Source: Mya arenaria (taxonomy: Eukaryota; Mollusca; Bivalvia; Myida; Myidae). Taken from it: a stretch of 64,000 bases of DNA. Under the pieces are notes generated by a model that searched no databases, was not told the origin of the DNA, and saw only the letters and a list, made by a program, of their open reading frames with translations. Position 1 is the stretch's first letter. Every line of letters starts with the position of its first letter. This document shows, in pieces, positions 1-64,000 of the stretch. A program made the position numbers and the translations under genes. The stretch lies in assembly GCF_026914265.1 (NCBI RefSeq), contig NC_069123.1, positions 53,457,973-53,521,972 on the forward strand, given 5' to 3'.

Positions 1-255
1 ATTCGAATGGGAATATCAGTCATTTCTGTCTGATATGAGTCAGTATGGCGTTTAAACACAATTCATGTCGTAACTGCGTCACGGCGGGGTCAAGCCACGA
101 TGCAATGTAAGCGCGGGTAGACCTCAGTAATACACTCTGATAAATAGAAATTTATTCACTATTTATTCATGAAGGTAGAACAATATATATAGAACTGTTA
201 TAATTACTTAACACAATTTATATTCATATCAAATACATTAATATTTAACGTCATT

Positions 256-648
256 CATAATTGACTCACAGGGGCAGGGTGCGTTGTTTTGACACATTCC
301 TATGACCACGCCCCCCCCCCCCCCCATTTTTTTAAATCTTAGGCTTACTAATAATGATGGGGGGAACTGTTACTAGTGATAACTTACAATTATTATTTTT
401 TTAAAATTTCATTCTTTAATCTTTATAAAAGTCATGGCCTCTTGAACATGGCCGTCTCGGCAAATCATTGGGAAATACAGGGTCGTCACCCTTTACAAAG
501 GTTATAGAATAAAAAAAGTTAGTTATCACCAGTAACAGTTTCCCCATAAATATTAATAAGCCTGGGATTTTTTAGAAAAAAATGGGAGGGGGGTGCGTGG
601 TCATAGGGATGTGTCAAAACAACGCACCTTGCCCCGGTGAATTGACTG
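256..648. repeat. Imperfect inverted repeat upstream of the CAMLG-like gene
   Basis: The arms at about 256-390 and 515-648 are reverse complements with mismatches and indels. Shared words are GGTGCGTTGTTTTGACACAT near the outer ends and AACTGTTACT(A/G)GTGATAACT near the inner ends. The left arm contains a run of C. The spacer of about 125 bp shows nothing recognisable. It may be a foldback-type non-autonomous element; I found no clear target duplication. Confidence 0.75.
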
Positions 649-654
649 AAATAA

Positions 655-889
655 CCACAGGCATCTGAATCATTGTTTGTCACTAAAATATTGTTTAAAA
701 CCATTTTTGGTACATACAATGAGATAAACAACACATCTGAAGATATTTATAGTGTCTTTGATATATATATTTCTTTTTTGTATATCGAAGACACTAAATA
801 TCTTCAGATGTGTTGTTTATCTCATTGTATGTACCAAAAATGGTTTTAAACAATATTTTTGTGACAAATAATGATTCAGATGCCTGTGG
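655..889. repeat. Long near-perfect hairpin (about 110-bp arms)
   Basis: The left arm (about 655-765) and right arm (about 781-889) are reverse complements with only about four differences over 110 bp, around a short AT-rich loop. The outer ends read CCACAGGCATCTGAAT and its complement. It ends about 240 bp before the CAMLG-like start codon, so it lies in the promoter or 5' untranslated region. The high identity points to a young foldback insertion or to arms kept alike by gene conversion. Confidence 0.9.
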
Positions 890-1131
890 GAATAACGGTT
901 AAGGGGAAATTACTGCGCTGGAGTCGACAATTTACATTATAGACTTGTTAAACAATGATAACTAGTTTCGAATAATAAAAAAAACTTGAAAATTATTTTC
1001 TAATGATGATTGATAAATATATATTTAAATATAGAATATAGATTAATCAAATATATTTTTTGACTAGATAATCTTGATTTAAGTATTTGTTTATTTATTC
1101 GAAGATTCTGTTGATATAGAACCCGGAAAAG

Positions 1132-4100
1132 ATGGCCGATATTGATGCGATTCGCGAAGCCAGAAGGCAAAGAATATTAAAAGCATCTGAAAATCGATTG
1201 AACAAAGTACTTGGAAATCATGGTAGATAATTTTGTTTCTTTGTTTATGTGTGTAACTTTTAGGTGTAGGTATTTTATGAATAAAGCACAGCACATGTCA
1301 GACATTTGCAATGAGTCTAACACTTACAGCATTGCTACATGCTTTTTTTAAAAGCAATTATTTTGACTCTTATTTTATATCTTATACCATTACTGAGCAC
1401 ACAACTGGGTCTGAAAACTGTTTCAAGATAGGCCTTGAAATAACAAATTTACAAGCTTCAGGGATCGTAGTCTAAAATAATAGACGTGTTATACGGGATT
1501 CTTCCAATCCCTAACCTTATGAAGGATTTGCCTTATAAAAAAATAAAAAATATACTGTCAACGTACAATTATTTGGACTACAGGGATCAAATTTAACTTT
1601 TTTTCATTTACTTCGTAGAAGGTAAATAAGTGGAATTTCCTGCGATCAAAAATCATTTCCAAACCTATTTAAGATACCGGGTACCTTTCTTAGAGGTACC
1701 CCATATGATGCCTATTTTGGAGTCATGTTTTTCCATGTGCTAAAAATAGATTTTGTAGCAACACCTAGCAGCTCGAGAATAGCTACTAACAGTCATAAGA
1801 CTAAAATCATATTGTTATGAAGAAATGTACCCTGACACAAATTTCTCAACAAGATAATCCTAACCACTAAGATCATGTAATTTTATTTCGTTCTCAATCA
1901 TCTGAATAGATCTGACACTTTGAGGACAAGTGCATCCAATGTGGGGCCCACTCAAATCCATGACTGCCAGAATATTAGCACAGAGCTTCAAATTTGAGCC
2001 GGTTTGCATGGTTCCGGCCTTCAGACATACATTTGCTTTTATTATTATTAAATGACATTTCAGGAATTACTACAGAAACTTTCTTGATTATATCTCTAAA
2101 TTCAAAGTAAGACCTTGTATTGCGCATTTTAAATACTACTGCAAATTTGATGTCACACACATGTATATATGTCATCAATATGAAAGTACATTAAGCATAC
2201 ATGTGATAATTTCTTCGGTCGATTCCGGGACACTCGTCGTAATGTCAACGCACACTAGGGGGGTTCGGGGGCATGCCCCCCCGGAATTTTTTTTAAATGG
2301 GGAACGTCTGTGGTGCATTCCATAGCATATCTGGGGCTATTTTAGTCGTTTTTAACGTCGGGAAAATGTACCTATTTTGACTGTCAAGACGTATTTTTTA
2401 CCTGACATGGTTGTTTTTTTTTCTGCATTTTCTTGAAAAAATAAAACCACCAGATATTTTCCCAGGCTTTAAATGAAGTGCTAACCAGGAGGATATGCAG
2501 TCTACTTTCGGTTTCATCAAAACAGGAAATAAACAACTATACGGGCACCTGTTTCCCGCGCTTTTGAGAACATGCGTTACGAAATATTTATTTTTTCATC
2601 ACATTTAAAACGTTTGCAATTAATGACACACAATATTTTCCAGACGATAAAGAAGATTTTTAAGTCGATGAGCTTTTTTCCGTTTGGAGATGCATATAAT
2701 TTTGATAGAGACGTGTCAACAATCAGCTGTATAAAGCGATCACGTGACTTACCATGGTCACGTGATTAAAGCACTCTATATAACCGTCTGTAAACCCCAT
2801 ATCGTCAGTTTTATTTCGGCGTAAAAATACGTAAAAATACACACGATAGTTCGGAAACGGTCAAAACACTAAAATTCCTTGTTTTCCGTGTTTTAATTTT
2901 GTTTTTTTTTACTCATTTTGTCACTTTCTTTGAACTTACCTTCATGCTCGTTTGTTGGTAAAATGTGTGAAAAATATCAATTCATCAATTAAAAGCTATC
3001 ATTCATAAGACCAAACAAATCCATATGAAAACAATGAATTAGTATACAAGAACCCTCCCCCACTCGTTAAGCACAACAATAGGCCGATAGATCAATTATC
3101 GGGTGATTGACGATGACCTCGACGACACACGTACCAATTAACGGATTAGTGTCAACATGTCCTGTGTTTTACGACCAGTGTCCCGGACAGGCAAAATAGC
3201 TGACTTACAATGGTAAAATTAAGATAATCGATTCCGATTCCGAGATTTTTTTTTTCGTTTTTTTTTTTATGACTTTCCGGGACAAACATGCACCCTCCGT
3301 GACTCCGTGACAGAGATACGATTTCCGGGACAATCCCGGACGTCCGGGACGTTATCACATGTATGCATTAAGACATTCCATGCATTGTTAAGGTATTAAT
3401 ATTCCAACCATCTTATAGTTTTAGTTGTTATCTTCACACAGACTCTTTATGGAATATAAATAAAGTTTGATATTTCATTTTTGTATTTTTAAACAATTGG
3501 GCCTTTTTAAACAGACACTATGAATACACTCCAAACAAGTTGTGACGAAATCTGTTATTGCTACGGAAACATGAGTAAAGTAATTATTGATCATATTAAT
3601 CCTTTTAAAGCAAGAAGCCTGGGAAGAAATTAAAACCTTTTGAAAAATTCAATTTATTTGGCATATTATAATGACTTTTTGATAACTTTAATGTTCGAAG
3701 GCACACTGTGGCTTATATTATGTGTAAAGTGTTGAAACTCTGTGTATTGCAGGTTGTAAACAGAGCATCAATTAATGCTCATCAGTTGAAAGGTCAAGCT
3801 GTTTCAGACAAAATAGATGCAATTAATGTTCTTTCTAACGCTCCAGCACAATCTGTATGCAATAACACTGGTTACATAGTTTGTCATAGAACAAAGTTGC
3901 ATCAGTACGAACATTAAAGATTTAGATAGTTTGGTCCATCAGGTTTTGTCTAATGGTAATGCCTCTTCAGTATTGTTACAATTTATGTGTCATGATAGTA
4001 GGCTTTTGCAAGAGTACCTGTACCATTAAGGCAATCCCTCACATTTGCTATGGATTTGTAAAGCAACAAATGATGAGTTTTGGTGCGGTCATGATAGATG

Positions 4101-7100
4101 AATTATGATGAAACAATACTTTTTATATAACAGGTTCCTTAATTCACCCATGTCTTAAAAACATTAATTAGAATTCCTAACATTATTATAAAAACCCTCA
4201 TAAATATTGTCCAAATACCTTTTAAAATGAAACTCAACTTGACAGATGGGAAAGAAATGTTCAACTAAGTATGTCAAAACTCATGAACTGTACAACATTG
4301 AGCCTATTTTTCAAAAAACATACATACCTGTACAAGGCCATTGAAAAGTATGCTTGCATCCTATATATTGTATTGTGAAGACATTTCCCGTGCAAAATTT
4401 CCAAGATGATCTCAAATAAACAAATCTAAGTGACACTTCAAGTAATCTTTAAAGTTTTAGTTTATAAATATTTAGTAATGAAAACATACCATTGTGAAAT
4501 AGTTCTTCAAATAAAAGGAGAAGGGTAAATATTTTTAGTGTCTAACCCTGTTTGCCCTCCATATATTGATGGAGCTTTCAATGTATTGAATGAAAAGTGC
4601 ATGTGTCAGACAAGATACATTTACGGCATATTACGAAATAGATAAAAATATTGTGAGGAAATTTGATGTTTAACTGTAACGTAATAGTCTTAACATATAT
4701 ATATATGAAGTGGCGGTGCCATAAGGTACACATCTTGTCTTCGTATGTTTGCTTTGTGAATGTTTCATCTGCTGCATCTACCAAGCAGTTTATTGCTTCT
4801 TGGGAAACAAGACATCACAACTTCTTTTGTTTGAAATATTGCTGAAGACTGGCAAACTTTACCAATCAAGCTATAATGCCCAAACGGGCTATAGTTGCCT
4901 GCTTGATCAAGTTTTGAAGCAATCATGAGCATCATTAAAAAAAAAGGCAAGATAATGTCATAGCCTTAGCATGCTAGCACTTAACCTTGGCCATTATTCC
5001 AAAACTGCTAGCTCTGTGATAAGTGCCACAATATAACAAATATTAAATGGCATATAAATAGTAAGATATATTCGTAGGAATAACTGGCATTATGGCAACT
5101 GTCTGGACATCGTACTGATTTTTTTTAATTTACCAATCTTCATACGCAATGAACAATTATTAAATCAAGCAAGTTAAAGTATAAAGTCCACAATAATTTG
5201 TAAAATGTTGTGTATTTTTTTAATTGTAGCAGAAACTCTGGATTCTGAGAAACGTTCGGTTGGTCTGTACAAACCAACAATAGAGACTGATCTAGGAGAG
5301 CATGGAAGTTCACTCGGAGTAGATGGAACATCTCAAACAAGCGGGACCACTACCGTGACCAGGAGGAGAGTGGGGACCACTGACAATCAGGCAATAGAAC
5401 AGAAGAACATGGTGAAAATATCACCACTGAAAAGACCAGTTACAGAGAGCAATAACTCTACCTTGAACAATGAATCTCTTAACTCTAGTCGCAGTAGTGC
5501 TGATGCAAAGATGATTTTAAAACATTTTGAGTTTCTGCGAATAGTTTTGTCAGTAATGACTGCATATCTCTGTAGGCGTGTACTGGCTACTGGATACGGA
5601 ATCTTTTACTTTCAGGTAAAAAGATAATATAGAGTTACTAAACCTATGTTAACTGTTTAAATTATGCAAATACTTAATACAACCTGATGTTCCATTTGTC
5701 TCGCTGTTGTGTCCCATCCCTTATTTAAAATAATTTTCGGATTTTGAAATAATTTGGCAGTTTGTCGAGTGCCTAGACTACCTAGGTAAAACATCCAAGG
5801 TCACCGCTCACCTTGGAACTTGTTCAGATTTACTATATGAGCCTTACTGATGGTAGATGTCCATAGCAGCCATGCATTAAAATCATGTGGCATAAATTAC
5901 CACCACATGAAGACAGACTAATACCATTGAAGTTGATAATACTCTTATTATTTAAATTTTAGAAATACAGTAGTGTCACTAGTGTATGATGTATTGAAAT
6001 TAGGGATGCAAATGAATGGCAAAATTGATATTCGAATATTCGGTAATTCTTTCGAACGAATATTCGAATATTCGATAACCAAAAAACATATTGTAAAGTT
6101 GTAGTAAACTATTATAATATTCACTAAAGTAATAGCGTGGCATTTTAGCCCTTCTTTGTCGTAACCAATACGCGCGGCAAAACCTGAATGTGACCAAATG
6201 AGTCTCTGAAATTCCTCATTGTAGAAAGACAAAAAGTAATACATAATGAACAGAGAAAAGCAAAATATTTTTATTTATATTCTTCTGTCTTCATATTTGT
6301 AAACAACGTAAACTTGTGGTCAAATGGCGTCCTGCGCCAATATAAGGAATTTCCATAGTACCAGCAGCCTCGTTCTGGGATTGACCTCTACTAAATAAAA
6401 CTATGGAAAACCAAACCAACTCGGGAACTAGTGTATTCCTTAATTGGCAAAGGCATTCAAACTAACCGAAAATAATTGATTTTGTGTGTCACTTGTTTTA
6501 TTAAGCCAGTTATTGTTAAATTACAGGGTATTTTTATGGTTCCCGACAATATGTCCCTAAATGACATATGACGCGTGTTTAGAGTATCACATTCACACCT
6601 CTGGCAGTATTGGCCAGTGGTTGTAAAAACAAAACTAACAAACTTTAAACAAAACAACAGAGCTATAGGCAAAAGGTTTATTATTATATTTATTCGACAA
6701 CAAAACATAGAATATTCGAATACCGATTTTGACATTCGAATACCAAACCTTTGATCAAATATTCGAATATTCGTTTGCATCCCTAATTGAAATTATGGAA
6801 CCTATGATCTAAGAGTATAATTGAATGAATATATGAGTTTCTGATTAATTAAAAACTACACATGGTTTCTAAAAACTCACAAAGAGATCACTTAAAGAAA
6901 TTCTAAACCATATACTTTCTTTTACTTGTATATATATACCATTATCTTTTGTTTATTTCAGTCAGTTGTTCTGCCATTTCTGTGTTTGGAAGCCGCATTC
7001 TTCATGTTCAAACATAAAGTATTGCATGTAAGTCATTATCATTTACATTGACCTACTTAATATTTTTGCATTTTCTCACTCTGCAAAAAAAAAGGAATAT

Positions 7101-7830
7101 AGCGTGGCCTTAAAAAAAACAAATGTGTTAAACAAATTTATCAGTATCATACCAGGGTAGTTATGAATTCCTTGTGCCTGACATGTTTTTGTAATCATTG
7201 TCTACAGAGATATTGTAGGGGAAAATAAAGTTCAGGAAATCAGGATTTATCCTCAAATCCGTTTTGAGACCTTTCAATTTCAGATCTTACATTTGTTAAG
7301 TTTGTGTTTTTGCTTGAAATTTGCATTCAAAATACAAGTTGAAGTACCTTGAATTATAAAGGAATGGCTTTCATATCAATTTTAACAGGGATCTAAACCA
7401 CTTAACATTGCTTGGGGCTTAAACTCATTCTCAAACTTAATTTTCAGGATTGGGATTTTGGTCTATTATCATACCTGTTACAGCATATTATAAACATTCC
7501 TGAAGGCTAAATGTGGTGGAGTGAACATAGCTTGTTGTCAGTTGATGTGAAGCCACATTAGGAGCATGGTACTTGTTGAAAGCCATAAATTCATTTGGCT
7601 ATTATTGATTATATTCTAAAAATTACAGAATAATGAATTTCTCATATTTCCCCCAGAACGTGACCCTGCCACATAAGTCGTCAATGCTGGTTGGTCTAGT
7701 GCTGCTGTGCGGGATCAAGCCGGGCATCATGCACTCCTACAACCAGGTGATGGGATACGTCACCGCCGCGTCAGAGGACTTTGCCATGTTCTTCTTTGCT
7801 TTTATGATGGCCAACTGTTTTATAACATAA
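1132..7830 (+). CDS. CAMLG: CAMLG/GET2-like receptor for tail-anchored protein insertion
   Basis: Four exons: 1132-1222, 5230-5615, 6962-7027, 7657-7830. Junction phases agree (1, 0, 0) and the total is 717 nt, or 238 aa. The N-terminus has the basic stretch EARRQRILKASENRLNKVLG, which fits the RR(K/R)-rich segment by which CAMLG and yeast Get2 bind the TRC40/Get3 ATPase. A long polar, Ser/Thr-rich linker follows, then three hydrophobic segments (about residues 130-160, 160-182 and 190-238). The last exon (LPHKSSMLVGLVLLCGI, then FAMFFFAFMMANCF) aligns with the CAMLG C-terminus. The family acts in the ER membrane with WRB/GET1 to insert tail-anchored proteins. Human CAMLG is somewhat longer, in the linker. 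An AATAAA lies near 8333. Exon 2 has two possible acceptors 3 bp apart. Intron 1 holds a 1.17-kb transposon and intron 2 a hAT MITE. Confidence 0.88.
1468..1580. mobile_element. TAGTC-ended MITE, short copy
   Basis: It begins TAGTCTAAAATAATAGACG and ends ATTATTTGGACTA, which gives terminal inverted repeats of about 13 bp. It is flanked by CAGGGATCG and CAGGGATCA, a 9-bp duplication with one mismatch. The same ends occur at 29304-29822, 30078-30858 and 45624-45726. A 9-10-bp duplication suggests a Mutator-like element. It lies in intron 1 of the CAMLG-like gene. Confidence 0.75.
2195..3366. mobile_element. 1.17-kb non-autonomous DNA transposon with ATTAA duplication
   Basis: The 15-bp terminal inverted repeats GCATACATGTGATAA (2195-2209) and TTATCACATGTATGC (3352-3366) match perfectly, and ATTAA directly flanks both ends (2190-2194 and 3367-3371). 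Subterminal sequence on both sides carries CCGGGAC-rich words. No transposase frame is visible inside; the longest open frame, 65 codons, resembles nothing I know. It sits in intron 1 of the CAMLG-like gene. The superfamily is uncertain. Confidence 0.8.
6001..6785. mobile_element. hAT-type MITE with 8-bp target duplication
   Basis: ATTGAAAT stands directly before (5993-6000) and after (6786-6793) an element that starts TAGGGATGCAAATGAAT and ends ATTCGTTTGCATCCCTA. Repeated ATTCGAATATTCG palindromes lie just inside both ends. An 8-bp duplication with TAGGGATG ends fits the hAT superfamily. The interior (about 700 bp) has open frames of up to 107 codons on the minus strand without recognisable domains, so it is non-autonomous. 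It lies in intron 2 of the CAMLG-like gene. Confidence 0.88.
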
Positions 7831-8339
7831 AGATTGATGGTGGTTGAAGTTTCCTTGTGTTCCTTATACTATGAAATGAGAATCATTGTGTGATCTGAGG
7901 ACTACCATCCCGTTTTAGTGCTTCAAGTCCTGATCTTTCTTTATGATTTCCACATTATTGTGTTTGCATAATTTAACTAGAGTGTTCATTATCCCAGTTT
8001 CTACAAACTTTTCCTTAAACATTTTGTTGTTATTTATATCTACTAGTCCCATGATGGTGTTAATTAATTAGATTTTCAGAATGTTATTAGTTCAGCTTAA
8101 TGGTGGTCTTTACTCAGTCTCATTGTAAGAATTCTTTGGACACTGGGTTGAACCTGGTTTAATGTTCATGTGATAAGAAATTTGAAAAATCTAATGATTG
8201 TAATGGTTTTTTTTATAGTTGTTCAAGACAAAGTATATATCGGAGGTGCTACAAATGACATACTCTGGATCTGGAATAAGATACTTCCTGGAGACTTAAC
8301 ATACTACTAGAAAGTACAATTGTATACATAAATCAATAA

Positions 8340-9900
8340 ACAAAACCTGTAAAATTTTAATTATGATGTACAACTGTGACTATGGGCTATTCCAGTAAAA
8401 CATATAACCCCGGGGGGGAGGCAATTATTTAAACAGTATAAAGGTGGGTGTCTTCGCTTATTTGGACCCCACAAGGGTAAATTTGCATCTGTAGGATGGT
8501 GGCATAATTTAAAAGTGCCTTATATGTTTAAATGGAATAGCCCTAAAGCTAAGTACATATCTTATATCAATTAAGAACTAACATCACATGACCCTTGTCA
8601 ATGGTTACCTATAATATGTTTCATAATCAGAAGCATGTCTATCATTTTGGTGCTTCTTGTGTTCACAATGTATTGAGCAGCTGTTCATGGAGTGTAACTC
8701 TTAATTAAAGACCTATAGGTCCTTTAATGGCTTTATTGCATATAGATATATTTAAGTCAGTAAGGTTGTGATTCACATGTTTTATTGACAAATGTTCACT
8801 GTGATACTCACAGAAACGCACTTTGTGATTTATTTATTACATATTGAAATAGCATTGCAATTAAATCATATTGTCACAAACTTGTTAAATAATTTTCAAG
8901 AGTGGTATGTTGATTTTTTTTTATCTTTAATGATATAACAGAACGTAACAGACAGTTTAATAGACTTATTTGATTGAACATCGCCTTAATAAACATAGTT
9001 AAAAAAGTATATTCATGTCATGTATCTAAACACAAAATAAACATATAATTTTTTTTTTTTAAATGTATGTCACTGTCTAAAGCGACAACATTTAATTTTT
9101 ATTTCAGCTTGTTAATATTGGCAGTGAGAAAAAAAATCTGAACTACTTAACATGTACCAAGTTGTATTATAAATAAATGAGTTACATACAACAAATGCTT
9201 CTTTAATTTATTTACAAACATAATGTCAGGGTTAGAGTTAGGTTTAGAAACTGATGGACATAAAATACAGATGGATTTACCTAGTAAAATCATCTTGTAT
9301 ACAAGTTTTACATAACTCACAATATCATGGACAAATACTTATGAAGTGATATTCATCCTCTTATGTCCCTACTGTTAAAACATTTTCTATCACTCCAACA
9401 TGCATTTATATTATCCTTTACAGGGTTAATTAGACCTGTACACTATCGGTGATGGTTTATATTGTCCTTGAGTTTGTGTTCATAGCTATGAAGCAAGAAT
9501 ATGACCTTTACCCTGAGACTGGCATTATGCAATAAATATGCGAATTTAATATCTGTTTTGTATTTATGTGAAAAGCAAAATAAGTCAGAATTTTCACACA
9601 AGGAGGGCGCTTCGACATTTTCAATAATATACTACATGGTTCCAATTCGACCTTAGATCATACAATTACCCACAGCCCACAAACTTAGTTCTAATCTAGG
9701 TTCACCAAATTCCAGGCCTGGTATCAGCTTATTTATTTCTAATATTGCTGAATGGGATACAGAAATTATTACCGGTTATATCATTGTAGAATGTGTGTTT
9801 TTTGTAAAAAAAATAATGCAAAAGAATTAAAGACATTCTTGGTAGCGTTCTGAAGAAACAGAACTCAAAAAATATTCAAGATATTAAAACAAAACTTGCT
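8340..9900. other. Intergenic stretch, no gene seen
   Basis: AT-rich sequence downstream of the CAMLG-like gene. I see no coding frame with recognisable content and no long repeat pair. It contains short homopolymers and a GGGGG run near 8410. Possible later polyadenylation signals (ATAAATAAA-like) occur near 9171. Confidence 0.5.
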
Positions 9901-9904
9901 GCTC

Positions 9905-10220
9905 ATGCTGTCACACAGACAATCTTTACACCTACATTATATATGAAGGCAAAATCTTACGATTTTGATCTCTGTCCTCATTTGCCACTTGTTCAATACA
10001 ATCGATACACCTATGTAAAGCAAAAAATCCTGGGTTTTTTATCTCTGTTTACATTTGTACTTGTTTGACACAGACAGTCTTTACACCTATATTAAGGCAA
10101 AATCTTGTGGTTCTGATCTGGTTAATGTTTGCCCCTTGTTCGACACAGACAATCTTTACACCTATATTTAGGCAAAATCTTGTGGTTTTGATCTCCGTCA
10201 ACGTTTGCCCTTGGTTTGAC
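9905..10220 (+). repeat. Tandem repeat, about 78-bp unit, about 4 copies
   Basis: The words CACAGACAATCTTTACACCT, GGCAAAATCTTGTGGTT and TTTGCC(C)CTTGTTCGA recur in order about four times with divergence. Short open frames across it are repeat artefacts. From about 10390 to 10900 a second, more diverged block repeats the words TTAGGGCAAGTTGG and TAGGGCACATTGT. Confidence 0.7.
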
Positions 10221-10979
10221 TGGAAAAAAACAAGAGCGTTCGCATTGGCTTTGTTGTGCTTTTGATCAGATCTTATGGAGTTTGATTAAGTCATCCTTAG
10301 ATCTTTTTACTTCTGGGACTTTTATCTGGACTATTAAAAGAACTAGGAGACTTCTCCTCACCCTGGCTTCGGCGTCTGTGTCTGCATCAGTGCTTGGTTA
10401 AAGTTTTATTCTTAGGGCAAGTTGGCATTTTCCCTTTTAACTCCAATCACTTCATTCTTCATACAGTTGTTCAGGACCATCACACAATGAAGGTACATAA
10501 CTCCTTAAATTATGGCTACTGATTGACTTAGCAAATTAGGTTAAAGTTTTAGGGCACATTGTTTCTGGTTTAAGTTTTAGGACAAGTTGGAATTTTTACT
10601 ATGAAATTTTATACCCTTCACTCAATTGACTGAATACTTCACAATTGACCTTCTTGCAATTATGTTACATAACACCATTTCATCTTAAATACAAATTATG
10701 GCCACCAATTGACTTTCGAAATTGTAGGGCACATTGTGTTTCGCTTGAAATTTATGGACAAGTTGAATTTTTCGCTAATTATTTCCATACCCTTTATTCA
10801 AATGACTTAATACTTCAAACAGTTGGTAACTGCCATTTCAAAATTAGGTTACATACCTCCATAATAACACTTATTGCCAATTATTGTCCTTGATTGATTT
10901 AGGGTAGATTCGACATATGGTGACCAAACTTTATGTAAAGGAGTGTGTATGGATACTTGTTTTCATGGAATTGGTTTGG

Positions 10980-11290
10980 GGCCCCTAGGATCAAGGTTAC
11001 TGTTACTGAAAATAGAAAAATTGTTGATACTGAATAACCTGAGTGAGGGACATATTGCAACCAAACTTGGTATATAGCAAGTGTTTATGGATACTTTTCA
11101 TTGGAATGCATTTTGGGTCCAGTATGGCCAAGGTCTCTGTTACTAAAAATAGCAAAAACGGTTGGTACTGAATAACATTGGGTAGAAAAGACGTATTGTG
11201 ATCAAACTTGGTATGTAGGAATAGTTCATGTAGAACTTGCATTTTAGGCCACAGGATCAAAATCAAGGTTGTTACTAAAATAGAAAAAAA
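10980..11290 (+). repeat. Tandem repeat, about 115-120-bp unit, about 2.5 copies
   Basis: Units share GTTACTRAAAATAG, then GTTGRTACTGAATAAC, then ATTGYRAYCAAACTTGGTAT, with moderate divergence. This is probably the internal tandem part of a dispersed intergenic repeat. Confidence 0.6.
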
Positions 11291-11659
11291 AGATCAAACT
11301 GCATCTCACAACGAAGGCTGAAGGTCTTCTGTCAATCATTGACATTGCGAAATTATAACCCACCAGAGGCAACTTCTGGTGGCATGTAACTGCCTTAAGA
11401 TAACCTGTTAACTTTCGCAAATTGGTTTGTGTTAAGCACTTAATTTTCCAAATAAATATCTAGCTAACTAGTTAATATTCACGTTACTTCTTTGGTAATA
11501 TAAATATCATATGACTAAAAACAGGATTGGAAGTGCCCAGAACTGCCATCTACTACCTTTTTTTAGCTGTACAACATTAACAGGTCATCTAGCTATGGTC
11601 TGCGAATTCTGCTTAATAAGTAAGTTACTAACTGGTTAATGTAATAAGATTCATTCACT

Positions 11660-12560
11660 TATCTATTACTTAAAACGAGGATTTTGAAAAAAATCCTTAT
11701 TCAAGTCTCTAAGACGTTTGTGACCCCCAGGGAAGGACTAGTTTTAACCTCAGGGGCATAAATTGTACAATCTTGATAGAAAACCACTAAATGACGCCTT
11801 AATAAAAAATCAAGGGTCAGCGCTTAATGGTTTCAGGCAAATAAAAAATCAATTTACTAAGATGAGGCCACAAGTTACTTAGAACTTTGTGGCCTCAATT
11901 TACTAAGTAATGGCCTCAATTTACTTAGTGGTAGCCACAATTTACTTAGTTGTGGTCACAATATAAATAACGTGTTGCGGATGTAACCTCTGTGCCTGCG
12001 TAAAAACATAAAACCAACTGCACAACCAAACAAGAGGCCCAAGAGGGCCTATGCTCTACTGGCTTGGTTCTTGTGGTCATTTTCAATCCAGAGCATGTAC
12101 ATATGAGTAATAGGCAACAAATATGTTTGTGTTTGGGTAAGCTGAAAATGCTGCACGTTCAGCATCTGAGGGCAGAAAGTGTTGTAAGCAGATAAGCTGC
12201 ATGACCTATTTCAATAAGTGCCACAACAAGCTCCACAACAAATATCAAAGATATGGACCTTGTGGTTTGAAACAAGGAAGATTTTGAAAATATTTCTTAA
12301 ATAAGTCTCTAGGAAACTTGTTACCCCCGGGGCAGTGCCAGTTTTGACCCAAGGGGAATAATTTGAACAACCATGGTAGTGGACCACTAAATTAAGCCTT
12401 GTTCAAAATAGCAAGTATCTGCATAGCTACTTCAGACAAAAAGGTTTTTAACATTTCCCAATTTAAGTATACCAAACCTGTAAACCCGGGGGCTTGGCCA
12501 GTAATGACCCCTGGGGCATAATTTAAACAAACATTCACAAGCAATTGTGACTTACATATA
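11660..12560 (+). repeat. Dispersed bivalve-type repeat (CAAGAGGCCCAAGAGG family)
   Basis: A copy of the CAAGAGGCCCAAGAGG family starts near 12029. On both sides the phrase AAGTCTCTA(A/G)G..CTTGT.ACCCCC.GGG recurs (about 11695 and 12305), followed by ..ACCACTAAAT..A.GCCTT. A short stretch at 11860-11960 repeats CAATTTACTTAGT three to four times. No coding content is visible. Confidence 0.5.
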
Positions 12561-13078
12561 AACTTGGCTAAAAAGACTTCGCTCATCTAGACTTGGCTAA
12601 AAATAGACTTAGCTTTAAAAAGCATTTTTTCATACTTTCAACTCCTTAAAGGGCTCATCCTACCAGGCGACTTAGGCGATTAAGTCGCCCTGCCCGCGGC
12701 AACTTCGCTATTTTCTAAGATCAAAGCGAAGTCAACTTCGCCGACTTTCAACGATCAAAAAGTCGATATCGCTAAGAACTAATGCTTGTCAAAACAGAGC
12801 GACTCCGCCTTCCGCCTGTTAGCTCGATTGACAAACAGCCAATCGTGTTAAACCTAGTAAATATGCTCCTTTGACTTCGGCCAATGAGAACGCTTGTTTT
12901 ATTCAATCGAGGCACGTGTTTGCACCATTGACTTTGTGTACATGCGCTACGTCATCGATGTAATAACATTGTAAGGGATTAATATTTACACTTGCCGATG
13001 TTTGTAAAAGTCAATTTGGGCCAATTAGGATTTATACTTTATGACAATAGCGGTTTAAATGATGTGCACTGATGACAA

Positions 13079-13968
13079 ATGAACTTAATTGGGTGTGATT
13101 ACTGCGAAGTTAGCGAGAAGGGCAAGTGCGAATCACAGTTGGAACCAGGTTTGTTGTTTTTTTTTATTTCAGAAATGTTTCCATTATTTTTTCTTCGATC
13201 GGTTCACATCAATATTCTATATATGAGATATTTTGCATTCTGTTTAATAGTAATCATGCTTTCTACGTGGCTTATGCGGGATTCCCCAGGCCTGAAACGT
13301 AAAGCTGACGATATTGATAGTGATGACATGATCGACAGTTCAAATAAGAAATCATTCAAAAAGTTAAATTATCAAAATAATTTCAGTTGGTACAAACAAG
13401 ATGCAGATAAAAAATGGCACTGCGAAGTTTGTAGATGTGCTAAGTTGGACAACGCCTACGCCCTTGGACATGACCAACCAGCAAAAACAACCAATCATCA
13501 GAGACATGGCTTGTGTAAGTATTTATTAAAACAATAGAAGCATTGCTTAGTCCGCAGATAAATCAATTCAAAGTGGTATTAATTTTAAGGTGTCTGGTTT
13601 TATATATTTTAAAACATGTTGTAATATATGCCCACATTATTTTAAATGACAGCTGAAAATGATGAGATACTGTGAAATATTATTAAAGAAATATGTGTAT
13701 TTTCAACAAAATATTTTTCAGCAAATCAGCACAAGGCCGCCTTGGAGAGACAGTTCTGCGTTCCCAGGAACCCATGAGGAAAATCGTACTGGCCAAACTG
13801 TCCAAGGATGACAAGCTTGACCCCAAGCTCCTTAAGACTGCCTACCACCTGGCTAAGCGGGAGCTCCCCAAGGAGGAATTTCAGTACCACCTCCAGCTTG
13901 CCGGGGCCATAGGTGCTGATCTTGGCCATCTCATGAATCACCCTCTTACACATCAAACAAGAGTGTAA
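13079..13968 (+). CDS. TTF-type zinc-finger, hAT-transposase-derived small protein
   Basis: Proposed exons: 13079-13148, 13290-13514, and a last exon starting at 13730 (or 13722) and ending at 13968. The first two introns join in phase. Exon 2 gives a basic KRKADD stretch, then FSWYKQDADKKWHCEVCRCA, followed by GHD..and TNHQRHG; this W...C-x2-C...H layout is that of TTF-type fingers found in ZNF862-like, hAT-derived proteins. Exon 3 gives LLKTAYHLAKRELPKEEFQY, which fits the segment after the finger in the same families. The catalytic hAT core is absent, so this is a short derivative of about 177 aa, or a fragment. AATAAA lies at about 14055. The two candidate acceptors of exon 3 give different frames (see findings). 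Whether it is domesticated or decaying cannot be told from sequence alone. Confidence 0.6.
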
Positions 13969-14329
13969 CTGAGTTACAAGATGCCATCATGTATCATGTA
14001 TTTAAATTCTGATATATATGTATGTGTGCATGATAGGTTAACCGTTTGCATGTAATAAAATGTTTGAAACTTGACTTTTTTTAAAGGTATATACAACAAA
14101 TTAATTCCAACTAAAAACAACCAGTATGACTATTTTAAAAACAATTTAAACACCTATTTAAATGCATAGAAAAGTTGTCCAGGACACACCAGAACCCACC
14201 ATTTGACAATTAAAATCTCAAATTGTTCCGACCTACAGGAGGGGGAACCACCCTCCCGCACCCTCCCCAGTTCTCACTTCTCCCTAAAATTTCTATCTAG
14301 GATGAGCCCTCTAGGATGAGTACATTATA

Positions 14330-15600
14330 CCAATAATATAGGCATGTATGGGTGGATCTGGCTGGTTTTCAAATGGATCCGAGCTCTAATGGATATCTAG
14401 ATACTGTACAAGTTTCATCGAGATACAATCAAAACTGAAGACTGTATCATGTTCACAAGCAATCGTTTACAGACACACTGATTCTTTATACTTTCAAGGC
14501 CCATAATCTAGGCATGCATGGGTGGATCTGGCTAGTTTTTGGAAAGGAAACAAGCTCTAATGGATATCTAAATACTGTTCAAGTAAAATCGCACCGTCCG
14601 CCCGTAAGTCCCGCTCAATAACTTGTGTCCGGGCTGTAACTTTCCCTTATATGGACAGAATTCAAGACCATGTGTCACGTACAAGACCCTGTCCCTATCT
14701 AAGGTCAAGGTCACACCAAGTGTTTATACACAATGGAATGCTGCATATAAGGAAATAGAGTATAGGTTGTCGTGTCCGGGCTGTAACTTTCCCTTGTATG
14801 GACAGATTTTGAAATAACTTGCCACATGTGATTGACATACCAAGATGCGTCGCGTGCATGACCCGTGTCCCTACCTCTAAGGTCAAGGTCACAGTTTGGT
14901 GTTTATTCACAATGGAACGCTTCATATTAGGACATAAAGTATAGGTTGTCGTGTCCGGGCTGTAACTTTCTCTTGTATGGACATATTCTAAAAATAACTT
15001 GCCACATATGTTCGACATACCAAGACAATATGTCGCGTGCAAGACCTGTGTCCCTACCTCTAAGGTCAAGGTCACACTTAGGTGTCTATTCACAATGGAC
15101 TGTAACTGTTTCTTGTATGGACAGATTTTAAAATAACTTGCCATAACTTGTATGTGTTTGATATACCAAGACGATGTGTGCGTGCAAGACCCATGTCCCT
15201 ACCTCTAAGGTGAAAGATACACTTAGTGTTTATTCACAATGGAATGATGATTATAATTTATAAGGACATAAGAATGTAGATTGTCAAGTATGGGTGGTAT
15301 TTTTTATGTTAAAAAGGCAATTTAAAATAACTTGCCATACGTATTTGATTGATCTTTATCTTTTCATGTACTGACCTTGTTTATAGGTCAATGTTACATT
15401 CGTGGGCAATCGTCACATACTGTGACAGCTCTTGATTATACTTTCAAGGGCTATAATCTAGTTATGCATGGCCGGATCTGGCTGGTTTTTGAAAGGAACC
15501 GAGCTCTGATAGATATCCAACTACTGTACAATTTCATCAAGATACAATCGAAACTGACGACTGGATCATGTTCACAAGCAATTGTTTTTACATGCACAGA
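14330..15600 (+). repeat. Composite repeat with about 150-178-bp tandem units
   Basis: The centre (about 14620-15290) holds four or five units marked by GTGTCCGGGCTGTAACTTTC, then AATAACTTGCCA, then CCTACCTCTAAGGTCAAGGTCA. Starts near 14626, 14773 and 14951 give spacings of about 147 and 178 bp. The flanks carry a second unit marked CATGGGTGGATCTGGCTGG and ATCATGTTCACAAGCAAT at about 14345, 14515 and 15450. No gene is visible. Confidence 0.7.
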
Positions 15601-16340
15601 CTCACACCACACCATCGCATAAACTCTTCTGCTTTTTTGCCAGTAGAGCTAAAAACTTGATTGCTTCTAAACCGTTAACGTCATGGCTCTCATTTAGGTT
15701 GTCAACTATCAACCTTTCTGTGAAACATTGTCTGCGACCAATAATTGCAAGCAGTCTATTGAAAATCGCAAATAATAGTATCACTAATTGAAAGTTTTCA
15801 CCATGCAGAAAATATCTAAAACACATTTTTGTCTTTGAAGATGTTCACTACGAACAGAGTTTGCATATCGCAATTCAAGACTGAGATTAAAAATTGGTTC
15901 AAAACTCCAAATGCGCAAGAGGCAATGCAATAGAACAATGACAATGTACACTGATTTGACCTTCACAAGGGAAGTCCCAACATGCTTTCTGAATAAAAAC
16001 CCTTTCATAAACGGATAAAATTCATAATGCGCAGAAAATGCATGGCTCAAATCAACTTAGTTTGGTATGGTCACTTAATTATTACTAGTTTTCTAAAAAT
16101 GCAGGTGATACGCAACTAACACAAATTGCAAGGATCCTCCACCTTGTTCAATGACATTGACATTAAGCCTCCCACGTTTAATCATGTTTCATACAAATTC
16201 CTTTCATATGTGACACACAATTCTTTTTCCTTGTATAGCGACTCTGACCTTGAATTGACAGTTCAATGGTTTATGTACATCACCTGTATGAATAGAATAC
16301 ATTTCGTTTTCGTTTAGACAGAATGACGTTTACACAGTAA
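15600..16340 (-). other. Unassigned stretch with minus-strand open frames
   Basis: The minus strand has two frames of 74 and 88 codons (15602-15826 and 15784-16050) without motifs I recognise. They sit beside the ribozyme-like motif and coding relic at 16.4-16.7 kb and could belong to the same old element. No support for a live gene. Confidence 0.25.
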
Positions 16341-16397
16341 ATCAGCTATTAGTGTTCGTAAATAAAATAAACCACACAAACAAATAAAGTTTATTAT

Positions 16398-16432
16398 CTG
16401 AAACGTTTCGGCGTGACGCCTTCATCAGTAGA
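16398..16432 (-). ncRNA. Hammerhead-ribozyme-like core motif
   Basis: On the minus strand the order is CTGATGA, one extra A, GGCG-TCA-CGCC (a 4-bp stem with a 3-nt loop), GAAACGTTT, CAGAT. These are the conserved hammerhead boxes CUGAUGA and GAAA around stem II, followed by a possible GUU cleavage site. The strands that would form stem I (TATCTA before the first box, AGATA after) can pair with one bulged base. Stem III would be only the palindrome ACGT, as in short-stem-III hammerheads that work as dimers. Such motifs are known from Penelope-like retroelements. The extra A in the core is a departure from consensus, so activity is doubtful. Confidence 0.5.
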
Positions 16433-16690
16433 TATAAACAAACAATATAAACAGGAAGTTAGGTCAATGGCATAGAACTGCGGCACGTCATTTGGAGCAA
16501 AATAAGTGACAATGCAAAAGATATATGTGTTTGCTAATAAATCTAGGAAGATGTTTTTGTAAATCAGTTAAACCAAACCGATCGCAATCTCTTCGAAGAC
16601 AGTCTTTTTGCAACAACTCAATGGCAGCTTCAGACAGTGAGTTTCAAACACTCCAAAGCATTTTTTACAAGCGTATTTAAAGATTCAGAT
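16420..16690 (-). pseudogene. Degraded coding relic next to the hammerhead-like motif
   Basis: Reading the minus strand toward the motif gives an open stretch with AAIELLQKDCLRRDCDRFGL and then LTDLQKHLPRFISKH, whose composition looks like real protein. The frame is closed both before and after. It probably belongs to the retroelement that carries the ribozyme-like motif (Penelope-like is my best guess), not to a host gene. The family assignment is inference. Confidence 0.35.
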
Positions 16691-17007
16691 AAATTGACCA
16701 GTTAAAGTGGTCAATGCAAGTTGCACGTATCATCGATGCTTTGCAAGATGAGTAATTTGTTGCATGCGCACCGTAAAATAATACGCCATTACTGACAACG
16801 ACAGACATTTATTCTTTGATTTGTGAAGTTGATAAACAATTTTATATGGTGTATTTCTGTGGAGCAAAAGCCACGCTCATTCAATGTTGAGAAACCTGGA
16901 TGAAACAAACTTGTACGTTAAATGATATATGTTGTTTATTTCATGTAAATAGAAATCAGAGTATAAACATGCACAGTGAATATAAGTCAATTAAATCAAC
17001 ACCTTAA

Positions 17008-17400
17008 AGCTGCACTCTCACAGATTTACCATTTGGACAACTTCTTTTTTGTTGTCTTGGAATGAGCCAATTTTTGCAAAGTATCTGCAAAGCAGTGATG
17101 TAATACTACTGACAAAGGATCAGATGGCAGATTTTCATATTTTTGTTCAAAAATGTATGTTTTATGGCTAAAAGCTAAACTAACACTCTAAGAAAAATGC
17201 ATAAAACATCACCTTTTGAACAAAATATGAAAATCTGCGACCTGATTTTTGACAGAAGTCTTAAATCACTTTGCTGTTTGCGGATTTTTACAAAAAATGG
17301 CTCATTCCAATACAAGAAATTTATATAAAAAGATGAATTTAAACAACTTTGGTAGATTTGACGCAAGTTGGTATTGAAAGTCTGTAGAAAAACACCCATA
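17008..17400. mobile_element. MITE of the AGCTGCACTCTCACAG family
   Basis: It starts after TTAA with AGCTGCACTCTCACAGATTT. The middle is strongly palindromic: GCAGATTTTCATATTTT near 17129 pairs with AAATATGAAAATCTGC near 17225. The right terminal repeat is too diverged to place exactly. The same family occurs twice at 27837-28602. This copy lies in the probable 3' untranslated region or downstream flank of the Myc-like gene. Confidence 0.65.
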
Positions 17401-17584
17401 AGAAACATGCATTTTTTTGTGAATGGTCTTCAAAATCATTTTAGCCATTGCTCACATTAGTATCTATGATGTTATGAAAACCCAGTAGCTCGACATGAGC
17501 TAAGGTTAAAAAAAGATAAAAAAAGGGTTAATTAAACTAAATATTCTCTTAACAACATTTATACATGTATCATTCATGACTGCA

Positions 17585-20500
17585 CTACACTGTGTTTGCC
17601 TCACCAAAAGTTTCCCTCAAGCGTTTAAGTTTAGCTCTGTTGCATTCAATTTGTATTTTCAAATTATATCTCTGTACATTAATATCTAGAGAAGACAATT
17701 TTAGCTTTTCAATTTGTTGAAGGGCACGCTGAATTATTCCTTTCTTGGTTGGTCTGTTCAGCATTATCCATTTGATAGGAGAATATACCACCTTTCCAAG
17801 TTCAAGAAACAAATTTGACATCTCATGTCGTCTTTTGCGTTCTAAGGAATTATGCATTACTCCTCTTAGTTCCCTGTCACCACACTGTGCTTGCTCCTTT
17901 TTCATTTTCTTCATTCTTTTTTCTGTGCATAACTCCTGGAAAAAACACACAACATAAAGCAGGTTTAATAGTGCTAGTTTTTTTTTGTATTAAAGTACAA
18001 AATTATAAAAACAACAACAACAACATTAATTACGATCTAGTAGGAAAAGGCCAGCCAGGCTAGTAGTTTCCCAGCCAAGAAATAACACTTAAAGCCGGAG
18101 CCATTTTTTTTAAAAAACATTCATTGTATAACAAGAGCCCCGATTACAGTCATGACATATGCTCCTGATTTGGCTTTGTCAGAAAGCCATTATCATAATT
18201 ATTACAGCACGAAATATATATAATTTGCAAATTATTTATGCTACCTAATGGCAATTAATTATTCATTTCGTATGAAAGGTAAATTTATGGCACAATTTAA
18301 AGGGACTGTACACCAGATTGGCACCAAAATAGTTTTTTCTGTAACTAATCTCAGGACAATTATTTAATAAAATGTTTTACTCTTTGTTATCATAAATGTA
18401 AAAAACACAACCTAAATGTAAAAACAAATTGAGGCAGTGACCGGGTTCGAACTGGTGTTGCCAAATTTGCAGTCTGGACAGTGTTGTATCCACTGTGCTA
18501 TGAAGGCTTACCCTAAACAGTTGGAATATTTAAGCTATATACCTAACTGTATAGTAATATCACATGATAACATCAACTAGGCTAGCCAATCACACATAAG
18601 GAATAAATTCTACTAGGTAGACATTCCTAGTAAACTTTTTTTAAATGAAAACTAAGAAAATACTGCGAAAACAAATTAATTGTAAAATATGTGGTATTTC
18701 AGATAGTAAGGTTCAATGCATTGTACACATCAATACCAATGTCATTTTTCGACAATTTTCCTCTTTTTTTTGCTATTTCATCATACGGAGTACAGCCCCT
18801 TTAATGCCTACAAGGATTGTCTGAACAACCATGTTAAAGCTATCAACTGGACACACTCCCAGTTCAATGTCTATTGACATTCTGAGGCCTAAAAAAAATT
18901 TGTTTGGTTAGGGTTACATCCTTAAAAAAATTAGGTAGGGTAGGTAGGCTTTTTTTTATTTTTTTTATTTTTTTTTATTAGGTTTTTCATTTTTTCGGGG
19001 TAACCCGAACCAAATGTATTTTTTTTTTAGGCCTGACCTGAAAATCAGTAGAGTTCATCAGCTGGTCCTGACCAACATGCCTACCAAGTTTAAGGACAGT
19101 AAGACCAAGCATACTGAAGAAATCAATTGGATAAACTTTTGGTGTCCAAAATCAACAGAATCCTGGCATTTTTTCCTCTTCATAAATACATATGTAGGTG
19201 TTATCTGCTAGTCAGAACTAACCTCCATACCAAATTTTGAAACCACTGGACAAAGCCTACTCTAGTTTTAAACTGAACAAGCTTTTGTTTTCAAGGTAAT
19301 CATGACCATGACATTTAACCTACTGACAACAAAATATCAGGGTCATCTCCTTGAAAGGACAAGTTTTTGGACTGTAGGACCAAGTCAATTATTGTTTATT
19401 GAAGGATATCATATTATATTAGATGTATATTCAAATGCATGGGATTGATGCAAAAAAGAGTACTTTTAATGCTTAAGTTTGTCTTACCAGGTACTTGATT
19501 TTTATGATCAAAACAAAAGATTGTGTGAAAGAAGGATATTATAATTTGATATTTTGGTGTTTTGCCACTTGGCCGCATGTCATTACTTAAAAAAAAACAC
19601 ACTAAATATTGCTTATATTTTTATGTGTACACATGCGTCTGATTTTTTTAATCATTTAAGGACAAGTTTAGCATAACATCAAACAAGAGGGCCCTAAAGG
19701 CCCTGTATCGCTCACCTGATCCAATTCAAGTGTGAAAGTGTGATCTATGAACTTTAGATCATATAAGTCAAAGTAAGATGGTGAATTGGTTGTATGGGCA
19801 TTACCGCATACCAATTCAGGTTATATGGTGCCAAACAGGACTCAAGATTTGGGTTTCACATCTCATTCACATCCAAATATAATCATGAGGTATGGAATCA
19901 AAACATTTTTACCTGCTGGAATTAAAAAATATGTATTACTTAGATCCTTCCTAGTGACAAAGTTTTTTTTTAATATCACGGATGATTTTTTAATATCACG
20001 GATGACCCAGTTGCAAACCTTACCTTGCTGTAATAAGTACATTCTGACCAGGTTTCATATAGATAAAGTAGAAAATATGGCCTCAACAGTGTTTTAACAA
20101 TGTTTTCTATGATTTGACTTCATGGCCTAGTTTTTGAACTCAGGTTACCCAGTTTCAAACTTGACATAGACTTCATAAACACAAACATTCTGACATAGTT
20201 TCATGGTGATCAAAGAGAAAATGTAACCTCTACAGTGTTACAAAGTGTTTTTTTATGATTTGACCTAGAGGCCTGGTTTTTGACCCCTGATTAGCCAGTT
20301 TCAAAATCTACCTAAAGATCATCAAGAATAACATTCTGATAAAGTTCCATGAACATATGGTCATAAATGTGGCCTCTAGATTGTTAACAAGCTTTTCCTG
20401 TTATTTGACCTGGTGACCTAGTTTTTGACAGCACATGACCCAGATTTGAACTTGGCCTAGAGCTAATCAATATTAAAATTCTGACTAAGTTTCATGAACA

Positions 20501-23179
20501 TACAGTCATAAATGTGACCTCTAGAGTGCTAACAAGCTTTTCCTATGATTTGACCTGGTGACCTAGTTTTTGACCGCACATTACCCTGATTTAAACTTGA
20601 CTTAAAGATTATTAATATGATCATTCTGACCAACTTTCATGAGGATATAGTCCTAAATGTGACCTCTAGAGTGTTAACAAGCTTTTCCTTCAATTTGACC
20701 TGGTGACCTAGTTTTTGACCGCACATGACCCACAGTTGAACCTGACCTAGAGATTATTACTATTAACATTGTGACCAAGTTTCCTAAAGATACAGTCATA
20801 AATGTGACCTCTATAGTGTTAACCAGCTTTTCCTTTAATTGACCTGGTGACCTAGTTTTAACCCCAGATGACCCAATATCAAACTCATCAAAGATTTTAT
20901 TGAGGGTAACATTCTGACCAGGTTTCATTAAGATTATGCCCAAATTGTGACCTCTAGAGTGTTAACAGTCAAATTGTTGTCGACGGACGACTACAACAGA
21001 TGACCCACAGGGCAATCACAATAGCTCACCTTGAGCACATCGTGCCTCTATTAAGTTTAACCATTTTAATCACTCTCATTTGCCCGATGTTGCGTGGTCA
21101 TGTGATGAGAGGAAAACCAGAGTACCCGGAGGAAACGCACTTGTCCGACTTGGTGACCACAAAAACTATTTTAAAGTAAGGGGGGGAAAGATATAAATGC
21201 AAACCAAAGGCTATAACTAGGATGGTTGTGATGGTAACAGGTTATTACCTCCTTTTCGTTAGGTATTTAATATGCATAAAAAAATTGAGTACAATATTTT
21301 ATTTTTTTATAATTCTACAGAAGTGCCAAGTAATTTTAAAATCCTACAGTATATATTTTTCCTTTTAAGGTGGCAAATACAAACAATCAGTTGTCAGTTG
21401 TCATACCATTGGCTATGGTTTCAAACTTAGGTTAAAAAAAAACAACATTTGGTTCGGGTTACCCGACCCTACCTACGGAATAGGTGCCGACCCTACCATT
21501 TTTATAGTCATTTTGAAAAAAAATAGTGAAAAACTAAAAAAAAAAATATTTTTTTTTTAAATTGCTTTTCACTTTGTTGAAAACCTTAAATGCATATACC
21601 GAAGATAACTTTAACACCATTATCCAATGATGAAAATGACATTCTTATATAAAGCCTAATAAAAAAAGAAAAAAAAAGCCTACCTATATTTTAAAAGGAT
21701 GTAACCCTAACCAAACTTTTTTTTTTAGGCCTTATGTAAGGAAATGAGCAGAATTTCAAACACTTATATGCACAAGAACAAAACAGAACGGCTGATTGGT
21801 AAGAAGACGCAATGTAAGCTTTTGCTTAATTTTGTATTAACAGTGGCGACTCTTACCTTTCCATGCTGAGGGAATTTTGCAAGGTGATTTATCGTTTTCT
21901 TTCCCGAATAATCATGCTCAAGAGCAATCCATTGTTTCAGCATTTTTGACCTGAACTCCTTTGAACCATCCCAGTCTGTTAGGACATCAACATCAGAGTC
22001 AAATTCATCGTGAACAATTTTACACAGCTCGTCTGGCTGGTCAACTTGTTGCTTCTGTTTCGAGTTTGATTTTGCTTTCTTTATGTTTTTTTTACCCTTA
22101 CTGAGGATAATGGGTTTTTGCCTGGATTTTCCCACCTTACGAATGTGTCTACACTGAACCTTAAAAGATGAATAAGGATTTTCTTTGCAACCATCAGATG
22201 ATATTTGTGAAGCAACTTGCTTGTCAGAACAATATGTTTTGCTGCATTCAAAGTCAAAGCTAATATTTGGCACATTTAAATATTTTTCTTGTTCCTCTTG
22301 CATTTTTCGATTTTTTCGTACAGTTTCATCGCCATCTACATTATTGGACTCGCCATCTACATTATTGGACTGAGTAAGGTCATTGTGGGATACAATATGT
22401 TCAATACATGGTCGTTTCCTTTCTCCTTTCGCTGAATCCTGGACAACAACATGTTTAGGGCTATGACGATCACTACGTTGATTATGTACTAGACGTATAC
22501 CCTCGTCACACCTCGGGATCTGTATGAAAGGATTCTTTCTATCTTTATTTTTACATTGCAAAGAATGACACTGTCCAAACAACTCAGCAAAGTTTAAGTT
22601 AGCTAATGAGTCTAATTTCATATTAGTATTAACTCGCTGTACGCCAAACTGAGAGAAGTTCTGTATTTTGTTTTGTTCTAAGCATTGCTTTATTGATGAT
22701 ATTTTGCCAAACGACTGATCAGTTGAATTGAGACTTTCTGAGTTTTTAGCTATGGAATCATTTAATTGTGATGCTGACAGGATGCCTTTGTAATTGGTGA
22801 CTAATGGCTTGGTGTTTCCAATTAAAACTGTTCCATTGCCATTATCATAAAGATTATCATGTTCTTCTTTTATTTCGGGCTTTATAACGATATTGGTCCA
22901 CTTTGGTTTGGCCCATTTATCACAATTATTTTCATCACCAATGATATCGGTAAGATAACAAGATGGTGCTGACGACTGTGCGCCCATGTGCATTTCATTT
23001 TCGGACTTTACAAGCTGATTACAGTTGTCAAACACTGTTTTTTCCTCATCTTTTAGTCCAAGATCTATCTCTTCATAATCAGACGAATCATAATCGCTGG
23101 CTACTTCAACCTTGAACTGATAGCGTGGGTCAAGGCACTCACTAAACATTTCATTACTATTGTATGTAGCCTGTGTCAT
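17585..23179 (-). CDS. Divergent Myc-like bHLH-leucine-zipper transcription factor
   Basis: Two coding exons on the minus strand: 23179-21857 (441 codons) and 17935-17585 (116 codons plus stop), joined in phase 0 by a GT-AG intron of 3.9 kb; 557 aa. The start chosen is MTQATYNSNE, 8 nt inside an exon whose acceptor is CTTTTCAG at 23188; the frame continues upstream only through that intron. The N-terminal half is acidic and polar (SDYDSSDYEEIDLGLKDEE) with no Myc box that I can see. The second exon holds the basic region VMHNSLERKRRHEM with the H-E-R pattern that contacts E-boxes, helix 1, a loop longer than in MAX, helix 2 (TKKGIIQRALQQIEKL) and a loose zipper. The two-exon layout with bHLH-Zip alone in the last exon matches vertebrate MYC. 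It could instead be a lineage-specific MYC/MAX-network member. Confidence 0.75.
18297..18804. mobile_element. TIR-bounded repeat with an internal tRNA-like promoter
   Basis: It begins TTTAAAGGGACTGTACACC and ends GTACAGCCCCTTTAA, so the ends are inverted repeats of about 14 bp. Inside, the minus strand carries a tRNA-like A box and B box (see separate entry). Elements with both terminal inverted repeats and tRNA-like boxes are unusual. It lies in the single intron of the Myc-like gene. Confidence 0.6.
18431..18505 (-). repeat. tRNA-related SINE head (A and B boxes)
   Basis: On the minus strand TAGCACAGTGGATACAACA resembles an A box region and CCAGTTCGAACCCGG a B box, about 40 bp apart as in tRNA-derived SINEs. 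It cannot be a working tRNA: the acceptor stem does not pair and I see no cloverleaf. Confidence 0.6.
18886..19033 (+). mobile_element. GGCC-MITE copy A (internally deleted)
   Basis: It starts GGCCTAAAAAAAA and ends TTTTTTTTAGGCC, with TTTGGTTAGGGTTAC just inside the left end and GTAACCCGAACCAAA inside the right end. It is flanked by TGA on both sides, a 3-bp target duplication. At 148 bp it lacks most of the interior found in full copies of about 330 bp. Confidence 0.85.
19690..21055 (+). repeat. Dispersed bivalve repeat with about 145-bp tandem core
   Basis: It opens with ACAAGAGGGCCCTAAAGGCC and TGTATCGCTCACCTG and closes with TGTCGACGGACGACTACAAC and AATAGCTCACCTTGAGCAC, a common start and end for such repeats. 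Between about 20100 and 20950 are roughly six units marked TTTGACCTGGTGACCTAGTT, then GACC(C)A..TT.AAC, then ATTCTGACCAAGTTTCATG, then AAATGTGACCTCTAGAGTG. It lies in the Myc-like gene intron. Confidence 0.8.
21430..21731 (-). mobile_element. GGCC-MITE copy B, reverse orientation
   Basis: It is the reverse complement of copies D and E. It starts (+) with a degraded GG(CC)T(T)AAAAAA end, then CATTTGGTTCGGGTTACCC and CTACCTACGGAATAGG, and ends ACCAAACTTTTTTTTTTAGGCC-like. TTA flanks both sides (21427-21429, 21732-21734), a 3-bp duplication. It lies in the Myc-like gene intron, just downstream of its first coding exon. Confidence 0.82.
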
Positions 23180-23499
23180 GTTTAGATCTGAAAAGATATA
23201 TTGATACAATTTAACATCAACATCTATGGCACAAGTCATCGTGCTAGAAGCTCAACACGAAAGTTGAAAAATAAACAAATATTAAATAAAATGAATGCAT
23301 GCATTCTTTTATCAAGTTGCAAGTATCGCTTTTAAAGGCAGGAATAATTTGAGATATATACATGTATCAAATCATGACTATATAGTTTATTTATGAAAAA
23401 ATGGCAATAAATGTAATTATAAATGTACAAAACAGTCATGTACACTTTCATATATATTGTTGGATCAACGTGTTTTCGGAATGGTACAACATAGGATAG

Positions 23500-24215
23500 A
23501 GAGTGTTATGACCATGACCTTTGACTCTATGACCTCTAAATCCATAAAAGTCCTCAGTTGGTCACCAAAAATCTAAATGTCATGTTTGAGGGCCCGATGA
23601 CCCCTTAAGTCAAGAGGGGTCATCTACTGGTCAGGCCCGGCCTTCATGTCAAGTTTGATGACCATAGGTCCAGGAATTGTTGAGTTTGCTTTCAAGATCA
23701 CTGTGGCCTTGACCTTTGACCCCTAATATCAATAGGGGTCATCTACTGGTCAGGCCCAACCTTCAAGTCAAGTCTGAGGGCCATGGGTGCAGGCATTGTC
23801 GAGTTATCACTCAGACAACCTTTACCATTCAAGGTCACTGTAACCTTGACCTTTGACCCAATGACCCCCAAAAACAATAGGGGTCATCTACTGGCCAAGC
23901 CCAACTTCCATATCAAGTTTGATGACCATAGGTCTAGGCATTGTTGAATTATCACTCGGATAAACTTTAAAATTATTTTACCATTAAAGGTCACTGTGAC
24001 CTTGACCTTTGACCTGATAAGCCCTAAAATCAATAGGGGTCATCTACTGTTCAGGCCCAGCCTTTATATTAAGTTTGATGACCATACATCCAGGAATTGT
24101 TGAGTTATCACTCGGACAAGCTTTGGTCTACCGACAGACGGACGGACGGATGGACGGACCGACCGACCGACATGTGCTAAGCAATATACCCCTCTTCTTC
24201 ACAGGGGGGCATAAT
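23500..24215 (+). repeat. Tandem repeat rich in GACCTTGACCTTTGACC
   Basis: There are about four units of roughly 145 bp, marked AGGTCACTGTGACCTTGACC, then CAATAGGGGTCATCTACTGG, then CAGGCCCA.CCTTCA, then GGCATTGT(C/T)GAGTTATCAC. It closes with a GACGGACGGA-type run and CATGTGCTAAGCAATATACC, which is its usual end. Further copies lie at 26040-26590 and, diverged, at 38410-38680, 49130 plus 51790-52400, and 62730-63080 (reverse). It lies just upstream of the known exons of the Myc-like gene. Confidence 0.8.
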
Positions 24216-24840
24216 TACAGTCACATTACATCAGCATATTAGCCCTACAAGTGCTCATGCTGACATCCTCATTATTTTAATGTAGCCTTATTGTTCTTGT
24301 AAGAACAATGTCAATAATTGTGCAAAATACTGAGTCAACTGAATAAAGGGTATAGAAGTTCCCAATTTGCCCTAAAACTTTAACATGCCCTGAAACTTTA
24401 ACCAAAGTTCCTATGTAAATCAAGGGCCATAATTTGTGTTGAAGATAATATGGATTTATGTTACCTCATTTTGTGATGATCATGAACTACTATGTGAAGT
24501 AGTACAGTAAGTGAATTGAATGAAGTGTATTTAAGTTATTACTTAATACCTCAACCTGCCTTTAACTTCAACTTTAGTCAATCAGGGCTGAGGGGCCATA
24601 TTTTGTATTAAGGATAATATTGAGTATTGAAGGGTATTGGGAGTTATAAGTTAAAAGCCAACCTGCCTTACAGCTTCTTCAAATAGTCGAGCTAAAATGC
24701 TTGGTAGTAATGATAGCCATGACTGCATGTCAAAAAGGGGGAAAATCTTCCTGTATAAAACTACAAGGCGCAATGCGGAACGCTACATTATAGCTTTGCC
24801 ATTGATAATTAGGTTCTTTTTCCAAATGGATGTTTGGTTA

Positions 24841-25042
24841 GGCCTAAAAAAACAAATTGTTTGGTTAGGGTTACATCCTTTTCAAAAATAGGTAGGGTAG
24901 ATAGGCTTTTATTTATTTATTTATTTTTTTTTTATTAGGCTTTATATAAGAATGTCATTTTCATCATTGGAGAATGGTGTTAAAGTTATCTTCTGTATAA
25001 GCATTTAAGGTTTTAAACTACATATTGAAAAGCAAAAAAAAA

Positions 25043-25074
<32 letters not shown>

Positions 25075-25107
25075 GTTTTTCATTTTTTTTGTTCAAACTG
25101 ACTATAA
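24841..25107 (+). mobile_element. GGCC-MITE copy C, left part (split copy)
   Basis: It is preceded by TTA and begins GGCCTAAAAAAACAAATTG. It follows the family sequence through ATCATTGGAGAATGGTG and stops exactly at AAACTGACTATAA, about 75 bp short of the expected end. The missing right part is found at 31687-31761. See findings for the insertion that separates them. Confidence 0.85.
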
Positions 25108-26039
25108 TCAAAGCGCTGAAAGCGCTGCAAGACTGTCGGTGACGTAACTGAAGCAAGCAAACACTACCGCAAAGTTCTTTCAAATGAAACGTGATCAAAT
25201 GATTTCATACAAATGATGAACACTCTTTAAGGTAGATGAAGAAGGATAAATGTGATTAAAATAAGCACAAATATATTGGCCCTACTTAATCATGTATCCA
25301 ATGGCCTACAAGATTCTAAATTCAAATTCCCCAATTTTGAACCGCTTTAAATTAGTTAAATGCATATTCATTATGTTAAAATCGCTTCAATTTATGACGT
25401 CGCTTATAACAGTTTCAGTATACAATTACATTCCTTTATTTCATTAGGGTCTGTTGAAGCCAATGTCTTTAAAATGCAAATACAATACAAACTATACCCA
25501 AGATTCAAGGGACATAATAAAAATATAACTTTAAAATGATGCTCTTTCAAGCCTAAAAATGCCTCCCAGAACTTCTATCAACAGAGTCCACATATCTACA
25601 AAATTTGTGCTCGAGTTACTTTCTTTGATATAAAAGTGAAAACAAATCTGCATGGTGCTGTGGCATCATACCAGGAAAAAAACTAATATCTTTAAAATTT
25701 GTTTTCTAGTTTGCTTTTATTATAAGTGTTAATAAATCTGCATGGTGCTGAAGAAAAAAAACTAATGTCTTAAATTTCAAACCTGCAGCATTAATTAGCG
25801 CCATGTTGTCAAGAATATCTGGACAATTGAATGAAATATGCATGGACCGAAATGACAGCTGGTTTTTCATTGACAAAAGATGCCTTTGAGGCAGTTTTAA
25901 GATTATGCTATTCAAAGTATGAGGGTAGTTGGTACAGTTTTCACTCATATTCAGATGACGGCTGATATTTGCTGATAAACATGTATCCTCTTAGCAGCAG
26001 GGAATAAGTAAATGACATAGTTTTAATGACCAATATTGG

Positions 26040-26595
26040 AGATGTGACCTTGACCTCCAAATCCAAAGGGGTCATCTGCTGGTCACCCCAAACCTAAATT
26101 TCAAGTTTGAAGGCCATGGGTGCAGACTTTGTCGAGTTGTCACACAAGCAAGCTTTTTGCGTTCAATGGTCTGTGACAAATCAATAGGGCTCACCTTTGT
26201 CCAGTCATTATTAGTACAACCTTTAAGCATTCAAGGTCACTGTGACCTTGACTTTTGACCCAATGACCCCTTAAATCAATAGGATCTTCTAATAGTCAGA
26301 CTTAGCCTCCATGTTGAGTTTGAGGGCCATAGGTGCAGGCATTGTCAACTTATCAGTCAGATGTATGGTTTGACACCTTCCTGTTCAAGGTCACTGTGAC
26401 CTTTGACCATTTTACCCCTAAAATCAAAAGGGGTCATCTACTGGTTAAACCAAACTTTCATGTCAAGTTTGACAATAGGTCTAGGAATTGTAGAGTTATC
26501 ACCCGGAAAGCTTGGGTCTACTGTCAGACAGAAGGAGGTAGCTGCCAACATGTGCAAAGCAATATACTCCTCTTCTTTGAAAGGGGCATAATAAA
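26040..26595 (+). repeat. Second GACCTTGACC tandem repeat block
   Basis: It has the same units as at 23500-24215: AGGTCACTGTGACCTTGAC (26234) and AGGTCACTGTGACCTTTGAC (26388), then GGGGTCATCTACTGG, and the terminal CAACATGTGCAAAGCAATAT. Short open frames over it are repeat artefacts. Confidence 0.75.
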
Positions 26596-27836
26596 TTGAA
26601 ATTGATTAAATATTTTTGTTTATTATGTTAATTAACTTACACTACATACAACAAGTACCATTTTGATATTTTCGAATGCTCATTTGGGCATGTACATGGG
26701 TTTTGATCTGACTATGAACATGAAACTACATAGTGATGTTCCCTCCTATCAATTCTAAATTTAAATAACCATGAGAAAATTTTTTCACTGCACCATGAAT
26801 AAATATGTCAAACAAAATAAATGTCAAGTTATTCAAGATTAATTTAACAGTGTTCTTTTGATGATTTCCGTGCATTCCTGACTGCAGGTTTTTCCCATTT
26901 TCCCACACAGTTATTTCATATTGGCCTTACAAGGTCAGATCTTGAGTTGGGTCTTCATTGCTGGACACTATCTCTTTATCTCCACAGAAAACACACTGGT
27001 GCAAGTTTCACTGCAACAACTGCAAAAAAGTTATATTATATTCTAACTGAACTCTGCATCAATATTCAATTATTTTTTATTGGATTTAGGAAATGTCTTT
27101 GTTTTAAAGGGTTCATATAAATTAATGCATTTTTTTCAATTTAATGCATTATCATGCTGGACTCTTTGACATTGATGGTTAAAACAAAGAAGGCATATGA
27201 TTTGTGTACAGATTAAACATTATTAATTATAAATGTGTTCTTTAATTAATAGACAAGTGGCAACAATTTCCCCAGTTAAAAAAGCTTACATTTGTATATC
27301 TGCAGATTAATCATTTGCATTTCTTTTGCTTTGATCATTTTAAGTCAAATGAGTTAGACATGATAATGCATTAAAATAAGAAATATATTTTTGGGCATCA
27401 ATCTATAGTGTGTGCCTTCAATCTAGAAATAAATTTCTTCTCAACAGATGCTAAATTATAAAAAAATATATAAACCAAGATTTTGATTATGACATACCTG
27501 CATAGTTAGTGGTCTCCATAACTGCTCAGAAATGCTCCCTATGACAAACTAAGTGCTGGTGTATGGCTGGGTAATAGTGCTGCTCCAACCAATAGCGCAA
27601 TTCTTCCTACAGGTGGACCAGCTCCTCAATATGGTTTCTGTCATGGCAGTGATAACAGTATGTAACATGCCCTTTTCTACTTTCCAGAGAATGAATCTTT
27701 CAATCTAAATTACAAATTTAAGAACAAATATATACATATGCACATGTAATTTTGTTAAAAACAAACCATTTAGATGCCACAAAACTATAAGATTTTAGGT
27801 GAAAATTGAGCCAAATCAAAACATTTAGTCATTTAA

Positions 27837-28187
27837 AGCTGCACTCTCACAGATTTACTGTTTTTACAACTTTTGTATTTTTTGTCTTGGAATGACCTAT
27901 TTATTTTGCTAAAATATCTGCAAACCAGTGATATAAGACTACTGACAAAATATTAGATTGCAGACTTCCATATTTCAGGTCAAAAACAAAGGTTTTATGG
28001 CTTAAAGCGTTACTAACGGTTTAAGAAAAATGCATAAAACATTTTGAACTTAAATATAAACATTTTCTGACAAATTTATTGTCAGCAATCTTATATGAAT
28101 GGTTAACATGCATTTTCACATAAATTGGCCCGTTCCAAGACAAAAAATAAATAAAGTAGTCAAAACGTTCAATCTGTAAGAGTGCTG
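27837..28187. mobile_element. AGCTGCACTCTCACAG MITE, copy 1 of an abutting pair
   Basis: It is preceded by TTAA and starts AGCTGCACTCTCACAGATTT. It ends near CAATCTGTAAGAGTGC, the complement of the start. The middle contains AAAAATGCATAAAAC as in the 17008 copy. It directly abuts copy 2. Confidence 0.7.
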
Positions 28188-28602
28188 CACTCTCAGTCAC
28201 AGATTGAAGGTTTTGACAACTTCTTTTACTTTTTGGCTTGAAATAAGCTAATGAAAAGCAGTATGAAAACTGATGAAATAAGACTGCTGACAAAAGATAA
28301 GATCATGTTTTTTATATTTACATTTGTAACTATTGGTTTTATGGTTAAAAGCATTACTAACGCTTTACTAATAATGAGATTTTTGGCATAGAACATCATC
28401 TTTTGACCGTATTAAAATAAGAAAACAGCATTCCAATATTTTCAGTTGTCTTTTTTGACTGAATTAATATAAGAAAGCAGCGATCCACTTTTTCCAGTTG
28501 TCTGTTATGTCCAGTGTTCAGAAATTCGCATAAAATAATTCATTACAAGACCAAGAAATAAAAAAAGAGTTGGTAAAACAGACAATCTGTGAGAGTGCAG
28601 CT
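28188..28602. mobile_element. AGCTGCACTCTCACAG MITE, copy 2 of an abutting pair
   Basis: It starts TGCACTCTCAGTCACAGATT and ends ACAATCTGTGAGAGTGCAGC followed by TTAA. Together the pair is bounded by TTAA on both outer sides. Insertion of one copy into the terminus of the other, or tandem duplication, would explain this. Confidence 0.65.
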
Positions 28603-28642
28603 TAAACATATGGCTACACAACCAGTACATTCATCAGCTTTA

Positions 28643-28703
28643 CTGATTCGAACCAGGCACATTTATATTGGTAGACTAGCATTTTACCATTCTGTGCTGG
28701 CCA
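28643..28703 (-). repeat. tRNA-like SINE relic
   Basis: On the minus strand TGGCCAGCACAGAATGGT resembles an A box and GTGCCTGGTTCGAATCAG a B box. No functional cloverleaf is seen. Confidence 0.45.
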
Positions 28704-29149
28704 GTACAATTCTCATTTGAATTAGAATTCAAAATGTATATACCTTTGTTCTTTTTTTCGCCAACTCTGTTTCAACTGAACTTCCTAAATGAATGAGAAG
28801 TTTCAAAAAATAATTACAATATCTCAGTAAATACCTGCATTTATGTGTTTCTTGTGCAATCTGTCAGCTTTGGTAGGCTCAGGTTTCATTTTGTCCACCT
28901 CAATACTTGTAATCTTCTAGTCTGATGTCCTGCCATCCAATTTTTAAGTCAGGTCAGGCAGCCATTTCAGCTTTGTTCCAGTTGATTGTATCAGATGATG
29001 TTAACAATACTAGCCTTGTATCCAGGCACTTCTCAATCTGAAAGTTTACAAAAGAACATGGCCTGTAATATTTAATAAAAAAAATCATAATTGTTTACTC
29101 CTGGATGATGGGTTCTAAAGTAAACCTTTGAGAAAAGATGCTACTTGTA

Positions 29150-29212
29150 TGGTGCTTGAACCCACGACCATGTGAACACTTGCATGGAGATCTGTCAAAC
29201 TGAGCTAACCGG
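29150..29212 (-). repeat. tRNA-derived SINE head
   Basis: The minus strand reads GGTTAGCTCAGTTTGACAG (A box) and GGTCGTGGGTTCAAGCACC (B box) 30-40 bp apart, close to pol III consensus. There is no paired acceptor stem, so this is a SINE and not a tRNA gene. Confidence 0.6.
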
Positions 29213-29303
29213 GTAACCGATTTTTAGGCAGCTCCCAGCTTGGCTCTACAATTGACAGGTGCATTATACATTATAGAGACAATAAATCAAACACTTGAAG
29301 CAC

Positions 29304-29822
29304 TAGTCCAGATAATAGTAACTTAACTGATCTTTTTACAAATTTTGAAATGGCATATCCTTCACATACAATTTTTTTGTACCAAAAGTGGGTAGCTATT
29401 CCGATTGGGATTCCGGGTCAGATAATTATATATATCTAAAATATGAGTTATGTACGCAAAAAATAAAAGCTGACAAATTATTATGAGTTTGATGAGTGTT
29501 TTTCTTCATTTCATACTGTCAAAACATAATGATATAAACTGTTATACATGAAGATCACCGGCAAGGCTGCGGTGCATAGATTTACATAGATGTAAAATGG
29601 TTGTGTTTAAATGCATTAAATGCTTGTTTTGTGAAAAAAATCTTTGCACTTACATGGTAATAACTAAAATACGAATATAAACCTTTAATATCTATTTCAA
29701 ACATATAATACTTATCAAACTACGATTTCAATATCTTTCAACCCCCACCCTGTTTTGCACAAACCCGATTAGACGTAAGGGATTGGAAGAATCCCATATA
29801 ACACGTCTATTTTTTTAGACTA
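29304..29822. mobile_element. TAGTC-ended MITE, 519-bp copy
   Basis: It starts TAGTCCAGATAATAG and ends ACACGTCTATTTTTTTAGAC-TA. It is flanked by TTGAAGCAC (29295-29303) and TTGAAGCAT (29823-29831), a 9-bp duplication with one mismatch. The interior matches the 30078 copy (GTGGGTAG..ATTCCGAT and TTATGAGTTTGATG). Confidence 0.78.
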
Positions 29823-29944
29823 TTGAAGCATAATTATATGTTCTTTTTTGATGGTTGAGACGTTTCAGGTTAAACAATAATTAAAAATGCGAAATAATTT
29901 TAGTGAATAATCACCTCTGAATTGAAAGTAACATGAAGATGTTG

Positions 29945-29956
29945 TAGTGAAGGATT

Positions 29957-30008
<52 letters not shown>

Positions 30009-30057
30009 TTTTTTTTAATCGTAAAAAGAGTCCGTCAACGTACAAATATTTAGACTA
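29945..30057 (-). mobile_element. Short TAGTC-type MITE fragment with (TA)n
   Basis: It reads AAGGATTTGCC, a TA run of about 42 bp (29960-30003), then TCCGTCAACGTACAAATATT and TAGACTA. This is the left end of the family in reverse orientation. AGATGTTG occurs close to both ends. It sits between two longer copies, making a three-element cluster. Confidence 0.55.
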
Positions 30058-30077
30058 AGAGATGTTGATGTACCTTC

Positions 30078-30858
30078 TAGTCCAAATAATTGTACATTGA
30101 CAGATTTTTTTACGATTTTTGATACAGCAAATCCTTCACGTACAAATTGTTTTGTACGAAAAGTGGGTAGTCATTCCGATCGGGATTCCGGGTTAAATCA
30201 TATTGCATCTATAACATATCATAAAAACAAGAAATATTACCAGATAATGTTATTTTATATAAATTCCGTAACCAAAAAGTAATATCAAGCAAATAATTAT
30301 GAGTTTGATGGTTTTTTCTTTATTTCATTCTGTCAAAACATAACAATATATACATGAAGGGCACCTGCAAGGCTGCAGTTCACAATTTTACAACAATCGG
30401 AACATTTCGGCCATCAATTGTAACAACTTGCCATCTTCGGTAAGCTTCGAGATAGTCAATCCCTGTTGGATACTGGCTGAGGTGTTCAGATTGTTTGGCC
30501 AAGGCCGAGTTGTTACGATTGTATTATCTCGAAGCTAGTCGGAGGTGGGCGAATTATTACGATTGGGTCAAGTTGTTCCACTTGGAATAATTGTTGTCTG
30601 TGTCAGTCAACTTTCCTTTTAATGAAAAGGTAAATAATGTGTTTTAATGCATTAAATGCTTGTTTTTTTTGCAAAATAGCTTTGCACTTCCATGGTAAAA
30701 TATGAATATAAATCTTAACTTTATTATCCATTTCAACCATAAAATACTTCACTTAATACAATTTCAATATTTTTCAAACACCCCCGCTTTTTGCACAAAA
30801 CCGTTTAGACGTTAGGGATTGGAAGAATCCCGTATAACACGTCTATTATTTCAGACTA
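30078..30858. mobile_element. TAGTC-ended MITE, 781-bp copy with 10-bp duplication
   Basis: It starts TAGTCCAAATAATTGTACAT and ends GTCTATTATTTCAGACTA. ATGTACCTTC stands immediately before (30068-30077) and after (30859-30868). This is the longest copy and the best-defined target duplication of the family. No transposase is visible. Confidence 0.85.
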
Positions 30859-31686
30859 ATGTACCTTCGTGTCCGAAATCGATCATTTCCTGGCAGCTCA
30901 TTTCTGGATTGTCTCCATCTAAATTTAACATTTTTAGACGCATACATTGATGCCATTTTTGCTTCGATTGATGTTAAAGCAATAGCACTAAATACAGGTC
31001 GGTTATTTTGTAGAAGAACGTGTTCGAAGTAACATTCAATTTCATTTCCGCATAATCGCCGCCATATTGTATATGACTTCAAAAACTACACCCTATAGTC
31101 CAAAATAACAATAGGCATAACGTTGACATACTGTGATAGGTACAATCCAAATAATTTACTCAAACAAATACACTAGTTCGATTGCTGCTGAAAAAAATCA
31201 CTTGAAACATAAAAGCTATTTCACAAAATATTACATGACATGAACTCTTTAACCGCGTATGATTTATTTCTTAATAGCTTTCATTCATAAAATAAGTTCT
31301 TTGCCGGGGTTTGCCGGGTCAGTCTTGAATGCCGGGATATGTGTGACGTCATGTCATGTGGCGTAGCTTACTATTGGATGTAGGGTAAAATGACTTCGTA
31401 TGTAAATGCTATACTTTCATTATTTTTCATTATTTTGTTCAATAAAACTCACCAAATTGCAACGGTACAACTATACTAAGAGTAACACGCAATGTTTGTC
31501 ATAAAAAGGCAATAACGCGTTAAATACACATAAGCAGGTACTTGACGCCCCACATTCACGTAAGTAGTTCTGTTGCTACGCAGGTGGTATGTATTATTAT
31601 ATTCATGTTCAATATGTCGTGTCGGGCGACTAGTCGCGTTTCTGAAATACCGCTCTCTAAAGACTGTCGGCTTGCAGCCGACAGTC

Positions 31687-31761
31687 TAAAAACGTTAGGG
31701 TCGGCGCCTATTCCGTAGGTAGGGTCGGGTAACCCGAACCAAATGTATTTTTTTTTAGGCC
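31687..31761 (+). mobile_element. GGCC-MITE copy C, right part
   Basis: It resumes at TAAAAACGTTAGGGTCGGC, continues through GGTCGGGTAACCCGAACC, and ends TTTTTTTTAGGCC followed by TTA (31762-31764), the same triplet that precedes the left part at 24838-24840. This supports the two parts being one original insertion. Confidence 0.85.
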
Positions 31762-32079
31762 TTAGTATGCATTAAAAAAAGCTTTCTACCACTTAATTGT
31801 TTTGTTTGGAGCAGATCTATAGTAAAAAAAAAGATCAAATATTTTAACCAAAATTCATGAAGGTAAAACTTTTGAAAGAAAAAAATGTGCATTCAGATTT
31901 GTGTTAAACTGTTAATAGATTAGCAAGTGACTTAGCTGCAGGTTTAATTATTATGATGGGGGTTTGTGTCTCTTAGATTTGACGTTATGACCTATATTTC
32001 TGACCAGATGTGATCCATATTCATAACTGTTCAAGACAACGTGCAGACAAGCAATCTTACCAAGTTAAATACTAAATGG

Positions 32080-33120
32080 ATAACAAGAGCTGTCACAGAG
32101 ACAGCGGGCTTGACTAATCCGTTGCTTTTCAGTGTAAGGATTGAAAAGTTATGGCGAAACATGCATGGATCACTTTAAACTTGGATTAAAGTGATGCCCT
32201 TATTTGAATTTAATGCAAACTAGAGTTATCTTACTTGGTTATTTAAGTAGATTGGATGGTTGAGTACCATTGTATAAAGTCTCAATTACATCAAGTAGTT
32301 GCTGAGATATTAACCTAGGTATGCTTACATGCGAAACCTTAACCAGAAATTCCAAGTCAAATAATAAAGGCCCATAATATTCATTTTATTTTAAGTGTTA
32401 TCTACCTTTATTAATTTAGTAGGTAAGATAGTTGGGAATACATATGTTAAGTTTCAATGCAATACATGATGTATTTGCTGAGATATTGACTTAAATGTGG
32501 TTACATGCAAAACCTTAACCATAATTTCTATGTCGAATGAAAAAGGGCAATTATTTTGCGTTAAATGCAAACTAGAGTTATCTTAACTTGGTTAATTTTA
32601 GTAGGTTGAATGGTTGAGTACTATTGTATAAAGTCTGAATGCAATACATTAAGTAGTTGCTGAGATATTGACCTGTGTGTGCTTACATGCAACACCTTGA
32701 CCAGAATTTCTAAGAAAATAATAAAGGGCATTTATTTGCATTAAATGCAAACTAGAGTTATACAACTTGGTTAATTAAGTAGGTAAGATGGTTGAGTACC
32801 ATTGTATAAGGTCTCAATGCAATACATCAAGTAGTTAAAGATATTAACCTATGTGTGCTTATATGCAAAACCTTAACCAGAATTTCTATGTCAAATAATA
32901 AAGGCCCATTATTTGCATTATATTCAAATAATCTAACTTCATTTATTTGGTAGGTTAGATAATTGGCAATACATTTCCAATGTTTCAATGCAACAAATGA
33001 TGTATTTTCTGAGATAATGACTTAAAGGTGCTTACATGCAAAACCTTAACCAATCAATGTTGGACACTGACACCAGGTTGAGTAGTATAGCTCTTCTTAT
33101 TCTTCAAATAGTCGAGCTAA
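32080..33120 (+). repeat. Dispersed repeat with about 170-190-bp tandem units
   Basis: It opens with AACAAGAGCTGTCACAGAGA and CAGCGGGCTTGACTAATCCG, then four to five units marked GCAAACTAGAGTTATCTTAC, GGTTGAGTACCATTGTATAA, AATACATCAAGTAGTTGCTG and TGCTTACATGCAAAACCTTA. It ends with TTCAAATAGTCGAGCTAAAA, also seen at 24675. No coding content. Confidence 0.75.
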
Positions 33121-34070
33121 AAACTATTGAAATATTGACTTGAATATAAACTTTATCACAGAATTATTAACAATATCTGTCGGCCACTGAGTTTTTGACA
33201 TTTTATGACCCGTAATATTTCCTTGTAAAATCCAGTTAATAAAAGGACTGCATCAGAGATGTGTTTATTAACTTTGATGGTTTATTCTACATAGACACAC
33301 TCGTCTAATGGTATTTATTGTGAATTCCTAAAAGTTGATGAGCATTTTTTTTTCAAAGAAGAAAACATTACTCTTTCAGGCGTTTTTTTTTTTTCATTTT
33401 ATGTTTCAGCCCTTTTAGCATAGATTAAATCTAGAACATTATCTTCAAGAAAAGCTTTGGGGTACAAATTAAAGGCAAAGTTTCAGTTTTCCTTATACGC
33501 AGACCTATTATACCGACATTCTTATCTTCAAATATAATTTTGGGACTGAGATACTATTATTTTTTAATAAAGACCAATCCTTTTATATGAATCATTCTGT
33601 AGTTTACCAGGGCTTTTTCTATAGTACCCACGGGTCCAAATTTCGGACCCATTCCTAAAGCAAAATATAAGATTTTTTTAAGACTGTTAAATTTCCCAAT
33701 TTCAGCATTTTCACGACAAATTATCCAAAATGTCTAGGGTCTTTTTCCCAAATTGGGCAGAAAAAGCCCTGTATACATGTGGTGAAAAATGAAATATAAA
33801 TTATTTAAAGAACTATTATTTCCATTCATATGAAACATGAGATTTGTTTTCATATATAGCTTATGTGACAATGTAACGATTTTGATTACCATGAAATGTT
33901 TTTGGTGAGTGCTGTAACTGATGTTGGAAGAAGTTGTGGTCAAATCCTTACGTGTATTAGTTTAGTAGGCAAGTGGCATCCCATGCCCCTGAACAACTCG
34001 TTTTGTTTGTTGCATAAATCATGTAGAAAATTGCTGTGTTTTTTTCATTTACAGAAAAAATGTATAAAAT
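33121..34070. other. Non-coding stretch, nothing identified
   Basis: AT-rich sequence with poly-T runs near 33345 and 33385. Open frames (69-75 codons) show no motif. No repeat pair was recognised within the window. Confidence 0.4.
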
Positions 34071-34072
34071 TT

Positions 34073-34108
34073 AAGATGGCCACCAAGATGGCCACCAAGA
34101 TGGCCGCC
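34073..34108 (+). promoter_or_regulatory. Three tandem AAGATGGCC(A/G)CC units (YY1-like)
   Basis: AAGATGGCCACC occurs twice and AAGATGGCCGCC once, at an exact 12-bp period. AAGATGGC(G/C)GC is the known YY1/Pho consensus. Spacing close to one helical turn would place the sites on one face of DNA. No gene start is visible nearby, so function is speculative; it may be simple repeat expansion. Confidence 0.4.
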
Positions 34109-35156
34109 AAAAAAGGAAAATAAAGCCATTTTAAAAAGATGCATCTCAGGTAAACAGGCAAAAGGTATATATACTAAAATGTATACAACTTATATGATAC
34201 TGTAATGTAAGATTAAGCCAAAATCAAAATTGTGTTCTTTGGGGTTCTTTGCCTACAATATCTTCCATATTAACTAGCTTGCAATACTTAATAGTACTGT
34301 ATATATATACGCATTTAAATATGTTACATTGCCTTGTTTTCTGTTTCTGTAGTGTTTTCTTTGTCTTTTATATTGTCTTAATGTATTTGCATGCGATGAA
34401 GTATTTTCATTTAACTTGAACGCGAGAAGCAAATAATTAAAAAAAATGAACACAGATTAACACAGGAACACTGTCACGCTACGCCATGTGCTATAACCTC
34501 GAATTTGTGTGACAATTTTAATGACCGTTTACGTTTCAACTAGATCCATTCTATTTTTATCTAAAATAGAAAAATAATTGACCTATAATACAAAAGACCT
34601 GAAGAACAACAATCATGCAGCGCAATTATATATTTACCTTGGTTTAATAGCTAAACCTGATCTTCTCACGCATGTAAAACTTTTGACTAGGGGGAATAAC
34701 TTGCAATACTGTAGGGCAGCAGATTTCTGATTGTGTAGAACGTGTTTGACTTGTTTTGGAAAACAATGAGGTTTCGTTCAAAGTACAGTACGTACATGTA
34801 TGTTTACTTGGTTAGTAATATGCAAATTAGCAAAGCCCGGGCTCTGTGTGGATTGAGTGTTTACTGTATATACTGACCAGCGGACCCCTTCAGAGTTGAG
34901 CATGCTTTTCTCTGAATGGATCTGTTGGCCTTGTTTGACGTCGCACGTAATACAACATTGCTTTCTTATTGCATATACAGCCCTTACTGCCTTAGCCTTC
35001 TATTAAGTAATCATGATATCGAGATTTAAAGTCATAACCGAAATTGAGCGGCTTGCTCGAAAGTGAAAGAACATTTTTTTCTTCTTATTTAAATTCTGGT
35101 CCAGTGGTCCATTAATATTTGAGCATGCTTTTATGTTCTTACATTATTATAAAAAT

Positions 35157-35186
35157 GCACACACACACACGCACGCACGAACGCGT

Positions 35187-35233
<47 letters not shown>
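35157..35233. repeat. (CA)n microsatellite
   Basis: A dinucleotide CA run, interrupted by a CGCACGCACGAACGCGTG block. A (TA) run follows at about 35300-35318. Open frames over it are artefacts. Confidence 0.95.
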
Positions 35234-35234
<1 letters not shown>

Positions 35235-35636
35235 CAGTCATTCCAGAAATTTATGCTGTTTTTTTTTTATAAAATTGATGTCTTCAATATATTTCTTTGT
35301 ATATATATATATATATATGTATGTTACAGACACCCAACTTGTGCTTGAAGATGAAGCATGTGGCACAAACTGGCACATGCATGTGCAAAATGATGCCTCT
35401 CTGCTGTTTTAATAAATAAATGGGCAATTTAATTGTTAAAAGGTAGCAAAACACCCTGTCGCAAACAATACGGGTTCAATTTAAACGAACCTCAAAATCA
35501 TATTCATGCTTTGATTCAACAAAAATAATGTGGAACCGTTGACGCAGACTTTTGACAATAAGTAATGATATCTAAAGCAGAAATCAAGCGAGAAAAATAA
35601 TTTGTATGTTTAATTTTCGTATGTCTCAAAAAAACC

Positions 35637-37714
35637 GTTAACATCCGTTACCCATCTTTGATATTATATCTATATAATATTTGCATATTTCTTTAATGAT
35701 CATTGTTACTTGTCTAGAAAAGTGTTCAGGTTCATACACGTAAGTATTGCTTTTTACTAGTCTATTTTTAAACATAAGTATGCATTGTAATAAAATATCT
35801 GGATGATTATTTGATAAACTGCTTATTTATTGATGCATATTCCTAGTTATCCAATTTGGCTTATAGCGTATACTAATTCGGACATAACTAGAAGTTCGGA
35901 TAACAATAACTCTTTCAGTAACGGAAGATATTTTTGGATACGGCAAACATTTTCTTGATGCTTATGAAAAGCATAACCAATAAAATTTAAATGTCTTTAA
36001 TTATTTGTTATTTTAAAATGTTAAACGTATGTTATAGCATTACATTAGAAAGATTAAATCAACTAACCTAGCTATACTTAAGCAATGGTAACGAAAGTTA
36101 ATAAGTGTAAAAAGACACAAGAAAAAGTTGTTCCTTTGATCATTGTTGCAAACCATAGCAGCCTGCAAAGATGTTTACACATGTATAGTAAAATAGAAAA
36201 TATTTATTTAGTAGCTTAACCTTCTTGAATCATGAAAAATAGAGTTAATCTAAAACACTTTTGGTAACGGAAGTTAACAAGTCTCTATGTTTTTCTTTCT
36301 TCAGAATGCCGCAGTCAAGGGGTGAAATCCAGCGAAGATACAGAGAAAAGATGAACAAGGAGTCGAGTGCCTTCATGAAGAAGGATAGAGAACGGAAGCA
36401 GACGGACTATGTAACAGAACTGTCAGAAACTAAAGCCAAAAAGAGAAGAGTGTGGCAATTATTGAGTGCAACTATGTTGTATGAAGTATGGTGATTTAGA
36501 CATAAAATGACTTTGAAAGTGTTGATTATATGAACTCGTGTTCATGTTTTATAAAGTATGGTGATTCAGACACTCAATTATTTTGTGTTGATTAGATAAA
36601 GTTTTGTTTAAGGAAAAATATACTTTAAAGCTCCAATTGCTTATAAAATAATTACATTGTATGTATAGAACCATTACATGCATTTTCCAAGGAAACAAAA
36701 GCTTTATTTAAGTAAAGACATCAGTGTTTTACGTAGTCAAATACATGCTCGGTATGAGCCAATTGGATTGTCCAAAATAAAGTAAATCGTTATTTAGAAC
36801 AAAAAACAACACCTTTTTGTTCAAAAGATTAAAGGTTTGTGTTCTGCAAAGGAAGTTGCATGTAAATTTATTAAACATTTAGACAGGTGGTTCTCAATTG
36901 ATACATTTCTGATAATTTACATATAAGCTCTATGCAAACAATTACTGTTAACCCCTTTGATGCCATTTAAAGCCCTTACAGTATATTATTTGCCCATTGC
37001 TTACGTTTATGTAATAAGCAAATCACAAGGTTTGCAAAATGATTTAAAATCCGTTACTTCATTTTGTAACTTGATATGCTATCGCAAAAAGACAACAAAG
37101 ACATAAATTCTTAACTCTGTAGTAGTATGAGTTTTGGCAGCTAATCAGTCATCTTTCTTTAGGAGAATGTGTGAAAAATATGGAATGAACATGAATGTAT
37201 ATATATATAGTCAAAAGTAAACATCAAACTTATTGTATCTGTTCACCACGATGTTGTGAAGTTCCAATATGTATCAGCTTTTCTTTTCTGAGTAGTTGTT
37301 GTTTCGGCATAATTCTAGTCTTTTTCACATCTTTTTCAAATGGGTTTGCCTTTAAATTGTTTTTTCAATTGCAAAAACAGTTGTTTGTTCAAAGCTGTTA
37401 AACCATGTTAACATCCGTTACTTTTCACAAATTATTTGAAACATACAGAAATCATATTATATCAGGTGAATATCATGTAAAATTTACTTTACATTGGCAT
37501 ATACTAATCAAGCTCAAGCATCAAATGAACTGTTGTTTAGTTGTACACTGTAAGTTGTTTGTGTTGTCTCTGTTACAAAGCCGTTAATTATTGTTGCCAA
37601 GTCAGTCAACCTACTATTAATTCATTTTAACAGTTACGCAATAGCTTAGCTGTGAACTGGGTATTTTTGTCTGTGTACATGTTTGTATATGACACTTAAT
37701 CTAACATCCGTTAC
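35637..37714. promoter_or_regulatory. Cluster of seven TAACGG/CCGTTA words
   Basis: GTTAACATCCGTTAC occurs identically at 35637 and 37407; TAACATCCGTTAC at 37702; ATCCGTTAC at 37049; and the reverse form GTAACG(G/A)AAG(T) at 35918, 36087 and 36263. TAACGG is the Myb recognition core (YAACKG). Alternatively these are subterminal binding sites of a DNA transposon surrounding the small basic gene at 36306. Confidence 0.5.
36306..36494 (+). CDS. Small basic-domain protein exon (MPxSRxEIQRxYREK type)
   Basis: After a good acceptor (TTTCTTCAG, 36304), ATG opens a 62-codon frame beginning MPQSRGEIQRRYREKMNKES, then FMKKDRERKQTDYVTELSE. I recall many uncharacterised mollusc and other invertebrate proteins that start with this kind of basic module (M-P-x-S/T-x-A/G-E-x-x-x-x-Y/F-R-E/A-R), usually followed by a longer chain. 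Here the frame stops after KKRRVWQLLSATMLYEVW. No upstream exon is assigned because the ATG lies 2 nt inside the exon, so any earlier exon is untranslated. Function unknown; probably nucleic-acid binding. It could be a transposon-linked frame or a decaying copy. Confidence 0.45.
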   Translation: MPQSRGEIQRRYREKMNKESSAFMKKDRERKQTDYVTELSETKAKKRRVWQLLSATMLYEVW

Positions 37715-38071
37715 ATTGAAACTGCATCGGTTATCTTTGAACAGCCGCATTTTGTTTGGCCGACATAATAAGAAGACACAACTTTTAAACTAGTTACCTG
37801 AGAACACGTATATTGCAAATTTATTATTACGGGTGATTTTTGAAAACATCAATTTCACTTCATTTTTTCAATCTTAAAATCATTATAACAGCATACATTT
37901 CTGGAATGTGCGACATACGCCTAAGGAAATAACTTTTTTGACAGATGAGGTATGAAAATATTTGTTACTGCTTATCAAAGACTATGCTATATTCTGCTTT
38001 CTGGTTTGTGCGTACAATATTTTATTATTATATTATTTGCTTGTATTCTAATAATCCCGCAAAATATATTG

Positions 38072-38402
38072 GGCCTAAAAAAAAATGTTTGGTTAGGGTT
38101 ACATCCTTTTCAAAAATAGGTAGGGTAGGTAGGCTTTTATTTTTTTTTTATTTTTTTTTTATTAGGCTTTATTTAAGAATGTCATTTTCATCATTGGAGA
38201 ATGGTGTTAAAGTTATCTTCTATATAAGCAATTAAGGTTTTAAACTACATATTGAAAAGCAAAAAAAAAAAATTTTTTTTTTTTTTTTTTTTTTTTTAGT
38301 TTTTCATTTTTTTTTTCAAACTGACTATAAAAACGTTAGGGTCGGCGCCTATTCCGTAGGTAGGGTCGGGTAACCCGAACCAAATGTATTTTTTTTTAGG
38401 CC
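38072..38402 (+). mobile_element. GGCC-MITE copy D, full length (331 bp)
   Basis: It starts GGCCTAAAAAAAAATGTTTG and ends CCAAATGTATTTTTTTTTAG-GCC; TTG flanks both ends (38069-38071, 38403-38405). Inside are ATAGGTAGGGTAGGTAGGC, TCATCATTGGAGAATGGTG, an A-run facing a T-run, and GTTAGGGTCGGCGCC. It serves as the reference copy. Confidence 0.88.
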
Positions 38403-39542
38403 TTGGCCAAAATTTCAGCGTTGTATCGTTCTACTAAATTCTGAAGATAATGATGGCACTGAGCTCAATCGTCCTTCAATTTTTAAAGGAAACGGATCTA
38501 AAGCTAAATCTTACCCTGACCTTAAACTTTGACCCACTGATCTCAAAATCAATAGGGTCCACCTGATGGTCACTACCAACCTGCCTACTAAGTTTCAGCG
38601 GAAAACCATCTCCAGGACGGACAGGCGTTTCGATAACTATATATTATCATATGTGCCGTCCTTCGGAAGGCATAACGTTGTTTTTTTTTTTTACTTTCAA
38701 TTGTAAAAAACGAAAAACGAAAAGACGGTATATACACGGACATAACAATAAACCAATTTTATTTAAGACCATATGTACATAGTTAAAATGCAACAATAAC
38801 TAAAATAAGTACAATATGCAAAAATAGTTTAATGCTATGATAAACATAGTGATACTCTTGCTGTCATTGCTTCAAAGTTCTAGATTTTATATAATGCATT
38901 CTTCATTTATGTGATCAACCACATATGTGGGTTTACGTAATTAACCAGATTCATATAGATCTGACAAGTATAATTTGTAGCTATACAAAGTACATATCAT
39001 TATGTAGAGCTAGTCCATTTAAACAGCCGCTTCAGAGTCTTTGACGATTTTTGATTTTGCGTTTAGGGAAAAAGCTGAATATCAAAATGTTAAAAAAATT
39101 ACCTAAACGCGCATTATTGTGGCTAATTACTGTAGAGCTATCTAAACAGTCTTTGAAGCAATTGCAGCAAAAGTATCAGAACGATTTGTTAAATTATGTC
39201 AAAGTTATTTTACTAGAACTGTCTATACAGTCATCCAAATTTTAAGTAAAACCGTAAACTGAGGAGATTATTTAAAAGTTTCAAAAAGTATCTAAACTCA
39301 TTTCGGGTATAACACAACGTTGTGTGTTTGTCCAAGGGAAAGCACTTTTTATTAGTGGGACATCCTTCAGCACATAATTATTTCCCTTATTTTTGAATTT
39401 GTCATTTTAAATAAAATTTTATTCATGTGTATATCAAAGGAAAACTATTTATAAGAATGCATGGCTACATATATATATATGTAAAACAAGCCCAGAGATG
39501 ACTCAAATACATGTTAATAGTTTAGTTAGAGTTGGCACTTAG

Positions 39543-39697
39543 CATATCAGATAGCAAGTGTTATTTATTTTCTCATATCAAATAGCAAGTGTTATTTATT
39601 TTCTCATAACAAATAGCAAGTATTATTTATTTTCTCATATCAAATAGCAAGTGTTATTTATGTTCTCATATCAAATAGCAAGTGTTATTTATTTTCG
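39543..39697 (+). repeat. 31-bp minisatellite, 5 copies
   Basis: CATATCAAATAGCAAGTGTT starts recur at 39543, 39574, 39605, 39636 and 39667, an exact 31-bp period with one or two changes per unit. It ends about 290 bp before the start codon of the C2H2 gene, in its likely promoter or 5' region. Confidence 0.9.
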
Positions 39698-39989
39698 CTA
39701 AACCTGGGTCTTACTCTGACATTGTATACCTAGCTACAGGTCTTGCGAAAATATCAAATAGGGACAACACAATAGATTTTTGGGGACAAATGTTTCTATA
39801 TTTTTCCTCAAATCAAATTGTGTATGAAAATCCTAATTGGTTGATCAACCCATGACTAGTATACATGTAATTGTTGTTACAGTCGTGGTTTATAGAAAAC
39901 GATAAAAAAATGTGTTTCTATGGAGACGATATTTAATCTTTAATTGCCGACCTTTATTCTATGTACTAAACTTAAGGTAATTTGGCAAA

Positions 39990-42920
39990 ATGCAAAACTA
40001 CAGCAACGAGGTTTCCGAGTTGTTAAAAGTTGTAAGTCATGTTTGTTTACCTATTTTTATGACTTATATAATTTAAATAAACTAGAATAAGGTTTTTGTA
40101 TATTGAAATACAGGGTTTGGGTTCATCAATATTATAAATTTTACGGAGCTAAATTTGATGTTATAAGAGCATATATGTTGGTTCGATAAGAAGTAGTACT
40201 GGTACTCAAGTATGCTCCAATCTTTTGTCAACTAACTTATCAAGAACAAGATTTACGTTCATATTTTTCGTAGGAATTACTGTTTTGATATCTTCCTTTT
40301 GTTAAAACTGCAGGGAAAAATCTAACAAGATTTTTTTTCATTATTTTCCAGTGTTCGCTTTTAAAGGCTAAGAAGTTAGAAGTAGCGGTTATAATTACGT
40401 GTCCAGACAGTGAAGAAAGCATCTTTGTTGGGACTGATTTGGGAAGAGCATTTCTTGAAACAAGAAGTGATGTTGCAAGTGAATTCCACGTTTATTGTAA
40501 GTGTCCATGTATCTACTTATAATTGTAATAATTGATTCAATGCATTACTGAAACAAATCACTAGCCAAAGCAGTTAAATGTATTTAATATGGCATTAATT
40601 TTATGAAGTTATAAAAAGGTGTTTATCAGGTGTTTACGTTTGTTGCACGCTTGGTATTTTAATGTTACCCCTAAAAAACACTAGTTTTCTTTCCTTTTAT
40701 TCAGGTCAAATAGTCAATGCGCGTGAGGTTCCCAATGTTGACATCGACGAGATTCATCAAACACATAATGACATTAACAGTGATGTTCCCAAATGTAATT
40801 TCTTCGGCGTTATTGAGAACCACACCGAACGCAATGTAAATGTAGCGGTTTGTTCTAACAGTGAGGAGTTTGATGCTGAAAAAGAAATAGTTGAAATGGA
40901 TACAGCAGACGCCAATTCTGCAGTTCAATATCTTAAAGAGGACGGCGATCTAAAGGCTATGCAGAATAATGATTATAAGGCTGATGGAACTGTCTACAAA
41001 GAAGAACACAGTTTCAAAGGGAATAGCATTTCCGACACCAGTTTAAACATTGTTGAAAACTCGGACACAAATAGGGGACACAAGAGAACAATCCGACGGA
41101 ATGTAATAGTCAGTGATACTACTTTGAAATATGCTTTTTCTGACGATAAAGGAAATGAAGTCACTGGAACGTTTATTGACATGGTACGGATATCTAGAAA
41201 ACATGGGAAAACACTTCATAGTTGCAATCTTTGCAAAGCAAGTATGGATGACAAAGCCGTTACAGAGACACACTTGCAAAAACATCTAGTGATTAAGTGC
41301 TTAAATTGCCCAATCCAGTTTACAAACTACAAAAAGCTTGTACTACATTTAAGAGAACACATAAGACGTCCGTATATGTGTGATATTTGCTATAAAAACT
41401 TCTGGGACAAACAAGAAAAAGAATGGCATGAAACTCTTCATTCGGACAAGTTATTATGCTCGGTAAAATATATCTAGTATATCTATAATGACATTACAGT
41501 TGTCTGTCCACTTGTTCACTTGTAGTAATATGAGTGTTGCTGGATTTTAATTGATCATTTTTTCAGGTATGCAGCGCAGAATTTGACGACCTGTTGAAGT
41601 ATAAATCTCACATACGAAACTCCCATTTGCCAAGAAAACATAAATGCCAGGTATGGCTATTTTGATACATGTATATCGAATAATATCATTCTTTGTACAT
41701 TTGTGTCTCTTGTTCAGTGGCCTTAGCCTGCCTGTCTAATCAGGATTTATATTTTGAATACTGGTTTTCTCCCTGTAGTTTTCATTGTATTATTCAAACG
41801 TTTGATCGAGTTTGTAATTCAGAAGCTTCAATTATGTACTTGTATTATAGTATACAGCATAGACATTGTCGAAATTAAAACGATTGATATAATTGATTAT
41901 TAAAAACGTATTTAACAAATTGTATAAACCAATAAGTATTTTTTTCAGTTTTGTCCGTGTTCATTTTCGCAAACAAAGAATTTGAGATTCCATGAAAAGT
42001 GGAGTCATAGTGAAAAACAATTTCGTTGCGACAAATGCGAGTGTAAATTCTACACAAACTACCAGCTGAAAAAGCACACGGAAAAGAAGCATGTGGATAC
42101 ACGTGGCACATGGGCATGCGAGGTGTGTCAGAAAGTATTCAACGACAAAAGGTACCTCAGTAATCACATGCGAATTCACACAGATCCTCAGATTTGTGAA
42201 GTGTGTGGAAAGGCCTTCAATTGTAGGGGACAGCTGAAGCAGCATCTTGATACAGTCCATGTTGATGACCCGCCTTTTAAGTGTGAGATTTGTGAACAGG
42301 CTTTTCACTTATCTTCTCGCCTTAAGAGGCACATGCGCACTATTCACGGACCGGAAGATCTTAGGAAGGAGTTTACATGCTCCTTTTGTGGAAAAGTGTT
42401 CAAGACAAGTGGCTCTTTGAAAAGCCACGTCAACGTACATACATGTGGCAAGGTTTTCAAATGCGAACGATGTGATAAATCGTTTCTTAGACATTCTTCT
42501 TGGTATATACACAATCGAGCAGTACATTTTGAAAATTTTGAGGAAGGCAAAATTAAATCGTCGTGCAGATATTGCAAAGAAAAGTTCAAAAACTCGAACA
42601 GACTCTTTCAGCATATAAAGCAGAATCATTATGAACAAGACTTAGCCCATCCGCAACCATATATGCAAATGTGTTCTATTTGTTCAAAAGTTTTCCTGAA
42701 AGAACACTACAAGACACATATTAACATGCACAATGGCATAAAACCCCACAAGTGTTTAATATGTGATAAAGGTTTCACGGACCGAAGTAATTTACGTGGT
42801 CATTTGAAAGGTGTCCACAAAAATGGAGAATTTCCTTGTATTGTTTGTGCCTTAGTTTTTACAAACGGATACGACTTTAAAAAGCATGTCGATGAACACA
42901 CCGATGTAGTTACAGTTTAA
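39990..42920 (+). CDS. C2H2 zinc-finger protein, 15 fingers, with novel N-terminal module
   Basis: Five exons: 39990-40031, 40352-40496, 40705-41462, 41567-41650, 41949-42920. Phases agree (0, 1, 0, 0); 2001 nt, 666 aa. Residues 15-63, mostly the whole second exon, form a compact module (CSLLKAKKLEVAVIITCPDS..VGTDLGRAFL..EFHVYC) that I do not recognise; it is neither KRAB, BTB, ZAD nor SCAN. An acidic linker follows to about residue 230, then C2H2 fingers from about residue 236, for example CNLC..H..H, CDICYKNF, CEVCGKAF and CLICDKGF. Linkers are irregular; few are the TGEKP type, so the array resembles arthropod/mollusc multi-finger proteins rather than KZFPs. Likely a nuclear DNA-binding regulator; target unknown. 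It converges with the ASB13-like gene, the two stop codons 350 bp apart. Confidence 0.88.
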
Positions 42921-43269
42921 CGCATGTTATCGTATTATCCATATTATCTATATTGATTTTGCTTTGCTCGTCACGTTGTTTTTTTCGACTGTGCGCTGAC
43001 AGCCCCTTTCATTTAAAAAAGTTTGTGTAATGCTTGAACTAAATCTGAGTTTTGATACCCAAATCTGTTTTATTTTGTATGCAATTATTAAGGAATTAAT
43101 TGCTAAATAGTCTGTTAGTTTATTCCTGTAATTACCAATGCTTATGTCGAATTTCACAAAAATGGTCTTCTCCGATAGAAAACTAAACAAAGACTGGCTT
43201 TATAGCGCTTTTTTCAAAACAAATAATTAACAGTGAATACTAGCTTGTACATAAAGCTGTTGTCCATGT

Positions 43270-46200
43270 TCAAGTTATTATATGTGAATATTGAAGATAG
43301 TCTATTAAGGATAACGGTAACTGTAGTTTGTGCAAGTCTTGAATTCGCCCCGCGCCAACATGCCTTCGAACAATTTGCCTACACAAAAACTTTAGTTCTC
43401 TTGGCTGATCTGAAATTATAAAGTGCCATGGGTGTTTTCTATTGAGCAAGGCAAAACTAATATGGATTTCAGAAGAACGACGTAGAAAATACGTGATATA
43501 CGGTTATTTTTTTAGTAATACGGTATACTTTAGTGCACGTAATATTGGATAAAATGGCTCGTCTGTCGACGCGTACCAAAATGTATGAAAATATTGCCAA
43601 CACCAGACACTCGGAAATAATAGTATCTTACTTGGTTAAATCAGTATTTATTTCAGACGATAACACATTAAACTTGTGCGTTGAATCCGATAAATAACGA
43701 AACATATATAGTTGGTTTGAATTTGATGAAGAGCAATGCTTAACAATAAAATATTTTATACAGAATCGATAATTAAAAGAAACACAGGCTGAATGTGTTC
43801 GCTTACTTTCCCAGAAAGCCAATAACTGTTTTACTCTGCATGTAGCGCTAGGGACGACGTCGATTGCCCGCCGGTCATAGTTGTCCTTCATTGTGGGATC
43901 TGCTCCGAACATCAACAACAGTAGGGCAATGTTGTAATCTTGTTGGCGTGCGGCGGTGTGGAGAGGGGTACTTAGTATCTTGATGGAGTTCACATTGCAG
44001 CCTATAAAAAGCGATATAGTTCACATTGCAGCCTATAAAAAGCGATATGAGTCGGATAAACATAGGGACATTTTACCACGGTAATTCATTTCTGTTCTGG
44101 GCTTTATGACGATACGTTTTTGCCCAAATCACAACATACAGGTGGCATTTCAGAACATGCATTCATATCCACTAGAAAAACACCACAACTGATACAATAA
44201 TTCGTGCATACACTAGGCAAACACGAGACATCAACTGCAACCAGCATTCATTCGTAGTTCAACTAGGCACACATGAGGCATTCGTTACAGCAACCAGTAC
44301 AAACATTCGTGCATCCACTAGGCAAACACGAGTCATTCATTACCAAAACCAGTTAAATCAGTTGTGCATTCACTAGGCAAATAGGAGGCATTCATTACCA
44401 CAACCAGTATAAGCATTCGTAAATCCACTAGGCTAACACGGCACATTCACTTCAGCAACCAGTACAATCAATCGTGCATTCTCTAAGAAAATCGGTCTCC
44501 ATTACAACAACCAGCTAGTACAGTAAGTCCTACCTACCCTAGGCAAACAACAAAACCGATGCATCCATTCGAGTATCAACTAGGAAAACACGAGACGTAC
44601 ATAATAGGAAAACACGAGACGTACATAAGTATGACCAGTACACTCATTTGTATATCCACAACGCAGGCGGGACATTCACTTCAGCAACCAGTACACACAA
44701 TTGTGTATCCAATAGGCAAACAAGAACAATATAAGGCTAATTGTCAATCAGTAAATGAACATTACTTGTATGTTCAACCTACATCGTGTATTTGAAGTTT
44801 TAACCTATAGACATTTAAAAGTTTAACATAAATTAATAGAACAGTATTCAATATAATTATTTGAACCAAATATACCAGACATAATTCGTCGTCGATAATT
44901 CGTGTAAAGAAATACAGAAACCGTACCTGCTTTAAGCAAAACCTTCGCTGAGTTGATGCTGCCTTTGAACACAGCCGCGTGTAGAGGAGTTCCGAAATGA
45001 CAGTCGGTGTGGTTGAGGTTTGCACCCGCATCCACCAGCAAACTGGCACACTCCCATTTGTCTACAAGAAAGGAAACGCAGGGTGAATGTGGATCCAATG
45101 CTGATGATGGCAGTTTTGACAAAGGTAAGAGATGCCTTCCAGATCATATATAAGGACAAAGCGGAACCGTTTGAAATCCAGATTTAACCAAAAATCAGTA
45201 TTCAAACGTGCTAAACGGACAGTTCACGATTTCAAATCTTAGAAAGTAATTGTCGGACTAAATAGCAACGGTCCACTTGCCTCGCAAGACTGCCTCATGA
45301 AGCGGTGATGACAGCAATAGTTGCGGGTTCACATCAGCTCCGTTGGTAAGTAACATTTTTACACACTCGACGCTCCCGGACGAACATGCGTCACTAAGGG
45401 GCGTGGCTCCGTCGATGTTGCGTCCATTAACCTAGAACACAAATGTGACACATCATTTTTATTGAGGCTATCTCATGCGTTCCGTTTACTGGAAGGAGAC
45501 TACAAAAATACATAACCTTAAAGAAAAATGCTCAACGTACATGACTGTTATAAATGGACCGAGGTCGTTTTCACATACGTTAAAAGATTATAGTTTGATT
45601 GCCTATCAATGCAAATATGCCTATCAATCTAAAACAATTGACGTTCAATATGGGATTCTTCTAATCCATGAAGGATTTGCCATACAAAAACTAAAAAAAA
45701 TCCGTCCAGGTAAATAATTTGGACTAATATGCCTACATAGTAGATGCATTATGTATACCTGTGCTCCCGCATTTAAAAGCTGTTGAACGCACTCTATACT
45801 CCCCCGAAAACAGGCCTCGTGTAGGGGTTGGACCAGGTCGAAATTGGTCTCGTTCACTTGGTGACCCGCATGAATCAAATCATTAACGAGTGCAGCGTCC
45901 CCCTTTGCACATGCAGCGTGTAAAGGATAACGACCTGCAACAGAAGAATACTCTGAATAGACAGACTGAAGAGACATAGCATATTGATTTTTCAAATAGT
46001 TTCGATTGCACAACATTCCGTTTTGCACAAATCTATAATACTATACCTGTTCATAACATGTATATGAAGTGTGTTTGAGAGTCCTTTCGACTATCCGATT
46101 TAACAACTTGTCCGCAATACGATCACATAAGACAAAATAAGTTTAAATGTTATTGCCGCACGTATTAGTAGTTGACAGGCTTAAGAACTATGTATTAATG

Positions 46201-46288
46201 TATCTACTTTTGTTAGGGGTGTAAACTAGTTCAGAGCGACCATACAGATGTCTTAATTGGTTAAAAGAATACCTTCACGGTCATCCAT
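43270..46288 (-). CDS. ASB13: ASB13-like ankyrin-repeat, SOCS-box protein
   Basis: Six minus-strand exons: 46288-46273, 45934-45759, 45431-45281, 45061-44927, 44001-43807, 43409-43270. Phases agree (1, 0, 1, 1, 1); 813 nt, 270 aa (human ASB13 is 278). The start MDDREGRYPLHAACAKG leads into six ankyrin repeats, including RNIDGATPLSDACSSGSVEC and CHFGTPLHAAVFKGSINSAK, very close to ASB13. The last exon is a SOCS box: LKFLCRQIVRRHVGAGRI..LQLPLSLIDYLQY, with the BC-box L-C pair and a Cullin-box-like L-P-L-P/S. The family forms substrate receptors of Elongin B/C-Cullin5 ubiquitin ligases. The intron after exon 3 uses a GC donor (GAG|GCAAGT), required by phase. A possible polyadenylation signal lies at 43069-43074. 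Intron 4 holds a minisatellite and intron 2 a MITE. Confidence 0.9.
43988..44050. repeat. 31-bp tandem duplication spanning a splice acceptor
   Basis: GTTCACATTGCAGCCTATAA with the following 11 bases occurs twice in succession. It covers the polypyrimidine tract, the acceptor and the first bases of ASB13-like exon 5, so the intron carries a complete second copy of the acceptor 31 bp upstream. Confidence 0.85.
44170..44730. repeat. Diverged minisatellite, about 55-60-bp unit, about 9-10 copies
   Basis: The words CACTAGGCAAACACGAG, CATTCATTACC and CAACCAGTACA..CATTCGTGCAT recur in order through intron 4 of the ASB13-like gene. Divergence is moderate and some units are shortened. Confidence 0.8.
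45624..45726. mobile_element. TAGTC-ended MITE, 103-bp copy
   Basis: The interior reads GGGATTCTTCTAATCCATGA and AGGATTTGCCAT as in the other copies and ends AATAATTTGGACTA. ATATGCCTA flanks both sides (45615-45623 and 45727-45735), a perfect 9-bp duplication. It lies in intron 2 of the ASB13-like gene. Confidence 0.82.
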
Positions 46289-46319
46289 ATCCCTTCTTCT
46301 GTGAAGAGTCTTTAACTTT

Positions 46320-47460
46320 CGCGGGAAAGTTCAAACCGCAGAAGATGGTGGATTTGACATAGTGCTAAACAAATCCGGCCGTGGTTGTGTGCATCCAGGT
46401 CTTTTTATTCTATGGATGTTCTGTGCATGCGGGAACAGGGGTTTGCAAAATTAATCGTGTTTGTTGTTGATCTTTTTCAATTCAGTACACACCCTTCTCA
46501 TGAAAATTTGAGTGGTTTTGGCACAAGCATATCCAATTGACGTCTCGTATTTTAAAAGCTTATCTGTGTGCTCACATTAAATTATTAGAGTTCGAACAAT
46601 GTTCATTCTCATGAATACGTGACGCTGAAATCCCTAGACAGGGTAACAATACATTATTGGGTGTGTCACGTTATAGGTTCAATTATCGGGATCACTCCCT
46701 CGCCGACATTTTGTTTGTATTATGGAGAAATGATGGTAGATTGACGATTGATTTGTAACTCAATTCAATTCAATTCAATTCTATCATGTAATACAAACGT
46801 GCGGTACGGATTCGTACCCGATATATGTAACATTCTTTGCCAACTCGGCCTCCATTCTCTTATTAATAATGTTCTCATCAATCCTTCTTCGTTACCTACC
46901 AAGTTGTTGTGGAAAAGGATTCAATTGTTACTATAAATGGAATGGGGCTGAAACAAATTTCTAAAGACGTCATTTCCGAAATGACATTTAGTTTGCATAC
47001 AATTCGGCTACATTAACTGGCATAGTATAAAATAAAAACATATTTCTTCTAGATCGCTATTAATTTCACCTCGCGACATAACTTGTTGCCAACAGCAAAG
47101 CATAGAGTTTTTATATTCGGACTGTAACAATTTTTTCGGTAGTCAAACCATGTACCTGACATAGATTAGGCCTGATTTGTATACCTTTGTCAAGTCGCTT
47201 AGTGCCGTTACAAGTCCCGCTTTAAGGGGAACGCATTTTACAGAACCCTAGTTTGATTGTTGCGTTGTGCTACTATCTGCAGTGTGTGTATTTTTTTAAC
47301 TCGCTGTTGTGTGCACGTCTTCAGCCGATGGAACCTGGAAATAGTCAAACAATGGCAGCCTTTCATTCTTTACAAAATTCTGGCACTGTGTGACATTCAG
47401 ATTTCATTTATCGCGGCTCTAATGGTGTAATTTTTCCTCTTTGCATCGAATTTCAAATTT
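46320..47460. other. Upstream flank of the ASB13-like gene
   Basis: Probable promoter and 5' flank of the minus-strand gene. A CAATT microsatellite lies at 46759-46783. No further coding content was recognised. Confidence 0.4.
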
Positions 47461-47504
47461 AGGTCACGCTGGTGGACGTGGCAGGATCAGGTCATACTGC
47501 AACC

Positions 47505-48948
47505 GAATTACGGACACTACGGACCATGGACATTACGGACCAGACATTACGGACCAGATTTAGGGACAATACGGACCAGATTTAGGGACATTACGGACCA
47601 TCTTCGGAATCTTACGGACCATGATTTAAACATTTTTTTTTTTAAATTAATCACTCATTAGTTTTTAATTTGTTAATAATTACTTGAATATGAGCGCTCA
47701 GTTTGACGTTATATCTTCCATAAAACTGTGAAAAAGACCGTGAAGTTCGAAATGGTTCAATATAAAATCTTGTGAAATTGTTTGTTGCAATTCTTGCAAA
47801 CTGATGTTTAAAACTGGCAATTTCTGTTGCCTTAATTAGTGTTTATTAGTTATAATTGTACCCGTAATTATCGGCGGTATATTACAAAAGAAACAAACAT
47901 TATACTGACAACCTTAAATTGGCAATCATAAAAGTGTGAAAACCCATTGTAACGGCGCACTTTCACTGAACCCACGGCTCAATACACAATCCGTCTGGTA
48001 GGTTACAGTGCCATTTATCATTTTGGCTCAGATTTAGCGGAAAATGAGGTTATGGCATGTTGACATTAAAAACCAGTCGAGTGTAATTCGTTGATCTTGT
48101 TCAAACGTAAGTAAAAAAAGTTAAAGGTTATACTTTTGGTTTGGACACTAAAAAAAGTCAAAGAATTCGCAGTCCCTGTTATATTTTAACAAAACTTAAG
48201 TGTTTTATGCGGTTTTCCCGAACTTTTATCTCATTTTCTACTAAATCTGAGCCAAAATGATAAATGGAAGTGTAACCTACCAGTCGGATTGTGTACATGT
48301 TGGAAACATTGCAGAAGTGTTCTCGAAAGCGGTATCAGTTTCAAGGAAAATATGGATATAAATATACTAGGTAGGTAGGCATATGATAGGCTATGTTTAA
48401 ATTCCAAGAAACTATCATAATTATAGATATTACGTTGATTTTCGGCTCGAGTCGAGCGTTTTGGAGATGCCATCTTGCACTGAAACCAACCATTTGGTCA
48501 CTGACTGGACCTTTCAATTAAAACAGATGAAACGGAAAACAAACAAATATGACGATTTTCAGTTTATTTCAGAAAGCAATCGATCACATATGAAAACATT
48601 AATATTCACATTTACAATTATAGGATAAACACATATTTCGTTCATTATTATTCAAATTATTATAATATTTTATTAAAAATACATTGATGTTTAACATTGG
48701 ATTTCCTGGGATTTTTCAGTTACATTAAAGATAATTTTCATACTGAGCACTAATATTCAAGTATTTATTAACAAATTTAAGACCAATGAGTGAATAAATT
48801 AAAAACAAAAGTTTAAAAACATTATAAATGATGGTCCGTAAGTTTCTGAAGATGGTCCGTATTGTCCATAAATCTGGTCCGTAGTGTCCCTAAATCTGGT
48901 CCGTAATGTCTGGTCCGTAATGTCCATGGTCCGTAGTGTCCGTGACCC
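47505..48948. mobile_element. 1.44-kb foldback transposon with subrepeat-built arms
   Basis: The arms, about 200 bp each (47505-47705 and 48755-48948), are reverse complements. Their outer halves consist of repeats of ATTACGGACCAGATTTAGGG and shorter variants. CTGCAACC stands at both outer borders (47497-47504 and 48949-48956), an 8-bp duplication. A second, inner inverted pair (about 47985-48050 and 48215-48300) reads CATTTATCATTTTGGCTCAG. No transposase frame. Foldback/Galileo-type (P superfamily) elements have such tandem-built long arms; hAT also gives 8-bp duplications, so the superfamily is open. Confidence 0.82.
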
Positions 48949-49165
48949 CTGCAACCCTGTAGACGCGGACAGACGATCACACATTGCGCGATAACAGCAA
49001 ACAAGCATTACAAACGGTTTCGAGTCCATGCCAAACAACCTGTTTATATCCTAAAGCTCGTTAAAATAATGTGCAGGCTTGGTTCTTTTGGCATAAAGGA
49101 AGCAACGCTGCTGGACTTTTACCTCAAACCCATAGGGGTCATATACTTGTCGAGGTTAACCTTAA

Positions 49166-51783
49166 CACTTTACACGTAGTCGTAAAATGAACGATTTAAG
49201 AAGGAAGTCTCCGAGGGAGTTTTGGAAAATATTTAAAAACGGGAAAAAAGCAAATAATGGTGATACTATTTCTAATGAGGAATTTCAAACTTTCTTCAGT
49301 AATCTTATGTCAGGTGGTGATTTCAGAGGCGAGGAAGAATATAATGATTTTATTGGGGAATTTGATTCTGGTTTAGACCATAACTCTACTTTCGAGTCAT
49401 TAGATGTGCCTATTTCAGATGATGAAATTTTGAAAGCTATCAAGAAGTTAGGTTCAAATAAGGCACCCTCTATTGACAACGTTTTATATGAGTATTTTAA
49501 GGTATCAGTACCACACATTATTAGACCATTGAATTCCTTTTTTAATCATATATTGAACACGAAATCGTTCCCTCGGTCATGGGCAACTGGAGTTGTTATT
49601 CCAATCTACAAAAAGGGAAACCAATCAGACCCTAACAATTACAGGGGGATAACTCTTACTAGCTGGTTTTCAAAATTATTTACTATCGTATTAAATGAAA
49701 GGCTGAAATTGTGGGCTGAAGAAAATAGTATTTTCACAGATGCTCAGTTTGGTTTTAAAAATAAGTATAGTACGGTTGATCCTGTCTTTATTTTGCACTC
49801 GTTGATTCAAAAACAGTTTGAAAGAAAAAAGAAGCTGTTTTGCTGTTTTATTGATTATAAAAAAGCTTATGATTGCATTGATAGAAGTAGGCTTTGGTAT
49901 AAGTTTATAAAATTGGGAATCGACGGTAAAATTTTGTCCATTGTTCGATCTATGTATAGCGAGGTGAAACTTTGTGTAAAACACCTGGGAACATTGTCAG
50001 ATTTTTTCAACAGTAACCTTGGCTTATTTCAAGGGGAGATAACCTCTCCGATATTTTTCTCACTTTTCTTGAACGATATTGAAATGCATTTGCAAGAAAA
50101 TATAAATGACGGCATTACTGTCGACCAAATTTCAATATATCTACTGTTATTTGCAGACGATGCTGTTATTGTTTCAGAGACAAAGGATGGTTTGCAGAAC
50201 TCTTTAAATAGTTTATATTCATATTGTCGCAAATGGAACCTCACGGTTAACATTGATAAAACTAAGGTTATGGTGTTTAGGAAAGGTGGTAGGTTGGGCA
50301 ATAATGATAAATGGTTGTATAATAATCAGGAAGTTGAAATTGTGGGTTCTTTTAATTATCTAGGTGTTGTTTTTACCAGTGGCGGTTCTTTTATTCAAGC
50401 TGCCAAAACACTTGCAGGAAAGGGGTTGCGATCACTGCACGCACTTATGGGGCTGGTTCGTAATATTACAGTTCCAATTAATATCATGTTTAATCTCTTC
50501 GACTCTTATGTGTTATCTGTTTTAAACTACGGCTCTGAAGTGTGGGGTTATATGAATGCGGAAGTCTCAGAGAGAGTACATAAGAAATTTTGTAAATGGG
50601 TGTTAAATGTTAAACAATCCACTAACACTTTGGCCTTGTATGGAGAGTTGGGTAGGTTCCCATTGTACATAGAACGTCATATTAGAATGGTGAAATACTT
50701 TTTAAAGCTCCACTCAGTAAAGCAAGAAAACTGTATTTTAAATGCTATATTACTTGATCAAATTTATAATGTAGATAACAACGTGTCAACCAAGAGCTGG
50801 GTGTCAAGAGTTCGTGACATCCTTCAATCATCTGGTCTTAATGAAGTATGGCTTTATCCTGGTTCTGTGAAAATTGAATGTTTTGTGCCTGTGCTTCGGA
50901 GTAGACTTCGAGATATTTATATTAGTAATTGGAGATCTGGGTTAGATCTATCCTCTGCTCTAGATGTATACCGTGAAATTAAAACTAGTTTTGAACAATC
51001 AGCGTATCTCAGTCTGGTAGAAAATACAAAATATAGAAATGTATTGGCTAAATTACGTCTTTCTTCGCATAAATTAAATATAGAGATAGGTCGACATAAT
51101 AAAATTCCTAGACATGAAAGAAAATGTACATTGTGTATTTTAAATGATATTGAGGACGAATTCCACTTTGTTCTTAAATGCCCTGTGTATGCAGACCTTA
51201 GACGCCAGTATATTCCTAAGTACTTTTATACTCATATTAGTTTGATGAAATATATTTTATTGATGCAAAGTAGTAATAAAATACTCATTAGAAAATTAGC
51301 AATGTATTGTGATAAGGCGTTCAAACTTCGTGATTCGTTGATATAAAGTATGTGTCATGGATGTTTTCTATCTTATTTTTGATAGGGTAAAAACTCATAT
51401 TGGGTTGGTGTATTGTCCTTATGTTTTGTTATTTCAGTACATGTTTGCATCATTTTCCTGGTCCTTACGATGTAATCAAATATACTTTCATTACCCATTA
51501 TACGCAGTCATATGCGGCTATATACATAACCAATGCATGATTACTGTTTGATAAATCTTAAATAATGTCCGACAGTATGTAATATTCAATTAAAAATTAT
51601 ATCATATGATATTAATTCATTCTCACATGTATATCCCAGAAACAATCAAATCAAATGTATTTAGCGTATAATATGCTATGTGTTAAAATTGTTGCATGCC
51701 ATATATATATATGTGTGTTTTTTGCTATTATGACGATAAGCTTGTAATGCTTAAGTCTAATAAATATTCTGTTCTGTTCTGTT
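49166..51783 (+). mobile_element. 5'-truncated LINE (non-LTR retrotransposon)
   Basis: It comprises the reverse-transcriptase frame (49187-51346), a 430-bp 3' untranslated region with AATAAA at 51759, and a TTCTG-repeat tail. CCTTAA occurs at both borders (49160-49165 and 51784-51789), a plausible short target duplication. The endonuclease region is missing, as expected for incomplete reverse transcription. It has landed inside a diverged GACCTTTGACC-type repeat, parts of which lie on both sides (49120-49160 and 51790-52400). Confidence 0.88.
49187..51346 (+). CDS. LINE reverse transcriptase with C-terminal CCHC-like motif
   Basis: A 719-codon frame with no internal stop. The frame is also open for at least 20 bases upstream of the first ATG, so that ATG is probably internal and the true ORF2 start is lost. 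Reverse-transcriptase blocks in order: NNYRGITLTSWFSKL (about 150), DAQFGFKNKYSTVDP (about 185), FCCFIDYKKAYDCIDR (motif A, about 220), QGEITSPIFFSLFLNDIE (motif B, about 285), LLLFADDAVIVSET (motif C, catalytic DD, about 325) and a thumb region. The C-terminus has CTLC-x8-9-H-x4-C (TLCILNDIEDEFHFVLKCP), a zinc-knuckle-like end of several LINE clades. No endonuclease or RNase H domain is seen. The clean frame suggests a fairly young insertion. Clade not assigned. Confidence 0.9.
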   Translation: MNDLRRKSPREFWKIFKNGKKANNGDTISNEEFQTFFSNLMSGGDFRGEEEYNDFIGEFDSGLDHNSTFESLDVPISDDEILKAIKKLGSNKAPSIDNVLYEYFKVSVPHIIRPLNSFFNHILNTKSFPRSWATGVVIPIYKKGNQSDPNNYRGITLTSWFSKLFTIVLNERLKLWAEENSIFTDAQFGFKNKYSTVDPVFILHSLIQKQFERKKKLFCCFIDYKKAYDCIDRSRLWYKFIKLGIDGKILSIVRSMYSEVKLCVKHLGTLSDFFNSNLGLFQGEITSPIFFSLFLNDIEMHLQENINDGITVDQISIYLLLFADDAVIVSETKDGLQNSLNSLYSYCRKWNLTVNIDKTKVMVFRKGGRLGNNDKWLYNNQEVEIVGSFNYLGVVFTSGGSFIQAAKTLAGKGLRSLHALMGLVRNITVPINIMFNLFDSYVLSVLNYGSEVWGYMNAEVSERVHKKFCKWVLNVKQSTNTLALYGELGRFPLYIERHIRMVKYFLKLHSVKQENCILNAILLDQIYNVDNNVSTKSWVSRVRDILQSSGLNEVWLYPGSVKIECFVPVLRSRLRDIYISNWRSGLDLSSALDVYREIKTSFEQSAYLSLVENTKYRNVLAKLRLSSHKLNIEIGRHNKIPRHERKCTLCILNDIEDEFHFVLKCPVYADLRRQYIPKYFYTHISLMKYILLMQSSNKILIRKLAMYCDKAFKLRDSLI

Positions 51784-52438
51784 CCTTAAACTAATGCTCC
51801 ATGGTCTGACACCAAAGCATTCTCAAGTGATTGCACGGATTATGCGTTCATAAGACTGTTGACCGTAAACTTGACCGACATACATATACCTAAACATATG
51901 GGTTTTCTAAGGGTAAAGGTCAATCTACCACTACAGTTTCATGATCATAGGTTCAAGCATCACCAAGTTTTTGTGCAGACAAAGTTTTCACAAGTCTGTT
52001 GAACGCGACCTTAACCTACATCACCTAATGGCCTATCTTCCAAGATTCAATGGTATAAAACGTTGGCTTTTTACCTTCACCTTCGAACTACTAACCCCAG
52101 ACTATTAATGTGTCCATAGGAGTCGTAAGAACACGGATGCCCCCATATGTCGCGTTTGTCACAAAAGCAAGGATCCTTCCCAATAAATGTGCAATATCAC
52201 TTCAATAAAATTCCGCCAAAAGTTCTTGACCTTTGATGAAATAGCTATGATCGCCAGAAGTCCAGGAATGCCATTTTTGGAGCAAAATCAGGTCAGTTTT
52301 CATGTCTAGATGGGTTTTTTTTTGGCCAAAACAACAATTATGTCATTTACCGGTCAAGGGCGACGTGCCTACTTACTTTCACATCCAAGGCGGTTTAAAA
52401 ATTGAATACATCGTTTCACATGGAGACGAAGTCGATGA

Positions 52439-52490
52439 ACAGCCCGTTGTGACTAATCAACAAACAGCCCGTTGTGACTAATCAACAACA
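52439..52490 (+). repeat. 24-bp direct duplication
   Basis: ACAGCCCGTTGTGACTAATC with flanking bases occurs twice in tandem. It lies just beyond the probable 3' end of the VDAC gene. Confidence 0.85.
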
Positions 52491-53293
52491 TTTATTGTAT
52501 ACAGAATGCAACTTTATGAGAAGTCATTTTTTCGGCAGTTCTCTTATTGAAAAAACATCCAGCAAGACCAGTAAATTCACATCCAATAATTTATTCCAAA
52601 GAATACAGGAATTTACAAAGCAAGGTATTAAATCTAAAACTCCAAGACCGATGTTAGTGTCAAGGGGCAGAATAAAACACAGTAATGGCTTGTTAGTCTT
52701 CCATTTCTTGAAAGTTTAAAGCGGACAGTGGCACACAGTATGAAGACTCCAATGCACGGTGAAAATGAAATTAATACAATGATACACAATAGACACCTAT
52801 GATGTATATAATATATACAATAACAGTTACACGGTATGAGTACTAAGGACTGTGCATACATGATAAAACATTGCATAAATGAAACATATAGCAAACAAGC
52901 TTATCAAATAATCTAGTGAAAAATACTTAACAACACTGAAAAACACTGCGTAAACAATGAAGAGCACTTATGATTTGGTACATCGAGCTGAACAGTATTA
53001 AATTCCTAACAAACGTGTTAATCAATATTTGGACAAACTAACTGTGAGACTATTTCCATAGATATTTTTTTTAATTTAATTCATTATTAATTTTTAATTT
53101 GCCTCAATACAACAAAAATTCACAAATTGCCTGAAAATGTCTAACATCACATTCTTAAACCCAGTACTTGATTACAACACCTATTCCACATTTGCAACAC
53201 CGTGCATTTCAATAACAACATGATGACACTTCCTAGTCCGTACGCACTATGCCACTGCCTGCAGCCTGGAAGTGGGCATTAAGATGGCAACAG

Positions 53294-56290
53294 TTAATTG
53301 TTGAACTCAAGTCCAACACCGATCTTGCGGCCTCCAGCGTTCAATCCATCCAGGAGTGTGGACAGGGTAAGCTTCACTCCTGTAAAACAAATAAACATTG
53401 GGTCCACAAGGGTAAGGTTCTATGTTACATTATTTTTCAATGGCTACTATAAACTTTCCTTATAAAATACTTCAAAGAAAAAATGTGAATTGTGCTGATC
53501 TGATGATGTTAAATGATCTCATAACAGTTGAACCAATACCAAAGTGCCTAAAAAAGGCATGATTTTATCTTATCATTGAAATTATTCATCAGTGATGTCA
53601 CTTGTTCACATGATGGAGACAAGAGAAGTTCATACCAGGTCTGATGTTCTGTGAGTATCCAAGTCCCAGCTGTCCTTTGTTGTTGACTTTAGCCTGAAAA
53701 ACACACAAGTCATACAGGTGATGACAAAAGGGTCACCTACAATGTCGTTCTTATAAAAGGCTTTTAAGCATAAGTTTGAATGCAAGCTTGTTTTGCATTC
53801 AACATAATAGTATTTGCAACTCTAATTTCATGTCACAAGCATTGGACGTGAGAGTAATATATCAACAAGAACTGAAAAATAGAGTAAAGACAATACTAGA
53901 AATACATAAATGATAATCCAGACAAGAGGGCAATGCTCGACAGATATCATCTGTGGACAACTTACATTGATGGCAGAGTTCCTATCAAGAGCATACTTGG
54001 CAGCAAGGCCAAGAGAGGTGGCGTTTGTTCCCTGTGTCCAGGACATCTGGATGCCGAGGTCAAGGTCAGAATTCACCCTGTTGTGGATGGAGCTCTGGAA
54101 CTCCTGAAGGTCATTTCTGCAATAAGATTTTACACTTAGTTCTGTATTTATTCAATTTACAAAAGTTGAAGGATTAAATGATAAAGAAGTCATTATAGCA
54201 ATTTCCATCAAAATATTACAAAGGTTCATTCACCCAAGATAGCATATATCAGTATTTTCATAAAATAGTCCATAAACATTTTTCTTTGATTAAAATGAAT
54301 ACAAGTAAAGCTGAAGTAAAACTTACACATTAGCATTGATGGCTAGATCACCAGCGGTGTAGCCGAGGCCAAAGTTATTCTTTGTCAGCTTGCTCTTACT
54401 GGTGTCAAATGCCATCTGGTATCCTGCCAACCAGTTGTTGTACCTGAAAGAAAATACAGCAACATTAAAAAAATGAAAAAGATCAACTTATGTTAATTAC
54501 TGAAAAGTTAAATAAGGAACATTGTTTAACATCTCTGTGTATAACATTACAAAACATTACATTATTACCTGCTTTTCCAATTAAATATAACTGTCAACAA
54601 GACTTTTGATGTGTTTAAATTGGCAGGCCAGTTTTTGTACGAAGACTAATTGACCACAGAAGAGGTTGATTAAAAGACTGTGACAAGGGAGTATTCATAA
54701 GATTGGCAAGATTCTTTCCAATGTTCACTACTGATGTTGTTTACATTGACAATATATTAGTGAAATATTCTAGGGAGCATTTGGATATAAATAAGCTACC
54801 CAAGAACGAGGGCTCCATTGATTGTTGGTCCAGCAAAGTTGAAGTCACAGTCTCCAGTAAAGTTCACATAGTCGTTCTTGTATCCAGTTTTCACCTGTCC
54901 ACTCTTCTTTCTGCAATGTCAATTGATTTGCTACATTATTAGTATGTACGAACTAATTACTTAAGTATAAGATTGCAAACATTTTATACAATTGTTTTTT
55001 AATGAAATAAAAACAACAACAATACATTTAGTTTCAATAATTTGATGACTGAACAATCTTTGTAGCATCTAAATGAAAAGTCTTTAATAGTTATTATCTA
55101 GCTGCATGATATGGAAGCAGACATACGAAGTTTGTGGCTCAAATGCTGTATCAAAGGTGAGTTTAAATCCCTTTGCTAGTTGATCTTCAATGGTAACTTC
55201 AGTGGACAGCTTATTTTCTGTGGTCCAGGTCTCCTTAAAAGTCAAACCTAAAAGCCAAGAAATGAATAACGTCTTATTTCCTGCTGGTCAACAGTTTTTA
55301 TAGTAAAGACTTGAAATATATCAAATTTACATATGTAACAAAATGTGTAATTTTTTTAATACAGAGTAAAACATTAATTTCATTGCTTGTTAGGAAAATT
55401 TTATTAGTTTAAGAAAATATTTTCTGCCCTGTCAATTAAACTTGAACCCATTTCTAAATCTAACCAAATTTCACCACTCACTAAAGTTGGACTTTGAATG
55501 AACCAGTCGAAATTGTAACAGGTAATGCTTGGCATCAAACATTTTTACTCTACCTCATAATGTCATGAATTTTAGCAAGCACAATTGTGACCACCGAGCT
55601 TGCAGAACATTACTTCAACACAGCAGTCACCTGTTGTTGTTTTTTTAATTTTGCAAGTCTCCAAGGTTAGTGTGAATTTTTTGTTAATTTCAGTTAGGCT
55701 TTATCCCCTGTACATAGTTCCCCTTGTTTATGAAGATATTTGTATGATTAGCAATATAAACTGTGTACATACCATACTCATTATATTTATATTCTGTATT
55801 AAGTTCTCCCGAGATTCTATCAGTTTCTTTGCTGTGGCTTCCCTTAGTTGTGAACTTGACACCACTGTCGGTTTTGGTTGTAACTTCTAGTTTGTGGAAT
55901 CCAAAATCTGAAATAAGTTGCATTGAAGTTAAGCCATATTCATGATATTTATAAACAAAAAAATACATGAGATTGAATGGCAAAGATAAAGATTTCCTTC
56001 ATTAAACATCTATTACTACATGACTGATACACTGAATGTGATTGTAGCAATGGTAAATTCCAGGAAAGGACTTAGGGGTTTATTTGGAATCGAGCAAAAT
56101 TCTTTCTATTTCTAATCATTATAATTAGACCAACGCACAAATGCAAGTAAAATGCTTATGGAGGCAGCCAATATCTTTATTTGCTAACAAAAATCTTTCT
56201 AATTAAACATGGGAGTTTGTACATACTAAATCCCTTGGAGAACAGGTCTCTTGCTGATTTTCCAAGGTCAGCATATGTTGGAGGTGCCAT
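53294..56290 (-). CDS. VDAC2: Voltage-dependent anion channel (mitochondrial porin)
   Basis: Eight coding exons on the minus strand: 56290-56227, 55907-55773, 55247-55127, 54910-54800, 54443-54327, 54116-53966, 53693-53636, 53379-53294. All phases agree (1, 1, 2, 2, 2, 0, 1); 843 nt, 280 aa, close to the usual 283. The N-terminus [20 protein letters not shown] is the VDAC amphipathic helix, then [14 protein letters not shown] begins the beta strands. The [12 protein letters not shown] stretch fits the VDAC nucleotide-interaction region, and the protein ends [17 protein letters not shown] and [10 protein letters not shown]. It forms the 19-strand barrel of the outer mitochondrial membrane that passes metabolites and ATP/ADP. 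An acceptor lies 8 nt before the ATG, so at least one untranslated exon exists upstream. Molluscs usually have few VDAC genes, so the paralogue number is uncertain; VDAC2 is chosen from linkage to SAMD8. Confidence 0.93.
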
Positions 56291-56586
56291 TGTGTACCTA
56301 AAATCAATCAGATAAAATTATTAAAACAAGATTGGTCAAAATTTAAAAATAAGAAATATTACAATTGGCCAAATAGGTCAAAAGCAAGTGTCTTAGTTTC
56401 ATTGTTAGAATGATTTATAACAACTTATTAAATCTGTTACATTTCAGGAGATTTGACATTTTTTAAAGTGTTTTCATTGTTTTGCGCTTAAGTTACACAT
56501 TCAATGTAATTTAATAGGCACATTTTTGTGCACATTCATGCACATGTTGTTAAAGCCTCAGATTGTTTGCTTTGTAAAAGATATTA

Positions 56587-56902
56587 GGCCTAAAAAAAAA
56601 ATTGTTTGGTTAGGGTTACATCCTTAAAAAAAATAGGTAGGGTAGGTAGGCTTTTTATTTATTTTTTTTATTAGGTTTTATATAAGAATATAATTTTCAT
56701 CATTGGAGAATGGTGTTAAAGCTATCTTCTGTACAAGCATTTAAGGTTTAATCTTAATATTAAAAAGCAATTAAAAAAAATTTTTTTTTTTTTTTAGTTT
56801 TTCAATTATTTTTTTCAAACTGACTATAAAAACAGTAGGGTCGGCGCCTATTCCGTAGGTAGGGTCGGGTAACCCGAACCAAATGTATTTTTTTTTTAGG
56901 CC
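56587..56902 (+). mobile_element. GGCC-MITE copy E (316 bp)
   Basis: It starts GGCCTAAAAAAAAAATTGTT and ends CAAATGTATTTTTTTTTTAG-GCC; TTA precedes and CTA follows, a 3-bp duplication with one mismatch. It closely matches copy D. It lies in the 5' untranslated intron of VDAC, 290 bp upstream of its first coding exon. Confidence 0.85.
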
Positions 56903-57288
56903 CTATCATAATTCAATTATATACAGTACAGTGCTCCAGCTGGCCAGTTTTTTAAGGCCAATCCACTCCTGCCCCTTTTCTTATTGCCATGCCCACTTTA
57001 AACTGGGTAGAGCCTTTTCCCAATTGTTCTATTATCGCCTTCTATCCCCTTTTTATTATTGGTATCTTCACTTTAGACCAAGGGACCTTTAAACTGCTGT
57101 CATGATTTAGACATATTGCACAATAATGATAGTATTGTTTCCCCTACCCTAGTTTATTCAACACGGCATCAATACCATTCTACCCCTTTCTGCCCAAAAA
57201 AGTGCCATGCTGCCCTTTCTTCTTCCCATGTGCCTTGTCATTGTTATATGACAACTTATTGGGTTTAAATGTAATGAGCAGACAAACA

Positions 57289-57490
57289 GATTGGTAATTG
57301 GACATGTTTTTCAAAAAACTCCTAAAATATCACATTTTAAATCATAGTTTTACTAGATCAGACAATAATTGTCAGATTGGTAATTGGACAAGTTTTACAA
57401 ACAACTCCTAAAATATCACATTTTTAATCATAGTTTTACTAGATCAGACAATGATTGTCAGATCGGTAATTGGACAAGTTTAACAAGCCT
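57289..57490 (+). repeat. 86-bp tandem repeat, about 2.3 copies
   Basis: (T/C)GGTAATTGGACA(A/T)GTTT recurs at 57291, 57377 and 57463, an exact 86-bp period. Units include CTCCTAAAATATCACATTTT and TAGTTTTACTAGATCAGACA. Within each unit AGACAATAATTGTC(A/G) is a short palindrome. Confidence 0.85.
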
Positions 57491-57850
57491 CTTAAAAGGC
57501 TAATGAAGCCACTTTGACACAGCCTGATGACGCAGCTTGATTTTGACTGCTTCCAGTGCTTCAGCCTACAACTTCGACTTCATAATCAGTACAAGAGTAA
57601 TATTTTTTTCTGGCTGAATCAACAATTTGACGAATATTATTCGAAAAGTGTAGTTAATCGATCCAGCGTCCACTGTCATTACTGACTCCTGAGACCGTCA
57701 AATTCACTCGAAATAAACTAGTAATTATGTACTATTTGTCAATGTCATTGATAAATGTGAGTTCTAAACGGTATGGTTCGATAGAAAATAGTCAAAACAA
57801 AATGAAATATTGCTATAAAGTGATACATTCAATGACAAAACCATAATTAC

Positions 57851-57990
57851 CACAGAGAAAGCTTCGTCCACTTTTGTTTTAGCCAAGGTCACCGGATCTG
57901 TGCAGGTTCTACAAAATGACTTTCAGAGAGCATACTACGCCGCATTGATCAAAGAGGACAGACAACAGTTTAACAGTTAATAAGTACAGT
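57851..57990 (-). promoter_or_regulatory. Candidate untranslated first exon and promoter of VDAC
   Basis: On the minus strand CTTTCTCTGTG is followed by GTAATT, a possible donor at 57850, and the sequence before it is less AT-rich than its surroundings. VDAC needs an upstream untranslated exon. The 5' border cannot be set from sequence. Confidence 0.3.
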
Positions 57991-58009
57991 ATCGGTGTAT
58001 TTACAAGAT

Positions 58010-58110
58010 ACAAGAATCTTTATTTAAAGTCGGGTATGTGTTAACAAGAATCATTAGCTCAATGAGCTATTTTCCGACATTTTACAAAAAAAGTCTGTTT
58101 AAAAAGTCGT
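58010..58110 (-). repeat. LINE or SINE 3' tail, reverse
   Basis: The minus strand reads CATACCCGACTTTAAATAAA, GATTCTTGTATCTTG, which looks like a retroposon 3' end with its tail repeat (ATCTTGT). A more diverged relative, also reverse, lies at about 58510-58615 (GTCGGAAAATAGC shared). Confidence 0.5.
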
Positions 58111-59136
58111 GTTTGGAATAAAGGACTGTTAAAATTCCATTATGTTGAAAGAAATTCCTTTATGATTTTAAAGGCCTAGTTTTAGGAATGTTTGGTATGA
58201 CAATCCCCTGCTGTGCATCTCCTGCTTATTGCACTGATGTCACAGAAGGGACCATTTTCCTGTGTATTTGTTTATTGGCTCAGGGACATTTAGGGTCCAT
58301 TTCTATTACAAAATCTCCAAGATCGGAGATCTGATAAGACAATTAGATTAAGATCAATACACAGAGGTTGTGGTTTTTGTTGTTGTTGTTTTTTTGGGGG
58401 GTCTCTTATAGAAGAAATAAACTAGGCCTGTAACAAAGATGCTGTGCACAGAATACGCATGTTCAAACCCTTGAAATCGGTAAGGTTTTTTTTATTGCTA
58501 TAAATATTGTGTCTTTAATTAGTGCAAGATACAAGATACAAGCAAAACAATCACGTCGGATACAGTATACATTAATTACAGCACTAGCTAGCAGGGCTAT
58601 TTTCCGACAAAATGCAAATTAAATACGACATCAATAATGCAACACAGAACATGGAAGATTGTAGATGCATAAAAATAAGATTAAATTCAAATAGCAAAAT
58701 CAGGAGCGTAGCTAGGGCCAATTTGGGATTACGCAGATCGATGCCTGACAGCATATCAGCCGCTTCATCACCTACCCCCCTTCGGGTTTTATTTCAAATT
58801 CGGAGGTTTTAGTATGACAAAAGCTTCGACCTGTAAAAATTTCATCGCAACTGCGTATTTGCTTGCAGTCAGCTACGCGCCTAAAAATATAAAAAAAGTC
58901 ATAAAATTATATCATAGTTATAGTAAATGATTATAAATAAATTGGTTTTCAATAGATAGAATATTTTGAAGAAGAAAGAATCTTAAAAACTGTCTTTCTT
59001 GACTAGAAAACGGTGTTGATGAAAACAATGCTAACAAAATTATTCAGACGTTACTTAGAGTATATGCTTATGTTTGAGTTTAACATTGAACAAAGATAGT
59101 TTGAACTTACATCTAAAAATGCAAATAATATTTATA

Positions 59137-59190
59137 CGAGGGCTGTCCGAAAAGTTTTGAGACTGTGTTTATAGAATAAAAAGTTAAAAA
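59137..59190 (+). repeat. Possible mariner-type terminal sequence
   Basis: TATACGAGGGCTGTCCGAAA followed by AGTTTTGAGACTG resembles the TA-flanked CGAGGG..GTCC..AAAGT ends of some mariner elements. No matching right end or transposase was found nearby, so this would be a fragment. Confidence 0.3.
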
Positions 59191-59894
59191 ACGATCTTCA
59201 AATAACTTCAGCACAATGAATATGAATATATTGTAGATCTTTCCTAAAAATTTCAGAGAAATACGACGAATGTTGGATAAATGGAAAGTACTTTCTTATT
59301 ACTATATATAGCAGCCCACGGATCGGTTTGCATTAAAAACCGGATTGCGAAAAAAAGCAATCCAAAGCATATATGGCACTGGATACATACATAAATCTGA
59401 GGAAACGGTGACAAATGAACATAATAATGCACTTCTAATTTATAGAATAAAATTAAGTCTGAGTCAATAACCAACTAGTATTACTCCCAGATCAAATTTA
59501 GGATAGATATAGGGTTGAGTATGCTAAAAACTACAAACATTGAATTATGAGACACGGGGTTTTAAGCATAAGGTAGCTATAGCTAAGAATTTTACACATA
59601 CACAATAACGCCAAAGCACAACAACATTAAATTTAGAGCAATTTCATGCAGATTAAATAGTGTCTTTAGGCCATGAACGTAGAAACGTTTCTAGACTTTC
59701 AGTTCTTGAATTAAACTACATGTTGTACTTATACATTTGTCAATATCAAGACACATTTTCCCGAATTTCAGGACTTAACGACGCCATTATAAGCAACAAA
59801 AAGTACTGATTTAGAGGTTTAACTACATACGTTCCTTGCACATCATGGTTTTCAAAAGAGAAAAAATGATATTTTTATTTTTATTGAAGAGCGC

Positions 59895-60410
59895 ACCTGT
59901 TGCGTTATTCTCGTGTTAAGTACGGCTGGAATCTTTAAACGAAGGATAGGCGCCGTTTTGCTCGATTTTAGTAAGATATTCGTTAAGGTGGCTCACCAAT
60001 GTCTTTTAGGCAAGTTGAGAAGTACGGCGTGCACGAGTATATCTCCTGGACTGGACTACATGACTCAGTTCATTCTTCTGATAGTTATCCATCAAATTGC
60101 AACACCCAAATATAGATTTTTAATACCATAACGGACCTATAGAAAATGAAAATAAAAAATACCATCGCAATGGGCGTGGACTTAGTTTTTGATACAAATT
60201 GTAAATTTATACTACATAAGGAATCATTCTTCCCGAGAACAACAAGGCCCTTGAACGCACTGCCAGCTTAACTTGTTGCAGCCAATAACACCGATGATGT
60301 TAGGGCTGGGCTGCCTGTCACCTTCGCATGAAAATCTCACATCGGTTTTTATGTACCATAATCTGTCTATTTTATCGCACTTATCCTCAACGACACATGT
60401 AAAGTTACCA
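59895..60410 (+). pseudogene. Decayed LINE reverse-transcriptase relic
   Basis: GAVLLDFSKIFVKVAHQCLL (about 59950-60010) matches the jockey/CR1-type motif A (A-V-x-L-D-F-S-K-A-F-D-x-V-x-H), with the catalytic second D position changed to V. After a large internal deletion comes a typical C-terminal piece, SFFPRTTRPLNALPA (about 60222-60270), then VAANNTDDVRAGLPVTFA. Reading frames are interrupted several times. Much older than the LINE at 49 kb. Confidence 0.75.
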
Positions 60411-60679
60411 AGTTCGAGACTACTCTCAATGAGGCCATAAAGTTAACTGGGAGAAGAAGAACGTATTCTTTTACGTACCCTATGGAACTTACTAGTCAGA
60501 TGCATATACATTGTGTGAAGAAATTTATGTTCATCCCCGGTAAGCATTTAAACATGTACAGTGTACATACAGGTTTCACTTCAGCCTACCAATTTAATCA
60601 AAACATAAGATTGCGCTAGCACGAACAAGGCATTGACAATCGAAACTCTTTGAAATGTTGCAACTGACTGTTCAAAGCC

Positions 60680-60840
60680 GGTGTCTGTGCATTACAATTT
60701 GACAGAATCATCAGTGAAAAAATACAGGACGACGCCAATAGCTTATTTGTTTCTAGCGTTCGCCTCGGTAGCAGAAGGCCCAGTGACATAAAACATGAGC
60801 GACCCAAATACTGTCCCTTAAATGATGTGAAATATCTTAT
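60680..60840 (+). pseudogene. Possible LINE ORF1-like fragment
   Basis: One frame reads FDRIISEKIQDDANSLFVSS and VRLGSRRPSDIKHERPK, which resembles the (V/F)xRLGRR segment of some LINE ORF1 proteins. It is short and isolated, so this is weak evidence. Confidence 0.25.
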
Positions 60841-61460
60841 AACATGTTTCCAATCTAATAATCCATACCATAGCCTGCATATCGCTTCCTAATAGCCAGT
60901 CTATTGTTAAGACGCAACTCTTTTAATGGTATCATATCCTTGCCTTTTTCTAATCAAACCGAATCAGTGTTTTATGGTTCGTGCAAAAAGTACATAGTAC
61001 CATTAAACAAACAAGGTTGTGACAACGTTGTAGCAACGTTACCGCTAATGTTGTCTTACTTTTATACAATACCGTTGTCAATTAAGGAATACATTGCGGG
61101 GTTGATGCCATAATCGTGGTATGAACGCAATTGGGTAGGTCAATGTGTGTGGAGTCCGAAGTATTACTTTACTTAATAGACATGTTGGTGTTGGTCATTT
61201 AACTTTCAACTAGAGGGAATTATAAAATGTGTTGTCTGCTGCTTGGTACATGGGCAAAGCAAAGTCCATTTTCAAGAGAAATCGATTATTAGTTTATAGA
61301 TCTTTATATACGGACGCTATTCTCTTCGGTAAATATATGCACTGTCCAATGCCAGTCTTAAACATGTTGTGTATGTTTTGTTATTATCTTTTCCGAAGTG
61401 TAATGATAGTGCACATATATTTCGAATATATGTTTCGGATAATTCTTAAATTGTGTCTTA

Positions 61461-61508
61461 TCTAAAGCACGGACCTATAAACCAGGTTTATAGGTCCGTG
61501 TCTAAAGC
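61461..61508. repeat. 33-bp perfect palindrome between 8-bp direct repeats
   Basis: CACGGACCTATAAACC and GGTTTATAGGTCCGTG are perfect complements separated by one base (61468-61500). TCTAAAGC stands at 61461-61468 and 61501-61508, overlapping the first base of the palindrome. A related word, ACGGACCTATAG, occurs at 60131. Confidence 0.85.
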
Positions 61509-62729
61509 TAGATATGCCTTTATTTCTTTCATAATTAAAGAGAAATTCAGCTCCTGTTTTAATTTTATTGGTGTATATTTTGTTTTTTTTTAACGTTATA
61601 TGGTGTAACAGTATGTTTTTAGAGGCACATAATCGTATAATTTCAGATTCTCATAACCGTTCTGACCTTTAAATGTTCTGATGACTTTTTGCTTTTGCGT
61701 TTTGTTTTGCCAAATAAGTGTCAAGTGTTGTATATTATTGTAAAGGTTATGAATGAGCTTATCAAACATGCAGAGTATTATAAGATTTTTTAGGTTGTGT
61801 AAAAGAATACTGCGATCAAATTTGGCTTACCGGATTTAGGCATGTCCATAGGGACACTTCTTTTGTTAAGGAAAGTATTAGTGACCAAGCTTTTTTCCAA
61901 AGTGGTTATTACTGTCAGTTTTTGGTGTAAGATGACTTTAATATATAATTTTAGATCAAACAGTCAATTAACTGTGTGCTGATCTAGGAGTTTATATCAT
62001 GTAAATACATGTTTACTGGCTAAGGTCACAAATCCGAACACTTTTTGAGGTTTTTCACAATTATCTTGGAGAGTTTTTGTTGTAGTAAGTTAAAACTGCG
62101 TATGAAACATCTTTGGTTAATGTGACAAAATCTGTCAAAGTACAGATTCACGATCTCATCGATTTTATGTCCAAAATCGTTCAGTTTATGGACAGTCAAT
62201 CACCCTTAAATTTATGCTATGGAGGGCACAAACACCGAACACTTGCAAAGCGAAAATACATGGTCATACAATTATAATTAATAAGTATGCTATATTAAAT
62301 AAACACTTAGCTGTAAAGTTATTTATTGTTGCCGATGTTTTTCAAAACATGCAATTCAAATGTAAAGCGTGATTTCTATTTATAAATATCTTGAATGTGG
62401 GTCAACATAACTGCAAAACCTAAAGATGCGCGTGCGCCCTCTGACGTCATTCCCCCATGTGCTACATTTTGATCTTTAAGCGTAAATACTTTGAATGGCA
62501 TTTTTTAGAAAAATACTTAACAAAACAAGATGAAACTTTGCAAGTGTGACCAAGGCAAGCCTCTGTATTGATCTAGGTCATTGAATAATCGATCACGGTA
62601 AACAAACGCATGTTTTAGCCGGTGTTAGGGATTTGTGTCCTGTTCGGAAATGTACCGTCAACCAGTAGAGTAAATAATAAACAAAGGCATATTAATTATT
62701 TAATTTCATTTTTTTTTTATTTGATTATG

Positions 62730-63110
62730 CCTCTTCAAAGAAGGGAGGATATATTGCTTTTCACATGTTGGTCTGTTGGTAGGTTGGTAAACCTAACCTT
62801 GTTCGATTGATAATGAGATTATGATTTGTCCTGAGGTCCTCAAGCCTGGTAGGTAGGTTTGTCATGAATATCAGATGACTTCTATCGATCTTTTGGTCAG
62901 TAGGTTAAGTGTCACTGTCACGGTGCCCTGGAACACACAAAGCAGATGATCCCAATTGATTTGTAAGTCAGTATGTCAAAGATCATGGTCAAAGTGACCT
63001 TGGACACAAATACCGGTAGATTGTCTTCTCAATTAAGAGATGCTTAGACCTAAGGTCCTCAAACTTGGTGGAGATGTTAATCAAGAACTGTAGATCTCTG
63101 TTGATTTTTG
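62730..63110 (-). repeat. Reverse copy of the GACCTTGACC-type repeat
   Basis: It opens with GCCTCTTCAAAGAAGGGAGGATATATTGC-like sequence, the complement of the usual closing words, then diverged units containing GTGTCACTGTCACGGTG and TCAAAGTGACCTTGGACAC. No gene. Confidence 0.6.
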
Positions 63111-63457
63111 TCCTTACTTTATATTAGCGACTTGTCTAATTCACTGCTGTTTGAAGAAGCCATACATTTTATTCTAAAAATTATAACTGCTTCAACAACA
63201 TTTAGAACTACATAAAGTCAATAACTATACCTACTATCCTAAAACATGAAGGGTTAACCTGACAGAAATGTAATGTGAGATGGCTTATTAGTTGCAAGGG
63301 GGTCATAGATATTGTGCAAACATCTTTTGTGCTCTCATAAACGGCTATAGCAACTAATTGAGAAACAAATTTGATATCTCACCAGCTCTGCGAATGTACC
63401 TTTAAAATGTGTTGAGAAAGATGTACAATGTTAACTGTGTATAAAACTGCTAGTATC

Positions 63458-63560
63458 GGCAGCCTGTCAATAAAAAAGAATAATTAGATTTATGGACTTT
63501 TATGCTTTAAGGCAAGCTGTCAATGAAAAAGAATAATTAGATTTATGGACTTTTGTGCTA
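63458..63560 (+). repeat. 53-bp tandem duplication
   Basis: GAATAATTAGATTTATGGAC with flanks occurs twice at a 53-bp period, just upstream of the SAMD8-like exon. Confidence 0.85.
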
Positions 63561-63646
63561 CAGTAATGATATAATAGTGATTAATACCTGTGAATGTCAT
63601 GAATTAAACACTAGTATGTTTTCTTTTTCTCCTACAGATTTCTGAC

Positions 63647-64000
63647 ATGGCAGATGGTGACCATGATGTTGCAAGTTGGTCAAAGGAGCAAGTTGCTTCA
63701 TGGCTGGAAAAGAAAGGCTTGGGGGACTATGCAGAAGTGTTTCAAAGACACAAGATTGATGGCTCTGTTTTACTGATGATGAAGGAATCTGATCTTAGGC
63801 AGCCTCCTCTAGAAATAAATATCCTTGGAGATATGAAAAAACTAGTTAACTATATAGGAGAACTACAACACAGGGCACAAAGCGATAACCATGTTTGTCA
63901 TTTACACAACACTGTAGATAGAACATCCCTTAGCACTTGTTCTACTCCAAGGCACAATTTGTATAGGGTTAGTGCAAATGAAAATGTTTCTGATGATGAT
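63647..64000 (+). CDS. SAMD8: SAMD8-like sphingomyelin-synthase-related protein, first coding exon (cut by window end)
   Basis: After an acceptor CTCCTACAG (63637), ATG at 63647 opens a frame of 118 codons to the window edge. Residues about 8-70 form a SAM domain: ASWSKEQVASWLEKKGLGDY, then HKIDGSVLLMMKESDLRQPP, then LEINILGDMKKLVNYI. The last two parts are the diagnostic SAMD8/SMSr wording (ESDLR-PPLEI-LGD-K-L). The remainder of the family, six membrane spans and the lipid phosphatase-like active site, would lie beyond the window. SAMD8 sits in the ER, makes ceramide phosphoethanolamine and monitors ceramide; its SAM domain drives oligomerisation. The acceptor shows that at least one untranslated exon lies upstream, toward VDAC. 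Confidence 0.85.
   Translation, partial: MADGDHDVASWSKEQVASWLEKKGLGDYAEVFQRHKIDGSVLLMMKESDLRQPPLEINILGDMKKLVNYIGELQHRAQSDNHVCHLHNTVDRTSLSTCSTPRHNLYRVSANENVSDDD

Follow-up and report, generated by a model that had tools for sequence, protein, structure and literature searches.

Introduction

Helentrons and their non-autonomous relatives, the HINEs, are described as carrying inverted repeats inside their ends, a stem-loop at the 3′ end and T-runs at their borders, and as inserting without a target duplication (PMC4067079). In section 7 of the same work the HINEs that it treats are simple deletion derivatives, and Helentron Rep motif 2 is given as an S between G and P, with F/Y-x-R before it. 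A C-terminal endonuclease marks Helentrons in that account, Helitron2 being presented as free of an endonuclease, and canonical Helitrons are defined by a 5′ TC, a 3′ CTRR, a palindrome about 11 bp inside the end and insertion between A and T (PMC4067079). The Helitron2 elements of Bao and Jurka have a 5′ ATIR 0–2 bp from the end and inside the 5′ hairpin, and a 3′ ATIR about 20–30 bp from the end and upstream of the hairpin; the example Helitron-1N1_CRe inserts after TTTT (PMC3627910). For bivalves, HINEs have been reported from oyster, where the authors state that they could not relate them to an autonomous Helentron (PMC7492417).

Here we describe a 6,580-bp segment in the genome of Mya arenaria (1.216 Gb in 18 contigs) that interrupts a MITE within a stretch of 64,000 nucleotides (C2:53457973–53521972), the whole of which is referred to below as the window. 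We are confident that this segment is a non-autonomous Helentron (a HINE, with Helitron2-type ends).

Results

A 6.6-kb insertion in a MITE

The interrupted MITE (copy C) and its borders comprise the following features.

24838..24840, plus strand: left outer TTA duplication of the MITE, read from the sequence
24841..25107, plus strand: left part of MITE copy C, from the alignment with the unbroken copies D, E and B and with the copy in L055
31688..31761, plus strand: right part of MITE copy C, which begins with the target AAAAAC (31688–31693)
31762..31764, plus strand: right outer TTA duplication of the MITE, read from the sequence

The initial annotation had proposed that a segment of about 6.58 kb split a MITE in two and left its outer TTA on both sides (24838–24840 and 31762–31764), and both proposals are borne out. 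Among the copies in the window, the unbroken copy D (at about 38069–38404) is the closest to either half of copy C, with 94% over 270 columns for the left half and 100% over 77 bp for the right half, and four unbroken copies provide the empty site. This site reads CTGACTATAAAAAC in copies D and E and in the fourth intact copy, in L055, and ATGACTATAAAAAT in copy B; the interrupted copy C runs from CTGACTATAA through the insert to AAAAACG. A MITE allele free of the insert at the site of copy C would read CTGACTATAAAAACG.

As the evidence comes from a single assembly, we considered that two different MITE copies might have been joined by rearrangement or misassembly. This is scarcely credible: the halves are nearest to the same intact copy D and not to different copies, they agree in the outer TTA and join at a site that four other copies show unbroken, and the ends of the insert are those of a repeated family. 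Judged by these alignments, the two halves are one interrupted copy and the insertion is real.

The last two bases of the left MITE part, AA (25106–25107), are surplus with respect to the empty site. We delimit the insert as 25108–31687, because the final T pairs in the terminal hairpin and is present in every exact copy of it. The extra bases are thus AA and not the TAA triplet previously taken to be duplicated, the T belonging to the hairpin. A 491-aa frame beside the element (21764–23239) returned nothing above the cut-off in a Pfam search.

Ends and orientation of the element

The element and its terminal features are listed below.

25108..31687, minus strand: very probable HINE (non-autonomous Helentron) of 6,580 bp, delimited by empty sites and recurring ends, 5′ to 3′ on the minus strand
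31661..31687, minus strand: 5′-terminal hairpin with a 12-bp stem and a 3-nt loop, from the DNA fold and 150 exact genome copies
31678..31687, minus strand: 5′ ATIR (subTIR) AGACTGTCGG, 0 bp from the 5′ end
25130..25139, minus strand: 3′ ATIR, which reads CCGACAGTCT in this orientation and lies 22 bp inside the 3′ end
25112..25126, minus strand: 3′-terminal hairpin with a 6-bp AGCGCT stem and a 3-nt loop, from the fold and the same bases in the autonomous copy
25108..25139, plus strand: 32-base end, with 184 exact genome copies

The plus strand of the segment opens with TCAAAGCGCTGAAAGCGCTG and has the hairpin at its other border. Read on the minus strand, the 5′ end is AGACTGTCGGCT-GCA-AGCCGACAGTCT, which folds into a hairpin of 12 bp (−13.9 kcal/mol; z −7.76). 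At the 3′ end, CCGACAGTCT precedes a final 22 bases, within which AGCGCT-TTC-AGCGCT makes up a 6-bp hairpin; this fold is weak (z −1.81, equalled by 9 of 200 shuffles). The hairpin-terminated end had been recognized before with a stem of 11 bp, which becomes 12 bp when the final T is included. AGACTGTCGG was found near both borders, as annotated; its occurrence at 25130–25139 and the complement at 31678–31687 form an asymmetric inverted repeat, contrary to the statement that the segment had no inverted termini. Allowing one mismatch at most, AGACTGTCGG has six matches (1.29 expected), and the three exact matches all lie within the element. Joining the two ends of the element head to tail would put TTTGA beside AGACTGTC. 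The longest open reading frame inside is 90 aa (ATG, GTG or TTG starts; the frames listed are 80, 88 and 90 aa), and the 6,580-bp element is without evident coding capacity.

The direction of the element is based on the layout of its ends and on the strand of the partner's Rep (see below) together. The Rep strand by itself is insufficient, because some Helitron2 elements carry RepHel in the opposite orientation (PMC3627910). Once the minus strand is read, the termination pattern that had been called unusual fits the published Helitron2/Helentron layout, and a target is apparent where none had been seen, as the insertion adjoins AAAAAC (GTTTTT on the coding strand). The earlier view that inverted ends and a target rule were absent arose because the wrong strand was read and canonical Helitrons served as the sole yardstick. 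Its comparison with rolling-circle elements was well founded, given the Helitron2/Helentron ends and a Helentron with the same ends in the genome.

In the orientation of the window, the segment could be read as a canonical Helitron with a 5′ TC and a 3′ CTAA after the hairpin, since the plus strand starts with TC and can be cut to end in CTAA. However, the hairpin sits right at the end, with no spacing of about 11 bp, the site of insertion is an A-run where a junction of A and T would be expected, the element carries asymmetric inverted repeats, and the partner encodes its Rep on the other strand, with a Helentron signature and a C-terminal endonuclease. A canonical Helitron is therefore very improbable, and we exclude it on the position of the hairpin, the target and the Rep signature.

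Copies of the element in the genome

The 27-base hairpin has 150 exact copies in the genome (it is palindromic save for its loop, so that both strands match), and the 32-base left end has 184 exact copies genome-wide; a 30-base core of the left end gave 287 genome matches with up to three mismatches. Pairing of the ends was counted on contigs 1–5, for which both sets are complete. There, for 21 of the 43 exact left ends, an exact right hairpin lies 3.8–10.6 kb off on the same strand. The border sequences thus do recur together; the initial annotation had named the absence of such joint recurrence as a refuting condition. The other 22 have no exact right hairpin within 20 kb and are diverged, truncated or one-ended copies. 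On the same contigs, a right hairpin on the opposite strand within 20 kb of a left end occurs once.

Both exact ends were present in 13 of the 18 stretches that were read. Besides the window these comprised 17 others, 11 of them picked because both ends were already listed there. Of the 13, the eight shorter than 7 kb differ by 1.7–2.4% in every pair, as would be expected after a single burst. The five longer ones, of 7.4 to 15.1 kb, have additional interior blocks.

Over the first 150 bp there were zero pairwise differences among eight copies, with about 2% in the interior, in a sample biased toward conserved ends, as these copies came from lists ranked by end identity. Genome-wide, exact ends make up 184 of the 287 core matches (64%), and a divergence of 1% per copy predicts 208 (72%). 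We dropped unusual conservation of the ends as a property of the element, in view of the sample bias and of an observed fraction somewhat below the expected one. The family is new; its kind, the HINE, is already known.

An autonomous Helentron with the same ends

A search of the genome with the Helitron_like_N profile gave 85 matches, one of which, on contig C5, has an exact hairpin 4.2 kb away and belongs to the following element.

C5:8818954-8834401, coding on the minus strand: autonomous Helentron of 15,448 bp, both ends shared with the 6.6-kb family

This copy, the one on which the end-to-end reading of the autonomous element is based, begins with TCAAAGCGCTGAAAGCGCTGAAAGACTGTCGG and finishes in the same hairpin, flanked by AA on the left and AAAAAC on the right. 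It matches the 6.6-kb family over about 143 bp at the hairpin end (93.7–98.5%) and over 36–40 bp at the other end (95–98%); matches to the interior of the family are weak (about 65–70% over up to 330 bp) and lie in a repeat-rich stretch. Its minus strand encodes Helitron_like_N (PF14214, 1.9e-29), PIF1 (1.8e-28) and a C-terminal Exo_endo_phos domain (3.2e-08). The Rep motif 2 reads FYRVEFQQRGSPHIH, in which the S and the F-x-R are Helentron marks by the rule in section 7 of PMC4067079. An upstream frame of 657 aa matches DUF6570 (7e-16) and Herpes_teg_N (3.4e-09); tegument-like deubiquitinase domains in Helentrons, those of molluscs included, are already known (PMC9741609). The 657-aa frame is separated from the 1380-aa frame by an in-frame TGA, because of which this copy may be inactive. 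A 106-aa frame further on is a possible RPA-like second protein, with one OB-fold match over the cut-off (SHLD2_OB1 at 1.9e-07) and another under it (REPA_OB_2 at 1.2e-05); a 158-aa part of the neighboring 201-aa frame gave HIN at 0.18 as its only profile match and, with E values of up to 1 allowed, nothing in the PDB.

The hairpin-side 1.76 kb of the C5 Helentron recurs at three more places, and each match breaks off within the AAAAAC that follows the hairpin.

C10:3.40 Mb: 99%
C3:7.06 Mb: 96%
C10:15.06 Mb: 95–97%, in two pieces

At three of the four places (C5 included) a Helitron_like_N match is found 3.8–4.2 kb away on the expected strand; no nearby one is present at C10:3.40 Mb among the matches listed. 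By chance, 0.24 Helitron_like_N neighbors would be expected within 20 kb of the 85 right ends that are followed by AAAAAC, for all 85 profile matches taken together. The other 82 profile matches have none of these 85 right ends within 20 kb.

The ends by themselves would fit Helitron2 equally well, and we file the element as a Helentron because the partner has the endonuclease and the Rep signature. The subTIRs, the insertion at a T-run without strict duplication and Rep motif 2 agree with Helentrons and HINEs. The layout of the ends agrees with Helitron2 as well, and the endonuclease-free Rep-helicase of that group does not, as the partner carries Exo_endo_phos. From the shared ends, a Helentron of the C5 type is the likely mobilizer of the 6.6-kb family.

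Target site and extra bases

AAAAAC adjoins 85 of the 150 exact hairpins in a genome-wide count; from its frequency in the window (0.0011 per position) about 0.2 of 150 would be expected. An earlier tally of 30 of 36 flanks was biased by a query that ran 13 bases into the flank, and the unbiased figure is the 85 of 150. In three of the 85 AAAAAC-flanked hairpins, all on C9, the loop runs in the opposite sense.

On the left side, AA directly precedes 163 of the 184 exact left ends and is exactly what the empty sites lack, as a cut-and-paste or tyrosine-recombinase element with a fixed duplication of 2 or 3 bp (AA or TAA) would have it. Yet base −3 is T in just 11 of 19 flanks, partly selected by a query that began with TAA, which argues against a TAA rule. 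Furthermore, 32 left ends (found with a 22-base pattern) have a base other than A at −2, and 7 of them are paired, within 16 kb, with a right end next to AAAAAC. A fixed AA duplication fails on these single-A left ends, at which the left flank is not a copy of the right. We therefore rule out a fixed TAA or AA duplication. A Helentron with these very ends has been found, and a cut-and-paste or tyrosine-recombinase element is very improbable. For the HINE, a variable number of terminal T, as proposed in PMC4067079, fits the data.

Empty sites were sought with 13 joined-flank queries against the available sequence, three of which gave a contiguous empty site, for the insertion in the MITE and for those at C12 and C3. 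At C12 the empty site is a local duplicate (97% over 176 bp) that reads ATGT followed by AAAAACG. At C3 it lies in a tandem array of approximately 80% identity, with AAAAAC at the junction in three of the seven alignments listed and AAATAC or TAAAAC in the remaining ones. The filled C12 and C3 sites have two more A at the left than the empty sites. Of five pairs inspected more closely, C7 with L029 gave no empty site.

The target may be narrower than "TT in T-rich DNA", the published rule, in that a G appears to precede the T-run. More tentatively, and with the balance somewhat against it, GTTTTT with a required G could be a six-base target set by the endonuclease, used by a main passenger family that keeps only the ends (about 143 and 36–40 bp) around approximately 6.4 kb of unrelated sequence.

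Discussion

Proposed mechanism

In the model that we favor, the Rep-helicase-endonuclease of the C5 Helentron or of a sister Helentron would recognize the shared ends in trans. The donor would be nicked at the 5′ hairpin/ATIR end, and one strand would be peeled off while being re-copied, as in rolling-circle, peel-and-paste transposition. Termination would take place at the 3′ ATIR and hairpin, and the peeled strand would be joined in where a T-run has been nicked. No strict target duplication would result, since one or two terminal T (read as A on the plus strand) might be carried along or left from the nick. What counts against the assignment to HINEs is the 6.4-kb interior, which cannot be had from the C5 Helentron by simple deletion, mainly the ends being shared, in contrast to the HINEs of PMC4067079.

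Significance

The locus provides a matched pair of a Helentron and a passenger HINE in a bivalve, a link that the oyster study, by its authors' account, did not have (PMC7492417). We found no open-access title or abstract in PubMed Central that describes this Helentron–HINE pair. With several empty sites and more than 100 copies of the ends, it becomes possible to measure how strict the target is and how many extra T occur, points that section 6 of PMC4067079 leaves open. Apart from the pair and the target, the element is ordinary.

Comparison with known systems

The element resembles the HINE/DINE-1-like elements described in PMC4067079 in its subTIRs, terminal palindrome, insertion at a T-run, variable extra T and absence of coding sequence, and in having a Helentron partner in the same genome. 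It differs from them in its size of 6.6 kb, in an interior that is largely unrelated to the partner, and in a target whose T-run is apparently preceded by a G. With Helitron2, as described by Bao and Jurka (PMC3627910), it shares two terminal hairpins and ATIRs at 0 and 22 bp from the ends; in contrast, its partner has a C-terminal Exo_endo_phos domain, and the 7–19 bp duplications of the CRe elements are absent here. Cg_HINE of the Pacific oyster is alike in its HINE ends, T-rich insertion sites, lack of a duplication and bivalve host, whereas it has central satellite-like repeats (PMC7492417), and for the element described here a linked autonomous Helentron was found.

Surroundings of the interrupted MITE

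Two features were annotated to the left of MITE copy C, which carries the 6,580-bp non-autonomous Helentron (HINE):

21764-23239, minus strand: open frame of 491 aa
23717-24124: diverged 156-bp tandem repeats, immediately left of the MITE

The tandem repeats are related (73% over 423 bp) to a stretch inside the element, at about 26.2-26.6 kb, that is itself rich in repeats. A Pfam search of the 491-aa frame returned nothing above the cut-off, and this frame is perhaps a host exon.

Variant copies and Helentron-related sequence in the genome

In the candidate autonomous Helentron on contig C5 of the source genome (G000), the Rep-helicase frame is split by an in-frame TGA (C5:8830673-8830675) into 657 and 1380 aa. 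The same contig holds a 3.8-kb short family copy (C5:24990277-24994120) with two hairpins, 208 bp apart and apparently oppositely oriented. At three positions on C9 (37012954, 37113369, and 37713066) the loop sense of the hairpin is opposite to that of the other 82 exact hairpins flanked by AAAAAC, although AAAAAC directly follows all three.

Two same-strand pairs of the opposite, left end were observed on C8 (60347039/60349745 and 61750606/61753137), spaced 2.5-2.7 kb, perhaps reflecting a duplicated tandem or one-ended insertion. Finally, C17:55611897-55624498 contains four tandem units at a spacing of ~3.4 kb, with matches of 83-87% to portions of the Helentron's hairpin-side sequence; the units form a tandem array of pieces of the Helentron.
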